Source: Plantibacter flavus
GTDB lineage: Bacteria > Actinomycetota > Actinomycetes > Actinomycetales > Microbacteriaceae
Direction of reading: 5' to 3'
DNA: 64,000 nt
Assembly (NCBI RefSeq): GCF_002024505.1
Contig: NZ_CP019402.1
Location: forward strand, 1,550,001-1,614,000
The translations under genes and the position numbers were made by a program. This document shows, in pieces, positions 1 through 64,000 of the stretch (positions are counted from its first letter, which is position 1; each line of letters begins with the position of its first letter). Below the pieces are notes generated by a model. That model ran no database searches. It saw only the letters and a program-made list of their open reading frames with translations, and was not told the DNA's origin.

Positions 1-1544
1 AGGGCGGTTCGCTCAACCTCGCCGTCGACGCGATCCCCGCGAACTGGAACCTCTACAACCTCGACAGTGGCACCGTCGACGACCAGTTCCTCAGCAACCT
101 GTACACACCGTCGTTCATCAACATCAAGGAGGACGGCACCTGGGAGGCGAACCCCGACTTCGCGACCTCCGTCGAGCTGAAGACCGAGGACCCGCAGGTC
201 GTCGAGATCAAGATCAACCCGGACGCCGTCTGGTCGGACGGCACCGCCATGAGCGTCGACGATTTCGCCGCGACCTGGAAGTCGCTGAACGGCGTCGACC
301 CCGCCTACGCGCCTACCGCCACGAACGTGTGGAAGGACATCGAGTCCGTCACCGCCGGCGACAGCCCGCAGGACGTCCTCATCACGTTCAAGAACAAGAA
401 CGCGGACTGGCCGTCGATCCTCGGCAACATCTGGCCGAAGTGGCTCGGCGCGACGCCGGAGTCCTTCAACACCCTCTGGGCGACCGGACCCTATGCGGCC
501 GACGGCACGACCTACGTCTCCGGCGGTCCGTACATCGTCAGCAAGATCGACCAGACCGGCGCGGTCGTGACCTTCGAGCCCAACCCGAAGTGGTGGGGCG
601 ACAAGCCGAAGCTCGACAACATCATCTTCAAGCAGGTGTCCCGCTCGGGTCTCGCGCAGGCGTTCTCGAACAGTGAGATCGACGTCTTCAGCATCGGCTC
701 GAACGCCGACAACTACGAGACGGCCAAGAAGCGCAGTGACGCCGAGATCCAGCGTTCGCGTGGAACGACGTACAACCACATCACCCTGAACGGCACGTCC
801 GAGGTCCTGAGCGACCCCGAGGTCCGCCAGGCGTTCGCCAAGTCGATCAACCGTCAGACCATCGCCGAGGCCCGCCTCGCAGCGATCGACGCACCGACCG
901 ACCTGCTGAACAACCTCATCTTCCTTCCCGGCCAGGACGGCTACGAGGACGACGCCTCCAAGGTGCTCGGCTACGACATCGACGCCGCCAAGAAGCAGCT
1001 CGACGACGCCGGTTGGAAGGAAGGCAGCGGTGGCATCCGCGAGAAGGACGGCAAGAAGCTGACCGTCCGCTACGTCATCGACTCCGACAACCCGGTCTCG
1101 GCCGAGACCTCGCAGCAGGTCCAGGCCATGGTGAAGGAGTCCGGCTTCGACCTCCAGATCGACACCGTCCCGTCCGACGACTTCTTCACGAAGTACGTCA
1201 CCACCGAGACCCGCGACTTCGACGCCGTGAGCTTCGCGTGGCAGGGCACCGCGTTCCCGATCTCGAGCACCGAGTCGATCTTCTACCCGGCCGACTCCGG
1301 GCAGAACTTCCCTGGCGTCACCGACGATTCGCTCGGCGAGCTCTGGGCGAGCGCCAACGCGGAGCTCGACCCCGACAAGCGCCTCGAGATCGCGAAGGAG
1401 ATCGACAAGAAGATCGTCGCCCTCGCGACCACGCTGCCGCTGTTCCCGGTGCCGTACACCTACGGCGTCAAGACCGGCCTCGTGAACTACGGGCCGACCC
1501 AGTTCGAGACCATCGACTGGAAGAACGTGGGCTGGAAGAAGTAA
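1..1544 (+). CDS. ABC transporter substrate-binding protein, family 5 (peptide type), 5' truncated
   Basis: This is the C-terminal 513 residues of an extracytoplasmic solute-binding protein (SBP_bac_5 family) that would deliver peptides or similar ligands to an ABC importer. The open frame runs in from the window edge, so the signal peptide and start are not visible. Typical family features are an early segment LNLAVDAIPANWNLYN, WSDGTAMSVDDFAATWK, a GGPYIVSKID stretch and a C-terminal TLPLFPVPYTYGVK region. The ligand cannot be read from sequence. Permease and ATPase partners are not downstream, so they would lie before the window or elsewhere. A strong hairpin follows the stop codon. Confidence 0.9.
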   Translation, partial: GGSLNLAVDAIPANWNLYNLDSGTVDDQFLSNLYTPSFINIKEDGTWEANPDFATSVELKTEDPQVVEIKINPDAVWSDGTAMSVDDFAATWKSLNGVDPAYAPTATNVWKDIESVTAGDSPQDVLITFKNKNADWPSILGNIWPKWLGATPESFNTLWATGPYAADGTTYVSGGPYIVSKIDQTGAVVTFEPNPKWWGDKPKLDNIIFKQVSRSGLAQAFSNSEIDVFSIGSNADNYETAKKRSDAEIQRSRGTTYNHITLNGTSEVLSDPEVRQAFAKSINRQTIAEARLAAIDAPTDLLNNLIFLPGQDGYEDDASKVLGYDIDAAKKQLDDAGWKEGSGGIREKDGKKLTVRYVIDSDNPVSAETSQQVQAMVKESGFDLQIDTVPSDDFFTKYVTTETRDFDAVSFAWQGTAFPISSTESIFYPADSGQNFPGVTDDSLGELWASANAELDPDKRLEIAKEIDKKIVALATTLPLFPVPYTYGVKTGLVNYGPTQFETIDWKNVGWKK

Positions 1545-1577
1545 GCATCAGCACGCGTTCGATCTGAACGCAGCCTC

Positions 1578-1611
1578 GACGGGCATCGGCGGGAAACCGC
1601 CGGTGCCCGTC
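1578..1611 (+). terminator. Terminator hairpin after the peptide-binding protein gene
   Basis: A 15-bp stem with one G-U wobble closes a GAAA tetraloop (GNRA type), 33 nt after the stop codon. No U-tract follows, as is usual for actinobacterial terminators. Confidence 0.75.
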
Positions 1612-1704
1612 GCCGTTCAGCCCCCGGCCAGAACTCCTGCGGTATGATGGTCCGTCGGCACCATCGTGCCCGAATCCCATCCACTTGAAGGAAGCCACCC
1701 TTTT

Positions 1705-3612
1705 ATGGCGCTCGCCACTCGTTCCGATCTGCGCAATGTCGCGATCGTGGCCCACGTTGACCACGGCAAGACGACCCTCGTCGACGCCATGCTGCGACAG
1801 ACCAACTCTTTCGCCGAACACGCCCACCTCGAAGAACGCGCCATGGACTCGAATGAGCTCGAGCGCGAAAAGGGCATCACCATCCTCGCCAAGAACACGG
1901 CGATCTCGTACAAGGGCGAACACGCCACCGACGGCCCGATCACGATCAACGTCATCGACACCCCGGGTCACGCCGACTTCGGTGGAGAGGTCGAGCGCGG
2001 CCTGTCCATGGTCGACGGCGTCGTCCTCCTCGTCGACGCGTCCGAGGGCCCCCTCCCGCAGACCCGCTTCGTGCTCCGCAAGGCGCTCGAGGCCAAGCTG
2101 CCCGTCATCCTCCTGGTCAACAAGACCGACCGTCCCGATGCGCGCATCGACGAGGTCGTCGTCGAGAGCCAGGACCTCCTCATCGGACTCGCCAGCGACA
2201 TGGCCGACGACGTCCCCGACCTCGACCTCGACGCCATCCTCGACGTCCCGGTCGTGTACGCCTCGGGTAAGGCCGGCCGTGCGTCGTCCACCAAGCCCGC
2301 CAACGGCGAGCTGCCCGACAGCGAGAACCTCGAGCCACTCTTCGAGGCCATCCTCGAGCACATCCCGGCTCCGCAGTACGACGACGAGCACCCGCTCCAG
2401 GCGCATGTCACGAACCTCGACGCCTCGCCGTTCCTCGGTCGCCTCGCGCTCCTGCGCATCTTCAACGGCACGTTGAAGAAGGGCCAGACGGTCGCCTGGG
2501 TCCGCCACGACGGCGACGTCCACAACGTCCGCGTCACCGAGCTCATGATCACGAAGGCGCTCGACCGCTACCCGGCCGAGAGCGCCGGCCCCGGCGACAT
2601 CGTCGCCGTCGCCGGTTTCGCCGACATCATGATCGGCGACACCCTGGCCGACCCCGAGGACGTCCGCGCGCTGCCGGCCATCACGGTCGACGACCCGGCC
2701 ATCTCGATGACGATCGGTACCAACACCTCGCCGCTCATGGGCAAGGTCAAGGGCCACAAGCTCACCGCACGCATGGTCAAGGACCGTCTCGACCGCGAGC
2801 TCATCGGTAACGTCTCACTCAAGGTCCTCGACATCGGTCGACCCGACGCGTGGGAGGTCCAGGGCCGTGGAGAGCTCGCGCTCGCCATCCTCGTCGAGCA
2901 GATGCGTCGCGAAGGCTACGAGCTCACCGTCGGCAAGCCGCAGGTGGTCACGAAGCGTATCGACGGCAAGGTCCACGAGCCGTACGAGCACCTGACCATC
3001 GACGCTCCCGAGGAGCACCTCGGCGCGATCACCCAGCTCCTCGCCGCTCGCAAGGGTCGCATGGAGAACATGTCGAACCACGGCACCGGCTGGGTCCGCA
3101 TGGAGTTCATCGTCCCGTCGCGCGGCCTCATCGGCTTCCGCTCCGAGTTCCTCACCGCCACGCGCGGTACCGGCATCGCCAACGCGCTCGCGCACGGCTA
3201 CGGCGAGTGGGCCGGCGCGATCACGACGCGCAACAACGGCTCGATCGTCGCCGACCGCTCCGGCGTCGTCACCCCCTTCGCGATCATCGCGCTGCAGGAG
3301 CGCATGTCGTTCTTCGTGCAGCCGACCGAAGAGGTCTACGAAGGCATGGTCATCGGCGAGAACTCGCGCAACGACGACATGGACGTCAACATCACCAAGG
3401 AGAAGAAGCTGACCAACATGCGTCAGTCTTCGGCCGACAACTTCGAGTCGATGACGCCGCCGCGTGTCCTCACGCTCGAGGAGAGCCTCGAGTTCGCCCG
3501 CGAGGACGAGTGCGTCGAGGTCACGCCCGAGCACGTGCGCATCCGCAAGGTCGAGCTCGACGCTCAGGCCCGTCAGCGCAGCTACTCGCGTCTCAAGAAG
3601 CAGTCCGAGTAG
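1705..3612 (+). CDS. typA: Translational GTPase TypA/BipA
   Basis: TypA is an elongation-factor-like GTPase that binds ribosomes and helps subunit assembly and stress adaptation. The 635-residue product is of normal family length. The G1 motif AHVDHGKT is at about residues 16-23, the switch [10 protein letters not shown] at about 86, and NKTD at about 141, followed by EF-G-like domains and the TypA-specific C-terminus. I chose ATG 1705 because GAAGGAAG lies 10 nt upstream and the protein then begins [11 protein letters not shown], as in homologues; an in-frame ATG at 1666 would add 13 unconserved residues. A TATGAT -10 box at 1643-1648 implies a leader of about 50 nt. Confidence 0.97.
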
Positions 3613-3631
3613 GCAGTAGCCGCTCCAACCC

Positions 3632-3663
3632 GATGCCCGGTCCTCTCAGGAAGACCGGGCATC
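3632..3663 (+). terminator. Terminator hairpin after typA
   Basis: A perfect 11-bp inverted repeat (GATGCCCGGTC / GACCGGGCATC) with a 10-nt loop lies 20 nt after the typA stop. It ends just before the -10 box of the next gene. Confidence 0.7.
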
Positions 3664-3670
3664 CGGTCGT

Positions 3671-3676
3671 TAAGCT
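3671..3676 (+). promoter_or_regulatory. -10 box of a leaderless lipoprotein gene
   Basis: TAAGCT lies exactly 6 nt before ATG 3683, so transcription should start at or next to the start codon. No Shine-Dalgarno sequence is present and no good -35 is visible. Confidence 0.55.
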
Positions 3677-3682
3677 GATCGC

Positions 3683-4114
3683 ATGCGCCGACCCGCCTCC
3701 CTCGCCCTGCTGGCCGCCCTCGTCCTCGCTCCGACGCTCGCCGGGTGCAGCGTCATCGAGTCGACCGTCAAGGACTCCGTCGAGCAGGGTATCCGCGACG
3801 CCACCGGTGGCGACTTCGACGTGAACCTCGACGAGGGGCTGCCGGACGGCTACCCCGTCGACGCGGTCCCGGTGGTCGACGGCACGGTCAACGGCGGACG
3901 TGGGACGGTCGACGGCAAGGACACCTTCGTCGTCACGGTGCAGGCGACCGATGCGGCCACCGCAGCCAAGGATGCGCTCGTCGCGGTGGGCTTCACGGTC
4001 GACGGGGAGATCGCGAACGGCGACGGTTCGATCGTGACGCTGTCGACGACGGCCTACGACGTGAAGCTCGTCGCCTCGGCGGACAGCATCCTCTACACGG
4101 TGACGGTCAAGTAG
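3683..4114 (+). CDS. Small putative lipoprotein
   Basis: The 143-residue product starts with a lipoprotein signal peptide: MRRP, a hydrophobic stretch ALLAALVLAPT, then the lipobox LAGC, so Cys22 should be lipidated. The mature part is acidic, with a DVNLDEGLPDGYPVDAVPVVDG segment and then alternating short hydrophobic strands. This suggests a small beta-rich extracytoplasmic domain. I do not recognise the family and infer no function. The gene stands alone: terminators lie on both sides and efeB runs convergently towards it. It appears leaderless. Confidence 0.8.
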   Translation: MRRPASLALLAALVLAPTLAGCSVIESTVKDSVEQGIRDATGGDFDVNLDEGLPDGYPVDAVPVVDGTVNGGRGTVDGKDTFVVTVQATDAATAAKDALVAVGFTVDGEIANGDGSIVTLSTTAYDVKLVASADSILYTVTVK

Positions 4115-4189
4115 CCGCCCTTCCGGTCCCTGAGCGCCCTTCCGGTCCCTGAGCTTGTCGAAGGGCGCACTTCGACAAGCTCAGAGACC
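4115..4189. repeat. REP-like palindromic repeat between convergent genes
   Basis: CGCCCTTCCGGTCCCTGAGC occurs twice in tandem (about 4116-4135 and 4134-4154). The second copy continues into a 20-bp inverted repeat with one mismatch, GGTCCCTGAGCTTGTCGAAG (4144-4163) against 4170-4189, around a 6-nt loop. Related CCTGAGCYTGTCGAAGGG units occur near 11.5 kb and 23.5 kb. The hairpin probably also ends transcription from both sides. From memory, this word is abundant between genes in Microbacteriaceae. Confidence 0.75.
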
Positions 4190-4211
4190 AGGCTCAGCGA
4201 CCGGGCAGGTC

Positions 4212-5576
4212 CTACGCGAAGAGCGTCTCGCCGACCCAGCCGTCCTGGTTCGCGCCCGGCGGCACCGCGAAGATCGCCGACCCGACGTGCTTGATGTACT
4301 CGTTGAGCGCATCGGTGGCCAGCGCGCGCTGCACGTCGATGAACTGCTTCGGCGATCGCTGGTACGACATGAAGAACAGTCCGGCGTTCAACCGCCCGAG
4401 GTCGTCGTTGCCGTCGACGAAGTTGTATCCGCGTCGCAGGAGCTTCGTGCCCTTGAGCTGGGTCGGGTGCGCCAGGCGCACGTGCGAGTGCTTGTCGATG
4501 AGCGGCTGATCCGTAGCCCCGACCGCTTCGAAGTCGGGCTCGGAGAACTCCTTGCCGCCCGACAGCGGTGCGCCCTCGCCCTTGCTCCGACCGATGACCC
4601 GCTCCTGCTCCTGGAGCTGCGCGCGGTCCCAGGTCTCGATGATCATGCGGATCTTGCGGACCACGAGGTAGGAACCACCGCTCAGCCAGGCGGCGCTGTC
4701 CCCGTCCTGGACCCACACCTGCTCTTCGACCGTCTTCGTCTCCTCGGACTTGACGTTCGCAGTGCCGTCTTTGAAGCCGAACAGGTTGCGCGGGGTGACC
4801 TGACTCGTAGAGGTCGACGAGGTGCGACCGAAACCGAGCTGCGACCAGCGGATGGAGGCACGTCCGAACGCGATGCGGCTCAGATTGCGGATCGCGTGCA
4901 CGGCGACCTGTGGGTCGTCGGCGCAGGCCTGGATGCAGAGGTCGCCGCCGGTGAGGCCCGCCTGCAGGTTGTCGCCCGTGAAGCGGGGGAGCTTCTCCAA
5001 CTCGGCAGGGCGCCGGTCGGCGATGCCGAACCGGTCCGTGCCGTCCTCGGCGGTGAAGAGTGTGGGTCCGAACCCGAAGGTGATCGTGAGCCCGCTGGCG
5101 GGCAGTCCGAGCGCCTCGCCGGTGTCGACCGGGGGAGCGAGCGGGGAGCCGTCCACGGCGCCACCGTCGGCGACCTCCTGGCCCTGCGTCATGCGTGCCG
5201 CGGCGACACTCCAGTCCTGGAGCAGCTCGACGAGCTCCTCCCTGGTGGTCCCCGCCGACACGTCGTACGCGGCGAAGTGCAGGCGGTCCTGCGCCGGCGT
5301 GGTGATCCCGCTCTGGTGCGCCCCGCTGAAGGGGTAGACCGTCGTGACGCCCGAGGCACTCGCCGAGGCGCTCACGGCTGCGGTGATGGCCGCGGTCGCC
5401 CCGGCTCCGGCCGCCAGCCCCGCGGCGCCTGCTCCGGCGAGGCCGAACAGCGCCCGTCGCGACAGCCCGCGCCGTGGGGTGTCGCTCGGCGGTGCGGACG
5501 CGGCGCCGGGTCCAGGTTCGGTGGGCGCCGATCCTGCCTCGGGTGCAGGGGGCGTGGGGGGAGTGTGCTCGGTCAT
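4212..5576 (-). CDS. efeB: Dyp-type heme peroxidase EfeB, Tat-exported
   Basis: EfeB is the periplasmic or cell-surface dye-decolorizing peroxidase of the EfeUOB iron-uptake system, proposed to oxidise ferrous iron or to act on heme. The 454-residue protein has a Pro-rich N-terminus, then a Tat signal (SRRALFGLAGAGAAGLAAG, about residues 39-57). The DyP core follows, with the region around the heme-binding His (ADDPQVAVHAIRNL) and the GFKDGT signature (GxxDG) near the middle. It is the last gene of the minus-strand efeU-efeO-efeB operon, 113 nt after efeO, with a hairpin in the gap. Start ATG has GAGG upstream. Confidence 0.95.
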   Translation of the reverse strand: MTEHTPPTPPAPEAGSAPTEPGPGAASAPPSDTPRRGLSRRALFGLAGAGAAGLAAGAGATAAITAAVSASASASGVTTVYPFSGAHQSGITTPAQDRLHFAAYDVSAGTTREELVELLQDWSVAAARMTQGQEVADGGAVDGSPLAPPVDTGEALGLPASGLTITFGFGPTLFTAEDGTDRFGIADRRPAELEKLPRFTGDNLQAGLTGGDLCIQACADDPQVAVHAIRNLSRIAFGRASIRWSQLGFGRTSSTSTSQVTPRNLFGFKDGTANVKSEETKTVEEQVWVQDGDSAAWLSGGSYLVVRKIRMIIETWDRAQLQEQERVIGRSKGEGAPLSGGKEFSEPDFEAVGATDQPLIDKHSHVRLAHPTQLKGTKLLRRGYNFVDGNDDLGRLNAGLFFMSYQRSPKQFIDVQRALATDALNEYIKHVGSAIFAVPPGANQDGWVGETLFA

Positions 5577-5614
5577 CGGACCTCATGCTATTCAGGGATG
5601 GCTGGAAGGCCGCA

Positions 5615-5653
5615 GGGCCGGAACCCCCAGAATGCTCTGAGCGGTTCCGGCCC
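5615..5653 (-). other. Intercistronic hairpin between efeO and efeB
   Basis: A perfect 11-bp inverted repeat (GGGCCGGAACC / GGTTCCGGCCC) with a 17-nt loop lies between efeO and efeB on the sense strand. It may attenuate transcription into efeB or protect the efeUO mRNA 3' end. Confidence 0.5.
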
Positions 5654-5689
5654 GGCGCGCCGCGGAGGCGGCGGTGGATCCGGTCGGTG

Positions 5690-6901
5690 TTACTCGGCGA
5701 CGCCGAGCACCGTGTGGGTGAGCTGCGACAGCGGCTCGGAGAGGGCGTTCACCTGGTCGGAGAGCTCCTTGCGCTGCTCCTCGGTGACGGTGTCGTAGCT
5801 CACGAAACCGTTGTCGAGGCTGCCGTACTTCGCGAGCAGGTCCTGCAGTGCCGTGAACTCGGTCTCGATCTGGCCGACGAGCTTCGTGCCCGCGTCGCCC
5901 TTGCTCGCGGCGATGTCCTTGACGTTGCCGAACGCGACCTCGGCTCCCTGCACGTTGGCCGCGAAGTCGTAGAGGTCGGTGTGGGACCACCAGTCCTCCT
6001 CGCCGGAGATCTTGCCGACGGCGACCTCGTCGAGGAGACCGATGGCGCCGTTCGAGATGTCGCCGAGGCTCACGGTGAAGTCCTTCTCGGAGACGAGGTC
6101 GAATAACTGCTGCACGTCGTCGACGAGACCGGTGGCGAACTGCTGACGCTGCTCCGGCGTCGACGGCGTCCAGTCCAGCAGCGCGCTCGTGCCGTCGGAG
6201 TTCAGTGCGTCGGCTGCCGGTGGCCAGAGGTCCTTCTCGATCCGGTGGAAGCCGGTCCAGTCGAGTCCTTCAGCCACGGCGTCGACCTCGCGGTAGTCGA
6301 TCTTCGGGTCGAGGTCGCCGAAGGCCTCGGCCGTCGGCTCGATGCGTTCGTACGAGACGCGCGTCGTCGCGAACAGCTGACGGGCGGTCTCGTCGTCGCC
6401 GGCGGCGTACGCGTCGGTGAAGGCCTTCACCTGCGGCACGAGTTCGGCCACCTGGGACTTGATGTAGGCGACGTAGTTCGTCACGGCCTGGTCGGTGAGC
6501 GCCTGCTCGTCCTTCGAGACGGCGGCGTTCTCGCCCGTCACGGTGAACTCGGCGAGGCCGACCGGTGCGCCGACGAGCTGGAACTTGCAGGCCGTGTAGT
6601 ACGTGCCGGGGTTCAGCTGTGCGACGTAGGACACCGTCTGGCCCGGCGTCACGTTCTCCTTCTCGCCGACGATGCGCAGCTTGTCCGAGGCGAGGATCTC
6701 GAACTCGTTGACGTCGGTGCCGTTGTTGGTGATCGAGAAGGTCACGGCACCGGCCGTCGCCTTCGCCACGGACACCGAGCACGAGTCGTCGGTGATGGCG
6801 ACGGTGAGTGCGTCGCTTCCCGTCTTGTTCGGGACGCATCCCGTGAGGGCGAGGGCGAGGACGCCCGCGCCGGCGAGGCCGGCGATGATGCGGTGCTGCA
6901 T
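5690..6901 (-). CDS. efeO: Iron uptake lipoprotein EfeO (cupredoxin plus imelysin/M75 domain)
   Basis: EfeO captures iron outside the membrane and passes it to the EfeU permease. The 403-residue product has a lipoprotein signal with lipobox LTGC at about residues 19-22, an EfeO-type cupredoxin domain (about 30-125), and an M75/imelysin-like helical domain (about 135-400) that contains the HxxE-type motif in DWTGFHRIEKDLW. Gene order efeU-efeO-efeB and AGGAG before the ATG support the call. The operon carries an IdeR/DtxR-like box far upstream, which predicts repression when iron is plentiful. Confidence 0.95.
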   Translation of the reverse strand: MQHRIIAGLAGAGVLALALTGCVPNKTGSDALTVAITDDSCSVSVAKATAGAVTFSITNNGTDVNEFEILASDKLRIVGEKENVTPGQTVSYVAQLNPGTYYTACKFQLVGAPVGLAEFTVTGENAAVSKDEQALTDQAVTNYVAYIKSQVAELVPQVKAFTDAYAAGDDETARQLFATTRVSYERIEPTAEAFGDLDPKIDYREVDAVAEGLDWTGFHRIEKDLWPPAADALNSDGTSALLDWTPSTPEQRQQFATGLVDDVQQLFDLVSEKDFTVSLGDISNGAIGLLDEVAVGKISGEEDWWSHTDLYDFAANVQGAEVAFGNVKDIAASKGDAGTKLVGQIETEFTALQDLLAKYGSLDNGFVSYDTVTEEQRKELSDQVNALSEPLSQLTHTVLGVAE

Positions 6902-6955
6902 GGAGACTCCTGTCGGAAGGTGCTGGTGCTTGGTTCGTGGTGGGTCGGGGACCGG

Positions 6956-7804
6956 TCAGGCGTTCGTCGTGACCGGTTTCGTGACCGAGGTCGGGCGCCG
7001 ACGGCCGAGTCCTGAGACCCGGATGAAGCAGACGAGCGTGACGATCAGGTACAGCAGCCACGCACCGAACTGTGCCCACGTCGGGGCGGGGGTGAAGTTG
7101 AAGAGTCCGCCGAGGACGGTGCCGTACCAGCTCGTCGGAGGGACGACGGCGCTCAGGTCGAACGCGGCCTGCCCCCAGCCGGGGATGACGCCCGCCTCCT
7201 GGAGGTCGCCGACGCCGTAGGCGAGGACGCCGGCGGCCACGACGACGAGGAAGAGGCCGGTCCACGTGAAGAAGGTCCCGAGGTTGATGCGGACGAATCC
7301 GCGGTAGATGAGATAGGCGATGACGACGGAGGTGAGGATGCCGAGGAGCGCGCCGATCGAGCCGACGACGGCGTTCTCGCCGGAGTTGACGCTTGCCCAG
7401 ATGAAGAGGGCGGTCTCGATCCCCTCGCGGCCGACGCTGATGAAACCGAGCACGATGATTCCGATCGCCGACCCGGCGACGGCGGCGTCGAGTCGTGACT
7501 CGAGGTCGTGCTTGAGCTCTCGGGCGTTGCGCCCCATCCAGAAGATCATCCAGGTGACGAGCCCGACGGCCAGGATGGACAGTCCGCCGCCGAGGATCTC
7601 CTGCGCCTGGAAGCTCAGCCCGTACGGTCCCCAGGTGAGGATCGCACCGACCCCGAGCGAGACGACGATCGCGACGGCGACGCCGAGCCACAACCGGGGG
7701 AGGACGTCCCGGCGGCCGAGCTTGTTCAGGTAGGCGACGAGGATGCCGACGATGAGGCCGGCTTCGAGGCCTTCGCGGAGGCCGATGAGGTAGTTCGCGA
7801 GCAC
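6956..7804 (-). CDS. efeU: High-affinity iron permease EfeU (FTR1 family)
   Basis: EfeU is the membrane channel of the EfeUOB system. The 282-residue protein has about seven hydrophobic helices and both FTR1 iron-binding motifs: REGLE at about residues 10-14 and REGIE near residue 125 (SVGREGIETALFIW). It is the first gene of the operon, with efeO 54 nt downstream. The GTG start begins MLANYLIGLREGLEAG, as in homologues. The roughly 130-nt upstream region contains the iron box. No convincing Shine-Dalgarno sequence is seen. Confidence 0.95.
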   Translation of the reverse strand: MLANYLIGLREGLEAGLIVGILVAYLNKLGRRDVLPRLWLGVAVAIVVSLGVGAILTWGPYGLSFQAQEILGGGLSILAVGLVTWMIFWMGRNARELKHDLESRLDAAVAGSAIGIIVLGFISVGREGIETALFIWASVNSGENAVVGSIGALLGILTSVVIAYLIYRGFVRINLGTFFTWTGLFLVVVAAGVLAYGVGDLQEAGVIPGWGQAAFDLSAVVPPTSWYGTVLGGLFNFTPAPTWAQFGAWLLYLIVTLVCFIRVSGLGRRRPTSVTKPVTTNA

Positions 7805-7935
7805 GTGACCGGACTTTCGGGCGTCGAGCAGGCGGTCGCCCGGGGGAGGCCGTCGTCTGCGGGGTGGGGTTGCATCCGAGGGCGCGCCGGGCGGGGACCG
7901 TGGTCCGGGCGGGGCGCTGCGACTTCGGAACGCGG

Positions 7936-7954
7936 TTGGGTAAGGCTAACCTTA
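7936..7954 (-). promoter_or_regulatory. IdeR/DtxR-type iron box upstream of efeUOB
   Basis: TTGGGTAAGGCTAACCTTA matches the classical 19-bp DtxR/IdeR operator (TTAGGTTAGGCTAACCTAA) at 16 of 19 positions and is nearly palindromic. It is placed to cover a minus-strand promoter for efeU. An IdeR- or DtxR-type repressor bound to ferrous iron would silence the operon. It also lies 42 nt before the -10 box of the divergent membrane-protein gene. Confidence 0.8.
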
Positions 7955-7995
7955 TCCGACGTCGACCATAGCGCCTGACACCGAGGGTGTCCAGA

Positions 7996-8001
7996 TACAA
8001 T
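7996..8001 (+). promoter_or_regulatory. -10 box of a leaderless membrane-protein gene
   Basis: TACAAT lies 6 nt before ATG 8008. A longer frame opening at 7987 would read through this promoter, which argues for the 8008 start. Confidence 0.6.
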
Positions 8002-8007
8002 CGGCGG

Positions 8008-8541
8008 ATGACCGATCCGGCCCCCGACCCCAGCCTCCCAGACGGCCGCACGGTCGGCGACGACCGCTGGTTCCCGCCGACACCGCCGCAGCCGGACGCA
8101 CCGCACGAGCCGTCCACGGCGTCGCGGGTGATCGGGATCGTCCTCGCGTTCCTCGTCGGTCTGGCGTACGGCGCCATCGGCACGGTCGCGCACGCCTGGG
8201 CGCCCTCCGTCCTCGGTGTCGCTCTCCCGGTCGGGCTGGTGCTCGGCATCCTCGGTGTGGCCATGCTCCTGATCGGACTCCGGATCGTCCTGGGAGACCG
8301 GCTCGCAGCGTCGGCAGCGGCGCTCGGGGTCATCCTCATGATCGGGATCCTGCTGCTCGAGAGCACCGGTGGCTCCGTCCTCATCCCGCAGAGCGTCTCG
8401 GGCCTCGTCTGGACCATCGCCCCCGGCCTCATCGCCGTCCTCGTCGTGGCGTGGCCGAAGCTCCCGGAGCGCGCCCGCAGGCGCGACGACCGTCCCGCGG
8501 GACCGACGCCCGAACCGCTCCCCGTCTCGCCGCAGGCGTAG
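8008..8541 (+). CDS. Conserved membrane protein, probably DUF6113 family
   Basis: The 177-residue protein has a Pro-rich cytosolic N-terminus (about 40 residues), four hydrophobic helices (about 45-65, 72-95, 105-120, 130-150) and a charged Pro-rich tail. It resembles a small actinobacterial membrane family I associate with DUF6113; the function is unknown. The ATG at 8008 is preferred because a perfect -10 box lies 6 nt upstream. fdxA follows 39 nt downstream and may share transcription or use its own TAGACT box at 8540. Confidence 0.8.
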   Translation: MTDPAPDPSLPDGRTVGDDRWFPPTPPQPDAPHEPSTASRVIGIVLAFLVGLAYGAIGTVAHAWAPSVLGVALPVGLVLGILGVAMLLIGLRIVLGDRLAASAAALGVILMIGILLLESTGGSVLIPQSVSGLVWTIAPGLIAVLVVAWPKLPERARRRDDRPAGPTPEPLPVSPQA

Positions 8542-8580
8542 ACTGGACAACTCAGTGCTCGTGAAGGGAGCCACCCGCCC

Positions 8581-8904
8581 GTGACCTACGTGATCGCCCT
8601 GCCGTGCGTCGATGTCAAGGACCGCGCCTGCATCGACGAATGCCCCGTCGACTGCATCTACGAGGGTGAACGGTCGCTCTACATCCACCCCGACGAATGC
8701 GTCGACTGCGGTGCGTGCGAGCCGGTCTGCCCGGTGGAGGCCATCTACTACGAGGACGACCTCCCCGAGGAGTGGGCGGACTACTACAAGGCCAATGTCG
8801 AGTTCTTCGACGAGGTCGGTTCCCCGGGCGGGGCCGCGAAGGTCGGCGTGATCCCCTCGGACCACCCGCTCATCGCCGCGCTGCCGCCCCAAGCCCACGA
8901 GTAG
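8581..8904 (+). CDS. fdxA: Seven-iron ferredoxin FdxA
   Basis: This small electron carrier binds one 3Fe-4S and one 4Fe-4S cluster. The 107-residue protein has the first cluster cysteines in [17 protein letters not shown] and the second set in [12 protein letters not shown], then the conserved acidic tail region [18 protein letters not shown] found in actinobacterial FdxA. The GTG start has GAAGGGAG 12-19 nt upstream. It is 4 nt from the next gene, a succinyl-DAP aminotransferase, an order I recall from Mycobacterium (Rv1177-Rv1178), so the two are probably cotranscribed. Confidence 0.96.
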
Positions 8905-8908
8905 TCGC

Positions 8909-10030
8909 GTGGCACTGCAGCCGCTGCCCGACTACCCCTGGGACCTCATGGTCCCGTATGCGGAGCAGGCCCGTCGGCACCCCGACGGCATCGTCGACCT
9001 CTCGATCGGTTCGCCGGTCGATCCGACTCCCGGCCTCATCCGGGATGCGCTCCGGGCGGCCACGGACGCACACGCCTACCCGACCACGGTCGGCACGCCC
9101 GAACTCCGGCAGGCGATCGTCGACTGGTTCGCGCGCCGTCGTGGCGTCGACGGGCTCACCCTCGACGCCGTCCTCCCGACGATCGGCTCGAAGGAACTCG
9201 TCGCGCTGCTCGCCTTCCTCCTCGGCCTGGGCGCCGGCGACACCGTGGTCCACCCCGTGGCCGCCTACCCGAGCTACGCGGTCGGCGCGGCGATCGCCGG
9301 AGCCGAGGCGTTCGCGTCCGACGACCCCGCCGAATGGCCGGAGAGCACCCGGCTGGTCTGGCTGAATTCCCCCGGCAACCCCGACGGTCGTGTCCTGTCG
9401 GTCGACGAGCTGCGGACAGCCCGAGCCAGAGCCCGCGAACTGGGCGCCGTCCTCGTGGGCGACGAATGCTACGCGGAACTCGGCTGGGAGAGGGAGTGGT
9501 CCGACACGCCGACCCCGTCCGTGCTCGATCCGCGCGTGACCGACGGCGACACCGAGGGTGTCCTCGCGATCTACTCCCTGAGCAAGCAGTCCAACCTCGC
9601 CGGCTACCGTGCCGCGTTCCTCGCGGGCGACGAGCGCCTGGTGCGTCGGCTGGTCACCGTGCGGCAGCACGCGGGTCTCATGCTGCCGGCCCCGCTGCAG
9701 GCCGCCATGGTCGCGGCACTCGGCGACGACGCCCACGTCGCGGAGCAGAAGGCTCGGTACCGCGCCCGACGTGAGGTGCTGCTCCCGGCCGTCCGCGAGG
9801 CCGGGTTCCGGGTCGACCGCAGCGAGGCGGGACTGTACCTGTGGATCACCGAGGGCCAGGACGCCTGGGTGAGTATCGACCGGCTGGCGTCGATCGGTGT
9901 CCTCGCCGGCCCGGGGGTGTTCTACGGCGAGGCCGGGCCGCAGCACGTGCGGCTCTCCCTGACCGCCACCGACGAGCGCATCGCGGCCGCCGCGGCCAGA
10001 CTTCGGGGCCTCCGCCCGATTTCGGGGTGA
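8909..10030 (+). CDS. dapC: Succinyldiaminopimelate transaminase DapC
   Basis: DapC converts N-succinyl-2-amino-6-ketopimelate to N-succinyl-LL-DAP using glutamate, in the lysine/DAP branch that feeds peptidoglycan. The 373-residue class I PLP aminotransferase shows LSIGSPVDPTP at the N-terminus, the NSPGNPDGRVL substrate loop, DECYAELGW, and the PLP lysine in YSLSKQSNLAGYR. GTG 8909 begins 4 nt after fdxA. dapD and dapE, the enzymes on either side of this step, lie 1.5-3.7 kb downstream, which supports this role over a generic aminotransferase. A second class I aminotransferase is encoded at 49.5 kb. Confidence 0.9.
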   Translation: MALQPLPDYPWDLMVPYAEQARRHPDGIVDLSIGSPVDPTPGLIRDALRAATDAHAYPTTVGTPELRQAIVDWFARRRGVDGLTLDAVLPTIGSKELVALLAFLLGLGAGDTVVHPVAAYPSYAVGAAIAGAEAFASDDPAEWPESTRLVWLNSPGNPDGRVLSVDELRTARARARELGAVLVGDECYAELGWEREWSDTPTPSVLDPRVTDGDTEGVLAIYSLSKQSNLAGYRAAFLAGDERLVRRLVTVRQHAGLMLPAPLQAAMVAALGDDAHVAEQKARYRARREVLLPAVREAGFRVDRSEAGLYLWITEGQDAWVSIDRLASIGVLAGPGVFYGEAGPQHVRLSLTATDERIAAAAARLRGLRPISG

Positions 10031-10086
10031 ACTCCAAGGAAGTCGCCGGATCACTGTGGGAAACAACAGTTGGGTCCGAAGCCGAT

Positions 10087-10092
10087 TAGGCT
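10087..10092 (+). promoter_or_regulatory. Probable -10 box for gltA
   Basis: TAGGCT fits the TANNNT pattern and would give a 5' leader of about 65 nt before gltA. No matching -35 is evident. Confidence 0.4.
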
Positions 10093-10161
10093 GTATGTGA
10101 CACGCCGTCGTATCGGAGGGCGATGTCGAGTCCCTATCGCACGAAGATATGAGGAGGCGCC

Positions 10162-11469
10162 GTGGGCGACGTCGAGAAACAGGCTTCCACCGAGACGCAT
10201 CAGGTCACCCTGAACTACCCCGGCGGAACGGCCGAATTCCCGATCCACCAGTCAGCCCAGGGCGCGTCGAGTATCGACATCTCCTCGCTCACGCGGCAGA
10301 CCGGCCTGACCACGCTCGACTACGGGTTCGTCAACACCGCGGCGACCAAGTCGGCGATCACGTACATCGACGGCGACCAGGGCATCCTGCGCTACCGCGG
10401 CTACCCGATCGAGCAGCTCGCCAAGCAGTCGACCTTCCTCGAGGTCGCCTGGCTGCTCATCCACGGGGAGCTCCCGACGGCCGACGAACTCGGCGGATTC
10501 GACGAGAAGATCCGGCGCCACACGCTCCTCCACGAGGACCTCAAGCGGTTCTTCTCCGCGCTCCCGCACACGGCCCACCCGATGGCCGTCCTGTCGAGCG
10601 CCCTGCAGGCCATGTCGACCTACTACGAGTCGGACGCCAACCCGCACGATCCCGACCACGTCGAGCTCACGACGGTCCGCATGCTCGCGAAGCTCCCGGT
10701 GATCGCCGCCTACGCGCACAAGAAGTCGGTCGGGCAGGCGTTCCTCTACCCCGACAACTCCCTGAGCTTCGTCGACAACTTCCTCAAGCTGAACTTCGGC
10801 AACCTCGCCGAGCCCTACGAGATCGATCCCGTCCTGTCGAAGGCGCTCGACCTCCTGCTCATCCTGCACGAGGACCACGAGCAGAACGCCTCGACCTCCA
10901 CGGTCCGCCTCGTCGGCTCGACCGGAGCGAACCTCTACGCCTCGGTGTCCGCCGGTATCAACGCCCTGTCGGGTCCGCTGCACGGTGGCGCGAACGAGGC
11001 CGTCCTGCAGATGCTCGGCCGGATCCAGGAGTCCGGCGAGGGCGTGCAGCGCTTCGTCGACCGCGTGAAGAACAAGGAAGACGGTGTGAAGCTCATGGGC
11101 TTCGGGCACCGCGTCTACAAGAACTACGACCCGCGCGCCAAGCTCGTCAAGGAGAGCGCCGGCGAGGTGCTCCGTGCCCTCGGTATCAACGACCCGCTGC
11201 TCGACCTCGCTCAGGAGCTCGAGCAGATCGCCCTCGAGGACGACTACTTCAAGGAGCGCAAGCTCTACCCGAACGTCGACTTCTACACCGGTGTCATCTA
11301 CAAGGCGATGGGCTTCCCGACGCGGATGTTCACGGTGCTCTTCGCCATCGGACGCCTGCCCGGGTGGATCGCCCACTGGCGTGAGATGAATCTCGACCCC
11401 CAGACGAAGATCGGACGCCCGCAGCAGCTGTACACGGGCTCGCCCGAGCGGCCCTTCCCGACGCGCTAG
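10162..11469 (+). CDS. gltA: Citrate synthase
   Basis: Citrate synthase condenses oxaloacetate and acetyl-CoA at the entry of the TCA cycle. The 435-residue product has the length of the type II (Gram-negative-like) enzyme typical of Actinobacteria. Catalytic regions are visible: HGGANEAV (first active-site His), GFGHRVYKNYDPRAK (second His), and KLYPNVDFYTG with the catalytic Asp. The GTG start at 10162 follows a strong GAGGAGG at 10151. The gene is monocistronic and ends at a repeat plus a bidirectional terminator. Confidence 0.97.
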   Translation: MGDVEKQASTETHQVTLNYPGGTAEFPIHQSAQGASSIDISSLTRQTGLTTLDYGFVNTAATKSAITYIDGDQGILRYRGYPIEQLAKQSTFLEVAWLLIHGELPTADELGGFDEKIRRHTLLHEDLKRFFSALPHTAHPMAVLSSALQAMSTYYESDANPHDPDHVELTTVRMLAKLPVIAAYAHKKSVGQAFLYPDNSLSFVDNFLKLNFGNLAEPYEIDPVLSKALDLLLILHEDHEQNASTSTVRLVGSTGANLYASVSAGINALSGPLHGGANEAVLQMLGRIQESGEGVQRFVDRVKNKEDGVKLMGFGHRVYKNYDPRAKLVKESAGEVLRALGINDPLLDLAQELEQIALEDDYFKERKLYPNVDFYTGVIYKAMGFPTRMFTVLFAIGRLPGWIAHWREMNLDPQTKIGRPQQLYTGSPERPFPTR

Positions 11470-11476
11470 TCCCGTA

Positions 11477-11521
11477 GGTTCCTGAGCCTGTCGAAGGGTG
11501 GTTCCTGAACCTGTCGAAGGG
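11477..11521. repeat. Tandem REP-like repeat after gltA
   Basis: Two 22-bp units in direct orientation, GGTTCCTGARCCTGTCGAAGGG at 11477-11498 and 11500-11521, differ at one base and are separated by T. They are relatives of the 4.1 kb element and again sit between convergent genes, just before a terminator. Confidence 0.75.
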
Positions 11522-11552
11522 CGGCCCCGCATCCACCTCGGATGCGGGGCCG
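11522..11552. terminator. Bidirectional terminator between gltA and dapD
   Basis: A perfect 13-bp stem (CGGCCCCGCATCC paired with GGATGCGGGGCCG) with a 5-nt loop lies between the two convergent stop codons. TTCTGT follows on the gltA side. Confidence 0.8.
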
Positions 11553-11574
11553 TTCTGTGTTCGGGGACGCCGGG

Positions 11575-12552
11575 TCAGGCGTGCAGTGCCGCGTTCAGCT
11601 CGACGCCCGAGCCCGAGCGGGGGAGCACCTCGACGGCACCGGTGAGCGAGTTCCGACGGAACAGGAGGTTGGGGACACCCGACAGCTCGACCGCCTTGAC
11701 CGTGCGCGGCGCGCCCTCGGCCGTGGCCGCAGCACCCGCGAGGACGACCTTGGTGCCCGCGGTCACGTAGAGACCGGCCTCGACCACGGAGTCGTCGCCG
11801 ATCGAGATGCCGATGCCGGAGTTGGCGCCGAGGAGGGCGCGCTGACCGATCGCCACCCGCTGCGTACCACCGCCGGAGAGCGTCCCCATGATCGACGCAC
11901 CACCGCCGATGTCGCTGCCGTCGCCGACGACGACGCCCTGCGAGATGCGGCCTTCGACCATCGACGCGCCGAGGGTCCCGGCGTTGAAGTTGACGAAGCC
12001 CTCGTGCATGACGGTGGTTCCCGGTGCCAGGTGGGCGCCGAGCCGGACGCGTGAGGCGTCGGCGATCCGGACCTTGTCGGGCGTCACGTAGTCGAGGAGT
12101 CTCGGGAACTTGTCGATGCCGGTCGCGTGGATGCCGGCGCGGAGGAGCGACGGTCGGAGACGGTCGAAGTCCGCGGGGTGCACGGGGCCGGCGTTGGTCC
12201 AGACGACGATCGGGAGGTGCGCGAAGACACCGTCGAGCGAGATCGTGTTCGGCTGGACGAGCAGGTGGCTGAGCAGGTGCAGCCGCAGGTAGGCGTCCGG
12301 GGTGCTCTGCGGAGCGGCCTGCAGCTCGATCTCGACGGTGACGATGTCGATGCGGACGGCCCGGCGCTCGTCGTCGGTCGCGAGGGCCTCGAGGTCTGCG
12401 GGGGCGATCCAGCGGTCGCGGCCCTCGGGGATCCGTCCGAGCGAGGGCTCGGGGAACCAGGTGTCGAGCACGGTGCCGTCGGCGGCGATGGTCGCGAGGC
12501 CGGAGCCCCAGGCGTGAGTCGGAACGGGGGTCTCGGCAGGCGCAGCGGTCAT
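11575..12552 (-). CDS. dapD: Tetrahydrodipicolinate N-succinyltransferase DapD
   Basis: DapD transfers succinyl from succinyl-CoA to tetrahydrodipicolinate in DAP/lysine synthesis. The 325-residue protein is the actinobacterial trimeric form: an N-terminal domain, then left-handed beta-helix hexapeptide repeats (for example the stretch [20 protein letters not shown] and the [20 protein letters not shown] region, about residues 190-250). ATG 12552 is preferred because a TACCCT box lies 6 nt upstream and the protein then starts [17 protein letters not shown] longer frame reading back through dapE is unsupported. It is divergent from dapE. Confidence 0.95.
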
Positions 12553-12558
12553 GGCTCC

Positions 12559-12597
12559 AGGGTACCGGCCAACACTCAGGCCGACGGCCAATACACT
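12559..12597. promoter_or_regulatory. Compact divergent leaderless promoters of dapD and dapE
   Basis: A minus-strand TACCCT (12564-12559) lies 6 nt before the dapD ATG, and a plus-strand TACACT (12592-12597) lies 6 nt before the dapE ATG. Only 51 bp separate the two start codons, so the RNA polymerase footprints must overlap. Confidence 0.6.
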
Positions 12598-12603
12598 GGT
12601 GCC

Positions 12604-13700
12604 ATGCCAGCCGAAGTCCCCGTACTCGACCTGTCCGTCTCCTCGGTGGAACTCACCCAGCAGCTGTGCGACATCGCCTCCGTCTCGGGGGATGAGGCCC
12701 GCATCGCCGACGCGATCGAGGCGTCGCTCGAGGGGCTCGAGCACCTGACGATCGTGCGCGACGGCGACACGGTCGTCGCTTCCACCTCGCTCGGACGTGC
12801 CCAGCGGGTCATCATCGCCGGACACATCGACACCGTCCCGATCAACGGCAACGTCCCGACCCGGTTCGAGGAGCGCGACGGCGAGGCGGTGCTCTGGGGT
12901 CGGGGACGGTCGACATGAAGGGCGGCGTCGCGGTCCAGCTGAAGCTCGCGGCTGAGCTCACCGATCCCGTCGTCGACATCACCTGGATGTGGTACGACAA
13001 CGAGGAGGTCGCATCCGACCTCAACGGCCTCGGTCGTCTCGCGCGGAACCGTCCCGACCTGTTCGTCGGCGACTTCGCGATCCTCGGCGAGCCGAGCAAC
13101 GCCGGCGTCGAGGGCGGCTGCAACGGAACGCTCCGCGTCCACGTGAGTGCCCACGGCAAGCGGTCGCACGCGGCCAGGAGCTGGGTCGGCGTCAACGCCA
13201 TCCACGCGATCTCCCCGGTCCTCGCGACACTCGCCTCGTACACGCCACGGGAGGTCGAGGTCGACGGGCTCGTCTATCGCGAGGGCGTCAACGCGGTCGG
13301 GATCACCGGCGGCGTCGCCGGGAACGTGATCCCCGACCTCGTCACCGTCGAGGTGAACTACCGCTTCGCTCCGAGCCGGACGGGTGCCGAGGCGCTCGCC
13401 CACCTCGAGGAACTCTTCTCCGGCTTCGAGGTCGTGCAGACGGACGTCGCGGAGGGCGCTCGTCCCGGGCTCGACGCGCCGATCGCCCAGGACTTCCTGG
13501 CCGCGGTCGGCGGCACACCGGCCCCGAAGTACGGCTGGACGGACGTCGCACGCTTCTCCGCACTCGGCGTCCCCGCCGTCAACTACGGACCGGGTGACCC
13601 GCTCCTCGCCCATGCCGACGACGAACGCGTCCCGCTCGCGCACATCGAGGACTGCGAGCGCGGGCTCCGTGCCTGGCTGACCGGGCCCGATGGTCGCTGA
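12604..13700 (+). pseudogene. dapE: Succinyl-diaminopimelate desuccinylase DapE, interrupted by a one-base frameshift
   Basis: DapE releases succinate from N-succinyl-LL-DAP, the step after DapC. Frame 1 codes the N-terminal 104 residues with the metal-ligand motif AGHIDTVP, then ends in GRGRST and a stop at 12916. Frame 3 resumes at MKGGVAVQ (12915) and continues to 13700 with DNEEVAS, GEPSN and a C-terminal LLAHADDE. The family motif [10 protein letters not shown] spans the junction. Adding one G to GGGG at 12902-12905 restores [10 protein letters not shown] and a 365-residue protein of normal length. The metal-bridging Asp is lost in both fragments. Because the gene should be needed and both halves are well conserved, a sequencing error is more likely than a true null. 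Confidence 0.9.
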
Positions 13701-14913
13701 CGCGGCCCACTCGACCGAGGTCGAGGAGCGGCCGTCGGTGCTCCGGCGCTGGGCCCGCCTGCCCTGGTGGGGGCGGATCGTCATCGTGTACGTGTCGTCG
13801 CGCCTGGTGACGACCGTGATGTTCGCGGTCGCGAGTCTGCTGCAGGCGCCGGACTCCCGGTTCGGCGCGTTCCCCTCGCTGGGGACGCTCGCCGCCGGCT
13901 GGGACGGACAGTGGTACTGGTGGATCGCGACGTACGGCTACCCGACCCAGCTGCCGCTCGACGACGCCGGCCGGGTCGCGGAGAACGCGTGGGCGTTCAT
14001 GCCGGTCTATCCGGGGGTCGTGAAGGCGCTCTCGGTCGTCACCTTCCTGCCGTGGCCGGTCATGGCCGTGATCGTCTCGCTGTGCTGTGGCCTGGGGGCG
14101 GCCCTGCTGTTCCACCGGCTCCTGCGCATCCGCCTCGGCGATGAACGGGCGATGTTCGCCGTCGTGCTGTTCTGCATCGCCCCGCTCAGCGCCCTGTTCC
14201 AGGTCGCCTACGCCGAATCGATGTTCCTGCTGCTGCTGACGCTCGCGCTGCTCCTGCTCGTGACGCGCCGGTACGGCTGGCTCCTCACGGTCATCCCGGT
14301 CATGGCGTTCACCCGCCCCGGAGTCCTGGCCTTCTCGCTCCTGCTGGGCCTCCATCTCATCGTGCGGATCGTCACGCGACACCGCGACCCGCTGGGGCGC
14401 CGCGAGGTCGTCCTCATCCTCGCGGGCGGGGCACTCGCCGCCGTCGCCGGATTCGCGTGGATGGTCATCGCCGGCCTCGTCACCGGGACGCCGGAGGCCT
14501 ACCTCGAGACGGAGCTGGCGTGGCGGGCCGCCTTCATCGGGGAGCAACCCCTCGTCCCGTTCTCCGCCTGGATCCAGGGCGGCCAGTTCTGGTTCGGAGA
14601 TGGTCCGGGCATCGCCGTCGTCGTAGCGGTCTTCGTCGGCTCCGTCGTGCTCCTGTTCCTCCCGCCGGTGCGTCGGCTCGGAGCCGACCTCCGGTTGTGG
14701 GTGGGGTCGTACCTCCTCTACCTCTTCGCGGTGTTCTTCCCGCAGACGAGTGTCTTCCGGCTGCTCGTCCCGGTCTTCCCGCTCCTCGGTGCGGTCGCCG
14801 TCCCACGGAACCGCTGGTACCGCGGCGGCGTCGTCATCGTCTCGCTGGCGCTGCAGTGGTGTTGGATCTTCGTCATGTACGGCCTCGCGAACGCGTATTG
14901 GACCATTCCCTGA
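13690..14913 (+). CDS. Integral membrane mannosyltransferase-like protein (PIG-V related)
   Basis: The 407-residue protein has about nine to ten hydrophobic helices and, after the first, a periplasmic loop motif WDGQWYWWIATYGYP. This resembles the catalytic loop of PIG-V/GT-C polyprenol-phosphate-mannose-dependent transferases. FMPVYPGVVKAL and FTRPGVLAFSLLLGLH are also typical. It probably moves mannose from a polyprenyl carrier to a lipid or glycoprotein acceptor outside the membrane. The acceptor is not identifiable. The ATG overlaps the dapE 3' end by 11 nt, so it is likely cotranscribed with dapE. Confidence 0.75.
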   Translation: MVADAAHSTEVEERPSVLRRWARLPWWGRIVIVYVSSRLVTTVMFAVASLLQAPDSRFGAFPSLGTLAAGWDGQWYWWIATYGYPTQLPLDDAGRVAENAWAFMPVYPGVVKALSVVTFLPWPVMAVIVSLCCGLGAALLFHRLLRIRLGDERAMFAVVLFCIAPLSALFQVAYAESMFLLLLTLALLLLVTRRYGWLLTVIPVMAFTRPGVLAFSLLLGLHLIVRIVTRHRDPLGRREVVLILAGGALAAVAGFAWMVIAGLVTGTPEAYLETELAWRAAFIGEQPLVPFSAWIQGGQFWFGDGPGIAVVVAVFVGSVVLLFLPPVRRLGADLRLWVGSYLLYLFAVFFPQTSVFRLLVPVFPLLGAVAVPRNRWYRGGVVIVSLALQWCWIFVMYGLANAYWTIP

Positions 14914-14952
14914 GCGCGGATCGGGCGTCATCCTGCGCCTCGCCGCGCTCAG
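14910..14952 (+). terminator. Hairpin overlapping the mannosyltransferase stop codon
   Basis: A 10-bp inverted repeat (CTGAGCGCGG / CCGCGCTCAG) with a 23-nt loop includes the TGA stop. It is a plausible but weak terminator. Confidence 0.4.
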
Positions 14953-15016
14953 GATTATCACGAGCCCCCGTGATACGAGATAATGGGGGTCAGTCGAACA
15001 ACGAGAGGGGACTCGC

Positions 15017-15190
15017 ATGGCCGCAATGAAGCCACGCACCGGAGACGGGCCAATGGAGGCCGTGAAGGAGGGTCGGCTCATCATCGTGCGAGTGCCTCTT
15101 GAAGGGGGAGGGCGTCTCGTCGTGTCGGTCAACGACGCAGAGGCTCAAGAACTGCATGATGCACTCGCGGGTGTGGTGAGCGCGGGCTGA
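15017..15190 (+). CDS. DUF3117 small conserved protein
   Basis: This 57-residue protein (MAAMKPRTGDGPMEAVKEGR at its start) matches the near-invariant actinobacterial DUF3117 family of about 55-residue proteins. Its function is unknown. The sequence predicts one short beta-rich domain, with LIIVRVPLEGGGRLVVSV, then a helix that begins DAEAQELHDAL. ATG 15017 has AGAGGGGA upstream, and a GATAAT sequence at 14979 is a candidate -10 box. A strong hairpin follows the stop. Its extreme conservation argues for a core cellular role. Confidence 0.9.
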   Translation: MAAMKPRTGDGPMEAVKEGRLIIVRVPLEGGGRLVVSVNDAEAQELHDALAGVVSAG

Positions 15191-15218
15191 TCCCCGTCAC
15201 CGACGCCGCATGAGCTGA

Positions 15219-15265
15219 GAACCGGCCGTCATCACTGCTCGCAGAGTCAGGATGGCGGCCGGTTC
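15219..15265. terminator. Bidirectional terminator between DUF3117 and O-methyltransferase genes
   Basis: A 15-bp stem with one G-U wobble (GAACCGGCCGTCATC / GATGGCGGCCGGTTC) and a 17-nt loop lies between convergent genes. Confidence 0.75.
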
Positions 15266-15282
15266 GTCGTCGTGCGGAGCGC

Positions 15283-15915
15283 TCAGAGGTTGGGTTTGGT
15301 GATCTGCAGGAGGCCGTCGCCGGCGGGGGACAGGGCGCTGACGACCGCGTCGGACGCGGAGATCTCCTGGACGAGCGAGCGGAACAGTCCTGTGGTCTCG
15401 TCCCGCTGAGCCGGATCGGCCACGCGACCTCGCCAGAGCGCATGCGGGACGAGCACGGTGCCGCCGGGACGCACCAAACGGAGTCCGTGCTCGACGTACT
15501 CGATCACCGATCCCGGGTCGCCGTCGACGAGGACGAGGTCGTAGGAGTTCTCGTTCATCCGCGGAAGGACGTCGAGTGCGCTGCCGGTGATGAGGCGGAT
15601 GCGGTTGGTCGTGATGCCGGCCTCCGTGAACGCCGCGCGTGCCTGCTGCTGGTGCACGATCTCGGTGTCGATGGACGTCAGCACCGCGCTCGTGGCGCCT
15701 CGGAGCAGCCAGAGCCCGGAGACGCCGGTGCCGGTCCCCACCTCGACGATGGACTCCGCGCGGGTGGCCGCGGCCACCACCGCGATCTGCGCGCCGATCG
15801 CCGGGGAGATCGGTTCGACACCCAGTTCGTGCGCGTGAGCGCGGGCCGTGAGCATCGCCGCGCTCTCGACGACCACGTCGCCCGCGTACTTCCAGTTGAG
15901 ATTGTGTTCTGACAC
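15283..15915 (-). CDS. SAM-dependent O-methyltransferase, family 3 type
   Basis: The 210-residue class I methyltransferase shows motif I VEVGTGTGVSGLWLL (about residues 58-72), the SIDTE acidic strand, and VLVDGDPGSVIEYVEHGLRL (motif IV/post-IV), as in catechol/caffeoyl-CoA-type O-methyltransferases. The substrate is unknown. From memory, its neighbour TatB and the nearby Mrp match the position of Rv1220c in M. tuberculosis, but the sigE, rseA and htrA genes found between them there are absent here. The GTG start has GGAGG 4-5 nt upstream. Confidence 0.88.
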   Translation of the reverse strand: MSEHNLNWKYAGDVVVESAAMLTARAHAHELGVEPISPAIGAQIAVVAAATRAESIVEVGTGTGVSGLWLLRGATSAVLTSIDTEIVHQQQARAAFTEAGITTNRIRLITGSALDVLPRMNENSYDLVLVDGDPGSVIEYVEHGLRLVRPGGTVLVPHALWRGRVADPAQRDETTGLFRSLVQEISASDAVVSALSPAGDGLLQITKPNL

Positions 15916-15974
15916 CTTGCCTCCGGATCCCAGCGTATGGCCTGGAACTGCTCCGACAGCTGAGGCTCGCGCGG

Positions 15975-15980
15975 TAGTCT
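15975..15980 (+). promoter_or_regulatory. -10 box of leaderless tatB
   Basis: TAGTCT lies 6 nt before GTG 15987; no Shine-Dalgarno sequence is present. Confidence 0.6.
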
Positions 15981-15986
15981 GATGTC

Positions 15987-16421
15987 GTGTTCGGTCTGAC
16001 CTTCGACAAACTCCTCATCATCGGGGTCATCGCCGTGTTCCTGCTGGGTCCGGAACGGCTGCCGTACTACGCCTCGCAACTGGCGCGACTCGTCCGCACC
16101 CTCCGCGACCTCGCCTCCGGTGCCAAGGACCGGATGCGCGAGGAGATGGGGCCGGAGTTCGACGAGGTCGACTGGAAGAAGCTCGACCCACGTCAGTACG
16201 ATCCGAGGCGCATCATCCGCGAGGCGCTCCTCGACGACGAGCCCCCGGTGGCGCCGACGGTCGCGACGACCGCTCCGCTCGACGCGGCTCCCGCGGCCGC
16301 CGCTGCAGCCGTTCCGTCGCTCGAGAAACCGAAGTCGATCCAGGCGGCGACCGACGAGCGCCTGCGCCGACTCGCAGCCGGGGAGACCGCCGCGCCCCCG
16401 TTCGACCTCGAAGCCACCTGA
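15987..16421 (+). CDS. tatB: Sec-independent translocase subunit TatB
   Basis: TatB recognises twin-arginine signal peptides together with TatC in the membrane and hands them to TatA. The 144-residue protein has one N-terminal helix (LLIIGVIAVFLLGPERLP, with the conserved GPERLP turn after it), then an amphipathic helix YYASQLARLVRTLRD, and an acidic, Ala/Pro-rich tail. GTG 15987 matches the family start MFGLTFDKLL. One visible client is EfeB at 4.2-5.6 kb. tatA and tatC are not in the window. It is convergent with mrp, 35 nt away. Confidence 0.95.
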   Translation: MFGLTFDKLLIIGVIAVFLLGPERLPYYASQLARLVRTLRDLASGAKDRMREEMGPEFDEVDWKKLDPRQYDPRRIIREALLDDEPPVAPTVATTAPLDAAPAAAAAAVPSLEKPKSIQAATDERLRRLAAGETAAPPFDLEAT

Positions 16422-16456
16422 GTCCGCTTCGGTCGCACGCGTCCGACCCGGACGGC

Positions 16457-17632
16457 TCAGTTCGTGCTGACGCCGAGACGGCGACCGGCGAGGCCACGCG
16501 GTCTGGCAGCGAGCTGTCCGGCCAGCCGGAGGATCTCGGCGGCCGCGGGATCCGTCGAATCCGAGAGCACGATCGGCAGCCCGGCATCTCCACCTTCCCG
16601 AAGCGGGACGCTGAGCGGGACCGAGGCGAGGAGCGGTACCGGTGCGTCCTGGCCGATCGACAACCGCGCTGCGAGCGCCTCGCCACCCCCTGAGCCGAAC
16701 AGCTGCAGGATGCTGCCGTCGGACTGGGGGAGACCCGCCATGTTCTCGATGACGCCGTGGACGCGCTGCCCGGTCTGGCGCGCAACCACGCCGCTGCGCT
16801 CGGCGACCTCGGCGGCGGCCGGCTGCGGTGTCGTGACGACGAGCACCTCGGCGTGGGGGAGCAGCTGGCCGATGGAGATGGCGACGTCCCCGGTGCCGGG
16901 CGGGAGGTCGAGGAGCAGGACGTCGAGGTCGCCGAAGAACACGTCGGTCAGGAACTGCTGGATGGTGCGGTGGAGCATCGGTCCGCGCCAGGCGACGGCG
17001 ACGGCGGTGGTGCCGTCCGTCGGTGCGTCGATGAACATGCCGATCGAGACGACCTTCACGCCGTGGGCGACCGGTGGCAGGATCATGTCGCCGACCTGCG
17101 TCGGTTTGACGGCCACGCCGTCCTCGACCAGGCCGAGGAGCCCCGGGATGGAGAACCCGTGGACGTCCGCGTCGACCAGGCCGACCCGCAGACCACTGGC
17201 GGCGAGTGCGACGGCCAGGTTCGCGGTCACCGTCGACTTCCCGACACCGCCTTTGCCGCTCGTCACGGCGTACACACGGGTCAGTGAGTCCGGGCCGAAC
17301 GGGATGCCACGGGCGCTCCGGCCGCCTCGCAGGCGCTCCGTGAGCGCTTGACGCTCCGCCGTCGACATCACCTGGACGTCGACCGCGACGCTCGTGACCC
17401 CGGGGGTCGCCGCGGTGGCCTCACGCACGTCGCGCTCGATGCTCGCCGCTGCCGGGCAGCCGACGATCGTGAGCTTGATCGTGACGTCGGCCGCACCGTC
17501 GTCGTCCACCGTGATCGGGCCGACCATGTCGAGTTCGGTGATCGGTTTGCGGATCTCGGGGTCGATGACGCGGGCGAGAGCGGTCCTGATCCGCTCGGCG
17601 AGGCCGGTGTCGGCCGCGTCGGCGTCAGCCAC
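16457..17632 (-). CDS. mrp: Mrp/NBP35-family ATPase, Fe-S cluster carrier
   Basis: Mrp (ApbC) proteins bind and deliver Fe-S clusters in an ATP-dependent way. The 391-residue product has an N-terminal MIP18/DUF59 domain (about 1-110, with DPEIRKPITEL and VGCPAA) and a deviant Walker A SGKGGVGKSTVTANLA at about 135-150. DVLLLDLPPGTGD follows. The usual C-terminal CPHC motif is missing: VIENMAGLPQSDGSILQLF occupies its place, as I recall for other actinobacterial Mrp proteins. GTG 17632 overlaps the DUF1003 stop by 8 nt; this choice is moderately secure because a longer frame exists upstream. Confidence 0.9.
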   Translation of the reverse strand: MADADAADTGLAERIRTALARVIDPEIRKPITELDMVGPITVDDDGAADVTIKLTIVGCPAAASIERDVREATAATPGVTSVAVDVQVMSTAERQALTERLRGGRSARGIPFGPDSLTRVYAVTSGKGGVGKSTVTANLAVALAASGLRVGLVDADVHGFSIPGLLGLVEDGVAVKPTQVGDMILPPVAHGVKVVSIGMFIDAPTDGTTAVAVAWRGPMLHRTIQQFLTDVFFGDLDVLLLDLPPGTGDVAISIGQLLPHAEVLVVTTPQPAAAEVAERSGVVARQTGQRVHGVIENMAGLPQSDGSILQLFGSGGGEALAARLSIGQDAPVPLLASVPLSVPLREGGDAGLPIVLSDSTDPAAAEILRLAGQLAARPRGLAGRRLGVSTN

Positions 17633-18167
17633 GCCGACGCTCGGGCCCGTCGTGTTCGGGCTGGTCGGCGCGATCCCGATCGAGTTCCTCGAGCAGGGAG
17701 CGCAGTTCGGCGCGGATGAAGTCCTTCGACGCCATGTCCTTGAGGGCCAGGCGCAACGCGACGACCTCACGGGCGAGGTACTCGGTGTCGGCGAGGTTCC
17801 GTTCGGACCGCTGCCGATCCTGCTCGATCTGCACGCGGTCGCGGTCGTCCTGGCGGTTCTGGGCGAGCAGGATGAGCGGCGCCGCGTAGGAGGCCTGGAG
17901 GGAGAGCACGAGCGTCAGGGCGACGAAACCGATGTCGACGGAGTCGAACCGGAGGGAGAGCGGTCCGTAGGTGTTCCAGCCGATCCAGAGGATGACGAAG
18001 AGCGTGAGGCCGAGCAGGAACCACGGGGTGCCCATCGCCCGGGCGATCCACTCCGTGAAGCGGCCGAAGCGGTCGCGCGAGGCCGGCGCGCGGCGGATGG
18101 ACCGCACGGAACTGCGAAGTCCCTTCGGAGCGTCGAGCCTGATCTCATTGCGGGGAGCTCGTGCCAC
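17625..18167 (-). CDS. DUF1003 membrane protein
   Basis: The 180-residue protein has a basic N-terminus, two transmembrane helices (about 50-68 and 78-98, with PWFLLGLTLFVILWIGWN first) and a long charged coiled-coil-like C-terminus (RQDDRDRVQIEQDRQRSER onward). This is the DUF1003 pattern. It overlaps the MgtE-like gene upstream by 23 nt and mrp downstream by 8 nt, so the three are translationally coupled. The tight link with a channel-less MgtE domain suggests a joint role in divalent-cation handling. This is inference. Confidence 0.85.
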   Translation of the reverse strand: MARAPRNEIRLDAPKGLRSSVRSIRRAPASRDRFGRFTEWIARAMGTPWFLLGLTLFVILWIGWNTYGPLSLRFDSVDIGFVALTLVLSLQASYAAPLILLAQNRQDDRDRVQIEQDRQRSERNLADTEYLAREVVALRLALKDMASKDFIRAELRSLLEELDRDRADQPEHDGPERRRG

Positions 18168-19458
18168 GACCTGCCCTCCTTCCGTTCGATCCGAGCCGCT
18201 GTTCCGACGGCGGGAGTTCGTCGTTCTCGTCGATGCTGCGCCAGTCGTCGGGGAGCAGGTAGTCGAGCACGTCGTCGATCGTCACGACCCCGAGCAGGCG
18301 GTGCTGTTCGTCGACGACGGGCACCTGGACGAGGTTGTAGCTGGCGAGGATCCGCGAGACCTCGGCGGCGGAGGTACGGACGCCCACCGGGTCGAGGCTC
18401 TGATCGAGCAGCGTGCCGAGGCGCTCGTGCGGCGGGTATCGGAGCATGCGCTGGAAGTGCACCATCCCGAGGAAGCGTCCGGTGGGCGACTCGTACGGCG
18501 GCAGAGTGATGCACACGCCTGCGGCCAGCGCGGGAGCCAGCTCGGAGCGGCGGATCGACGCGAGGGCCTCCGCGACGGTGGCGTCGGCGGAGAGGATGAT
18601 CGGCTCGGTCGTCATGAGACCACCCGCGGTCTCCGGGTCGAACCGGAGCAGCATGCGGACGTCCTCCGCCTCCTCCGGTTCCATGAGCTCGAGGAGGTGC
18701 TCTCCGCGATCCTCGGGGAGCTGGGCGATGAGGTCGGCGGCGTCGTCGGGCTGCATCTGGTCGAGGACGTCAGCCGCGCGGTCGTCGTCGAGCTGGCCGA
18801 GGATCTGCACCTGGTCGGTCTCGGGCATCTCCTCGAGCACGTCCGCGAGTCGGTCGTCGGACAGCTCCTCAGCGACCTCGATCATCCGGTCGCGCGGGAG
18901 GTCGAGGAGCGTGTTCGCGAGGTCGGCCGGTTTCAGGTCGGCGTAGGTCGCGATGAGCTGCTCGGCGGACTGCGCCTCGCCGAGTTCCTGCTCCTCGCGC
19001 AGCTCGTTCCAGGTGGCGAAGGTCGTCGGGCCCTTCACGAAGGGGGAGGCGGTGGTCTTCGGGCGGCGGACGAACAGCTGCGACACCTGCCACTCGCCGG
19101 GCCCCTGCTCCTCGATGGCGACATCCTCGATCGTCGCCTCCTCGCCGGTGGTCCGGAAGACGACACGTCGGCCGAAGAGTTCGGCGATCACGCGTACCTC
19201 GCCACCGCGCTGCTCGAACCGGCGGACGTTGATGAGTCCCGTGGTGATGATCTGCCCGGCACCGATGCTCGTCACGCGGCCGATCGAGACGAACACGCGG
19301 CGCTTGCCGGGGATCTCGACGATGAGGCCGACGACCCGCGGTGGTTTGCCGGTGCGGTAGACGACGAGCACGTCCCTGACCTTGCCGACACGATCGCCCG
19401 CGGGGTCGAAGACGGTGCACCCGGCGAGCCTGGCGACGAACACTCTGGTTGCACTCAC
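18145..19458 (-). CDS. MgtE N-terminal and CBS domain protein without channel domain
   Basis: The 437-residue protein begins with a PRC-barrel-like region (about 1-125: TVFDPAGDRVGKVRDVLVVY and IITTGLINVRRF). An MgtE_N helical repeat domain follows (about 160-275, with ALR-like DDRAADVLDQMQPDDAADLI units), then two CBS motifs (about 285-405, ending GVVTIDDVLDYLLPDDW). MgtE is a Mg2+ channel whose cytosolic part closes the pore at high Mg2+. The five-helix channel domain is absent here, so this protein is a free sensor. It lies first in a coupled set with the DUF1003 membrane protein and Mrp. GTG start, leaderless. Confidence 0.9.
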   Translation of the reverse strand: MSATRVFVARLAGCTVFDPAGDRVGKVRDVLVVYRTGKPPRVVGLIVEIPGKRRVFVSIGRVTSIGAGQIITTGLINVRRFEQRGGEVRVIAELFGRRVVFRTTGEEATIEDVAIEEQGPGEWQVSQLFVRRPKTTASPFVKGPTTFATWNELREEQELGEAQSAEQLIATYADLKPADLANTLLDLPRDRMIEVAEELSDDRLADVLEEMPETDQVQILGQLDDDRAADVLDQMQPDDAADLIAQLPEDRGEHLLELMEPEEAEDVRMLLRFDPETAGGLMTTEPIILSADATVAEALASIRRSELAPALAAGVCITLPPYESPTGRFLGMVHFQRMLRYPPHERLGTLLDQSLDPVGVRTSAAEVSRILASYNLVQVPVVDEQHRLLGVVTIDDVLDYLLPDDWRSIDENDELPPSEQRLGSNGRRAGRGTSSPQ

Positions 19459-19465
19459 GACTACT

Positions 19466-19471
19466 AACCTA
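19466..19471 (-). promoter_or_regulatory. -10 box of the leaderless MgtE-like gene
   Basis: Minus-strand TAGGTT lies 7 nt before the GTG start at 19458. Confidence 0.5.
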
Positions 19472-19526
19472 CCCGCCGGTGGTCGGCCTGGAGTGCCCGC
19501 TCCGGGCGGGGTGAGAGGATGGAGGT

Positions 19527-20030
19527 ATGAGTGATCCGCGACAGTTCGGCCGGAAGGGCGCCCCGGCGCTCGGCGTCATCCCGCGAGGCGAGACGGTGGC
19601 CAGCTACGAGAGCTACGAGTCCGCGCAGGCCGCGATCTCGTCGCTCGCCCACACCGATTTCCCGGTCAAGGAGATCTCGATCGTCGGCAGCGATCTCAAG
19701 AGCGTCGAACGCGTCACCGGTCGCCTCAGCTACGGCCGTGCTGCGGGAGCCGGTGCGGTCAGCGGTGCCTGGCTCGGACTGTTCCTCGGGCTCGTCCTCG
19801 TCATCTTCAACCCCGAGACGAACCTCATGCTGCTCGGTGCCGCGGTGCTCATGGGTGCCGCGTTCGGCATGCTGTTCGGCATCGTGTCGTACTCGGTGAC
19901 CCGCAAGCGGCAGGAGTACACCTCGGCCACGCTCGTCGTCGCGACGCGCTACGACCTCATCGTCGGCGGTGAGCTCGCGAACCGTGCACGCAACCTCCTG
20001 GAGCGCGGCCCGGAGTCCGACGCGGGCTGA
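19527..20030 (+). CDS. General stress protein 17M-domain membrane protein
   Basis: The 167-residue protein has an N-terminal alpha/beta domain of the 17M-like type (ETVASYESYESAQAAISSLA and KEISIVGSDLKSVERVTG, residues 20-70). A Gly/Ala-rich double transmembrane region follows (about 73-125, with SGAWLGLFLGLVLVIFNPET), then a short C-terminal strand-helix. It resembles Rv1234-like proteins, which also stand next to an MgtE/DUF1003 pair. The function is unknown. ATG 19527 has GGAGG directly upstream, and a GAGGAT box 6 nt before it could make the gene leaderless instead. Confidence 0.85.
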   Translation: MSDPRQFGRKGAPALGVIPRGETVASYESYESAQAAISSLAHTDFPVKEISIVGSDLKSVERVTGRLSYGRAAGAGAVSGAWLGLFLGLVLVIFNPETNLMLLGAAVLMGAAFGMLFGIVSYSVTRKRQEYTSATLVVATRYDLIVGGELANRARNLLERGPESDAG

Positions 20031-20072
20031 TCCAGCCGCGTCAGGCTCCGAGCCGTCGCCCGACGGACGGGC

Positions 20073-21470
20073 TCAGCGCGCGAGCCAGGCCTCGACCTCG
20101 TCCGCGGTGCGCGGGATGCCGGCGGAGAGGTTCTCCGCGCCGTCCTCGGTGACGAGGATGTCGTCCTCGATCCGGACGCCGATGCCGCGGTACTCCTCGG
20201 GGACCGTGAGGTCGTCGACCTGGAAGTAGAGGCCGGGCTCGATGGTGAAGACCATGCCTGGCTCGATCACGGCGTCGGCGTACATCTCGCGACGTGCCTG
20301 GGCGCAGTCGTGCACGTCGGTGCCGAGGTGGTGGCTCGTCCCGTGCACCATGTACCGCCGGTGCTGCTCGTTCTCCTTCAGGAGCGCTTCCTCAGCGGTG
20401 ACGGGGAGCAGGCCCCACTCGGCGGTCTTGCGTGCGATGACCGCCATCGCGGCCGCGTGCACCTCGCGGAACCGGATGCCGGGGCGGACGATGGCGAAGG
20501 CCTCGTCGGCCGCCTCGCGGACGGCTTCGTAGACCCTGCGCTGGACCTCGGTGAACGTGCCGGACACCGGGAGCGTGCGGGTGATGTCGGCGGTGTAGTA
20601 GCTGTCGAGCTCGACGCCGGCGTCGATGAGGATGAGGTCGCCCGGGACGACCCGTCCGTCGTTGCGTGTCCAGTGGAGGATGCAGGCGTGCGGTCCGGCG
20701 GCGGCGATGGTCTCGTACCCGACGCCGTTCCCATCGGCGCGAGCCCGCCCGGCGAAGACGCCCTCGACGATGCGCTCGCCGCGCTCGTGAGCGAGGATCT
20801 TCGGGAGTTCGGCGATGACGTCGTCGAAGCCGCGCGCGGTCGCGTCGACGGCGAGACGCATCTGCGCGATCTCGTAGGCGTCCTTCACGAGGCGCATCTC
20901 CGACACGGCGCGCGTCAGCTCGTCGTCGACGTCGACCGTGAGATCGGCGGCGTCGGCCGTGAACGCCGAGAGGTCGGCGGTCGTGACCGCGAGGTCGGCC
21001 GCCACCTGGGCGAGCGACGGACGCGCACCGATCCAGAACTCGCCGATCGCGGCGTTCGTGTAGAACTCGTCGGTGTCGCGGCCCGCTCGCTCTCGGAAGT
21101 ACAGCGTCGCGGTGTGGCCGGACCCCTCGGGATCGAGCACGAGGACGCTGTCGGGCTCGGTGTCGGCCGCCCAGCCGGTGTAGTACGAGAAGGCGGAGTG
21201 CGCCCGGTACAGGTAGTCGGTGTCGTTCGACCGCTGCTTCATCCCGCCCGCGGGGAGGACGAGACGCTGACCGGGGAACTGAGCGGACAGGCGTTCACGA
21301 CGAGCCGCTGCCAGGCCGGCGGTCTCCCGCGGCTCCGGCAGGACCTCGGGGCGGTCCGCCCACCCGGTGCCGATGAAGGCACGGAAGCCCTCGGACCAGG
21401 CGGCCGCCCGGTTGGAGGTCGCCTCGGTCTGGACGGTGTTCGAACTGGATGTGTCTGCGGAAGTCGCCAT
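20073..21470 (-). CDS. pepP: Xaa-Pro aminopeptidase (aminopeptidase P)
   Basis: Aminopeptidase P removes an N-terminal residue preceding proline, using two Mn2+ ions. The 465-residue protein has the AMP_N domain (about 45-190) and a pita-bread M24B catalytic domain. The metal ligands are Asp in LILIDAGVELDSYYTADITRT, His in MVHGTSHHLG, Glu in FTIEPG and Glu in GVRIEDD. ATG 21470 is preferred because GACAAT lies 6 nt upstream and the protein then starts MATSADTSSS; a longer upstream frame runs into the next gene. It is convergent with the stress-protein gene. Confidence 0.93.
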   Translation of the reverse strand: MATSADTSSSNTVQTEATSNRAAAWSEGFRAFIGTGWADRPEVLPEPRETAGLAAARRERLSAQFPGQRLVLPAGGMKQRSNDTDYLYRAHSAFSYYTGWAADTEPDSVLVLDPEGSGHTATLYFRERAGRDTDEFYTNAAIGEFWIGARPSLAQVAADLAVTTADLSAFTADAADLTVDVDDELTRAVSEMRLVKDAYEIAQMRLAVDATARGFDDVIAELPKILAHERGERIVEGVFAGRARADGNGVGYETIAAAGPHACILHWTRNDGRVVPGDLILIDAGVELDSYYTADITRTLPVSGTFTEVQRRVYEAVREAADEAFAIVRPGIRFREVHAAAMAVIARKTAEWGLLPVTAEEALLKENEQHRRYMVHGTSHHLGTDVHDCAQARREMYADAVIEPGMVFTIEPGLYFQVDDLTVPEEYRGIGVRIEDDILVTEDGAENLSAGIPRTADEVEAWLAR

Positions 21471-21476
21471 GCCCCC

Positions 21477-21482
21477 ATTGTC
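21477..21482 (-). promoter_or_regulatory. Probable -10 box of leaderless pepP
   Basis: Minus-strand GACAAT lies 6 nt before ATG 21470; it deviates from TANNNT at the first base but keeps the spacing seen for other genes here. Confidence 0.4.
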
Positions 21483-21511
21483 GCACTGCGGTGGCGACAG
21501 GTGCCCGTCGC

Positions 21512-22549
21512 TCAGCCCGCCGTGCGGGGGAGCAGCGTCGCGACCACGGGCCGGTGATCGCTGCCGGTGCCGTCGACGTCGGTGAGCACGCGAGCCGACA
21601 CGGTGACCCATCCCGGTGACGCCATGACATGGTCGATCGGCGCGCCGAGGACCGCCGGGAGCTCGGTCGGCCAGGTACCGAGCCCGGCTGCCGCGTCGGC
21701 CGCGGCGGCGTCGTGGCATGCGCCCAGGTCGCCGACGCCGCGCAGTCCGGCGAGGTGGTCGAGCGTCGCGTTGAAGTCACCGGCCATGATCATGTCCGCG
21801 TCGTCGGTGCAGCGGTCGGCGAGATCGGCGAGTTCCGAGCGCCAGTCGTCGAGCCGACTCGGCAGTGGGGCCGTGGTGTGGACGGCGACGAGGGTCGGTC
21901 CGCGACCGAGGACCGGATCGGCGATGAGGGTCTCCGAGCGTTCGATGGCGGTCGGCCCGGTCGCCGTCGGTACGCGGACCGCGTACTCGCCGAGTCCGGT
22001 GCTGATGAGGAGGCTCGTCCCTCCTGCGTCGGCGGTGGTCGAATGCGCCACCATCGGCCGTCCGGCGGCGGTCATCGTGGCGGCGACGACCGCCGCGGTG
22101 TCGGACGAGGTCTCCGGGAGGGCGACGACGTCGGCGCCCTCACGCACCGCGATCGCCGCGATCGTCCCGGGGTCGACGGCGTCGCCGAGGGTGTTCCAGG
22201 CGAGGACCGTGACCTGATCCGCGAGATCGGTCGCCTCACCGGCGACCATCTGATCGTCGACCCCGCGGTTGGCGGTGACGACGGCGCCGGTGACCGAGAC
22301 CGCGGCGAGGACGACCGCCAGGAAGGCGGGGAGCACGCGGAGGGATCCCCGGACCAGGATCGTCGTCACGAGGCAGAGGAGGGCGCCGCCGGCGGCGGCG
22401 ATCGCCACGACGAGGCGGAACGCGCTCAGTTGGACGACGACCTGGGCCTGTTCGAGACCGAACAGACCGGGGAGGACGGCCACGACCAGCAGGGCCGTGG
22501 TCGCGATCGCGAGCACGGCCGCGATGACGCCACCGACGGTCTTCAGCAC
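21512..22549 (-). CDS. Membrane-anchored endonuclease/exonuclease/phosphatase family protein
   Basis: The 345-residue protein has three N-terminal transmembrane helices (about 4-25, 40-62, 68-92) followed by an EEP-fold hydrolase domain outside the membrane. Catalytic motifs visible are VLAWNTLG (metal Asn), VVALPETSSD (metal Glu), AGDFNATLDH (Asp/Asn) and GSDHRPVVATL (Asp-His). This fits a secreted phosphodiesterase or nuclease tethered to the cell surface; the substrate is unknown. The GTG start is leaderless. It is divergent from the PHP gene, with 64 bp between starts. Confidence 0.88.
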   Translation of the reverse strand: MLKTVGGVIAAVLAIATTALLVVAVLPGLFGLEQAQVVVQLSAFRLVVAIAAAGGALLCLVTTILVRGSLRVLPAFLAVVLAAVSVTGAVVTANRGVDDQMVAGEATDLADQVTVLAWNTLGDAVDPGTIAAIAVREGADVVALPETSSDTAAVVAATMTAAGRPMVAHSTTADAGGTSLLISTGLGEYAVRVPTATGPTAIERSETLIADPVLGRGPTLVAVHTTAPLPSRLDDWRSELADLADRCTDDADMIMAGDFNATLDHLAGLRGVGDLGACHDAAAADAAAGLGTWPTELPAVLGAPIDHVMASPGWVTVSARVLTDVDGTGSDHRPVVATLLPRTAG

Positions 22550-22556
22550 CCGCGTC

Positions 22557-22562
22557 AGCGTA
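22557..22562 (-). promoter_or_regulatory. -10 box of the leaderless EEP-hydrolase gene
   Basis: Minus-strand TACGCT lies 7 nt before the GTG start at 22549. Confidence 0.5.
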
Positions 22563-22601
22563 GGCGAGCGGTCTGGGAGTCCTCGGGGCGGGACCTGCGA
22601 C

Positions 22602-22607
22602 TAGGGT
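22602..22607 (+). promoter_or_regulatory. -10 box of the leaderless PHP gene
   Basis: TAGGGT lies 6 nt before GTG 22614. The overlapping GGTGGA might instead serve as a Shine-Dalgarno sequence for GTG 22617. Confidence 0.5.
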
Positions 22608-22613
22608 GGAAGC

Positions 22614-23486
22614 GTGGTGAGCGCTCGAGACATGCACGGCCCCGCCGATCTGCACACGCACTCGAGCGTCTCGGACGGCACGGAGACGCCGACGCAGCTG
22701 ATGCGCGCTGCCGGTGCCGCAGGGCTCGGCACGATCGCCCTCACCGACCACGACTCCACCGCCGGCTGGGCCGAGGCGGCCGTCGAGTCGCGTCGCCAGG
22801 GCATCACGCTACTCCCCGGAATGGAACTGAGCACCCGCTACGAGTGGCGGAGTGTGCACCTGCTCGCGTACCTCATCGATCCGCTGAACGGCGACCTGCT
22901 CCAGGAGACCGCGAAGATCCGGGAGTCCCGGCTCCGGCGGGCCGAAGGCATCGTGGCACGCATCGGTGACGACTACCCGCTGTCCTGGTCGGACGTCCTC
23001 GCGCAGACCCGCGAAGGCGCGACTGTCGGCCGGCCCCACATCGCCGACGCCCTCGTCGCCCTCGGGATCGTGGCCGACCGTGGTGAAGCCTTCGACGGCA
23101 TCCTGCATCCGCGCACCGGGTACTACGCGCCGCACTACGCGCCCGACCCGCTCACGGCGGTCAAGCTCGTCCGCGCCGCCGGTGGTGTCCCGGTGATCGC
23201 CCACCCGGTCCCGGCCGGTCGCGACCGGATGCTGCCCGAGCCGTACTTCCGCGAGCTCGCCGATGCGGGTCTGTTCGGGCTCGAGATCGAGCACCGCGAG
23301 AACACCGAGGAGGGCAAGGTCGTCGTGCGCCGGATCGCCTCAGAGCTGGGCCTCGTCGCTACCGGCTCGAGCGACTATCACGGCACCGGTAAGCCGAACC
23401 GCCTCGGCGAGAACACCACGGACATCGACGTGGTCCGGCGCATCGTGGGCGAGGCCACCGGCTCGGCGCCCGTCCTGCCCGACTGA
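22614..23486 (+). CDS. PHP-domain phosphoesterase
   Basis: The 290-residue protein is a stand-alone PHP metallo-phosphoesterase of the YciV/RNase AM or nucleoside 3',5'-bisphosphatase type. Metal-binding motifs in order are ADLHTHSSVSDG (residues 11-22), LTDHDS (about 43), PGMELS (Glu, about 70), AHPVPAG (His, about 195) and SSDYHG (about 255). Related enzymes trim RNA 5' ends or hydrolyse 3',5'-bisphosphonucleotides; which applies is not clear. GTG 22614 is taken with a -10 box 6 nt upstream; GTG 22617 is equally possible. Confidence 0.9.
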   Translation: MVSARDMHGPADLHTHSSVSDGTETPTQLMRAAGAAGLGTIALTDHDSTAGWAEAAVESRRQGITLLPGMELSTRYEWRSVHLLAYLIDPLNGDLLQETAKIRESRLRRAEGIVARIGDDYPLSWSDVLAQTREGATVGRPHIADALVALGIVADRGEAFDGILHPRTGYYAPHYAPDPLTAVKLVRAAGGVPVIAHPVPAGRDRMLPEPYFRELADAGLFGLEIEHRENTEEGKVVVRRIASELGLVATGSSDYHGTGKPNRLGENTTDIDVVRRIVGEATGSAPVLPD

Positions 23487-23522
23487 CCCGCGGCGCGTCG
23501 GGAGTTCCCGTCGAACCTCTTC

Positions 23523-23542
23523 CGGTCACTGAGCCTGTCGAC
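23523..23542. repeat. Degenerate REP-like unit after the PHP gene
   Basis: CGGTCACTGAGCCTGTCGA is a diverged single copy of the unit at 4.1 and 11.5 kb, again between convergent genes and just before a terminator. Confidence 0.55.
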
Positions 23543-23588
23543 GTGCTCACGGAGCGTCCGGCTCCGAGCGCAGCGCTCGCGACATGCG

Positions 23589-23620
23589 GAACGCCCGCAT
23601 CCGGAAGGGTGCGGGCGTTC
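23589..23620. terminator. Bidirectional terminator between PHP and DEAD-box genes
   Basis: A 14-bp stem with one wobble (outer arms GAACGCCCGCA / TGCGGGCGTTC) closes a GGAA tetraloop. It lies 13 nt past the helicase stop. Confidence 0.8.
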
Positions 23621-23632
23621 TGCGTGGTGGAT

Positions 23633-25192
23633 CTACGCCGTCGGTGCCGGGGGTGCGGTGCGGCGCGTCCGGCTCCGACGGCGGGGAGCGCTGTTGCCGT
23701 CGCGGTGCTCCGGACCGTGGCCGTCGTGTGTGCCTGCCGCAGGCGCGCTGCGGTCGACGGTGTCGGTCGAGGCGGCGTCGTGCGTCCGCGAGTGGGCGCG
23801 GGTGCTCGGCTGGGACTCGAGCCGGGTGCTGGTCGGCTGGGTGCGGTCGCCTCCGCGTCCGCCGCGCTCACCACCGCGACCGCCGCTGGTCCGCGAACCG
23901 TCGCGTCCACCGCCGGTCCGGGAACCGTCGCGTCCGCCTGCGCTCCGCGAACCCTCGCGTCGCGGAGCGGGCTCGACGGCCTTGGCGGGCTTCAGTCGGC
24001 CCTTCGTGCCTTCGGCGATCCCGAGGTCGGTGAACAGGTGCGGGCTCGAGGAGTAGGTCTCCGTCGGCTCCGGCTGGCCGAACTCGAGGGCGCGGTTGAT
24101 GAGCGCCCACTTGTGGAGGTCGTCCCAGTCGACGAACGTGACGGCGATACCCGTCTTCCCGGCACGACCGGTACGGCCGACGCGGTGGAGGTACGTCTTC
24201 TCGTCCTCGGGGATCGTGTGGTTGATGACGTGGGTGACGTCGTCGACGTCGATGCCACGGGCGGCGACGTCGGTGGCGATCAGGACGTCGCGTTTGCCAG
24301 CCTTGAACGACGCCATCGCCCGCTCGCGCTGCTCCTGGTTCAGGTCGCCGTGCACCGCCGCGGCGTTGAACCCGCGGTCGGTCAGTTCCTCGACGAGCTT
24401 CGCGGCGGCACGCTTGGTCCGCGTGAAGATCACGGTCTTGCCGCGACCCTCGGCCTGCAGGATGCGCGAGATCACCTCGTCCTTGTCGAGCGAGTGCGCG
24501 CGGTAGATGAGGTGCTTGATGTTGGCCTGCGTGAGCCCCTCGTCGGGGTCGCTCGCCCGGATGTGGATCGGCTTGCTCATGAAGCGGCGGGCCAGGGCCA
24601 CGATCGGACCGGGCATGGTCGCCGAGAACAGCATCGTGTGACGCGCGGCTGGGGTCTTGGAGAAGAGCTTCTCGATGTCGGCGAGGAAGCCGAGGTCGAG
24701 CATCTTGTCGGCCTCGTCGAGCACCATCTCGGTGATGCCCGAGAGGTCGAGGAGACGCTGGTTGTTGAGGTCGATGAGACGGCCGGGCGTTCCGACGACG
24801 ATCTGGGCGCCGGCCTTCAGCTGCTCGATCTGCCCCTCGTAGGCCTTGCCACCGTAGATGGAGACGAGCGTCGTGGAGCGGTTCGAGATGAGGATCTCGA
24901 TGTCCTCGGACACCTGGACGGCGAGCTCACGGGTCGGGACGACGACGAGGGTCTTGACGCCGGGAGCCGGGTCGAGGCCGAGGCGCTGGACGATCGGGAT
25001 GCCGAACCCGAAGGTCTTGCCCGTGCCCGTCTTGGCCTGGCCGATGATGTCCTGGCCGGCGAGCCCGAGGGGGATCGTCTGCTCCTGGATGGGGAATGGT
25101 TCGATGATGCCCTTGGACGTGAGGGCGTCGACGATGTCCTGGTCGACACCGAGATCAGAGAAAGTCACGGAGATACCTGTCAGTGCAGTCAT
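23633..25192 (-). CDS. DEAD-box ATP-dependent RNA helicase
   Basis: This enzyme unwinds RNA in ribosome assembly, decay or cold adaptation. The 519-residue protein has all family motifs: FPIQEQTIP (Q), AKTGTGKT (I), PTRELAVQ (Ia), TPGRL (Ib), DEAD within VLDEADKML (II), SAT (III), DVAARGIDV (V) and HRVGRTGRAGKTG (VI). The last 130 residues are a basic disordered tail with repeated GGRDGSRT/GGRGG units, like RGG-type RNA-binding tails. It is most similar in layout to RhlE-type proteins. The start codon sits next to an unusual hairpin that pairs with the SD region. A ferritin-like gene is divergent, as I recall around Rv3210c-Rv3211. Confidence 0.95.
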   Translation of the reverse strand: MTALTGISVTFSDLGVDQDIVDALTSKGIIEPFPIQEQTIPLGLAGQDIIGQAKTGTGKTFGFGIPIVQRLGLDPAPGVKTLVVVPTRELAVQVSEDIEILISNRSTTLVSIYGGKAYEGQIEQLKAGAQIVVGTPGRLIDLNNQRLLDLSGITEMVLDEADKMLDLGFLADIEKLFSKTPAARHTMLFSATMPGPIVALARRFMSKPIHIRASDPDEGLTQANIKHLIYRAHSLDKDEVISRILQAEGRGKTVIFTRTKRAAAKLVEELTDRGFNAAAVHGDLNQEQRERAMASFKAGKRDVLIATDVAARGIDVDDVTHVINHTIPEDEKTYLHRVGRTGRAGKTGIAVTFVDWDDLHKWALINRALEFGQPEPTETYSSSPHLFTDLGIAEGTKGRLKPAKAVEPAPRREGSRSAGGRDGSRTGGGRDGSRTSGGRGGERGGRGGDRTQPTSTRLESQPSTRAHSRTHDAASTDTVDRSAPAAGTHDGHGPEHRDGNSAPRRRSRTRRTAPPAPTA

Positions 25193-25195
25193 GGT

Positions 25196-25223
25196 CTACA
25201 CCTTCGATTGCACACAGGTGTAG
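25196..25223 (-). promoter_or_regulatory. 5'-leader hairpin sequestering the DEAD-box helicase SD
   Basis: On the sense strand, CTACACCT and AGGTGTAG form a perfect 8-bp stem with a 12-nt loop, ending 3 nt before the ATG. The 3' arm contains the only SD-like sequence (GAAGGTG), so folding should block ribosome binding. It could make translation depend on temperature or on the helicase itself. Confidence 0.5.
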
Positions 25224-25316
25224 GGCCCCGATCCGACGCCGGGGCACGGCTATTCTACCCGGGAGGTCCCGAGAGGCCGCTGGGCGCGCGGGACACGGCG
25301 ATCGGCGTGCTGCGGA

Positions 25317-25322
25317 TAGGGT
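25317..25322 (+). promoter_or_regulatory. -10 box of the leaderless ferritin-like gene
   Basis: TAGGGT lies 6 nt before ATG 25329; no Shine-Dalgarno sequence is seen. Confidence 0.55.
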
Positions 25323-25328
25323 GGTCGC

Positions 25329-26048
25329 ATGGCTCGTTGGTTTGCACGACGTCGGCGTCCCGGCACGCAGACGCCTCGTCTGCGCTCGCGGGAGGACGCC
25401 GTCCAGGCGACCCGCGTCGACCTCCACGAGCTCGCGCCCAGCACCGCGGACTACCTCGGTCAGGTGGCGCAGCTGCAGCTCGGGTTCTTCATGACGCTGT
25501 CGTTCGCCGTCGAGCACGCTCCGAACGACGCCGATCGGGAGACGCTCGCAGAGGCCGCCGCCACGGCGCTGCGCAAGCACCAGGCGCTGCTCGCGTGGCT
25601 CCGGAGGACGAGCGACGACCCGGGCGCCGTGCTCGAACCCTACGCACGCACGCGGGACGAGTTCCAGGCGATCCTGCGAACCGGTACCTGGGACGAACTC
25701 CTGCTGGGCGTCCTCGTGGCGCGGGGCTTCCTCGACGAGTTCTTCGCGCAGCTCGCACGCGGCCTGGACGGAGCGGACGCCCGGGATCTGGCTGCCATCG
25801 TCGCCCCCGGTCCCGAGGAGGACCCGCTCGTCGGGATCCTGCACCGGGTGATCGCATCGCATCCGGAGCGCGCTTCGACGCTCGCGATGTGGGGCCGCCG
25901 GTTGCTCGGCGACACCATGCTCGTCGCCAGGTCGGCCCTCGTGACCGAGAGCAAGGCGCTGCCGGACGACGCCCGGGTCGAACCGGTCTACACGGAGCTC
26001 ATCGCGAACCACACCAGACGGATGGACGCGCTCGGGCTCACGGCCTGA
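25329..26048 (+). CDS. Ferritin-like fold protein (MiaE-like)
   Basis: The 239-residue, mostly helical protein fits the actinobacterial ferritin-like family related to tRNA hydroxylase MiaE. Helices carry possible carboxylate/His metal ligands: QLQLGFFMTLSFAVEHAPND, ARGFLDEFFAQLAR, and a last helix with ELIANHTRRMDALG. Whether it binds a di-iron centre or modifies tRNA cannot be told from sequence. It is divergent from the DEAD-box helicase and convergent with the next small genes. The start is set by the -10 box 6 nt upstream. Confidence 0.8.
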   Translation: MARWFARRRRPGTQTPRLRSREDAVQATRVDLHELAPSTADYLGQVAQLQLGFFMTLSFAVEHAPNDADRETLAEAAATALRKHQALLAWLRRTSDDPGAVLEPYARTRDEFQAILRTGTWDELLLGVLVARGFLDEFFAQLARGLDGADARDLAAIVAPGPEEDPLVGILHRVIASHPERASTLAMWGRRLLGDTMLVARSALVTESKALPDDARVEPVYTELIANHTRRMDALGLTA

Positions 26049-26071
26049 CCGGTCGTCCCCTCCGACACGAC

Positions 26072-26103
26072 GACGCCGCCGCTCCGGCTGGAGCGACGGC
26101 GTC
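26072..26103. terminator. Bidirectional terminator after the ferritin-like gene
   Basis: A 13-bp stem with one internal C-A mismatch (GACGCCG-CGCTCC / GGAGCG-CGGCGTC) and a 4-nt loop lies between convergent genes. Confidence 0.65.
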
Positions 26104-26123
26104 GATCGATCGAGCGCCTCGGG

Positions 26124-26423
26124 TCAGGCGGCGACGCCCTGCTGCAAGCGGGTCAGCATCGCCTCGTCCGACGAGGTGCGGACGCGGACGAGCACGAGGT
26201 CGACCACCACACTCACGATGACGGACGCGCCGAAGGCGAGCACCCAGATCCAGCCGCCGTCCCACGCCATGCCGGCCCACGTCGCCGCGACCCAGACCAC
26301 GGCGGCGACGAGCGTCGCGACCGCCGGGATGAGGGCTGCGCCGTGCTGGTCGCGGCCGGGCAGGAGGTAGCGGACGGCGAGACCGAGGATGGCGCCGCCG
26401 AGCACGACGAAGAGGAGTTCCAT
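26124..26423 (-). CDS. Small membrane protein, three helices
   Basis: The 99-residue protein has three hydrophobic segments (about 2-20, 31-50, 57-80), with the Gly/Trp-rich loop WAGMAWDGGWIWVLAFG, and a short charged cytosolic tail. I do not recognise the family. It follows the DUF3107 gene by only 2 nt and is probably cotranscribed with it. Confidence 0.75.
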   Translation of the reverse strand: MELLFVVLGGAILGLAVRYLLPGRDQHGAALIPAVATLVAAVVWVAATWAGMAWDGGWIWVLAFGASVIVSVVVDLVLVRVRTSSDEAMLTRLQQGVAA

Positions 26424-26425
26424 GG

Positions 26426-26650
26426 TCAGCCGACGAATCCGATGCGGCGGGACTCCTCGGTTCCGAGCTCGACGTAGCCGATGCCCGCGGTCGGGATGAG
26501 GTAGCTGGTGCCCTTGTCGTCCTTGAGTGCGAGCAGCTTGGCGTCCGTCTCGAGCGCGGTCTTGACCGCCTGTTCGATCTCCGACGCCGGCTGCGAGGTC
26601 TCGAAGCCGATCTCGCGAGGGCTGTTGAGGATTCCGATGCGAATTTCCAC
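26426..26650 (-). CDS. DUF3107 small conserved protein
   Basis: This 74-residue protein matches the actinobacterial DUF3107 family: the start MEIRIGILNSPREIGFE, then EIEQAVKTAL, and KGTSYLIPTAGIGYVELG. Its role is unknown. A longer upstream frame exists, but GTG 26650 is chosen because it gives the family's standard start and AAAGG lies about 8 nt upstream. The order ferritin-like, small gene, DUF3107, AdnAB recalls Rv3208A and its neighbours in Mycobacterium. Confidence 0.88.
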   Translation of the reverse strand: MEIRIGILNSPREIGFETSQPASEIEQAVKTALETDAKLLALKDDKGTSYLIPTAGIGYVELGTEESRRIGFVG

Positions 26651-26778
26651 CTTGAGTGCCTTTCGGTTGCGTAGGGCAAGACTACGGGAGTCGTGGTCCT
26701 CCGACCGGCGCGGGTCGGCTGCTGTCAGCGAACAGCGGAACGCCGGTCGGCCGTCGCGGTGATGTCGGGAGCCTCCGG

Positions 26779-26784
26779 TAACGT
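26779..26784 (+). promoter_or_regulatory. -10 box of leaderless adnA
   Basis: TAACGT lies 7 nt before ATG 26792, arguing against the upstream in-frame ATG at 26693. Confidence 0.45.
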
Positions 26785-26791
26785 GCGGACC

Positions 26792-29700
26792 ATGACCGTT
26801 CCCGACGCCTCCGACGATCCGACGGGTGCGGTCCGTGACGCGGGCCGCGCGCCCGCCGGCGACCCGGCTGTCGGCATGGGTGTCCGGCTCGACGACTCGC
26901 AGGACGCCGTGCTGCGGCTCGCGGACGACCGGTCCGCCGTCGTACTGGGGGCTCCCGGCACGGGCAAGACCACCACGCTCATCGAAGCGGTGGCGGAACG
27001 CGTGCACTCGCGCGGCCTGCGCACCGACGAGGTGCTCGTCATCGCCTCCTCCCGGTCGTCGGCGCAGGTCCTCCGCGACCGCCTCGAGGCACGGGTCGCG
27101 CGCGCCACACCCGGATCCCTGGCGCGCACCGCCATCTCCCTCGCCCTCGAGGTCATCGCGGGCTCCGGGGCGTTCGCCGGTTCAGGACGACCGCGGTTGC
27201 TGACGGGCGGCGAGCAGGACCAGACCATCGCCGAGCGACTCCTCGGCGACGAACAGGACGCGACCGGTCCGCTGTGGCCAGCGGAGCTCGGTCCCGAGGT
27301 CAGGCGCCTGCAGGGGTTCCGCACCGAGCTCCGGAACCTCATGGAACGCAGCGTCGAACACGACGTCGCGCCAGCCGAGCTACGTCGGCTCGGTACCGAG
27401 CACGGGCGTCCGGAGTGGGTCGCGTCCGCGGGCTTCATCGAGGGGTTCCTCGCCGACGACTGGCGCGGACACCTCACGCCCGCGGCGGCCCTCGCCCGCG
27501 CCGTCCGGCTCCTCGACGAACAGGAACCGGGGACGGGCGTGCTCCGCAGCCTGCGGGTGGTCTTCGTGGACGACGCCCAGGAGGCGACCCACGGCGTCCT
27601 GCAGCTGTTCGCCGCGCTCGCCCGACACGGGGTCGCGATCGTCGCGTTCGGCGACCCCGACCTCACGACGGGTGCCTTCCACGGTGCCCGTGCCGACGCC
27701 CTCGGGCGGTTCGCCGAGGTGCTCGGCCGCCCGGTGGACACGCTCGTGCTCGAGCAGGTCCACCGCGGGACACCGGACATCCGGGCGACGGTCCGCGGCG
27801 TCGCCGAGCGCATCGGCACGGCCGGCGCCGGACTCCATCGCACGGCCGCGCCACCGGTCGATGACGCGGAGACGCCCGAGCACTCCGTCGTCACCGTGGC
27901 GGCCGGTTCCCCGGCCGAGCAGATCGCGGTCGTCGCACGCTTCCTCCGCGAGCGCCACGTCCTCGACGGTGTCGCGTGGGCCGACATGGCGGTGGTCGTC
28001 CGCAGCGGCGGGCTGATCCCGGCGATCGAACGGGGTTTGTCCTCCCTCGAGGTGCCCACCCGGGCGAGCACCGGCGGAGCACCGCTGCGCGACCACCCGT
28101 TCGTCAGGTCGGTCCTCCTCGCCATGTCGGTGGCGCTCGGGCGGACGCCGCTCGACGCCGAGGTCGTGACCGAACTCCTCCACAGCGCGCTCGGCGGACT
28201 GGACTCGATCGGGGTCAGGCGACTCCGGGCCGCGCTCCGCCACGCCGATCTCGCTGAGGGCCTCGACCGCAGCGCGGACCGCCTGCTGGAGGAGGCGTTC
28301 GCCGTCCCCGGTGCACTCATCGGACTCGAGACGCCCTCCGCCGCCCGCGCCCGCTCACTCGCCGACAGCCTCGCCGAGGCGAGCGCGCAGGCAGCGGCGG
28401 GCGCGTCCGCCGAGGAACTCGTCTACGGCCTCTGGTCGCGGAGCAGACTCGAGCGCTCCTGGGTCTCGCTGTCGAAGGGCAGCGGTCAGGCCGCCGAGGA
28501 GGCGAACCGCGACCTCGACGCGATCACCCAGCTGGCCGACGCGGCACGGACCTTCGTCGAGGCGGAGCCCGACACCCCGGCCTCCGTCTTCCTCGACCGC
28601 CTGCTCGAACAGACGGTCGGCGACGACTCCCTCGCGCCGACCGGCCTCCGGGAGGCGGTCACGATCGCGACGCCCGCCGCCCTGGTCGGTACCGCGTTCG
28701 ACACGGTCGTCGTCGCCGGCATGCAGGACGGCGTGTGGCCCAACCTGCGGGTCCGCGACTCACTGCTCGGCGCCTCGGAGCTCGTGGAGCTGCTGGAGGG
28801 CACGGCCACGGCGACAGCGGACGCACGACGCGCGGTCCTCCACGACGAGCTCCGACTCTTCGCCCAGGCGACCTCCCGTGCGCACCGGTCGCTCATGGTG
28901 GTCGCGGTCGTCGACGACGACCACCAGGCGAGCCCGTTCCTCACGCTGCTCCCGGAACCCGATCCGCACCGGGCGTCCCTGTCGCCCCTGTCGCTCCGCG
29001 GCCTCGTCGGCACCCTGCGTCGCTCGCTCACTCGCCGGATCCGCCCCGCGGACCCTGCCGAGCGTGCCGCGTCCGCCTCGGCCCTGGCCATCCTCGCGAC
29101 AGCGGGAGTACCCGGCGCCCCGACCGAGGAGTGGTACGGCGTGGCCGCACCGAGCTCGACGGCACCGCTGCACGACCCCGCCGTCGAGGAGCTGCCGGTC
29201 TCCCCGTCCCGCATGGAGGCCTTCGAGGAGTGCCCGCTGCACTGGGCGATCGCCCGACTGGGCGGCGGTGCCTCCGGGTTCGCCTCCGGGCTCGGCACGA
29301 TCGTGCACGCCGCGCTCGAGCACGCGGAGTCCTCCGACGAGGCCGCGCTCTGGGCAGCGGTGGAGGACCGCTGGGACGAACTCCACTTCGAAGCGGACTG
29401 GGAGGGCGCGGCGACGAAACGGCGTGCGGCGGAACTCGTCCACCGGCTGTCGGCGTACCTCCACGACGCGGAGCGGGCGGGCGTGACCTCGATCGGCAAC
29501 GAGAGCCGGTTCAGCCTCCGCATCCCCATCGGTGAGCTGGGCGGCGCGGCCGTGCTCGGCGGCTCGATCGACCGCGTCGAGCTCGTGCCCGACACCGACG
29601 GGACACGGCGCGTCGTGATCGCCGACCTCAAGACCGGCAGCTCGGCGCCGAGACAGGACCGGGAGGTCGCCGACATGGCGCAGCTCGGCGCCTACCAGCT

Positions 29701-29977
29701 CGCGCTGGCGTCCGGCGCGATCGCCGGTACGGAGGGGCTGCTGAGCGGTGGCGCGAAGCTCATCGTCGTGTCGGCAGGCACGAAGCGCAAGGAGTACTAC
29801 GACCCGGCCCAGCCGGCCTTCGACGACGAGGCCCTCGAGCGCTTCCGCGAGCGTGTCCTGTCGGACGCGATCGGCATGGCGGGAGCGGTGTTCGAGGCCC
29901 GTGTCGGGACCCACTGCCATGACCCGTTCGCGTTCGGCGAGTGCGCCATCCACGTCGTCCCGGCGGTGAGCTCATGA
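26792..29977 (+). CDS. adnA: AdnA-like helicase-nuclease subunit (UvrD-like motor plus RecB-type nuclease)
   Basis: AdnA pairs with AdnB to form the actinobacterial counterpart of RecBCD/AddAB, which resects double-strand breaks. The 1061-residue protein has an N-terminal SF1 motor with Walker A GAPGTGKTTTL (about 55) and a degenerate Walker B VFVDDAQEAT, where UvrD proteins have DEYQ or DEAQ. The C-terminal PD-(D/E)XK nuclease domain (about 800-1061) includes PSRMEAFEECPLHW, an upstream TIVHAALEHAE motif and the catalytic VIADLKTGSS. The pattern of weak motor and intact nuclease matches AdnA. It overlaps adnB by ATGA. Confidence 0.85.
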   Translation: MTVPDASDDPTGAVRDAGRAPAGDPAVGMGVRLDDSQDAVLRLADDRSAVVLGAPGTGKTTTLIEAVAERVHSRGLRTDEVLVIASSRSSAQVLRDRLEARVARATPGSLARTAISLALEVIAGSGAFAGSGRPRLLTGGEQDQTIAERLLGDEQDATGPLWPAELGPEVRRLQGFRTELRNLMERSVEHDVAPAELRRLGTEHGRPEWVASAGFIEGFLADDWRGHLTPAAALARAVRLLDEQEPGTGVLRSLRVVFVDDAQEATHGVLQLFAALARHGVAIVAFGDPDLTTGAFHGARADALGRFAEVLGRPVDTLVLEQVHRGTPDIRATVRGVAERIGTAGAGLHRTAAPPVDDAETPEHSVVTVAAGSPAEQIAVVARFLRERHVLDGVAWADMAVVVRSGGLIPAIERGLSSLEVPTRASTGGAPLRDHPFVRSVLLAMSVALGRTPLDAEVVTELLHSALGGLDSIGVRRLRAALRHADLAEGLDRSADRLLEEAFAVPGALIGLETPSAARARSLADSLAEASAQAAAGASAEELVYGLWSRSRLERSWVSLSKGSGQAAEEANRDLDAITQLADAARTFVEAEPDTPASVFLDRLLEQTVGDDSLAPTGLREAVTIATPAALVGTAFDTVVVAGMQDGVWPNLRVRDSLLGASELVELLEGTATATADARRAVLHDELRLFAQATSRAHRSLMVVAVVDDDHQASPFLTLLPEPDPHRASLSPLSLRGLVGTLRRSLTRRIRPADPAERAASASALAILATAGVPGAPTEEWYGVAAPSSTAPLHDPAVEELPVSPSRMEAFEECPLHWAIARLGGGASGFASGLGTIVHAALEHAESSDEAALWAAVEDRWDELHFEADWEGAATKRRAAELVHRLSAYLHDAERAGVTSIGNESRFSLRIPIGELGGAAVLGGSIDRVELVPDTDGTRRVVIADLKTGSSAPRQDREVADMAQLGAYQLALASGAIAGTEGLLSGGAKLIVVSAGTKRKEYYDPAQPAFDDEALERFRERVLSDAIGMAGAVFEARVGTHCHDPFAFGECAIHVVPAVSS

Positions 29978-32900
29978 GCACGGAGGAGACTTACTCGGCC
30001 GAGATGCTTGCCGGCCTGCTCGGCCTTCCGCAACCGACGACGCAGCAGGTCCATGTCATCGAGGCACCCATGGCCCCGGTCCTCGTCGTCGCCGGTGCCG
30101 GCAGCGGGAAGACCGAGACCATGGCCTCACGCGTCGTGTGGCTGCTCGCCAACCGGCACGTGAGCGTCGACGGGATCCTGGGGCTCACCTTCACCAGGAA
30201 GGCCGCGGGTGAGCTGGCGGCACGGATCGGCAAGCGGATCGCCGCCCTGCAGGACATCGGGATCCTGGATCCCGCGGCAGACGCGCTCTTCGACCGTCCC
30301 GAGGTGTCCACCTACAACGCCTATGCGAACGCCCTGTTCCGCGACAACGCCCTCCTGGTGGGCCGTGAGCCCGAGTCGGTCCTGCTGTCCGAGGCGTCCG
30401 CCTGGCGACTCGCGCGACGCGTCGTGGTCCGGCACGGAGACGAACGGCTCGCCGCCCTCGGCAAGTCCGTCGACCAGGTCGCCGAGCTCGTCCTCTCGCT
30501 GAGCCATGAGCTCGCCGAGATCGACGGCACCACCGAGGAGCTGCTCGGCTTCGTGGAACGGTTCGTCGGCATCGGCGAGCTCCCCGACGGCGGTCGCGGG
30601 GCGTACGCGCAGATCGACCAGGCCGTCGAGGTCGTGGGTGCCCTGCCGGTCCTGCTCGACCTCGCGCACCGGTACGCCGACGAGAAGCGCCGGCAGGGAC
30701 TCGTCGAGTTCTCCGACCAGGTCGCCCTCGCGCTCGCCGCCTGCGAACGTTCGCCGAAGGTCGCCGCCGTCGCGCGCGATCGCGCGGGCGTCGTCCTGCT
30801 CGACGAGTACCAGGACACCTCGGTCGTGCAGACCAGACTGCTGTCGACCCTGTTCGCCGACCACCCCGTCATGGCGGTCGGCGACCCGCACCAGTCCATC
30901 TACGGCTGGCGCGGCGCGAGCGCGGCGAACCTCGCGCGGTTCTCCCGCGACTTCAGTCGCGAGGTCGCCGCCACCCAGTTCAACCTGTCCACGAGTTGGC
31001 GGAACGACCATACGGTTCTCGAAGCCGCGAACGTCCTCGTCCGCCCGTTGCAGCAGCAGGCGCAGACGGCGGGGAAGCTGCGTGTCCTCGACCTCGAGCC
31101 GAAGCCCGGCGCCGGGGCGGGCTCCCTCGCCGTCGAGTTCCCCGAGACCGGTGCCGAGGAGATCCGGATGGTCGCCGAGTGGTGCGCCGACCGGTTGCTC
31201 GCCGAACGCGGGGGAGATCCGGCCGGTTCGGCAGCGATCCTGTTCCGGGCGCGTCGACCGATGCAGGAGTTCGCCGACGGCCTCGCCGCCCTCGGCGTCC
31301 CGCACCACATCCTCGGCCTCGGCGGTCTGCTCTCCTCGCCGGAGATCGTCGACGTGACGGCGGCACTGCGCGTCATCCACGATCCCGGTGCCGGGTCCTC
31401 GCTCATCAGGCTGTTGAGCGGACCACGCTGGCGGATCGGCGTCCACGACCTCGGTCACCTCGTGGAGGTGGCCCGGTACCTGCAGGCCATCGACTGGAAG
31501 ACGAAGCGGTACGACGCCGAACTGGCCGCCCGGCTCCGCGAGTCGGTCGCCGACGACGACGGGCGGTCGATCATCGACGCGCTCGACTTCATCGCCGCCG
31601 ACCGCGTGCCGGCCGGCCTCGCCGCCGGGTTCACCGACGAGGCGCGTTCGCGTCTCCGGGAGGCCGGTCTGGTGTTCGCCTCCCTGCGGCGTCGTGCGGG
31701 CAGCGGCCTCCCCGATCTCGTCAGAGCGGTCGAGCGCGAGTTGCGACTCGACATCGAGGTCGTCGCGAACGAGTCGACCGGATCCGCGGCGCGCGCTCCG
31801 GCCAGACTGCAGGCGTTCCACGACGAGGTCATCTCGTTCATCCAGGCGGAGGAGCAGGTGACGCTCGGCAGCCTGCTGGCCTGGATCGACCGCTCGCTCG
31901 CCCGAGACGACCTCGGACCGGCGAGCGACGCACCCGACCAGGGTGCCGTCCAGCTGCTCACCATCCACGGTTCGAAGGGCCTCGAATGGGACCATGTCGC
32001 GATCCCGCGGCTCGTGGTCGACGAACTGCCCGCCAAACCGAAGGACGGCAAAGGCTGGGTGCGTCTCGGGACGCTGCCGTACGACTTCCGAGGCGACGCG
32101 GCGGAGCTGCCGGAATTCGCCTGGCGGACGGCCGAGACGCGGAAGGAGGTCGTCGACGCTCAGCTCGCCTTCTCGGAGGCGCTCGGCGAACGCGCGCTCG
32201 ACGAGGAACGCCGGCTCGCGTATGTGGCGGTGACCCGCGCCAAGCACGACCTCCTGCTCACCGGCTCGTTCTGGTCGGGCGATCGGAAGCGGCCCCGTGC
32301 CGCGAGCACCTATCTTCTGGAGCTGGCGTCGGCGGGGGTCATCGCACCGCTCCCCGCCGCATCCGCCTTCGAGGAGAACCCGGTCGACTCCGGTGCCGCG
32401 GTCCTCGACTGGCCACTCGATCCGCTCGGAGCGCGTCGGAGCGTCGTCGAACGGGCGGCGGCCGAGGTCGAGCAGCGGCGCGGGCGACCTGAGTCCGAGC
32501 TGCTGGCGACCCTCGGCCCCCTCGAGAACGAGCTGACGCTGCTCCTCGAGGAACGACGCCGTGCCGCGACGACGACCGCGCGCGGTGAACTCCCGGTGCG
32601 CATCCCCGCGTCCAAGTTCAAGGAGTTCGTCACGGAACCGGACGCCGCACTCGAACGACTGCGTCGCCCCGTCCCGCAACGGCCATACCGGCAGACCCGC
32701 CTCGGAACCCGGTTCCATTCGTGGGTCGAGGCGCACTACGGACGCTTCGGATTGCAGGAGCTGGTCGACGCGCTCCCCGAGGAGCTCGACGTCGAACGCC
32801 CGGGCCGGACGCGTCGGAGGGGATCGGGTTCGAGGAGCTCACCGAACGGTTCCTCGCCTCGGAATGGGCTGACGTCCGGCCGGTCGAGGTCGAGACCGAG

Positions 32901-33248
32901 ATCCACGTGCCGCTCGGTGACACCGGACGAGTGGTGGTCTGCAAGCTCGACGCGGTGTTCGAACGCGGGGACCGGTTCGAGATCGTCGACTGGAAGACCG
33001 GCGCGGTACCCACGACGCCTGAGGACGTACGGAACGCCTCGTTCCAGCTCGCGCTCTACCGTCTGGCGTACGCGCACCACCGGGAGGTCGACCCCGAGCG
33101 CGTCGACGCCGTGCTCTACTACGTGAGCCACGACGTGCAGCTCCGGCCGGAACGCCTCTACTCGGAGGAGGAGCTCCTGTCGGAGTGGGAGCGGTCCTTC
33201 GGGGAGGCGGCCGAGTCCCAGAGCTCGAACGACGAGGTGTCGATCTGA
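29974..33248 (+). pseudogene. adnB: AdnB-like helicase-nuclease subunit, interrupted by a one-base frameshift
   Basis: AdnB is the main motor and second nuclease of AdnAB. Frame 1 codes the SF1 motor: Walker A GAGSGKTETM, LTFTRKAAGELAARI, LLDEYQDTSVVQ, GDPHQSIYGWRG, and YVAVTRAKHDL, then the start of the nuclease with GTRFHSWVEAHYG. At about 32797-32805 (CGCCCGGG) the conserved reading moves to frame 3, which carries IGFEELTERFLASEW and the catalytic EIVDWKTGAVP and ends at 33248. Adding one C gives a 1091-residue protein. Without correction, frame 1 ends at 33126 in nonsense sequence and the nuclease active site is lost. A homopolymer sequencing error is the simplest explanation. The 3' end overlaps the convergent gene by 91 nt. 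Confidence 0.88.
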
Positions 33249-34417
33249 TCCGTGGCGTTCGGGTCCGCATCGGTTCCGGCGTGGTCGCGATCGTCGTCGG
33301 TCTCAGCGTCGTCCGTGTCGTCGACGTCCGAGCCGCCGGGATCGCGGCCGAGGGCGCGCTCGAGCTCTGAGCGGTCGTAGGTGTCGGTCTGCATGGCGAT
33401 GCCGGGGGAGGACGAGCCGATCGGTGTGCGGTCGAGCATGTCCTCGACCTCGTCGACGTCGAGGACGGGTCCGGTCGTGGTGCCGAGGGGGTCCGTCACG
33501 TCGCCGAGCACGCGGTCGACGAGCCCGTCGAGCATCGCGACGGCGTCCTCGACGATGGTCTCGTCGTGGCTGTCGCGACCGTGCAGGAGCCAGCGCGCGA
33601 TCTCGAGTTCCGCGTAGAGCCGGGCGCGGAGGGTGACGAACCGGTCGGGTCCGCGAGAGCACGAGGCGGCGTAGGCGGACAGGGCCTGCTCGCCGGTCGC
33701 GCCGAGCGTCGCGATCCAGTGGAGGTCGAGGGCCGGGTCGCCGACCCGCAGTGAGCCCCACTCGATGACGCCGTTGACGAGGCCATGGCCGTCCTGACGG
33801 ATGACGAGCACGCGGTCCGCGGCGAGGGATCCGTGGATGACGGTGGGCTGGAACTGCCAGAGCGAGTGGTCCTCGACGGCCGCCTGCCAGCGCTCCCGGA
33901 CGGCGGTCGGGAGGAGCCGCGTCTCGGCGGCGCGGGACACGATGCGGTGCGCGTCCGCCCGGATGAGCTCGGTGGACAGCAACGGGAGGCCCGCTTCCGC
34001 GATGAACGCCGTCGGGAGGGAGTGGATCGCGGCGACCGCGGCACCGAGCGAGTCCGAGAGGACCTCGTCGCGGCCGAGCGCGGTCGGGTCGAGGTGACTG
34101 CCGGCCACGAAGTCGAGCACGACGGCGCGAGTGCCGTCGACGGGCAGTTGGCCCACGACGGTCGGGGCGTCGAAGGGCAACCTGCTGCGGATACCGGGCG
34201 TGAGTGCGCGCAGGGCGATGAGGTCCGCGGACTGCTCCGTCTCGGCCTGCTGCGAGGTCGGGATGCGCACGATGAGCTCGCGCCCATCGCCCGTCACGAG
34301 ACGGGCCGCGTCGTAGTTCCCCTCGCCGCCGGCGGTGTGCGCGCCGGACCCGCGGACCTGGAGGTCGGCGACGGCCGAGGTGGCCAACGCGGCTAGAGTG
34401 AGATGGGATCTGGCCAT
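33158..34417 (-). CDS. Aminoglycoside/choline kinase-like phosphotransferase, probable pseudokinase
   Basis: The 419-residue protein has an APH-type fold: an N-lobe with LIVRIPTSQQ and FVAGSHLDP, the catalytic-loop position VIHGSLAADRVLV, and the metal-binding-loop position IEWGSLRVGDPALDL. In active kinases these read HxDxxxxN and IDW. Here the catalytic Asp is Ser and the Asn is Asp, so activity is doubtful. The last 110 residues are acidic and disordered (DDTDDAETDDDRDHAG). It occurs between adnB and nudC; its role is unknown. The 3' end overlaps adnB by 91 nt. Leaderless. Confidence 0.8.
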   Translation of the reverse strand: MARSHLTLAALATSAVADLQVRGSGAHTAGGEGNYDAARLVTGDGRELIVRIPTSQQAETEQSADLIALRALTPGIRSRLPFDAPTVVGQLPVDGTRAVVLDFVAGSHLDPTALGRDEVLSDSLGAAVAAIHSLPTAFIAEAGLPLLSTELIRADAHRIVSRAAETRLLPTAVRERWQAAVEDHSLWQFQPTVIHGSLAADRVLVIRQDGHGLVNGVIEWGSLRVGDPALDLHWIATLGATGEQALSAYAASCSRGPDRFVTLRARLYAELEIARWLLHGRDSHDETIVEDAVAMLDGLVDRVLGDVTDPLGTTTGPVLDVDEVEDMLDRTPIGSSSPGIAMQTDTYDRSELERALGRDPGGSDVDDTDDAETDDDRDHAGTDADPNATDQIDTSSFELWDSAASPKDRSHSDRSSSSE

Positions 34418-34424
34418 GACATCC

Positions 34425-34430
34425 AGGGTA
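34425..34430 (-). promoter_or_regulatory. -10 box of the leaderless phosphotransferase-like gene
   Basis: Minus-strand TACCCT lies 7 nt before ATG 34417. Confidence 0.5.
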
Positions 34431-34480
34431 CGGGGCCGTCCCGGTGAGCCGCGCTCGCCACGCCCTCAGAGAGGTTGTCC

Positions 34481-35419
34481 ATGACGATTCAGGTTCGCGC
34501 ACTCGCCGGTCTACCGCTCGCGAGGGGCGGACTCGACCGTCACGGCGAGCTTCGTTCCCGACCGGACGTGCTCGACGAGCTGCGGGTCGACCCGAACGCC
34601 CGAGCCGTCGTCCTCCGCGGTCGGCGCGCACTCGTGACCGGCGACGCGCTCGACCTCCTGGTTCCCTCCGATCTTCCCGAGCCGGAGCTCATGGTCTACC
34701 TCGGAAGCACCGTCGAGGACAGCCCTGGGACGCCACCGGGCACGGACATCCTGCTCTGGGTCCTCGCCGACGCCGACGCCGACGCGATCACCGAGGATGA
34801 GGACCGCTGGTTCGACCTCCGTCGGAGCGGACATCGCCTGTCGGACCGCGATGTCGGGATCCTGGCGACGTCGCTCGCCATCGCCGGCTGGCATCGTGCC
34901 GAGCCGTTCTGTGCGCACTGCGGCTCGCCGACCACGGTCCGCAACGCCGGCTGGGCGCGGCACTGCCCGGTCGACGGCAACGAGCTCTTCCCGCGCATGG
35001 ACCCCGCGGTCATCGTCGCCGTCGTCGATCCTCAGGGACGGATCCTGCTCGGGTCGAACGCGATGTGGGAACACAACCGGTATTCGCTGCTGGCCGGGTA
35101 CGTCGATGCCGGCGAGTCCCTCGAGCAGGCCGTCGCCCGCGAGATCTTCGAGGAGTCGGGAATGCGTCTCGGCACGCCCGTCTACCTCGGTTCGCAGCCG
35201 TGGCCGTTCCCGCGTTCGCTCATGCTCGGTTTCGTCGCCCCGCTCGCGGCGGATCAGGATCCGGAGGCACTCGTCCCGGACGGTCAGGAGATCCTCGACC
35301 TGCGGTGGTTCACGCGGGAGGAACTCGAGGACCCGTCCACCGACGTCATCCTCCCCGGACCGTCGTCGATCGCACGAGCCGTGATCGACGAATGGCTCCG
35401 CGGATCCTGGTCTCGATGA
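34481..35419 (+). CDS. nudC: NAD(H) pyrophosphatase NudC
   Basis: NudC hydrolyses NADH and NAD+ to NMN(H) and AMP and removes NAD caps from RNA. The 312-residue protein has an N-terminal domain, a zinc-ribbon region (CAHCGSPTT then RHCPVDGNELFPRMDP, about 145-175), the Nudix box spread over GYVDAGESLEQAVAREIFEE and SGMRLG, and the NudC marker LGSQPWPFPRSLMLGF (SQPWPFPxS). The fourth zinc Cys is replaced by Asp. ATG 34481 has GAGAGG 7 nt upstream. It lies between two helicase genes, an order I recall from Rv3198c-Rv3202c. Confidence 0.94.
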   Translation: MTIQVRALAGLPLARGGLDRHGELRSRPDVLDELRVDPNARAVVLRGRRALVTGDALDLLVPSDLPEPELMVYLGSTVEDSPGTPPGTDILLWVLADADADAITEDEDRWFDLRRSGHRLSDRDVGILATSLAIAGWHRAEPFCAHCGSPTTVRNAGWARHCPVDGNELFPRMDPAVIVAVVDPQGRILLGSNAMWEHNRYSLLAGYVDAGESLEQAVAREIFEESGMRLGTPVYLGSQPWPFPRSLMLGFVAPLAADQDPEALVPDGQEILDLRWFTREELEDPSTDVILPGPSSIARAVIDEWLRGSWSR

Positions 35420-35444
35420 GGCGCGGTACCACCGAGGGTCGACG

Positions 35445-37178
35445 ATGAGCAGCCCGGCCGAACTGCTGGCCGGACTCGACCCCGACCAGGCCGTCGCGGC
35501 AGAGGCGCTCCGGGGCCCCGTGTGCATGCTCGCCGGCGCAGGCACCGGCAAGACCCGGGCGATCACCCATCGCATCGCCTACGGCGTCGCGACCGGGACG
35601 TACACGGCGTCGCGCGTCATGGCGCTCACCTTCACCAGTCGCGCGGCTGCGGAACTGCGTGGCCGGCTCCGGGCCCTCGGCGCCGAGGGGGTCTCGGCCC
35701 GGACCTTCCACGCCTCCGCACTCTCGCAGCTGAACTTCTTCTGGCCCCAGGTCGTCGGCGGACCGGTTCCCGCGCTCGTCGAGAGCAAGGGCAGGGTCCT
35801 CGGGCACGCGGCGGAGCGACTCCGGTTGCGGGTCGACACGGCGACCCTGCGCGACGTGGCGGGCGAGATCGAATGGCGTAAGGTGTCCGGCCTGACCCTC
35901 GAGCAGTACGCGGCGTCGAACCGCCCGCTGCCGGCCAAGCTGTCCCTCGAGCAGGTCGTCTCGCTCCAGGAGACCTACGAGCAGTTGAAGGACGAGCGCC
36001 GACGCATCGACTTCGAGGACGTCCTGCTCGCCTGCGCCGGCATGATCGAGACCGAGCCCGCCGTCGCCATGCAGGTGCACGAGCAGTACCGGTTCTTCGT
36101 CGTGGACGAGTACCAGGACGTCTCGCCGCTGCAGCACCGACTCCTCGAACTCTGGTTGGGCGGTCGACGGGACGTGTGCGTCGTCGGCGACGCGAGCCAG
36201 ACCATCTACTCCTTCGCCGGTGCCCGGTCCGACTACCTGCTCGACTTCCCGACCCGGTATCACGACGCCACGGTCGTCCGGCTCGAGCGCAACTACCGCT
36301 CCGCCCCGCCCGTCGTGGCCGCGGCGAACACGCTCATGCGGGGTCGTCCGGGGGCACTGCACCTCTCAGCGGCCACCGCACGCGACGACGAGGGCACCCA
36401 GACCGCACGGCCCGAGACGCCGGCGGTCGGCCTGCGGCAGTATCCGAACGAGCTGTCCGAGGCGAGAGGCGTGGCCTCGGAGATCCTCGTGCAGCTGCAG
36501 GCGGGCGTCCCGGCCTCGGAGATCGCCGTGCTCTACCGGATCAACGTCCAGGCGGCGGCGTTGGAGACGGCCCTCGGCGAAGCCGGCATCCCCTACGTCA
36601 TGCACGGCTCCAAGCGCTTCTTCGAGCTGCCCGAGGTGCGGCAGGCCCTGCTCCAGCTCCGCGCGGCCTCCGTCTCGATCAGCGGCGAGCCCCTGTTCAA
36701 GTCCGTGAGCGACGTGCTCCGGTCGCTCGGCTGGAGCCAGGACCCGCCCGACGGCGGCGGTGCGGTGCGCGACCGCTGGGAGTCGCTCAACGCGATCATG
36801 GGGCTCGTCGACCAGGCGCCGGAAGGCACCTCGTTCCGCGCCTTCACGGATGAGCTGCAACTGCGGCAGGCCGCTCAGCACGAACCGACGGTCGAGGCGG
36901 TCACGCTGGCGACGTTGCACTCGGCGAAGGGCCTCGAGTGGGAGGCGGTGCACCTCATCGGGCTCTCCGAGGGATACCTGCCGATCTCCTACGCGAAGCA
37001 GTTCGAGCAGGCGGACGAGGAACGGAGGCTCCTCTACGTCGGCATCACGCGCGCCAAGCGGCTGCTCAACCTGTCCTGGTCCGAGATGCAGCAACGCGGT
37101 GGTCGACGCGAGCCGTCGCGGTTCCTGGCAGAGCTCGGCATGCGCACCTCGAGTGCTCCCGGACGACGCGGCGCCTGA
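35445..37178 (+). CDS. uvrD2: SF1 DNA helicase UvrD2-like
   Basis: This 3'-5' DNA helicase acts in repair. The 577-residue protein has MLAGAGTGKTRAI (Walker A, about 27), MALTFTSRAAAELRGRL, VDEYQDVSPLQ (Walker B), DASQTIYSFAGA, NYRS, STLHSAKG-like TLHSAKGLEWE and LLYVGITRAKRLL (motif VI). It ends soon after motif VI at LGMRTSSAPGRRGA, so it lacks the C-terminal HRDC and tetracysteine domains that I recall in mycobacterial UvrD2 (about 700 residues). It begins 25 nt after nudC. Its 3' end overlaps the convergent gene by 113 nt. Confidence 0.9.
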   Translation: MSSPAELLAGLDPDQAVAAEALRGPVCMLAGAGTGKTRAITHRIAYGVATGTYTASRVMALTFTSRAAAELRGRLRALGAEGVSARTFHASALSQLNFFWPQVVGGPVPALVESKGRVLGHAAERLRLRVDTATLRDVAGEIEWRKVSGLTLEQYAASNRPLPAKLSLEQVVSLQETYEQLKDERRRIDFEDVLLACAGMIETEPAVAMQVHEQYRFFVVDEYQDVSPLQHRLLELWLGGRRDVCVVGDASQTIYSFAGARSDYLLDFPTRYHDATVVRLERNYRSAPPVVAAANTLMRGRPGALHLSAATARDDEGTQTARPETPAVGLRQYPNELSEARGVASEILVQLQAGVPASEIAVLYRINVQAAALETALGEAGIPYVMHGSKRFFELPEVRQALLQLRAASVSISGEPLFKSVSDVLRSLGWSQDPPDGGGAVRDRWESLNAIMGLVDQAPEGTSFRAFTDELQLRQAAQHEPTVEAVTLATLHSAKGLEWEAVHLIGLSEGYLPISYAKQFEQADEERRLLYVGITRAKRLLNLSWSEMQQRGGRREPSRFLAELGMRTSSAPGRRGA

Positions 37179-37935
37179 CCCCACCGGTAGCGGCGTCGAC
37201 CACCAGCTGGGTGCTCGCGAGGATGGGCTGGGACGCGTCGAGATGGCGGATCACCAGGCGGGTCACGCGGGTCGCGACCTCCGCGCCGAGGAGCTGGGTG
37301 TCGAGCGGCGAACGGCGGCCGAGGAGCTGGGATGCGACGGCCGGCCAGGTCGGATCGTCGTCGGTGCGGTGCAGTTCCACGCAGTGCAGGCACGGCCCTG
37401 AGCCGGGTGTCACGAACGGCCCGATCCTGACGACACGATCACTGAAGACGACCGGCAGGTGCGGGACGTCGTCGCGCAGCCAGCGCGTGTACCGACTCGG
37501 CGGGATGACGAAGTCGGCGAAGAGGACGGCGACGTCGACGTGGTCGGGCTGCGGCCCGGGTTGCGTCGACACGGACTCCGGCGGTAGGAGTCCGACCGCC
37601 TCCTGCTCGGAGAGGAGGCGTCGGACGAGCTCGGCCGCCGGGCTCGCGCCGTCCACGACGATCCGGCGCGTCTCGGCGGTTCCGGAGGTGGGGCCGTGGT
37701 GCTCGATCACCGGGTCGAGTGTCGAAAGGACGCGATCGAATTCCTGGGCCGGGATGTCGAACGCGTCCGGCAGTCGTCGTTCGACCAGGTCAGGGAAGCC
37801 GGCACGCAGTGCCGCGACGACCTGCTCGGTCTCGGTCCGGACGCTGTCGAGCACGACCGCTTCATCGACGCCCACCTGCAGGCTGTGCGGGGTCCGCCAG
37901 AGCAGTGGTCTCCTGGGATCGAGGCGCGTCGTCAT
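37066..37935 (-). CDS. Orphan TOMM cyclodehydratase-like (ThiF/E1 fold) protein
   Basis: The 289-residue protein resembles the actinobacterial group annotated as bacteriocin cyclodehydratase or TOMM leader-binding protein (Rv3196-like). The visible signature is a split tetracysteine zinc site: GPCLHCVELHR (about 185) and HSRCACRA near the C-terminus. The N-terminal half is variable and helical. No YcaO, dehydrogenase or precursor peptide gene is nearby. It may have been reused for another peptide- or protein-binding role. It lies downstream of DUF2342 on the same strand and overlaps uvrD2 convergently by 113 nt, including the last zinc cysteines. Confidence 0.75.
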   Translation of the reverse strand: MTTRLDPRRPLLWRTPHSLQVGVDEAVVLDSVRTETEQVVAALRAGFPDLVERRLPDAFDIPAQEFDRVLSTLDPVIEHHGPTSGTAETRRIVVDGASPAAELVRRLLSEQEAVGLLPPESVSTQPGPQPDHVDVAVLFADFVIPPSRYTRWLRDDVPHLPVVFSDRVVRIGPFVTPGSGPCLHCVELHRTDDDPTWPAVASQLLGRRSPLDTQLLGAEVATRVTRLVIRHLDASQPILASTQLVVDAATGGVRRRVVREHSRCACRALPGTATARVDHRVAASRTRTG

Positions 37936-37977
37936 CCATCGATGATGGCGGGTCGACGACCGGTCGCGTCGGCACTG

Positions 37978-38009
37978 TCCACAGCTCGCCCGGTAGGACG
38001 AGCTGTGGA
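37978..38009 (-). terminator. Hairpin downstream of the DUF2342 gene
   Basis: A perfect 11-bp inverted repeat (TCCACAGCTCG / CGAGCTGTGGA) with a 10-nt loop lies 14 nt past the DUF2342 stop and before the cyclodehydratase-like gene, so the two may be separate units. Confidence 0.6.
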
Positions 38010-38022
38010 GCGTCGCCGTGGG

Positions 38023-39420
38023 TCAGACCGGGGGGCCGCCGGCACCGTTCGGGCCGGAGGGCTCCGAACCGGGCTCGTCGTCGTGCTGGTCGCCGCGTTC
38101 CTCGCCACGGAGGAGGTCTTCGAGCGCGAGATCCATCTCGTCCTGCTCCGGACGCTCACCCCTGGCCTCGGCTTCGAGGCGCGCGATGAGGGCCTCCGGG
38201 GCGTCGATGTCGGCTGCGGTGGGCACGAGGTCGGGGTGCGACCACAGGGCGTCGCGCTGCGCGGTGCCCACGGCATCGGTGACCTGCTGCCACATCTGCG
38301 CAGCCTCACGCAGCCGGCGGGGGCGCAGTTCGAGTCCCACGAGTGCACCCAGGGCCTGTTCGGCCGGCCCACCGGCGGCGCGGCGTCGGCGGACGGTCTC
38401 CGCGATGGCCGCGGAGCGGGGGAGACGCTCGGTGGCTGCCGCGGTGACGACGTCGACCCAGCCCTCGATGAGGGCGAGCGTCGTCTCGAGTCGAGCCAGG
38501 CTCGCGTCCTGTGCCTCCGTGCGGGCGGGGATGAGCGCTCCGCTCGTCATGGCCTCGCGGAGTTCCTCAGGGTTCGACGGGTCGAAGCTCTCGGCGAGTT
38601 CCTCGAGTCGCTCGGTGTCGATCCGGATGCCGCGCGCGAAGTCGGTGATCGAGGAGATGAGGTGCAGGCGGAGCCAGCGGGCGTGACGGAAGAGTCGTGC
38701 GTGCGCAAGTTCACGGACCGCGAGGTAGATCTGGACCTGATCCGCCGGGATGTCGAGACCCTCGCCGAAGTCGGCGACGTTCTGGGGCACCAGGGCTGCC
38801 TCGTTGTCGTCGAGCAGTGGGATGCCGATGTCGCCGCCGGAGACGACCTCCTTGGAGAGCTGACCGACGACCTGTCCGAGCTGCATCGCGAAGAGCGTGC
38901 CGCCGATGCCGCGGACGAGCTGTCCGGCGTTCGCGATCATGCTCGACAGCTCCTCGGGCGCGCGTTCCGTGAGCACGCCGGTCAGGGCGTTCGCGATGTT
39001 CGTGGCCACCGGCTCGGCGAGCTGCGTCCAGAACGGCATGGTCTTCGTGGCCCAGCGGGTCCTCGTGTACAGGGCCGGTTCGCTCGACAGCTCGGCCACG
39101 TCGGTGACGTCGGCGAGCCACAGGGAGGCGATGTGGAACGCTTGCTCGAACGCCGCACGCTGCTCGGGCGTCGTGTCCTGGGAGCCGTCCCCGGCGATGG
39201 TCTTCGCCTGCTGGAGCGAGGTGTCCCAGTTGATACCGTCCCCACCGGAGCGGAGTGCGCCCTGGAGCTGCGACATGAGCGCAGCGAGACTGGCCGGATC
39301 GCTGGGGAGGCCGGCGGCGCCGGCGAGCTGGCTCGCGTCGAACGAACCGTTGCCGGAGAGGAGCTCGCGGAGCATGTCGCGGAACTCGTCCTCCGGACTC
39401 TTGTCGGAATCCTCTGGCAC
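38023..39420 (-). CDS. DUF2342 zincin-like (putative metalloprotease) protein
   Basis: The 465-residue protein belongs to the actinobacterial DUF2342 family annotated as zinc-dependent metalloprotease. Characteristic segments are TTPEQRAAFEQAFHIASLWL, the Gly-rich GTLFAMQLGQVVGQLSKEVV, GIPLLDDNEAALVPQNVA, and AVRELAHARLFRHARWLR, which is where the family's zincin-like motif falls, although a literal HExxH is not present. The C-terminal 50 residues are acidic and disordered. The GTG start has GAGAGG upstream. It is divergent from the PDZ protease with 120 bp between, as in Rv3194c-Rv3195. Confidence 0.88.
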   Translation of the reverse strand: MPEDSDKSPEDEFRDMLRELLSGNGSFDASQLAGAAGLPSDPASLAALMSQLQGALRSGGDGINWDTSLQQAKTIAGDGSQDTTPEQRAAFEQAFHIASLWLADVTDVAELSSEPALYTRTRWATKTMPFWTQLAEPVATNIANALTGVLTERAPEELSSMIANAGQLVRGIGGTLFAMQLGQVVGQLSKEVVSGGDIGIPLLDDNEAALVPQNVADFGEGLDIPADQVQIYLAVRELAHARLFRHARWLRLHLISSITDFARGIRIDTERLEELAESFDPSNPEELREAMTSGALIPARTEAQDASLARLETTLALIEGWVDVVTAAATERLPRSAAIAETVRRRRAAGGPAEQALGALVGLELRPRRLREAAQMWQQVTDAVGTAQRDALWSHPDLVPTAADIDAPEALIARLEAEARGERPEQDEMDLALEDLLRGEERGDQHDDEPGSEPSGPNGAGGPPV

Positions 39421-39540
39421 GTCAGCCGCCTCTCAGATAGCTCGGTGCTGGGCCTTCTACGCTAGTCGCACCTCGCTGAAGAATCGCCGGGGTATGGTTG
39501 GTCGGGTTTCCGCCCACCGCGAACACTCCGGAAGGCTTGC

Positions 39541-40671
39541 ATGTCGCTCTTCGCCGATGAGGCTCCCACCGCTTCGGCGCCGACCGGTCAGGGTCGCAAT
39601 CGTCGCGCCCGGTTCGGGTGGATCGTGCTCAGCCTCTCGCTCGTCCTCCTCGGAGTGCTGTCGGCGGTACCCGCGCCGTACGTCATCGAACAGCCGGGTC
39701 CCGTGTTCAACGTGCTGGGTACGACCGAGGGCGACGACGGCGACGTCCCGCTCATCGAGGTCCACGACGAGCAGACCTACGACACCGGCGGCACGCTCGA
39801 CATGCTGACGGTCCAGCTGGTCGGGAATCCGCAACGGAGCCCGGGCTGGCTCGACATCGTCTCGGCCTGGTTCGACCCGAGCCGCGCCGTCGTGCCGATG
39901 GACCTCTACTTCCCGCCCGGCGTCACGACCGAGCAGCGCGACGAGCAGAACGCGACCCTCATGGTCGATTCGCAGCAGGACTCGGTCGCGGCGGCGTTGC
40001 GCGAGCTCGGATACGAGGTCCCCGAGCACATCGTGGTGGCACAGATCGCGGAGGGCGCCCCCGCGCAGGGTGTGCTGCAGCTCGACGACGAGATCGTCGC
40101 GGTCGACGGTACGCCGGTGACCGGCCTGGCGGCCCTGCGGGACGCGATCAACGCCAACGGCACGGACAAGCCGGTCACGATCGACATCGTGCGCGGGGGA
40201 GCGGCGAGCACCGTCGAGATCACGCCGACGACCGCGACCGCGTCCGACGGGACGACCTCGACCGTGATCGGCATCGGTACCAAGACCACCTACGACCTCC
40301 CCGTCGACATCACCATCCAGCTCGACAACGTCGGCGGCCCGAGCGCCGGGATGATGTTCGCGCTCGGCATGATCGACCTGCTCACGCCGGGTGAGCTCAA
40401 CGGCGGGAAGGACGTCGCCGGTACCGGGACGATCGACGCCGACGGGAACGTCGGCGCGATCGGCGGTATCCGGCAGAAGCTGTTCGGCGCGAAGGACGCC
40501 GGGGCCGAGTGGTTCCTGGCGCCGGAGAGCAACTGCGACGAGGTCGCCGGACACGTCCCCGACGGGTTGACGGTCTTCGCCGTGAAGACCCTCGACGATT
40601 CGCTCGCAGCGCTCAAGGCCATCGCGGACGGAGCCGACACGAGCAAGCTGCCCACCTGCTCGGCCGGTTGA
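39541..40671 (+). CDS. Membrane-anchored PDZ and Lon-like (S16) protease
   Basis: The 376-residue protein has one N-terminal membrane helix (about 26-45, WIVLSLSLVLLGVLSAVPAP), an extracytoplasmic PDZ domain (about 165-245, QGVLQLDDEIVAVDGTPVTG) and an S16 Lon-type protease domain. The catalytic Ser is in NVGGPSAGMMFALG and the Lys in IRQKLFGAKDAGAEWF. This is the YlbL-like family, implicated elsewhere in the proteolysis of cell-division regulators. ATG 39541 follows GGAAGG; a TATGGT -10 box lies at 39494. UPF0182 follows 71 nt later and could be cotranscribed. Confidence 0.93.
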   Translation: MSLFADEAPTASAPTGQGRNRRARFGWIVLSLSLVLLGVLSAVPAPYVIEQPGPVFNVLGTTEGDDGDVPLIEVHDEQTYDTGGTLDMLTVQLVGNPQRSPGWLDIVSAWFDPSRAVVPMDLYFPPGVTTEQRDEQNATLMVDSQQDSVAAALRELGYEVPEHIVVAQIAEGAPAQGVLQLDDEIVAVDGTPVTGLAALRDAINANGTDKPVTIDIVRGGAASTVEITPTTATASDGTTSTVIGIGTKTTYDLPVDITIQLDNVGGPSAGMMFALGMIDLLTPGELNGGKDVAGTGTIDADGNVGAIGGIRQKLFGAKDAGAEWFLAPESNCDEVAGHVPDGLTVFAVKTLDDSLAALKAIADGADTSKLPTCSAG

Positions 40672-40703
40672 ACGCTTCGGGCGCTCTCTCAGCCCGGCCG
40701 CTT

Positions 40704-40709
40704 TAGGAT
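40704..40709 (+). promoter_or_regulatory. Probable -10 box for the UPF0182 gene
   Basis: TAGGAT would place transcription start near 40716 and give a leader of about 27 nt containing GAAGAGG. Confidence 0.45.
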
Positions 40710-40742
40710 GGGTGGGACGACCCCTATCTGAAGAGGCCACAC

Positions 40743-43667
40743 GTGACATCCGCAGCAGCAGAGAAGCCCCTGTCCACTCAGCGCCGACGCGCCCCGATCG
40801 CGATCACGGTGGCGATCATCGCCGCGCTCCTGATCGGGTTCTTCGTGTTCTCGGGGTTCTACGCCGACCTGCTGTGGTTCCAACAGCTCGGCTTCACCGA
40901 GGTCCTGACCACGCAGTGGATCGCGGCGATCGCCATGTTCCTCGTCGGGTTCGTGGGTATGGCCCTGCCCGTGTGGCTCGCGATCGAGATCGCCTACCGG
41001 ACACGCCCGGTGTACGCGAAGCTCAGCTCCCAGGTCGACCGCTACCAGCAGGTCGTCGAGCCGCTGCGCCGACTCGCGACCTACGGTATCCCCGCGCTGT
41101 TCGGCCTCTTCGGCGGTGTCGCCGCCGCTTCGCGCTGGCAGCTGGTCCTGCTCTGGATGAACGGTACGCCCGCAGGCACCAAGGACCCGCAGTTCAACCT
41201 CGACGTCTCGTTCTACCTCTTCGACCTGCCGTTCTTCCAGGCCGTGGTCGCCTTCTCCTCGGCGGTCGTCCTGATCGCCCTGATCGCCACCGCCGTCGTC
41301 ACCTACCTCTACGGAGGCATCCGGGTGGTCAGCCGCGAGGTCTGGATCTCGATGGCAGCCCGCGTACAGATCTCGGTGCTCGCCGCGCTCTACCTCATCC
41401 TGCAGGCCGTCAGCCTCTGGCTCGATCAGTACACGACCCTGAACGACACCGGCACGCTCATCACCGGAGCCTCGTACACCGATGTCGCCGCGACCATCCC
41501 CGGTCGGGTGATCCTCGCCGGGATCGCGCTCATGGTCGCCGTCCTGTTCGTCGTCACCGCGTTCACCGGCCGCTGGCGTCTGCCGCTCGTCGGCACAGCG
41601 CTGCTGATCGTCGCGTCGCTCATCGTCGGCAGTCTCTACCCGTGGATCGTCCAGCGCTTCCAGGTGGAGCCGAACGCGAAGAGTCTCGAGACGCCGTACA
41701 TCAAGCGGAACATCGACATGACGCGCGACGCCTACGGGATCGCCGGCGTGGAGGAGGAGGAGTACGCGGCGACCACCGACGCGACTCCCGGTGCGCTCCG
41801 TCAAGACGCCGAGACCACGGCGAACATCCGGATCATCGACCCGTCGCTCGTGAGCGCATCCGTGGCCCAGCTGGAGCAGTTCAAGCAGTTCTACTCCTTC
41901 GACAAGCAGCTCGACGTCGACCGCTACAACATCGACGGCAAGACGCAGGACGCCGTCGTCGCGGTCCGCGAACTCAACGTCGCCGGTCTCGACAACTCGC
42001 AGTCGTGGATCAACAACACGGTGGTGTACACCCACGGGTACGGGCTGGTCGCCGCCTACGGCAACCAGCGCTCGGCCTCCGGCGAGCCGGTCTTCCTCGA
42101 GTCCGGCATCCCCACCACCGGCTCGCTCGGCGATTTCGAGCCGCGCGTGTACTTCGGCGAGCAGTCGCCCGACTACTCCATCGTCGGTGCCCCCAAGGGC
42201 TCCGACCCGGTGGAACTCGACTATCCGTCGGGCACCCAGGGCGAGTCGCAGACCTACACCACCTTCGATGGCGACGGCGGGCCCAAGCTCGACAACGTCT
42301 TCAAGAAGCTCGTCTACGCCCTGAAGTTCCAGTCCGAGCAGATCTTCCTGTCGGACTCCGTGAACAGCAAGTCGCAGATCCTCTACGACCGCGACCCGCT
42401 CACCCGGGTCCAGAAGGTCGCCCCCTACCTGACGCTCGACTCCGACCCCTACCCGTCGGTGGTGGACGGTCAGATCGTCTGGATCGTCGACGGATACACG
42501 ACGAGCGCCAGCTACCCGTACTCGAAGACCGTGAGCCTGTCGGACACCATCTCCGACTCGGTCACGCCGGCGCAGAACTACGCGCTCGACGACGTCAACT
42601 ACATCCGGAACTCGGTGAAGGCGACCGTCAACGCGTACGACGGCAAGGTCACGCTCTACAGCTGGGACGACCAGGACCCGATCCTCAAGACCTGGCAGAA
42701 GGTGTTCCCGTCGACGGTCAAGCCGATGTCGGACATGTCCGGCGACCTGATGAGCCACGTGCGGTACCCGGCCGATCTCTTCAAGGTCCAGCGCTCGGTG
42801 CTCGGTCAGTACCACGTCACCAACGCCGGTTCGTTCTACTCGAGTGAGGACGCCTGGGTCACCCCCAACGATCCGCAGTCGACCGACACGAACAAGACCT
42901 ATCAGCCGCCCTACTACCTGACGATGCAGTTGCCTGGCCAGGAGTCTCCCTCCTTCTCGCTGTACTCGACGTTCATCCCTCGTCAGGGCGGTGAACAGTC
43001 GCGGAACGTGCTCACCGGCTACCTCGCGGTCGACGCGAACGCCGGCGCCGAGGACGGTAAGCGGAGTTCCGACTACGGCAAGATCCGACTGCTGACCCTC
43101 CCGAAGGACGACACCGTGCCGGGCCCCGGTCAGGTGCAGAACACCTTCGACTCCGACCCGAGCGTGTCGAGCCAGATCAACATCCTGAAGCAGGGTCAGA
43201 CCGAGGTGCTGAACGGCAACCTGCTGACGGTGCCCGTCGGAGGTGGGCTGCTGTACGTCCAACCGGTGTACGTGAAGTCCACGGGCGACACGAGCTTCCC
43301 GCTGTTGCAGAAGGTGCTCGTGGCCTTCGGCGACAAGATCGCGTTCGAGGACACCCTCGACGAAGCGCTCGACGTCCTGTTCGGTGGAGACTCGGGTGCC
43401 GACGCCGGTGACACGAACGTGCCGGGAGACAGCACCACACCCCCGACGGACGGCACGGACACCGGAGGCGGCACCGACGGTGGAACGACCCCGAGCACGG
43501 GTGACCCGACGGTCGACGCTCAAATCAAGACGCTCCTCGACCAGGCGAAGGCTGCGATGGTCGAGAAGGACGCCGCGATGGCGAGCGGCGACTGGGCTGC
43601 TTACGGGGTGGCGGACAAGAAGGTGTCGGACGCTCTCGCGCAGGCTCTCGCGCTGCTGAACGGCTGA
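40743..43667 (+). CDS. UPF0182 family large membrane protein
   Basis: The 974-residue protein has about seven transmembrane helices in the first 310 residues (including FNLDVSFYLFDLPFFQAVVA) and a large extracytoplasmic domain of about 550 residues. Family features are FQVEPNAKSLETPYIKRNID, VNYIRNSVKATVNAYDGKV and DLMSHVRYPADLFKVQR. A Thr/Gly-rich linker (GTDTGGGTDGGTTP) precedes a short C-terminal helix. Function is unknown, although it is widespread in Actinobacteria next to the YlbL-like protease. GTG 40743 follows GAAGAGG. A strong terminator follows. Confidence 0.95.
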   Translation: MTSAAAEKPLSTQRRRAPIAITVAIIAALLIGFFVFSGFYADLLWFQQLGFTEVLTTQWIAAIAMFLVGFVGMALPVWLAIEIAYRTRPVYAKLSSQVDRYQQVVEPLRRLATYGIPALFGLFGGVAAASRWQLVLLWMNGTPAGTKDPQFNLDVSFYLFDLPFFQAVVAFSSAVVLIALIATAVVTYLYGGIRVVSREVWISMAARVQISVLAALYLILQAVSLWLDQYTTLNDTGTLITGASYTDVAATIPGRVILAGIALMVAVLFVVTAFTGRWRLPLVGTALLIVASLIVGSLYPWIVQRFQVEPNAKSLETPYIKRNIDMTRDAYGIAGVEEEEYAATTDATPGALRQDAETTANIRIIDPSLVSASVAQLEQFKQFYSFDKQLDVDRYNIDGKTQDAVVAVRELNVAGLDNSQSWINNTVVYTHGYGLVAAYGNQRSASGEPVFLESGIPTTGSLGDFEPRVYFGEQSPDYSIVGAPKGSDPVELDYPSGTQGESQTYTTFDGDGGPKLDNVFKKLVYALKFQSEQIFLSDSVNSKSQILYDRDPLTRVQKVAPYLTLDSDPYPSVVDGQIVWIVDGYTTSASYPYSKTVSLSDTISDSVTPAQNYALDDVNYIRNSVKATVNAYDGKVTLYSWDDQDPILKTWQKVFPSTVKPMSDMSGDLMSHVRYPADLFKVQRSVLGQYHVTNAGSFYSSEDAWVTPNDPQSTDTNKTYQPPYYLTMQLPGQESPSFSLYSTFIPRQGGEQSRNVLTGYLAVDANAGAEDGKRSSDYGKIRLLTLPKDDTVPGPGQVQNTFDSDPSVSSQINILKQGQTEVLNGNLLTVPVGGGLLYVQPVYVKSTGDTSFPLLQKVLVAFGDKIAFEDTLDEALDVLFGGDSGADAGDTNVPGDSTTPPTDGTDTGGGTDGGTTPSTGDPTVDAQIKTLLDQAKAAMVEKDAAMASGDWAAYGVADKKVSDALAQALALLNG

Positions 43668-43682
43668 TTCCGAGCCCACGAT

Positions 43683-43718
43683 CCGAACGGCGTCGCCCTG
43701 ACGGGCGACGCCGTTCGG
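43683..43718 (+). terminator. Terminator after the UPF0182 gene
   Basis: A perfect 16-bp stem (CCGAACGGCGTCGCCC / GGGCGACGCCGTTCGG) with a TGAC loop starts 15 nt after the stop. Confidence 0.85.
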
Positions 43719-43770
43719 CGTTCCAGGGGGAGGGATTCTGCCGGCGACGGGGTCCTTGGCGGTACGCGAT

Positions 43771-43799
43771 TTGCACGGCCCCAGAATGCATGCTAGGTT
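43771..43799 (+). promoter_or_regulatory. Promoter of the initiator tRNA gene
   Basis: TTGCAC (43771-43776), a 17-bp spacer and TAGGTT (43794-43799) form the best sigma-A-type promoter in the window. TG one base before the -10 gives an extended -10. Start would be near 43806, 6 nt before the tRNA. Confidence 0.8.
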
Positions 43800-43811
43800 T
43801 ATCTCTTGTGC

Positions 43812-43885
43812 CGCAGGGTGGAGCAGTTCGGTAGCTCGCTGGGCTCATAACCCAGAGGTCGTAGGTTCAAATCCTGCCCCTGCAA
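43812..43885 (+). tRNA. Initiator tRNA-fMet (CAT)
   Basis: The cloverleaf folds fully: acceptor CGCAGGG / CCCTGCA, D stem GAGC/GCTC, anticodon stem CTGGG/CCCAG around CTCATAA (anticodon CAT), T stem GTAGG/CCTGC around TTCAAAT, and discriminator A. Two features mark it as initiator rather than elongator: the C1-A72 mismatch at the acceptor end and three consecutive G-C pairs at the foot of the anticodon stem. The 3' CCA is not encoded. Confidence 0.95.
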
Positions 43886-43895
43886 CAGAAAAGAT

Positions 43896-43926
43896 GAAAT
43901 CCCGGTCTCCTCGAGACCGGGATTTC
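43896..43926 (+). terminator. Terminator after tRNA-fMet
   Basis: A perfect 14-bp stem (GAAATCCCGGTCTC / GAGACCGGGATTTC) with a 3-nt loop lies 10 nt past the tRNA and also faces the convergent ald gene. Confidence 0.85.
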
Positions 43927-43968
43927 GTCGTTTGCGGAGATAGTCGCCCGCAGCCGGCGAGCGGTGGG

Positions 43969-45072
43969 TCAGTCCATCGTCGCGACGGGGAGGCCGAACG
44001 CTGCTGCCACGCCGGCGTTGGTGACCGCACCCGCGTGGACGTTGACGCCCGCGCGGAGCGCTGCGTCGGCGGCCACCGCTTCTCCCGTGCCCTGGTCGGC
44101 GATGGCGAGTGCGTACCGGAGGGTGGCGTTGGTCAGCGCGCGTGTCGAGGTCTCCGGGACGGCGCCGGGCATGTTGGCCACGCAGTAGTACAGGCTGTCG
44201 TGGACCCGGAACGTCGGGTCGTCGTGCGTCGTCGGCCGGGAGCCCTCGAAGCAGCCGCCCTGGTCGATCGCGATGTCGACGAGCACCGAGCCGGGTTTCA
44301 TGTCCGCCACCATGGCGTCGGTGACGAGCTTCGGGGCCTGAGCCCCGGGGATGAGGACCGAGCCGATGACGAGGTCGGCGTCGCGGAGCTGCTCCGCGAT
44401 CTCGTACGCCGATGACGGTCTGGTCTGGATCTGCCCGCTGAAACGGTTCTCCAGCTCGCGCAGGCGAGGGATGGAGATGTCGATGATCGTGACGTCCGCC
44501 TGCATGCCGAGCGCGTTGGCCGCGGCGTGCTCGCCCGCGACCCCGCCGCCGATGACGACGACCTTCGCCTTGGGGGTTCCGGGCACGCCGCCCAGGAGGA
44601 TTCCGCGTCCGCCGGTGGCTCGCATGAGGTGGTACGCGCCGACCTGCGTCGACAGTCGTCCCGCGACCTCGCTCATCGGCTGCAGGAGCGGCAGGGAGCG
44701 ATTGGGGAGTTGGACGGTCTCATAGGCGATCGCGGTGGTCCCAGAGGCGAGCAGGGCGTCGGTGAGGGGGCGGTCCGCTGCGAGGTGCAGGTAGGTGAAG
44801 AGCGTCTGGTCGGCCCGCAGGAAGCCGTACTCGGCGGCGACGGGCTCCTTCACCTTGAGCAGGAGGTCGCCCGTCGCCCATACGGAGGCCGCATCGGCGG
44901 CGATGGTCGCACCGGCGGCGCGATACGCTTCGTCGGGATTGCCGGACCCGAGGCCGGCGCCCGCCTGGACGACGACCTCATGGCCGTGTCGGACGAGTTC
45001 GTGGACGCCGCCGGGCGTCGCCGCCACCCGGTTCTCGTTGTTCTTGATCTCCGTGGGGATGCCGATTCGCAT
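43969..45072 (-). CDS. ald: Alanine dehydrogenase
   Basis: Ald interconverts L-alanine and pyruvate plus ammonia with NAD(H), serving alanine catabolism and redox balance. The 367-residue protein has the family start MRIGIPTEIKNNENRVAATP with conserved substrate-binding Arg15, VVQAGAGLGSG, the catalytic Lys in LLLKVKEP, QLPNRSLPLLQPMSEVAGRL, the Rossmann motif VVVIGGGVAGEHAA, and DIAIDQGGCFE. ATG 45072 has GAGAGGAA 8 nt upstream; a longer frame exists but is unsupported. It is divergent from an Lrp/AsnC regulator, the usual AldR arrangement. Confidence 0.96.
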   Translation of the reverse strand: MRIGIPTEIKNNENRVAATPGGVHELVRHGHEVVVQAGAGLGSGNPDEAYRAAGATIAADAASVWATGDLLLKVKEPVAAEYGFLRADQTLFTYLHLAADRPLTDALLASGTTAIAYETVQLPNRSLPLLQPMSEVAGRLSTQVGAYHLMRATGGRGILLGGVPGTPKAKVVVIGGGVAGEHAAANALGMQADVTIIDISIPRLRELENRFSGQIQTRPSSAYEIAEQLRDADLVIGSVLIPGAQAPKLVTDAMVADMKPGSVLVDIAIDQGGCFEGSRPTTHDDPTFRVHDSLYYCVANMPGAVPETSTRALTNATLRYALAIADQGTGEAVAADAALRAGVNVHAGAVTNAGVAAAFGLPVATMD

Positions 45073-45200
45073 GGCTGGTTCCTCTCGCAGGCTGGGCCAA
45101 GGCTCGGCTCTCCCGCTCGTCGGTGGACGGTGTGCGACTATTCTGAGGTTGCTGCGTTTCAGGCTCATGAACACCGCAGCTTTCATGGAATCTCCTCTAA

Positions 45201-45216
45201 AAATCGCTGATGATTT
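45201..45216. promoter_or_regulatory. Candidate operator between ald and aldR
   Basis: AAATCGCTGATGATTT, an AT-rich 5-6-5 inverted repeat, lies in an unusually AT-rich stretch (45190-45230) of the divergent intergenic region. Lrp-family regulators favour such sites. This is a candidate only. Confidence 0.4.
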
Positions 45217-45241
45217 GGAAAAGATCGAGAGCAGGCGCAGC

Positions 45242-45724
45242 ATGACGAACAATCTGCACAGCAGTGCGGACCTCGACGACGTCGATCACGCACTCCTGCG
45301 GCTCCTCCAGGAGAACGCGCGCATGACGAACGCCCGCATGGCGGAGCTCGTCGGCATCGCGCCCTCGACGTGCGTCGCCCGGGTGCGGTCGCTCGTCGAT
45401 CGCGGCGTGATCACGGGGTTCTCGGCGCGTATCGATCCGGTCGCGGTCGGGCTCGGTCTCGAGGCGCTCATCAGCGTCAACATCAGGGCAGGAGCTCGAG
45501 CCCGTATCGCCGAGTTCAGCGCCGGCATCCGACAGCTCCCGGAAGTCGTGCAGGTGTTCTTCCTCGGCGGCTCCGAGGACTTCGTCATCCATCTCGCGGC
45601 GCGGGACAGCGCCCACATCCGCGACTTCGTCGTCGAGCACCTGTCGGCGGATCCGACGGTCGCCTCAACGCGCACGAGTCTGGTGTTCGATCACTCGTTC
45701 ATCGGCGTCGCGGTGGGGGAGTGA
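45242..45724 (+). CDS. aldR: Lrp/AsnC-family regulator of alanine dehydrogenase
   Basis: The 160-residue protein has an N-terminal AsnC-type helix-turn-helix (about 14-62: LDDVDHALLRLLQENARMTN and AELVGIAPSTCVARVRSLVD) and a C-terminal RAM/AsnC ligand domain (about 75-155, with VVQVFFLGGSEDFVIHLAARD). Its divergence from ald predicts alanine-responsive control of ald. ATG 45242 gives a standard family length and has the weak SD GAGAGCAGG upstream; in-frame ATGs at 45168 and 45186 would add 25 or 19 residues and run through the candidate operator. Confidence 0.88.
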   Translation: MTNNLHSSADLDDVDHALLRLLQENARMTNARMAELVGIAPSTCVARVRSLVDRGVITGFSARIDPVAVGLGLEALISVNIRAGARARIAEFSAGIRQLPEVVQVFFLGGSEDFVIHLAARDSAHIRDFVVEHLSADPTVASTRTSLVFDHSFIGVAVGE

Positions 45725-46121
45725 CGGTGATCCGCGGCTGTACCGGCCGGGTGAAGATCACGAACGCATAACGAAGGACTCGAACGGAAAACCCTGACCA
45801 TGTTCGGTTTTGCAATGGAGTCCGTGTGCGATGTCCGCCTTTTGGGGGATCCTCGATTAGCCAGCAGCTGTGAGTTTCGTTAGCGTTGTCGACGGCCCGC
45901 AAGGGCTGACCCACGTAACCGCGTCCCGCCCCCTGTCGCCCCGCGACGGCGTGCTGGACGTACGGTCGAACGCCACGCGGTAGCCGTTGTCGCCCCACGT
46001 GATCCGAGCCCGCGCGCTGTCCATCAGTGCGCCGATGGGGCGGATCGAGAGCCGTTCGACCCGGCCTGACGATCGACAGGAAGAGCGCACCGCGGTTCCG
46101 CGTGCGCTTCCAGGAGAACAC
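45725..46121 (+). other. 397-bp intergenic region: proV promoter and long leader
   Basis: No convincing gene is seen; the minus-strand frames here have no conserved features and atypical composition. A weak promoter TTAGCC-18-TAGCGT (45858-45887) would start transcription near 45894 and give a leader of about 230 nt. The leader has several possible stems: GCCC-GCAA-GGGC near 45897 and a strong palindrome GCGCACCGCGG (46085-46095) with CCGCGTGCGC (46098-46107), 4 nt before the SD CAGGAGAA. I matched no known riboswitch. Confidence 0.5.
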
Positions 46122-47483
46122 ATGACCGAAACGATTGCCGTCTCCGCGACGGGACTGTACAAGGTCTTCGGCAGGAAGCCGAAGGAAGCCGTGAAACGCC
46201 TGCAGGCCGGTGCCGCGCGTGACGAACTCGCCTCCGGCGGGACCACCGCAGCCGTCATCGACGCCTCGTTCGAGGTGAAGCAGGGCGAGATCTTCGTCGT
46301 GATGGGCCTCTCCGGCTCGGGCAAGTCGACGCTGATCCGGATGCTCAACGGCCTGCTCGAGCCGACGGCGGGCACCGTGACCATCGCCGGGAAGCCGATC
46401 TCGGGGGTGTCCTCGAAGCAGCTACGTGCGGTCCGACAGGACGACATCTCGATGGTCTTCCAGCACTTCGCCCTCCTGCCGCACCGCACGGTGCTCGAGA
46501 ACGCCGCCTATGGACTCGAGGTGAAGGGTGTGCCGGCCGCTGAACGACGCGAGCGGGCCCAGGCCGTCGTCGAGCGCGTCGGGCTCGCAGGCTGGGAGGA
46601 CAAGCTCCCGGGCCAGCTCTCCGGCGGGATGCAGCAGCGCGTCGGCCTTGCCCGCGCACTCGCCTCGGACACCGACATCCTCCTCATGGACGAGGCGTTC
46701 TCCGCGCTCGATCCCCTCATCCGCCGCGAGATGCAGGAGCAGCTCGTCGAGCTGCAGGCCGAGCTCGGCAAGACCATCGTGTTCATCACCCACGACCTCA
46801 ACGAGGCGATGTTCCTCGGCGACCGGATCGCCGTCATGCGTGACGGCCGGATCGTCCAGGTCGGCACCCCGAACGACATCCTGACCGACCCGGCGAACGA
46901 CTACGTCGCCCAGTTCGTCCAGGACGTCGACCGCGCCCGCGTCCTGACCGCCGGTGGCGTGATGGAACCCGCGCGCTCCGTCGTCTCCGCGTCCGCCGGA
47001 CCCAGGGCTGCCCTGCGCATCATGCGCGATCTGCAGACCTCGACCGCCTTCGTGGTCGGTCCGGGCCGGCAGCTCCTCGGCGTCGTCCGCGACAAGGACG
47101 TGCTGCGTCTCGTCCGTGCGGGCGACCACCAGCTCGGGAGTGTCATCACCGCCGACCTCGCCACGGTCTCGCCGGAGGCGGCGCTCGTCGACCTCTTCGA
47201 GTCCGCCGTCGAGAGTGCCCTGCCCGTCGCCGTCGTGGACGAGCGGACGCGCCTGCTCGGCGTCGTCCCGCGGGTGACCCTGCTCGCCGCCGTCGGCAAC
47301 GTCCCGACCAACACGGATGAGATCAGCCTTGTCGGACCGCCGGCGACGGTGCCTGTCGAGCTCATCACGGCGACCCTCCGGTCGACCGCGGAGGACCCGC
47401 AGCACCCCGACGACGTGACCTCGTCGATCGAGACCAGCGCCGCCGAACCGGCAGCGAGCCTGCCGGAAGGGAGTGTCCGATGA
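46122..47483 (+). CDS. proV: Glycine betaine/proline ABC transporter ATP-binding protein with CBS domains
   Basis: This is the ATPase of an osmoprotectant importer. The 453-residue protein has a ProV-type N-terminal extension (SATGLYKVFGRKPKEAVKRL), Walker A GLSGSGKST (about 65), LSGGMQQRVGLARAL signature, Walker B ILLMDEAFSALDPL, then two C-terminal CBS domains (about 285-415, with LGVVRDKDVLRLV and LLGVVPRVTLLAAV). In OpuA the CBS module senses ionic strength or cyclic-di-AMP; the same is likely here. ATG 46122 has AGGAGA upstream. It overlaps the permease gene by 4 nt (ATGA). The gene name follows the family and is not proven. Confidence 0.93.
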   Translation: MTETIAVSATGLYKVFGRKPKEAVKRLQAGAARDELASGGTTAAVIDASFEVKQGEIFVVMGLSGSGKSTLIRMLNGLLEPTAGTVTIAGKPISGVSSKQLRAVRQDDISMVFQHFALLPHRTVLENAAYGLEVKGVPAAERRERAQAVVERVGLAGWEDKLPGQLSGGMQQRVGLARALASDTDILLMDEAFSALDPLIRREMQEQLVELQAELGKTIVFITHDLNEAMFLGDRIAVMRDGRIVQVGTPNDILTDPANDYVAQFVQDVDRARVLTAGGVMEPARSVVSASAGPRAALRIMRDLQTSTAFVVGPGRQLLGVVRDKDVLRLVRAGDHQLGSVITADLATVSPEAALVDLFESAVESALPVAVVDERTRLLGVVPRVTLLAAVGNVPTNTDEISLVGPPATVPVELITATLRSTAEDPQHPDDVTSSIETSAAEPAASLPEGSVR

Positions 47484-48487
47484 ACGGCATCCGTCTCCAG
47501 TCGTCCGGGTTCCTGGACGCCATCACCCGCCCCGAGATCGGTGCGTGGGTCGAAGCCTTCGTCGACTTCATCACCGACGTCTTCCAGCCCGTCTTCGACG
47601 TCATCCGGACCGTCTTCCAGGGGCTGTACGACGGCGTCGACCTCGCGCTCAGCGGTCCGCCGTTCTGGGTGATCATCATCGTCGCCGCGCTGTTGGCCTT
47701 CGTCGCGCGGGGCCCGGTGTTCGCCGTCGGCTCCGCGGTCGGGCTGCTGATCATCGTCGGCGTCGAGCAGTGGGACAACGCGATGGACTCGCTCTCGCTC
47801 GTGCTCGTGGCCGGTCTCATCGCCATCGTGATCGGGATCCCACTCGGCATCCTGGCGGCTCGCTCGAAGGTCGCGTCGTCGATCATCCGCCCGTTGCTCG
47901 ACTTCATGCAGACGACTCCTGCGTTCGTGTACCTCATCCCCGCGCTCATCCTGTTCCGCATCGGCGTCGTCCCGGGCATCGTCGCGACGATCGTCTTCGC
48001 GCTGGCCCCGGCAGTCCGTCTCACGGAACTCGGGATCCGCAACGTCGACCGCGAGGTCGTCGAGGCCGGCAACGCGTTCGGTGCTTCCTCCTGGCGGATC
48101 CTGCGTCAGATCCAGCTGCCGCTCGCGATGCCGAACATCATGGCCGGAGTCAACCAGGTCATCATGCTCTCGCTCTCGATGGTCGTCATCGCCGGCATGG
48201 TCGGCGCCGGCGGCCTGGGAGGCGACGTCGTCAAGAGCCTCTCCCGGATCGACATCCAGCTCGGTTCCGAAGCGGGCCTGTCGGTCGTCATCCTGGCGAT
48301 CTTCCTGGACCGTCTCACCGCCTCCCTCGGCGGCGGTCGCAAGCAGCGCGGCAAGCGTACGAAGGCTGCCCCGGCCTCGCCCGCCGGGATCCGCCCGGCA
48401 CCGGCCGCAAGCACCACGACGACCGACAGCACCGCCTCAGGCGAGGAGCAGCGCACCCCCGCCGAGTCGCCGACCGCCGTGCGGTGA
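47480..48487 (+). CDS. proW: Glycine betaine/proline ABC transporter permease
   Basis: The 335-residue protein is the membrane subunit. After an amphipathic N-terminus it has about six helices and the BPD permease EAA-type loop VDREVVEAGNAFGASSWRIL with ADIM-like QIQLPLAMPNIMAG, then SMVVIAGMVGAGGLG, as in ProW/OpuAB. The C-terminal 50 residues are Ala/Thr/Pro-rich and disordered. ATG 47480 overlaps proV by ATGA, implying translational coupling. The binding-protein gene follows 72 nt later. Confidence 0.94.
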   Translation: MNGIRLQSSGFLDAITRPEIGAWVEAFVDFITDVFQPVFDVIRTVFQGLYDGVDLALSGPPFWVIIIVAALLAFVARGPVFAVGSAVGLLIIVGVEQWDNAMDSLSLVLVAGLIAIVIGIPLGILAARSKVASSIIRPLLDFMQTTPAFVYLIPALILFRIGVVPGIVATIVFALAPAVRLTELGIRNVDREVVEAGNAFGASSWRILRQIQLPLAMPNIMAGVNQVIMLSLSMVVIAGMVGAGGLGGDVVKSLSRIDIQLGSEAGLSVVILAIFLDRLTASLGGGRKQRGKRTKAAPASPAGIRPAPAASTTTTDSTASGEEQRTPAESPTAVR

Positions 48488-48559
48488 CCCACCGGCACAC
48501 AGCTTTCCATCCGACGACACCGATCCCCGCGTCACGCGGGACGAAAGGAATCATCGAAC

Positions 48560-49456
48560 ATGCAGTACCGCACCAAGATCGCAACCACCATCGCAGCGGG
48601 GGCGGCGGCGACGCTCGCCATCTCCGGCTGCTCCGCCGGCGCCGCTGATGAGACGCTCGAGAACGGCGACAAGCAGGCGGTGACCATCGCCGTGTTCAGC
48701 GGCTGGGACGAGGGCATCGCGGCCTCCGAGCTGTGGAAGGCCGTGCTCGAGGAGCAGGGCTACGACGTCACCCTCGAGGAGGCGGAGCCCGCCCCGGTGT
48801 TCTCCGGCCTCAGCACCGGTGACTACGACCTGACGCTCGACGTCTGGCTGCCGACGACCCACGCGAGCTACATCGAGAAGTTCGGTGACGACGTCGTCGA
48901 CCTCGGCGCCTGGAACACCGACGCCAAGCTCACGATCGCCGTCAACGAGGACGCCCCCGTCGACTCGCTCGAGGACCTCGCGGCCAACGCGGACCTCTTC
49001 GACAGCCGCCTCGTCGGCATCGACCCCGGTGCCGGACTCACGGAGGCGACCCAGGACAAGGTCATCCCCGAGTACGGCCTCGACGACTGGGAGTTCCTGA
49101 CTTCGGGCACCCCGGCGATGCTGTCGGAGCTGAAGGCCGCGACCGACGCCGGTGAGAACATCGCCGTCACGCTGTGGCGTCCGCACTGGGCCTACGACGC
49201 GTTCCCGATCAAGGACCTCGAGGACCCGAAGGGCGCGCTCGGGGACGCCGAAGGCATCCACAGCTTCGGCAAGGCCGACTTCGCGGACGAGTACCCGACG
49301 CTCGCCGGGTGGCTGAAGGACTTCGACTTCGACTCGGAGCGACTGTTCTCGCTCGAGAACGCGATGTTCAACGAGGGTGACTCGAAGGACTACGCGCCGG
49401 TCGTCAAGCAGTGGATCAGCGACAACCAGGAGTACGTGGACTCGCTCACCAAGTAG
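48560..49456 (+). CDS. proX: Glycine betaine/proline ABC transporter substrate-binding lipoprotein
   Basis: The 298-residue protein has a lipoprotein signal with lipobox ISGC at about residues 21-24, then an OpuAC-type domain: VTIAVFSGWDEGIAASELWK, LDVWLPTTHASYIEKF, GIDPGAGLTEATQ and VTLWRPHWAYDAF. The conserved Trp residues are in place to form the aromatic box for quaternary ammonium ligands. It is the last gene of the operon and is followed by a very strong terminator. ACGAAAGGA lies 10-18 nt before ATG 48560. Confidence 0.95.
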   Translation: MQYRTKIATTIAAGAAATLAISGCSAGAADETLENGDKQAVTIAVFSGWDEGIAASELWKAVLEEQGYDVTLEEAEPAPVFSGLSTGDYDLTLDVWLPTTHASYIEKFGDDVVDLGAWNTDAKLTIAVNEDAPVDSLEDLAANADLFDSRLVGIDPGAGLTEATQDKVIPEYGLDDWEFLTSGTPAMLSELKAATDAGENIAVTLWRPHWAYDAFPIKDLEDPKGALGDAEGIHSFGKADFADEYPTLAGWLKDFDFDSERLFSLENAMFNEGDSKDYAPVVKQWISDNQEYVDSLTK

Positions 49457-49465
49457 CGGATCGAT

Positions 49466-49505
49466 GAGACGACGGGCACCGGAACGATCCGGTGCCCGTC
49501 GTCTC
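49466..49505. terminator. Bidirectional terminator after proX
   Basis: A perfect 17-bp stem (GAGACGACGGGCACCGG and its complement) with a 6-nt loop lies between convergent proX and the aminotransferase gene. Confidence 0.88.
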
Positions 49506-49518
49506 GTGCGTCGGAGCC

Positions 49519-50715
49519 TCAGCCGCGGAGTCGGGCGAGACCCTCGACCGCCCGCTCCAGGACCTCGACGCGTTTGCAGAACGCGAACCGGACCAGTGAC
49601 GCGTAGTCCGGGTCGTGCCGGTCGAGGCAGAACGCCGACAGCGGCACCGCCACGACGCCGGCGAGCGCGGGCAGCGCCCGGCAGAACGCCGCAGCATCGT
49701 CGAAGCCCAACGGTGCCGCATCGGCCACGATGAAGTAGGTGCCGTCCGGCCGGAAGGTGTCGAAACCGGCGGCTGAGAGGCCCGCGCTCAGGAGGTCCCG
49801 CTTGCCGCGCAGGTCGTCGGCGATGGCCGTGAACGAGGCGTCGGGCAGTCGGAGTCCGGTCGCCATCGCCGGCTGGAACGGTGCGCCGTTGACGTAACTG
49901 AGGTACTGCTTGACCGTCGAGACGGCCGAGACGAGTTCGCGGGGTCCGGTCAACCAGCCGATCTTCCACCCGGTCGTGCTGAAGGTCTTGCCACCGGATG
50001 AGATCGTGAGTGTGCGTTCGGCGGCACCCGGCAAGGTCGCGATCGGAACGTGCCGGACGTCGAAGCTCAGGTGCTCGTAGACCTCGTCGGTCACGATGAT
50101 CGCATCGTGGCGCTCCGCCAACTCGGCGACCAGGTCGAGCGTCGCGCGGCCGAGGACGGTGCCGGTCGGGTTGTGCGGTGTGTTGACCAGAATGACCCTG
50201 GTCCGGTCGGTGACGGCGGCGCGGAGCTCGTCCGGGTCCGCCTGGAAGTCGGGTGCGCGCAGCTTGACCGTCCGATGCCGCCCACCGGCGAGGGCGATGA
50301 GTCCGCCGTACGCGTCGTAGAACGGCTCGAAGGTCACGACTTCGTCGCCGTGCTCGACGAGGGCGAGCAGGGTCGCGGCGAGCGCCTCGGTCGCTCCGGC
50401 GGTGACGAGCACCTCTCCCTGCGGGTCTGGCTGGAGACCGTAGAACCGTCGCTGGTGCTCGCTGATCGCGGTGCGGAGGTCGAGGGTGCCCGGGCCGGGC
50501 GGGTACTGGTTCTCGCCGCGCTCGATGGCCGCGACCGCCTCGGCCAGGACGGCCTCGGGTCCGTCCTCGTCGGGGAACCCCTGGCCGAGGTTGACGGCTC
50601 CGGTCTGCAGCGCGAGCGCGCTCATCTCCGCGAAGATCGTCGACGAGACGTGTCCGTCCTCGTCGACGAGGCCGGCGCCTTCGGCGGTGCGCCGCCAGGG
50701 TCCGTCAACCACCAT
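49519..50715 (-). CDS. Class I/II PLP-dependent aminotransferase
   Basis: The 398-residue protein is a fold-type I aminotransferase. It shows AVNLGQGFPDEDGP (about 40), NQYPPGPGTLDLR, NTPHNPTGTVLG, TDEVYEHLSFD and the PLP lysine in ISSGGKTFSTTGWKIGW. This is the kynurenine/glutamine-transaminase-like group, which includes methionine aminotransferase YbdL and the mycobacterial DapC candidate Rv0858c, so the substrate is open. It might back up the DapC at 8.9 kb. ATG 50715 has GGAAGGA upstream. The gene is monocistronic. Confidence 0.9.
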   Translation of the reverse strand: MVVDGPWRRTAEGAGLVDEDGHVSSTIFAEMSALALQTGAVNLGQGFPDEDGPEAVLAEAVAAIERGENQYPPGPGTLDLRTAISEHQRRFYGLQPDPQGEVLVTAGATEALAATLLALVEHGDEVVTFEPFYDAYGGLIALAGGRHRTVKLRAPDFQADPDELRAAVTDRTRVILVNTPHNPTGTVLGRATLDLVAELAERHDAIIVTDEVYEHLSFDVRHVPIATLPGAAERTLTISSGGKTFSTTGWKIGWLTGPRELVSAVSTVKQYLSYVNGAPFQPAMATGLRLPDASFTAIADDLRGKRDLLSAGLSAAGFDTFRPDGTYFIVADAAPLGFDDAAAFCRALPALAGVVAVPLSAFCLDRHDPDYASLVRFAFCKRVEVLERAVEGLARLRG

Positions 50716-50873
50716 GTCGATATCCTTCCGTGGCCGCGGGCGCGGGCCGCTCCCAATCTAGGACACCGTGCGCAGGTCCTTACGGCGAAGACCTAGCCGG
50801 CGCACAGCGGGCGCGAATGAAACACTCAGCTCAGCACGGGAAGCTGACTGCGCTTGGAAGGAGCAGAATCGCC

Positions 50874-52535
50874 ATGACCGACACCGCAGACGGACAGCAG
50901 CCCGCCGAACACCCCCAGTCCACCCCGAACGGTGAGACCGCGCCGCAGTCCGCACCCGCTGAGCAGGCGGGCGGCACCGTGCCTCCCGCGGGCGAGGCAC
51001 GGCCGTCGACCTCAGGAGCGTACTTCCCGCCCCCGACCGCGATGCCACCGGTCGCACCGCCCGCCGGTCAGCCGACGCAGCCGCCGTACGGCGCGGCCCA
51101 GCAGGGCTCGCCGTACCAGCAGGCGCCGCAGCACCCGTCCGCAGCCTTCTCCCGTCAGCAGCAGCCGAACCCGTACGCCGCGTACCAGCAGCCCACCGGT
51201 CAGCAGCCCACGGCACAGCCGCAGCCTGGTCAGCAGCACGGTCCCTACGGTGCGTCCCCGTACGCCCAGCAGCCGACCGGGCAGCACCCCGGTGTCCCGA
51301 CGCCTCCGGCAGCGCGCACGAAGAAGACCAACCGCCCGCTGGCGGGCATGGTCGCGATGCTCGCCGTCGGCGCCCTCATCGGAGGAGCGTCCGGCGCCGG
51401 GGCGACGCTCTGGGTCACGAACGCGACGAAGTCGAGTGTCTCGAGCAACGAGGCGGGCTCGAAGGCGTTCACCATCAACGACGACGCCGACGTCAGCCTG
51501 ACCACGGCCATCGCCGCGACGGCCGGACCGAGCGTCGTGACCCTCTCGGTCCAGGGCGGGCAGAGCGCCGGGACCGGCTCGGGGATCATCCTCAGCAAGG
51601 ACGGTTACGTCCTGACGAACACGCACGTGGTCACCCTGGACGGCCAGGTCGCCGACCCGACCATCCGGGTCACCGATGCGAACGGCAAGCTGTACAACGC
51701 CAAGATCGTCGGCACGGACCCGATCTACGACCTGGCGGTCATCAAGCTCGAGGACGCCTCGGGTCTCAGCCCGATGGAGTTCGCGAACTCCGACAAGCTC
51801 AACGTCGGCGAGACGGCCGTCGCGATCGGTGCGCCGCTCGGACTGGCGGGAACCGTCACCGACGGCATCGTCAGCGCCCTCAACCGGAGCATCACCGTCG
51901 CCTCCTCTGCCGTTCCGGACTCCGGATCGAGCGACGACGGCGGGTCCGGCGACTCGAACGGCGACAACCAGAGCCCCTGGAACTTCGACGTGCCGGGGCA
52001 GACCACCCCGACCGCGCCGACCTCCTCGATCTCCATCGCGGTCATCCAGACCGACGCGGCGATCAACCCCGGCAACTCGGGTGGCGCGCTCGTCGACGGC
52101 ACCGGCAAGCTCATCGGGGTCAACGTCGCGATCGCGAGCGCCGGAAGCACCGACTCGTCGTCGCAGAGCGGCAGCATCGGTGTCGGCTTCGCCATCCCGG
52201 CGAACATCGCCAAGCGCGTCTCGGACGAGATCATCAAGACGGGCAAGGCGACCCACGGCCTGCTCGGTGCGACCGTGAAGGACGCCTCGAGCGACGCCAA
52301 GAGCACGGTCGCCGGCGCGCTCATCGACAAGGTCACCGACAACGGCGCCGCGCAGGCCGCGGGTCTGAAGTCCGGGGACATCGTCACCGAGTTCAACGGC
52401 GTCCCGGTCACCGGTGCGAACGACCTGACCGCTCAGGTGCGGGCGCTCGCGGCGGGGGCGACGGCGAAGCTCACCTTCACCCGCGGCAACGACTCGCAGA
52501 CCGCCGAGGTCACGCTCGGCGAGCTCGCGCTCTGA
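50874..52535 (+). CDS. htrA: HtrA/DegP-like S1C serine protease with PDZ domain
   Basis: This membrane-anchored protease handles misfolded envelope proteins. The 553-residue protein has a cytosolic Pro/Gln-rich N-terminus of about 155 residues with repeated QQPT/PYAQQ units, one membrane helix (LAGMVAMLAVGALIGGASGAG), and an extracytoplasmic trypsin-like domain. The triad is His in VLTNTHVV, Asp in DPIYDLAVIKL and Ser in NPGNSGGALVD. A PDZ domain (about 455-545, AAGLKSGDIVTEFNGVPVTG) ends the protein. A Ser/Asp-rich loop (SSDDGGSGDSNGD) interrupts the protease domain. ATG 50874 has GGAAGGAG 11-18 nt upstream. Confidence 0.93.
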   Translation: MTDTADGQQPAEHPQSTPNGETAPQSAPAEQAGGTVPPAGEARPSTSGAYFPPPTAMPPVAPPAGQPTQPPYGAAQQGSPYQQAPQHPSAAFSRQQQPNPYAAYQQPTGQQPTAQPQPGQQHGPYGASPYAQQPTGQHPGVPTPPAARTKKTNRPLAGMVAMLAVGALIGGASGAGATLWVTNATKSSVSSNEAGSKAFTINDDADVSLTTAIAATAGPSVVTLSVQGGQSAGTGSGIILSKDGYVLTNTHVVTLDGQVADPTIRVTDANGKLYNAKIVGTDPIYDLAVIKLEDASGLSPMEFANSDKLNVGETAVAIGAPLGLAGTVTDGIVSALNRSITVASSAVPDSGSSDDGGSGDSNGDNQSPWNFDVPGQTTPTAPTSSISIAVIQTDAAINPGNSGGALVDGTGKLIGVNVAIASAGSTDSSSQSGSIGVGFAIPANIAKRVSDEIIKTGKATHGLLGATVKDASSDAKSTVAGALIDKVTDNGAAQAAGLKSGDIVTEFNGVPVTGANDLTAQVRALAAGATAKLTFTRGNDSQTAEVTLGELAL

Positions 52536-52538
52536 CAC

Positions 52539-52592
52539 CCGGGGCGTCACGCCCCGGAGGACGCCCGCACGGCCTCCGTGCGGGCGTCCTCC
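52539..52592 (+). terminator. Tandem terminator hairpins after htrA
   Basis: CCGGGGCG-TCA-CGCCCCGG (52539-52557) is followed by a perfect 17-bp stem with a 3-nt loop (52556-52592, arms GGAGGACGCCCGCACGG and its complement). They share two bases. Confidence 0.85.
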
Positions 52593-52620
52593 GCGTCCGG
52601 GCCACCCCGACGACCGGCTG

Positions 52621-52626
52621 CTAGGC
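52621..52626 (+). promoter_or_regulatory. Probable -10 box for the surface-polymer operon
   Basis: TAGGCT lies 30 nt before ATG 52657; transcription would start near 52633, giving a short leader with CGGAG. Confidence 0.5.
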
Positions 52627-52656
52627 TCGATCGAACGAAACACGGAGTGAACCCCC

Positions 52657-53724
52657 ATGTCGAACGACACAGGCCAGGCCGACGCACCGTCGTCGCCCGG
52701 AGTCTCCTACGTGATGCCGGTGTTGAACGACGTCCGACACGTCAGAGCAGCTGTCGACAGCCTCCTGGCGCAGGACTACGCCGGCGACGTGGAGATCACG
52801 ATCGCCGTCGGGCCGAGCATCGACGGCACGACCGAGCTCGTCCGAGAGCTCCAGGCGGCCGACCCCCGCATCCACGTGCTGGAGAACCGCGTCGGGTCGA
52901 CCCCGGCCGGGCTCAACCTGGCGATCGCCGCGTCGACGCATCCGATCGTCATCCGGGTCGACGCCCACTCGGAGCTGCCCGACGACTACGCGCGTCTCGC
53001 GGTCGAGACCATGCTCCGCACGGGGGCGCAGAACGTGGGCGGCATCATGGACGCCCAGGGACGCACGAGCTTCGAGACGGCGGTGGCGCGGGCGTACGGC
53101 TCGCGTGTCGGACTCGGTGGCACACCCCACCACGTCGGCGGTCGAGAGGGGCCCGCCGACACGGTCTACCTCGGCGTCTTCGACCGCGAGATGCTCATGC
53201 GGGTGGGCATGTTCGACGAGCGCATCAAACGCGGACAGGACTGGGAGCTCAACCGCCGGATCAAGCAGGCCGGCGGCCTCGTCTGGTTCACGCCCGCGTT
53301 GCGCGTCGTCTACCGCCCGCGTGCGAGCATGCGCGCCCTGGCGCGACAGTTCTTCTCCACCGGACTCTGGCGCGGCGAACTCAGCCGGAGTTTCCCCACC
53401 CGCGGCACGCTCCGCTACTTCGCGCCACCGGTCCTGGTGCTCGGCATCGTGCTCGGCACGCTGCTCGGGCTCGGAGGCCTGGTCCAGCTGGGGGCGGGTG
53501 CGACACCGTGGCTGCTCCTCGGGTTCGCGGCCCCCATCGCCTATGCGGCCATCGTGCTGCTCGCGAGCATCGTCGTCACCGGGCGGGACGGGATACGCAC
53601 GAGCCTCTGGATGCTCGCCGTCCTGCCGTGCATCCACTTCTGCTGGGGCACCGGGTTCGTGCTCGGCTACGGCTCGCTCGCGAAGGGCATCTCCGCGCTG
53701 CGCAATCCACCGAAGGCGGTCTAG
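52657..53724 (+). CDS. Family 2 glycosyltransferase (ExoA-like), membrane-attached
   Basis: The 355-residue protein has an N-terminal GT-A domain: YVMPVLNDVRHVRAAVDSLL, a DxD-equivalent VIRVDAHSEL (about 108), VGLGGTPHHVGGREGPADTV, the acceptor motif KRGQDWELNRRIKQAGG (ED/QDWE-like). Two to three C-terminal transmembrane helices follow (about 250-340). ExoA-type enzymes add sugars to polyprenyl-linked oligosaccharides at the inner face of the membrane. It is the first gene of a tightly packed set; the next gene starts immediately after its stop codon. Confidence 0.9.
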   Translation: MSNDTGQADAPSSPGVSYVMPVLNDVRHVRAAVDSLLAQDYAGDVEITIAVGPSIDGTTELVRELQAADPRIHVLENRVGSTPAGLNLAIAASTHPIVIRVDAHSELPDDYARLAVETMLRTGAQNVGGIMDAQGRTSFETAVARAYGSRVGLGGTPHHVGGREGPADTVYLGVFDREMLMRVGMFDERIKRGQDWELNRRIKQAGGLVWFTPALRVVYRPRASMRALARQFFSTGLWRGELSRSFPTRGTLRYFAPPVLVLGIVLGTLLGLGGLVQLGAGATPWLLLGFAAPIAYAAIVLLASIVVTGRDGIRTSLWMLAVLPCIHFCWGTGFVLGYGSLAKGISALRNPPKAV

Positions 53725-54552
53725 ATGTCGGATCCCAGCACGGCCGGAACCGGGCCGAGGCTCACGCCCCCGCGGACGATCGCCGAACTCCGTGCCGTGG
53801 CGCAACCGCCGGAGGTCCGTGCGCGGAAGAACGCCGAGCACTGGACCGCCGACCTCTATCTGCGAGACCTGTCGCCGTACGTCACCTGGTTGCTGCTGCG
53901 CACGAGCATCAGCGCGAACGGCGTGACGGGTCTGATGATCCTGACCGGCTGGGCCACGGCCGCCGCGCTGCTCATCCCCGGATTCGGCGGTGCGGCCCTC
54001 GCACTCGTGCTCGGGCAGACCCAGATGCTCGTCGACTGCTGCGACGGCGAGGTCGCGCGCTGGCGGCGGACGTCGAGTCCGGCAGGTGCGTTCCTGGACT
54101 CCGTCGGCCACTACTCCACCGAGTCGCTCATCGCGATCGCGCTCGGTGTCCGTGCCGCCGCGTGGCCGGTTGATGCGCCAGCGGACCTGGTCTGGATCAC
54201 CCTCGGATTCGCGCTCGCGCTGTTCGTCGTGCTCAACAAGGCGCTGAACGACATGGTGCGGGTCGCCCGCGCCGGCTTCGGGGCGCCGAAGCTCACCTAC
54301 TCGACGGAGGAGTCGGCACCTCGTGGGGGAGCGCTTGCGACGGCGCGGACGGTGGCGCGGTTCCTGCCGTTCCACCGCCTGTTCCACTCGGTCGAACTCA
54401 CGATGGTGATCTTCGCCGCTTCCGTGGTCGGTCTGTTCGTCGGCGACGTCGAGGCGATGCGCTGGGTACTCGCGATCCTCGTACCGCTCGCGCTCCTGAC
54501 GCTCGTCGGGCATTTCGTCGCGATCGTCTCGTCGAAGCGGCTCCACGCGTGA
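53725..54552 (+). CDS. CDP-alcohol phosphatidyltransferase family protein with altered motif
   Basis: This integral membrane enzyme transfers a phosphoalcohol from a CDP-alcohol. The 275-residue protein has about six hydrophobic segments and the CDP-OH-P signature DCCDGEVARWRR (about 108-119) followed by GAFLDSVGH. In the canonical motif D-x2-DG-x2-AR-x8-G-x3-D-x3-D the last residue is the catalytic Asp; here it is His. The position between two glycosyltransferases and next to a TagF-like gene suggests a non-lipid or polymer-linked acceptor rather than ordinary phospholipid synthesis. It starts directly after the previous stop and ends in a TGATG overlap with the next gene. Confidence 0.85.
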   Translation: MSDPSTAGTGPRLTPPRTIAELRAVAQPPEVRARKNAEHWTADLYLRDLSPYVTWLLLRTSISANGVTGLMILTGWATAAALLIPGFGGAALALVLGQTQMLVDCCDGEVARWRRTSSPAGAFLDSVGHYSTESLIAIALGVRAAAWPVDAPADLVWITLGFALALFVVLNKALNDMVRVARAGFGAPKLTYSTEESAPRGGALATARTVARFLPFHRLFHSVELTMVIFAASVVGLFVGDVEAMRWVLAILVPLALLTLVGHFVAIVSSKRLHA

Positions 54553-55436
54553 TGTCCGGCCCGATCCCGGTCACGCGCTCCGTCGGTGTCGTGGTCCTGA
54601 CGCAGGGGACCCGCCCGGTCGAGCTCACTGCAGCAGTGGAGAGCGTGCTCGCCCAGCAAGCGGTGGAGCTCGACGTGGTCGTGGTCGGTAACGGCTGGCA
54701 GCCGACCGGGCTTCCGGACGGCGCCCGAGGCCTGGCCCTGTCCGAGAACCTCGGGATCCCCGCCGGACGCAACCGTGGTGTCGAGGCGGTGCAGGGGGAG
54801 TTCGTCTTCTTCCTCGACGACGACGCGACCATCCCGTCCACCACGTTCCTCCGCGACGCCATCGCGATGCTCGACGCGGACCGGTCCATCGGCCTCATCC
54901 AGCCCCGGCTCGCCGACGCGGACGGTGCAGCGACGCCGTCCCGCTGGGTGCCGCGAACCCGCGACAAGGACCCCGGGCATTCGAGCGCCGTGTTCTCCTG
55001 CCTCGAAGCGGCCGTCCTGCTGCCGCGGTCGGTGTTCGACGCCGTCGGTGGGTGGGCCGACCCGTTCTTCTACGCGCATGAGGGCATCGAGCTCGCCTGG
55101 CGGGTCTGGGACCAGGGGAGGCGAGCCTGGTACGAGGCCTCCCTCGAAGCGAACCACCCGGTGACCGAACCGACGAGGCATACCGCCTACTACCGGCTCA
55201 ACGCGCGGAACCGGGTCTGGCTCGCACGGCGGAACCTCCCCGTACCGCTCATTCCGCTGTATGTGGGCTCCTGGACCGCGATCCAGGTGATCCGGTGGTG
55301 GCGGAAGCCGGAGGCCCTCCGCCCCTGGTTCGGCGGCTGGCGTGAGGGCTGGCGGACGGACCCCGGCGAACGTCGCCCACTGCGCTGGCGGACGGTCTGG
55401 CGGATGACGCGCGCAGGGCGACCTCCGGTCATCTGA
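54552..55436 (+). CDS. Family 2 glycosyltransferase
   Basis: The 294-residue GT-A protein shows VGVVVLTQGTRPVELTAAVE, SENLGIPAGRNRGVE, the DxD-type motif FFLDDDATIPS (about 92) and FYAHEGIELAWRVWDQGRRA (ED-like acceptor motif). It resembles rhamnosyl- or galactosyl-transferases of the GT2 group. It probably extends the sugar part of the surface polymer. ATG 54552 overlaps the upstream stop (TGATG); GTG 54549 is an alternative. It has no transmembrane helix except a weak C-terminal hydrophobic patch (LIPLYVGSWTAIQVI). Confidence 0.9.
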   Translation: MSGPIPVTRSVGVVVLTQGTRPVELTAAVESVLAQQAVELDVVVVGNGWQPTGLPDGARGLALSENLGIPAGRNRGVEAVQGEFVFFLDDDATIPSTTFLRDAIAMLDADRSIGLIQPRLADADGAATPSRWVPRTRDKDPGHSSAVFSCLEAAVLLPRSVFDAVGGWADPFFYAHEGIELAWRVWDQGRRAWYEASLEANHPVTEPTRHTAYYRLNARNRVWLARRNLPVPLIPLYVGSWTAIQVIRWWRKPEALRPWFGGWREGWRTDPGERRPLRWRTVWRMTRAGRPPVI

Positions 55437-55504
55437 GGGGCGGGTGCCCGTCGTGATCCCACCGTGACCTGGCGTCGTTACGCTTGACGGATGCTGGAGC
55501 TGAC

Positions 55505-56806
55505 ATGGGCCTGATCAGAGACGGTCGTCGTGCCATCACGCTCGCCAAGGACTTGCTCGCCAACCGCCGGGCCAGAGCCGTCCTCGCGGCGCAGATGCAG
55601 GCGGCTCCCGTGATCGAGCCGGGGCGCTACAAGGTGGCCGTGTACTTCGCGGACGGCGCCGTCAACATGTACCAGATCCGCCAGTGGTACCGGCCGCTCG
55701 CCGAACTGTCGAAGCAGTGGCCCGTCCTCATCCTCAGCCGCGGTGCGACGGCGGCGGCGAAGCTGTTCGAGGAGTCGCCGATCCCGACGGCCTACGTCCG
55801 GACGGTCGTCGCCCTCGAGCGCACGCTTGCCGAACAGGACATCCGCGTCGTGCTGTACGTCAACCAGAACGCCAAGAACTTCCAGATGTTCCGCTACGGC
55901 TCCCGCTGGCACGTCTTCGTCAACCACGGCGAGAGCGACAAGATGTACATGACGACGAACCAGTTCAAGGCCTACGACTACAGCCTCATCGCCGGCCAAG
56001 CGGCGAGGAACCGGCTGGAGCGGGTGCTCTGGGACTACGACTTCGACAAGCGCGCGATCATGATCGGCCGCCCCCAGGCCGACCACTATTCGGGCGAACT
56101 GCCTTACACGCCCGATGAGCGGACCGTCGTCCTGTACGCGCCCACTTGGGAGGGCGACCGCGCGGCCGCGGCGTACGGCTCGATCGCGAGCCACGGCGTT
56201 GCCCTCGTCCGAGCACTCATCGCGACCGGGCAGCACCGCGTCGTGTACCGTCCGCACCCGAGGAGCGGTGTCGTCGATCCGGCCTACGCGAGCGCGAACC
56301 GCGAGATCATGGCCGCGCTCCAGGAGGCGAACCGTGCGGACGCCTCGGCCCAGCACGTCGTCGACACGGGTGCCGACCTCGGTTGGCAGCTGGCGGCGGC
56401 GGACGCGGCCATCGTCGACATCTCCGCGATGGTCTACGACCGCCTCGCGAGCGGGAAGCCGCTCATGATCACCCGTCCCGTGAATCCGGAGGCGGAGATC
56501 GACACCGGAGGGTACCTCTCGGCGTGCGAGTGGCTCGATGCGTCGGCCGCCGCGGACATCGTCGACGGCGTCGACCGACTCCTCGGTGATCCAGAGACGG
56601 TCGCTCGACTGCAGCACTGGGTCGAGTACTACTTCGGCGACACGACGCCGGGAGTGACGACGGCGAGGTTCCACAGCGCCATCGAGCATCTGATGTCGGA
56701 ATGGGAACGGTTCGCCCTCGCGCACGCCGATGGCCGGCCGAAGCTCGACGAGCATGAGGACGATGAGGACGAAGACGAGGATGACGACGAGAGAGGACGC
56801 GCCTGA
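55505..56806 (+). CDS. CDP-glycerol glycerophosphotransferase family protein (TagB/TagF-like)
   Basis: TagB/TagF enzymes transfer glycerol-phosphate from CDP-glycerol to a teichoic-acid primer or chain. The 433-residue protein shows the family motifs VNHGESDKMYMTTNQFKAYD (about 140), VVLYAPTWEGDR (about 210), YRPHPRSGVVD (about 245) and a late DISAMVYDRLASGKPLMITR (about 310; SSVxxDxxx-like). The last 20 residues are almost all Asp/Glu, an unusual acidic tail. ATG 55505 is preferred with GGAG 7 nt upstream; a TTG at 55484 is possible. It is the strongest evidence that this locus makes a polyol-phosphate polymer. Confidence 0.9.
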   Translation: MGLIRDGRRAITLAKDLLANRRARAVLAAQMQAAPVIEPGRYKVAVYFADGAVNMYQIRQWYRPLAELSKQWPVLILSRGATAAAKLFEESPIPTAYVRTVVALERTLAEQDIRVVLYVNQNAKNFQMFRYGSRWHVFVNHGESDKMYMTTNQFKAYDYSLIAGQAARNRLERVLWDYDFDKRAIMIGRPQADHYSGELPYTPDERTVVLYAPTWEGDRAAAAYGSIASHGVALVRALIATGQHRVVYRPHPRSGVVDPAYASANREIMAALQEANRADASAQHVVDTGADLGWQLAAADAAIVDISAMVYDRLASGKPLMITRPVNPEAEIDTGGYLSACEWLDASAAADIVDGVDRLLGDPETVARLQHWVEYYFGDTTPGVTTARFHSAIEHLMSEWERFALAHADGRPKLDEHEDDEDEDEDDDERGRA

Positions 56807-56859
56807 GGCGCCCTGAGCCGTTGAGTCCGCGCCCAGGAGAACCGCGTAGGGTCGGGCAG

Positions 56860-58068
56860 GTGAATCCGTCCTCCGGGCGACTGGCCTCCCTCGACGGAGT
56901 CCGTGGTGTCGCCAGCGTCGTCGTGGTGCTCTACCACGTGTCGTTGCTCGCACGACCTTTCGCGACCGGCCGGATCTCGGAGCCCGCCTGGGACATCGCG
57001 ACCGAGACACCATTGAAGCTGCTCTTCGCCGGTACCGAGGCCGTGCAGGTGTTCTTCGTCCTGAGCGGTCTCGTCGTCGCACTCCCGCTGTTGCGAGGCG
57101 GCGCGAGCTGGCCGGGGTTCTTCGCCGCCCGATTCGTGCGGCTCTACCTCCCCGTGTGGGGATCGCTGCTGTTCGCCGCCGCCCTCATCCTCCTCATCCC
57201 GAGGGACCCGGCGTCGGTGACCACCGGTGAGTGGATCGCGAACGCGAACGCGACGAGCGTCGACCCGCTGCACCTCCTGAGGGAGGCCACCCTGACGCCG
57301 GCGAGCTACACCCTGGTGAACACCCTGTGGTCGCTGCGCTGGGAGCTGATCTTCACGCTCCTCCTCCCGATCGCCGTCCTGCTCGCTCGATTGCTGCGCC
57401 GCTGGGCGTGGCCGGTCGCCGCACTGATGTCCGTGATCATGGTGCTCGGACGGGTCGCGGGACTGGACGCCGCCGTGTACCTGCCGGCGTTCTTCATCGG
57501 TACGCTGATCGCCGTCCGGCTCGACGACCTCCGAGCCTGGGCTGCGGATCGGTCCCGCCCGCTGCAATGGGCGTTGCTCACGGGCGGGTCCGCGCTCCTG
57601 CTCGTCGCGAGCTGGCTCTCGCGACCGTTCGTCGAATCCTCATCGACGCTCGGTCAGGCGCTCTGGGGCCTGTCGGGTGTGGGCGCGGCCGGCCTCATCG
57701 TCGTCGCCATCGGAAGCCCGTTCGCCCGGCGGCTCCTCGAGGCGCCGCCGGTCCTCTGGCTCGGGAAGGTGTCCTTCAGCCTGTACCTCGTGCACGCCCC
57801 GATCCTGGCCACACTCGCCTTCTCGTTCGGAGATGAGCGTTGGTGGCTGGTCGGGATCGTCGGTGTCCCACTGAGCCTGCTGGTCGCCGCCGGGTTCTTC
57901 CAGCTCGTCGAGCGTCCGTCCCACGGCCTGGCGCGCAGCGTCGGTCGGGGGGTACAGGCGGGGGTCGCTGCGGTGCGTTCCCGGATGCTCAGCCGACGCG
58001 AGGAACGAGCGCGTTCCGCTTCTTCCGGCGAGCGGCCGCGTGCAACTCCTGAGCCCACCGACGGGTGA
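56860..58068 (+). CDS. Membrane acyltransferase, family 3 (OafA/YrhL type)
   Basis: The 402-residue protein has about ten transmembrane helices. The conserved N-terminal motif LASLDGVRGVASVVVVLYHV contains the catalytic His; VQVFFVLSGLVVALPLLRG and FFAARFVRLYLPVWG follow. There is no C-terminal SGNH domain, so this is the short form that transfers acyl groups across the membrane to sugars or polyols. It may O-acylate the polymer made by this cluster. GTG 56860 gives a standard start; TTG 56821 is an alternative. Its 3' end overlaps the convergent gene by 80 nt. Confidence 0.88.
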   Translation: MNPSSGRLASLDGVRGVASVVVVLYHVSLLARPFATGRISEPAWDIATETPLKLLFAGTEAVQVFFVLSGLVVALPLLRGGASWPGFFAARFVRLYLPVWGSLLFAAALILLIPRDPASVTTGEWIANANATSVDPLHLLREATLTPASYTLVNTLWSLRWELIFTLLLPIAVLLARLLRRWAWPVAALMSVIMVLGRVAGLDAAVYLPAFFIGTLIAVRLDDLRAWAADRSRPLQWALLTGGSALLLVASWLSRPFVESSSTLGQALWGLSGVGAAGLIVVAIGSPFARRLLEAPPVLWLGKVSFSLYLVHAPILATLAFSFGDERWWLVGIVGVPLSLLVAAGFFQLVERPSHGLARSVGRGVQAGVAAVRSRMLSRREERARSASSGERPRATPEPTDG

Positions 58069-59503
58069 CGGCCTCGTCGTCGTACTGCTCCGCGGTCGCC
58101 CTGGCGTGCTGACGCATCGCATCCACCTCGCCCTCGGGGAGCGACAGGAGGCGTTCGATGGCGGCTGACACGACGGCCGGTTCCGCGGACGGCACGAGGA
58201 ACCCGTTCCAACCGTCACGGACGATGTCGGCCGGCCCGTACGGTACGTCGACGACGATGGGGAGACACCCGGCCGCCATCGCCTCGATGAGCACGAGTGG
58301 GAAGCCCTCGGAGGTCGAGGTCATGACGAGGAACGAACCCGAGCCGAGCTGCCGCCGGGCCGAGCGGTCGTAACCGTGCAGGACGACGCGGTGGTCCGGG
58401 TCCTCGGCGGCGAGGAGCGTCTGCAACTCGTCGAGCAGTTCCCCGCCGCCGTAGACGTCGAGTGTCGGGGGAGGCCCGTCCACCGGGGTGGTGGCGAGGA
58501 CGGCGCGGATCGCGTTCGCCGGCCGTTTCCGGGCCGTGAGCGAACCGAGGAACATGCCGCGGCTGCGAGGCCGAGGTGCACGCGCGACGTCCGGTGCGAC
58601 GAGTTCGCGCGAGTTCGGGATGACCCCGAGCGAGGCGTGCTCGCCGAGCATGGTCGTCACGTCCGCGAGCTGGCGGTCGCTGAGGAGGGCGACGAGGTCG
58701 AAGTCGTCGAGCGCCTCGAACACCGCTCGCCGTGACTCCCGCAGCCGACCGTGTGGTCGTTCCGTGCCCTGGAGGTGCGAGGCGTGCACCACATGCGCGG
58801 TGACGACGTTGCGTTTCCGGTAGCTCAGGACGAACGGGGCGATGGTCTTGCTGTCGACGATCATCCAGGCCGGAGCGCCCGCGGTGAGCGCGTCGAACCA
58901 GGCGCGGTACAGGGACCAGATGCGCCCCCAGGACCGGACGGGACGGCCCTGGTCGTCGCAGAGGACCACGGACCGGCCGCCCTTGACACCCCGCTCGCGC
59001 GTGTCGCGGCGGTCGGACAGGAGCAGGGTGCCGTCGGTCCGGTAGACGTCCACCTGCAGGATCTGACCGGACTCGTCATGTCGCTCGCGGCTGAGGACCA
59101 CGTCGCCGCGGCGTCGTTCCACGCTGCCGTCCTCCAGGGGGAGCGGGGTGAACCCGTGGCGGGCCAGGTCGAGGGACCCACCCGGCAGGGGGTTGTCGCG
59201 CAGCCAGTCCCAGAGGTTGACGACCCGGAGGCCGTCGATCAGGTCTCCTCGCGTGCGCAGCCGTGCCTCCAACTCGGGGTAGTCCGCGCGGTGGTCGAAG
59301 GTGAGGACGTCGACGGGGGTGTCGGCCAATCGGATGAACGCGCGCGAGCGCTGGAGCATCGCCTCCGTCATGCCGCCGAAGTCGTCCGACAGACCCCAGG
59401 TCACCGCGAAGTGGCGGCCTTCCGGGAAGGGCTTCTGGGGACGGCGCAGGAATGGAAGTCTCACCCTCCGACGGTACGCGATGGACCTGGAGGGATGCCG
59501 CAT
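57989..59503 (-). CDS. GT4 glycosyltransferase, TarM/GtfA-like
   Basis: The 504-residue protein is a GT-B enzyme. The N-terminal donor-independent part has FAVTWGLSDDFGGMTEAMLQ, typical of TarM-like poly(polyol-phosphate) glucosyltransferases, and the C-terminal GT4 domain has MFLGSLTARKRPANAIRAVL, VVLHGYDRSA, and the nucleotide-sugar motif TSTSEGFPLVLIEAMAAGCL. It may decorate the polyol-phosphate chain with sugars. The ATG has no clear SD; GTG 59464 is an alternative start. It lies convergent to and overlapping the acyltransferase gene by 80 nt. Confidence 0.85.
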   Translation of the reverse strand: MRHPSRSIAYRRRVRLPFLRRPQKPFPEGRHFAVTWGLSDDFGGMTEAMLQRSRAFIRLADTPVDVLTFDHRADYPELEARLRTRGDLIDGLRVVNLWDWLRDNPLPGGSLDLARHGFTPLPLEDGSVERRRGDVVLSRERHDESGQILQVDVYRTDGTLLLSDRRDTRERGVKGGRSVVLCDDQGRPVRSWGRIWSLYRAWFDALTAGAPAWMIVDSKTIAPFVLSYRKRNVVTAHVVHASHLQGTERPHGRLRESRRAVFEALDDFDLVALLSDRQLADVTTMLGEHASLGVIPNSRELVAPDVARAPRPRSRGMFLGSLTARKRPANAIRAVLATTPVDGPPPTLDVYGGGELLDELQTLLAAEDPDHRVVLHGYDRSARRQLGSGSFLVMTSTSEGFPLVLIEAMAAGCLPIVVDVPYGPADIVRDGWNGFLVPSAEPAVVSAAIERLLSLPEGEVDAMRQHARATAEQYDDEAVTRRWAQELHAAARRKKRNALVPRVG

Positions 59504-59548
59504 CCGGACCGGCCCGGTCGGCGCCGAGCCCGAGCGCGCCGAGGGTGG

Positions 59549-60430
59549 TCAGGGACGCTGTTCGGGCCCGTCCGGGCCGACCGTCTCGCTGCCGGCCTCG
59601 ATGGCCAGGTGCTTGCGGCGACGGAACACCTGGTCGCGGACCTTCCCGAGGCCGGACCGACCGGAGACGGCCCGCATCCGTGGCTCGAGGTCGAGGGGGA
59701 CGACGAACGGCGCCGGTCCGAACGCCTGGCGAGCGGCACGGACGACCTGTCGGCCGAGCATGTGATTGCCGATGCCGCCGACGGCAGCTCCGACGCCGAA
59801 GGGCAGTGCTTTGCCGATGACGCCGGCGCTGCCGCTCGCCGCGAAGTGCTTCACGAAGCGCACCCGCAACTGGTCGGCGACGGGGCCCACGATCATGGAC
59901 GGCAGACCCTGGGTGATCGTCTGGCCCCAGAACGCCTGCCGGGGGATGCCCTTCCCGGCCGCCTGGGATCCGAAGTTCCGCAGGAGGTCGGTTCCGGCCT
60001 TGCCGAGCATCATGGTCATGACGAGCGCGCGGGATCGCATCGGATCGGCCAGGGCGATGCCGTGGACCTCGGTGACCGACTGGGCGAACAGGGCGGTCGC
60101 CTCGAGGAACCCCGCCGTCTCGACACCGGAGAGCGCAAGGGTCGTCGCCGTCCCGATCGCCGGGACGACGGCGGTCGCGCCGACGGCGGCTCCCGTCGTC
60201 GTCACCGTCGTGAGGTACCGACGCTCCAGGACACGGATGAGCTGGTCCGCCGTCGCGTTCGGGTACATCCGCCGGATCGACCGGATGTGTGCCACGACCA
60301 CCGGTCGCTGGACCCAGAGCAGACGGTCGAGCGCCCGCACCCATCCCGGCTCAGGCAGCATGGGCTGCTGTGCTGCGGCGGTGGGGAACTGGGCGGGACC
60401 CGGAACGGGTCCCTGCTGCGGTCCGGTCAT
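59549..60430 (-). CDS. EcsC-like protein (tentative)
   Basis: The 293-residue protein has a Pro/Gln-rich N-terminus, a helical region ADQLIRVLERRYLTTVTTTG, two Ala/Gly-rich hydrophobic stretches (AAVGATAVVPAIGTATTLAL and GVIGKALPFGVGAAVGGIGN) and a basic tail. The pattern of a Gly/Pro-rich hydrophobic turn and long helices recalls EcsC-family proteins, but I have no catalytic motif to confirm it. The ATG has an excellent GAGGAGG upstream. It lies between the exporter genes and the TarM-like gene on the same strand, so a role in polymer export or modification is possible but unproven. Confidence 0.6.
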   Translation of the reverse strand: MTGPQQGPVPGPAQFPTAAAQQPMLPEPGWVRALDRLLWVQRPVVVAHIRSIRRMYPNATADQLIRVLERRYLTTVTTTGAAVGATAVVPAIGTATTLALSGVETAGFLEATALFAQSVTEVHGIALADPMRSRALVMTMMLGKAGTDLLRNFGSQAAGKGIPRQAFWGQTITQGLPSMIVGPVADQLRVRFVKHFAASGSAGVIGKALPFGVGAAVGGIGNHMLGRQVVRAARQAFGPAPFVVPLDLEPRMRAVSGRSGLGKVRDQVFRRRKHLAIEAGSETVGPDGPEQRP

Positions 60431-60504
60431 GACGGCCTCCTCGTGGGCGGGGCGGCCAGTCTACGTCGACCCACTGCAGGTCGACTGACGCTTGCTGGCA
60501 GGCC

Positions 60505-61263
60505 TCAGCTGTTGTAGTCGGCGTTGTAGCGGTCGAGCACGTCATCGATCGGCGCGTCGAGCACGAGCGCCCCCTTGTCGAGGTAGAGCCCCCTCGTGCA
60601 GAAGCGTCGGAGGTCCTTCTCGTTGTGCGAGACGAAGAACAGGGTGCGCCCGCCATCGAGGAGTTCCTCGATGCGCCGGTAGCACTTCTCGCGGAACGCG
60701 CGGTCGCCGACGGCGAGGACCTCGTCGACGAGGATGATCGGCTCCTCGAGCTGTGCGATCACCGCGAAGGCGATGCGGACCTTCATGCCGCTCGAGAGAT
60801 GCTTGTACGGGGTGTCCACGAAGTCGGCGATCTCGGCGAAGGCGATGATGTCGTCGAACCGTCCGTCGATCTCGCGCCGGGACATGCCGTGGAGGCCGGC
60901 CGTCAGGTACACGTTGTCGCGGACCGTCAGGTCGTTGACGAAGCCGCCGGTGATCTCGATGAGCGGCGCGACACCCTCGTGCACGCCGATGGTGCCCTCA
61001 TCGGGCAGGACGACGCCCGCGACGAGCTTGAGCAGCGTCGACTTGCCCTGACCGTTCCGTCCGACGACGCCGATGGCCTCTCCGGGGGCGACATCGAAGG
61101 AGACGTGGCGCAGGGGCCAGAACTCACCCGGCTTCGAGCGTCGGTCGCGACCGGCGAAGAGGTCCTTGAAACTCCGCCGACCGCCACGGTTGCGCCGGAA
61201 CCGGATCCCTGCGTCGGCCACCGAGATCGCCGGCCGAGCGGCGGTTGCGTTGCCTGTGGGCAT
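60505..61263 (-). CDS. Polysaccharide/teichoic-acid ABC exporter ATP-binding protein (Wzt/TagH-like)
   Basis: The 252-residue ATPase drives export of a lipid-linked polymer. It shows VVGRNGQGKSTLLKLVAG (Walker A, about 80-95), LIEITGGFVNDLTVRDNVYL (typical of Wzt/TagH), the signature LSSGMKVRIAFA, Walker B IILVDEVLAVGD and the switch His in FVSHNEKD. A family-typical N-terminal part VADAGIRFRRNRGGRRSFKD precedes the P-loop. There is no C-terminal carbohydrate-binding domain, as in TagH-less Wzt-like short forms. The ATG overlaps the permease stop by ATGA. Confidence 0.92.
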   Translation of the reverse strand: MPTGNATAARPAISVADAGIRFRRNRGGRRSFKDLFAGRDRRSKPGEFWPLRHVSFDVAPGEAIGVVGRNGQGKSTLLKLVAGVVLPDEGTIGVHEGVAPLIEITGGFVNDLTVRDNVYLTAGLHGMSRREIDGRFDDIIAFAEIADFVDTPYKHLSSGMKVRIAFAVIAQLEEPIILVDEVLAVGDRAFREKCYRRIEELLDGGRTLFFVSHNEKDLRRFCTRGLYLDKGALVLDAPIDDVLDRYNADYNS

Positions 61264-62060
61264 CAGATCTCCTTCAGCACGGAGCGCTCGCAGCGCTTGA
61301 AGACGAGGAGACCGACCGCGAGGATGACCGTGGACATGGCGGCGGACACACCCACGAGGTGCCAGTTGAGCTCCTGTGGGAAGAACGCGGAACGGTAGAG
61401 CGCGAAGATCCCGCTGAGCGGGTTGAACGCCGCGAAGGGCTCGATCCTGTCGGGCAGCGCCGTCGTGCTGTAGATGATCGGCGTCGCGTAGAACATGAAC
61501 CGCAGGACGAGCTTGACGGCGCGCTCGAGATCGCGGAAGAACACGACGAGCGGAGCGACGATCAGGCAGAGCCCGATCGTCAGGACGGCTTGGATGACGA
61601 TGGCGAGCGGGAACAGCACGATGTCGAGGTTGACCTGCGCGCCGCTGAAGATCGCGAACGCCGCGAGGACCGGGAGCGCAGCGAGGAACTCGATGCCCTT
61701 CGACAGCACGATCCGGTTCACCCAGATGGTCCGGGGGATCGTCGTCGAACGCACGAGTTTCGCCTCGCGCAGGAAGGCGCGGGTGCTGTCGGACACCGAT
61801 CCGGTGAACCACATCCACGGCAGCAGTGCCGCGAGGAGGAACACGATGTAGGGTTCCTCGCCGACGTCGCGCCGGAACACCTGCGTGAAGACGAACCAGT
61901 AGATCCCACTCATGACGAGGGGGTCGAGGATGGACCACACGTAGCCGAGCGCGCTCGTCGAGTAGCGCACGCGCAGGTCTCGGACCGTCAGGATCCAGAG
62001 CGCGTGGCGGTACCTCGCCGATCGCGACATCCTTGGCCGCGTCTCAGCTGAAGAACTCAC
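61263..62060 (-). CDS. Polysaccharide/teichoic-acid ABC exporter permease (Wzm/TagG-like)
   Basis: The 265-residue ABC-2 type permease has six hydrophobic helices and family features LTVRDLRVRYSTSALGYVWS (N-terminal amphipathic segment with RDLRVRY), PWMWFTGSVSDS, VRSTTIPRTIWVNRIVLS, and VFFRDLERAVKLVLRFMFYATPI. With the adjacent ATPase it forms a Wzm/Wzt- or TagGH-type flippase. GTG 62060 is taken as start; ATG 62030 (MSRSARYRH) is an alternative. It follows a hairpin after the nucleotidyltransferase gene. Confidence 0.92.
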   Translation of the reverse strand: MSSSAETRPRMSRSARYRHALWILTVRDLRVRYSTSALGYVWSILDPLVMSGIYWFVFTQVFRRDVGEEPYIVFLLAALLPWMWFTGSVSDSTRAFLREAKLVRSTTIPRTIWVNRIVLSKGIEFLAALPVLAAFAIFSGAQVNLDIVLFPLAIVIQAVLTIGLCLIVAPLVVFFRDLERAVKLVLRFMFYATPIIYSTTALPDRIEPFAAFNPLSGIFALYRSAFFPQELNWHLVGVSAAMSTVILAVGLLVFKRCERSVLKEI

Positions 62061-62087
62061 GTGACCAACCTTATCGAGGTGACGCAG

Positions 62088-62125
62088 GAACGCCGCCCGC
62101 GACGCTCAGCGTCGGGACGGCGTTC
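62088..62125 (-). terminator. Hairpin between nucleotidyltransferase and exporter genes
   Basis: The outer 8-bp stem GAACGCCG / CGGCGTTC encloses an inner CCCG-GACGC / GCGTC-GGG stem with small bulges and a TCA loop. It would end or reduce transcription from the upstream nucleotidyltransferase gene. Confidence 0.6.
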
Positions 62126-62147
62126 GTGTGCGATGTGGACGGGGACC

Positions 62148-62840
62148 TCAGACGAAGAGGTTCGCGCGCTCGAGATCCTCGGCGAAGTCGACCTCGACCG
62201 CGTAGAGGTCGGAGATGTCGACCGGCTCGACGAGCATGCCCTCGCGCTCGATGGCGAGCTCGATGCCGCGCTCGAAGTAGTCCTGGTCGCCGACCTTGGT
62301 CAGGTAGCGGTGGAGCATCGTCTTGTCCTGCGACGAGATGTAGTTGATGCCCACGGCCTCGCCCAGCCCGCCGACGACGGTCTTCGAGAGCTCCTTGATG
62401 TAGCCCTCGGCGCTCGTCGTGTACTTGACCTCCTCGTCGGACACCTTGGAGGTGTTGACGGTCACGAACGAACGGTCTTTGGCGATCATCGCGGCAGCGC
62501 GGTCGAGGACGGCCGGGTCGAAGACGACGTCGCCGTTCATCCAGAGCACGCCGCCGGCCTGAGACGCCGCGAGGGCGCGCATGAGGCTCTTCGAGGTGTT
62601 GGTCTGGTCGTACTGCTCGTTGTAGACGAAGGAGGCGTCGGGGAACGCTTCGATGATGTGCTCGAGCTTGTAGCCGACGACGATCGTCACTTTGGCGCTC
62701 GCTCCGAACGCGTGGTGGATGTTGTCGAACTGCTGCTGCATGATGGTGCGGCCGTCGCTGAGCTCGGTCAGGGGCTTGGGAAGCGAGCGGCCGAGACGGC
62801 TGCCCATCCCTGCGGCAAGGATCACTACCTGGGTGGTCAC
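62148..62840 (-). CDS. LicC-like nucleotidyltransferase
   Basis: The 230-residue protein is a GT-A-fold nucleotidyltransferase with the start VVILAAGMGSRLGRSLPKPL (G-x-G-x-R-x7-PK motif), KVTIVVGYKLEHI, NEQYDQTNTSKSLMRALAAS (LicC-like NTNxxxSL segment), VLWMNGDVVFDP (metal Asp) and a C-terminal EPVDISDLYAVEVDFAEDLE. This arrangement matches cytidylyltransferases that make CDP-choline or related CDP-alcohols, and also some sugar-phosphate enzymes. A CDP-product would suit the CDP-alcohol transferase at 53.7 kb. The GTG start has GAGGAG 7-8 nt upstream. Confidence 0.82.
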   Translation of the reverse strand: MTTQVVILAAGMGSRLGRSLPKPLTELSDGRTIMQQQFDNIHHAFGASAKVTIVVGYKLEHIIEAFPDASFVYNEQYDQTNTSKSLMRALAASQAGGVLWMNGDVVFDPAVLDRAAAMIAKDRSFVTVNTSKVSDEEVKYTTSAEGYIKELSKTVVGGLGEAVGINYISSQDKTMLHRYLTKVGDQDYFERGIELAIEREGMLVEPVDISDLYAVEVDFAEDLERANLFV

Positions 62841-63111
62841 GTTGTTCTCCTCAGTGTGGGTATGGAATCACGCGGTGCCACGATGCTGTGGACGATTCAC
62901 CGAGGATTAACCAAGACGTGCATTGAAAGACACTCCGTTATGCCAAAATACAGGCTAGCCGCGGTGAACTCCGTCTGTCAGGGGTTCCCAGGGTCCGTTG
63001 TCGTTTTGTGATCGACCACCCGGCGTTTACACAGCTTGGGGGAGATGTGTCAACCGTTCATCCTGAGACTCCGCTGTCCGCTCCGGCCGCCGCTGTTGGT
63101 AGGTTTGCTTG
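62841..63111. other. AT-richer divergent intergenic region
   Basis: This 271-bp gap has clearly lower GC than its surroundings between 62880 and 63020 (for example TATGCCAAAATACAGGCTAG at 62940). It should hold the promoters of the nucleotidyltransferase gene (minus) and the low-complexity protein gene (plus). I see no gene in it. Confidence 0.5.
63100..63105 (+). promoter_or_regulatory. -10 box of the leaderless low-complexity protein gene
   Basis: TAGGTT lies 6 nt before GTG 63112; no Shine-Dalgarno sequence is present. Confidence 0.5.
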
Positions 63112-64000
63112 GTGACTTCCACGACTCCGCCAGATCCCGCTCAGCAGCCGGCGCCTGCCGACGGCACGCCGACGAGTCCGGGCACGCCGAACACCGCCGA
63201 TGCCGCCGGCGCACCTGCGCCGTCGACCGCTTCCGACGATCAGGCCGCTGCGGCGCCGACGGCACCGAAGCGCGCACCCCGCTCGACGACGCCTCGGGCT
63301 GCCGGAACGGCGAAGGCCCCGGCGAAGCGGCCGAGCACGCCCCGCACCCGCACCACGTCGGCGAGCGAGACCTCGGGGGAGCCCGGGGACGCCACGAAGC
63401 CGGCACCCAAGACGACCACGGCACGCTCGACGACCGCTCGGACCTCGACGGCGAAGACCACGGCCACCAAGTCGACGACGACGCGCACCACCGCCGCGAA
63501 GCGCACGCCCGCGAAGTCGGCTGCTGCAGCTGCCGATGCTCCGGAGGCCACTGCGTCGGCCGAGACGACCACCGCCCCGAAGACGCCCCGGTCGACGACC
63601 GCGCGCACCACCGCCGCGAAGCCGGCGACCAAGGCCGCCGGCGCCAAGACGACCACCGCCCGCACCTCGACGACGAAGTCCACGACGGCCCGGACGCCGG
63701 CCAAGCGCACGCCGGCGCGCACCAGCGTCGCGAAGCAGCCCGAACAGACGGCCGCCGCAGCCGCCGGCGTGCTCGACGAGGTCAGCGCACCGGGATCGGT
63801 CGAACGGCCGACGACGTCGACGCCCTCCGAGCAGCCTTCCCCTGAGGTCGTCGACCGGATCGCCGTCGAGGAGACTCGGGCCGACGCCACGCAGACCGAG
63901 ACCCCGCCGACCGCGTCATCCATCGCCGGGGAGGCTGTGGACGACACGGCCCGGCAGGCGACGCCGGCACCGTCGGGGTCCGTATCGGTGGCGCCTCCGC
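63112..64000 (+). CDS. Thr/Ala/Pro/Arg/Lys-rich low-complexity protein, 3' truncated
   Basis: An open frame of 296 codons starts at GTG 63112 (MTSTTPPDPAQQPAPADGTP) and runs off the window without a stop. Residues about 60-205 are a basic repeat-like tract built from Thr-Ala-Arg-Thr and Thr-Ala-Lys-Thr units (for example TTARTSTAKTTATKSTTTRT), comparable in composition to histone H1-like or lysine/arginine-rich bacterial tails. After about residue 215 it becomes acidic (VLDEVSAPGSVERPTTSTPS). No signal peptide or helix is seen so far. A folded domain may follow outside the window. Function unknown; its placement next to the polymer locus may be coincidental. Confidence 0.7.
   Translation, partial: MTSTTPPDPAQQPAPADGTPTSPGTPNTADAAGAPAPSTASDDQAAAAPTAPKRAPRSTTPRAAGTAKAPAKRPSTPRTRTTSASETSGEPGDATKPAPKTTTARSTTARTSTAKTTATKSTTTRTTAAKRTPAKSAAAAADAPEATASAETTTAPKTPRSTTARTTAAKPATKAAGAKTTTARTSTTKSTTARTPAKRTPARTSVAKQPEQTAAAAAGVLDEVSAPGSVERPTTSTPSEQPSPEVVDRIAVEETRADATQTETPPTASSIAGEAVDDTARQATPAPSGSVSVAPP

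Follow-up and report, generated by a model that had tools for sequence, protein, structure and literature searches.

A one-base break in dapE of Plantibacter flavus is probably a residual assembly error

The dapE gene of Plantibacter flavus is interrupted in the genome assembly by a shift of reading frame at the motif TVDMKGG. The frameshift is probably a residual error of a single-contig, and probably long-read, assembly and not a loss of the gene in the cell. The assembly would have dropped one base where a short stretch of dapE is rich in G, the gene itself being intact, and the living strain would produce an ordinary 365-amino-acid succinyl-diaminopimelate desuccinylase that serves the succinylase route to lysine. 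Two points of this account are inferred: the use of long reads for the assembly, and the presence of the base in the cell. The stretch of DNA that was analysed, here called the window, is 64,000 nucleotides long and corresponds to positions 1550001–1614000 of the 4.21-Mb single-contig genome, which has a completeness score of 100%. The comparison set consists of six Plantibacter congeners (G001–G006) and the subject genome, seven genomes together.

Table 1 Features of the window that bear on the break in dapE (window coordinates).
Feature	Position	Strand	Remarks
dapC, succinyl-diaminopimelate transaminase, intact	8909–10030	+	TIGR03539, 568 bits (cut-off 356)
dapD, tetrahydrodipicolinate N-succinyltransferase, intact	11575–12552	-	TIGR03535, 494 bits (cut-off 441)
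dapE, N-terminal part	12604–12918	+	104 codons, frame 1; TIGR01900 profile positions 4–89, 98 bits
GGGG at the frame break	12902–12905	+	dapE is one base longer in six congeners
dapE, C-terminal part	12915–13700	+	Frame 3, 261 amino acids, opens with MKGG; TIGR01900 profile positions 92–351, 376 bits
Helicase-nuclease gene, UvrD-like	29941–33126	+	One-base deletion near 32801 (genome 1582801), specific to the subject genome

Results and discussion

The dapE frame in the assembly and in congeners

The profile of Gram-positive and actinobacterial DapE (TIGR01900, dapE-gram_pos; profile length 351, cut-off 304 bits) is matched successively by the two parts of the gene, which are thus recognizable as members of that family. 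The match comes in two pieces, and no single frame provides a full-length match above the equivalog cut-off; the C-terminal part alone exceeds it (376 versus 304 bits), and the N-terminal part scores 98 bits. The N-terminal part starts with the ATG at 12604 and stops with the TGA at 12916–12918, and its last three codons (RST) lie outside the ancestral dapE frame. Among the named genomes that were scanned, the C-terminal part is matched best by Plantibacter sp. VKM Ac-1784, Plantibacter sp. ME-Dv--P-122b, and P. flavus VKM Ac-2504, with 100% identity in the best segment, which places the organism in Plantibacter (Microbacteriaceae). The conserved aspartate of the TVDMK motif, which we take to be the bridging metal ligand of DapE, is missing from both parts as assembled. 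In the congener protein it is residue 104, and the motif is aligned with TVDMK in the DapE of Corynebacterium glutamicum (3tx8). The alignment of 3tx8 with the intact G004 protein spans residues 4–359 of 365.

In contrast to the subject assembly, all six congeners have dapE as a single open frame of 365 codons, which TIGR01900 matches in one piece above its cut-off and in which the TVDMK motif is kept. The open reading frames, the two profile halves, and the frames of the congeners together confirm the split that was described in the initial annotation, with an N-terminal half in frame 1 and a C-terminal half in frame 3. Its size for the restored enzyme, 365 residues, is right, and so is its statement that the motif aspartate is lost from both translations; the comparison with closely related genomes that it proposed is the one given here. 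Its proposal that one extra G would restore the frame holds in that one base is missing relative to the congeners, but not in the identity of that base. The five congeners in which the letters were read (G001 and G003–G006) have an A between a G and the following GG at the break column. In G002, where the assignment is based on match length and frame, the dapE match exceeds the query stretch by one base and the frame is open. Because the congeners show an A and no longer run of G, comparison with them does not make the break in dapE a simple shortening of a homopolymer. It is possible that a G run was shortened following an A-to-G change.

Selection on dapE and the age of the break

Substitutions in dapE that are unique to the subject genome were counted among five close genomes over both parts of the gene, with the codons around the break excluded. 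Nine of them are silent and one is non-silent (isoleucine to valine), although 6.7 out of ten would be expected to be non-silent if there were no selection (P about 3e-4); a very recent loss of dapE would likewise give a ratio of 9:1. The relaxed selection on the subject lineage that characterizes a true pseudogene is therefore not seen. At the level of sequence comparison, the ratio establishes that dapE has been under purifying selection over most of the history of the lineage. Since the gene has long been under selection, the break, if it is real at all, must be very young.

The lysine pathway and a search for a bypass

Both dapC and dapD are intact and lie within 4 kb of dapE, which is the context of the succinylase route. 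The dapD gene is divergent from dapE; its start was chosen by eye, and its profile is matched on 11578–12567. The genes lysA, dapF, dapA, and dapB are above their cut-offs and without internal stops in all seven Plantibacter genomes. Therefore, none of the six other lysine pathway genes that were checked is decayed.

The initial annotation offered two readings of the split gene, a wrong base call or the use of another route by the strain, and named ddh and dapL as genes that would provide such a route. The second reading is unsupported. The ddh profile (TIGR01921) has no match in any of the seven genomes, the subject genome included, and the single dapL model that was used (TIGR03540) has no match above its cut-off in any of them, so that no alternative diaminopimelate enzyme was found in the subject genome with these two models. 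Aminotransferase matches to TIGR03540 occur far under the cut-off in all seven genomes; two such weak matches are inside the window, one at 8909–10030, which is dapC according to NCBIfam, and the other at about 49534–50598. The dapE gene is single in the subject genome. Rescue by a paralogue of the M20 family was considered and rejected: the best DapE-like paralogue reaches 95 bits (cut-off 304), and a similar match is present in every congener. The subject genome contains nine M20 matches, one of which is the C-terminal part of dapE, compared with 8–10 in the six congeners, and no extra M20 paralogue specific to it was seen among these genomes.

Other frame breaks in the assembly

A pairwise scan compared 984 kb of the subject genome with congener G004, 891 kb of which could be aligned. 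The script reported 11 broken frames in the subject genome (ten one-base deletions and one insertion) and four in G004, which comprise a one-base insertion, a two-base difference, a complex difference, and a 19-base difference; there is no one-base deletion of G004's own among them. The insertion at genome position 1549589 is common to congener G006 and was dropped, and the 10 broken frames that are left in the subject genome all have one-base deletions. The candidates 1533390 and 2281150 failed a stricter filter and were left uncounted. Four of the 10 breaks (dapE, 1582801, 1624266, and 1475814) are located where three congeners are comparable; all four are specific to the subject genome, and a recheck showed that each of the three congeners carries an additional base at each site. 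The break in infB is supported by six congeners, and the remaining five are supported by G004 alone. Among clean one-base indels with identical 10-base flanks, the subject genome is the shorter in 11 of 15.

An alignment with three congeners (G004, G001, and G006) that spans 220 kb was used to polarise indels. The subject genome has 27 indels of its own, compared with 7 in G004, 10 in G006, and 8 in G001; of those with a net change of one base, it has 13, compared with 1, 6, and 2, respectively. Coding frameshift candidates specific to one genome number five in the subject genome, none in G004, none in G001, and one in G006. Three of the five were judged clean when the translations were read: dapE, the helicase-nuclease gene (window position 32801), and, at genome position 1624266, a chorismate-binding/glutamine-amidotransferase gene. 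The candidates 1541110 and 1687894 fall within poorly aligned clusters and were not counted as clean. The break at 1475814 is not among these five candidates.

The subject genome also has 4811 unique substitutions, compared with 2120 in G004 and 2224 and 2469 in the other two congeners. Its branch is about 2.3 times that of G004, and this greater length explains part of the indel excess. Scaled by branch length, the four breaks of G004 lead to an expectation of about nine, compared with the 10 kept and the 11 found, so that there is no excess in the bare count; this and the completeness score of 100% count against assembly error. As to the type of the lesions, the probability that 10 out of 10 one-base deletions fall in the subject genome is about 0.03, and that for three out of three in the polarised set is about 0.07. 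The uniform type is no more than suggestive of assembly error, as judged from these alignments. In one nanopore assembly that has been studied, deletion errors follow homopolymers of 2–8 bases, most often of 4–5 (PMC12007338). The breaks described here resemble the gene-fragmenting indels of that account in that they are one-base deletions in conserved and otherwise open frames, and in that the deletions of the subject genome are mostly in or beside G/C runs.

The one-base deletion near 32801 throws the nuclease domain of the helicase-nuclease gene out of frame: the PDDEXK_1 domain is C-terminal in the G004 protein and was not found in the subject protein as assembled. The gene is preceded by another long open frame (26693–29977), and the two may be an AdnAB-like pair. 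Outside the window, one-base breaks relative to G004 also affect the frames at genome positions 1624266, 2621631, 2534074, 1811829, 1475814, 2755303, and 2836330; these are an anthranilate-synthase-like gene, genes of a sensor kinase, a FUSC-family membrane protein, and a TPR protein, and three that matched no named family under the thresholds applied. Indels relative to congeners at about 4115–4210, 11479–11520, and 23514 of the window are in short repeats with forms of CCTGAGCCTGTCGAAGGG.

The infB gene, which encodes the initiation factor IF-2, is broken by a one-base deletion in its N-terminal region at genome position about 2588022. Its open frame has 833 amino acids, compared with 941–944 in all six congeners, and the gene is single-copy, with one match above the cut-off per genome. 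IF-2 is essential in bacteria; therefore, a real frameshift in infB is unlikely. However, the frame changes near codon 171 and the conserved core begins at residue 345, and because the break is upstream of the core, an internal start could still yield a short IF-2. With this caveat, infB provides a lesion like that of dapE in an essential gene, as would be expected of an erroneous assembly. Together with the selection on dapE and the prevalence of one-base deletions, it makes the base-call error the better supported of the two readings in the initial annotation, which omitted a third, a real and recent loss that could be survivable.

Alternative explanations

The loss of dapE may be real and very recent, in a lysine auxotroph that is fed by the plant or the medium and is viable because its wall is without diaminopimelate; this is the main alternative, though less probable. 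The wall of Plantibacter probably contains 2,4-diaminobutyrate. If the wall is of this type, DapE serves lysine synthesis alone and the wall does not depend on it, so that losing dapE in reality would lead to lysine auxotrophy, not death. Walls with 2,4-diaminobutyrate are reported for the Microbacteriaceae genera Subtercola (PMC5945732), Agreia, where it occurs together with D-ornithine (PMC5945732), and Lacisediminihabitans (PMC7033078); Frondihabitans is listed with D-ornithine (PMC5945732). The initial claim that DapE should be needed for diaminopimelate and lysine therefore stands for lysine and is to be softened for the wall. Plant-associated strains may draw lysine from their surroundings, and the total number of gene breaks near the branch-scaled expectation is also consistent with a real loss. 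By contrast, the six other lysine genes are intact, a like lesion is present in infB, and the lack of relaxed selection on dapE would require the loss to be very young.

Explanations in which the split gene remains functional are far less probable. It is very unlikely that both parts are produced, the second by stop-start coupling, and form a two-chain DapE. The ATG of the C-terminal part (12915–12917) overlaps the TGA of the N-terminal part in the sequence ATGA, and in the C-terminal part the M20 dimerisation domain and a large share of the M20 catalytic domain are matched. However, the overlap is produced automatically by the conserved D-M-K codons (GAC ATG AAG), aspartate 104 is in neither part, and dapE is split in none of the six congeners. 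A similarly slight probability is given to a real break in which ATGA coupling would yield a two-chain M20 enzyme that lacks the motif aspartate and is weakened or changed in activity, tolerated owing to a wall free of diaminopimelate. Restoration of the frame by programmed ribosomal frameshifting or transcript slippage is the least probable: there is a GGGG run at the break, but it consists of four G, no canonical slippery heptamer was seen on inspection, and all six congeners are in frame without such a mechanism.

Implications for Plantibacter

Sequence alone is no safe basis for describing the strain as auxotrophic for lysine or its pathway as rerouted, because the assembly has other breaks of the same type in conserved genes, infB included. 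If the break is real, it would represent a recent mutation to lysine dependence in a bacterium that is associated with plants and probably has no need of diaminopimelate in its wall.
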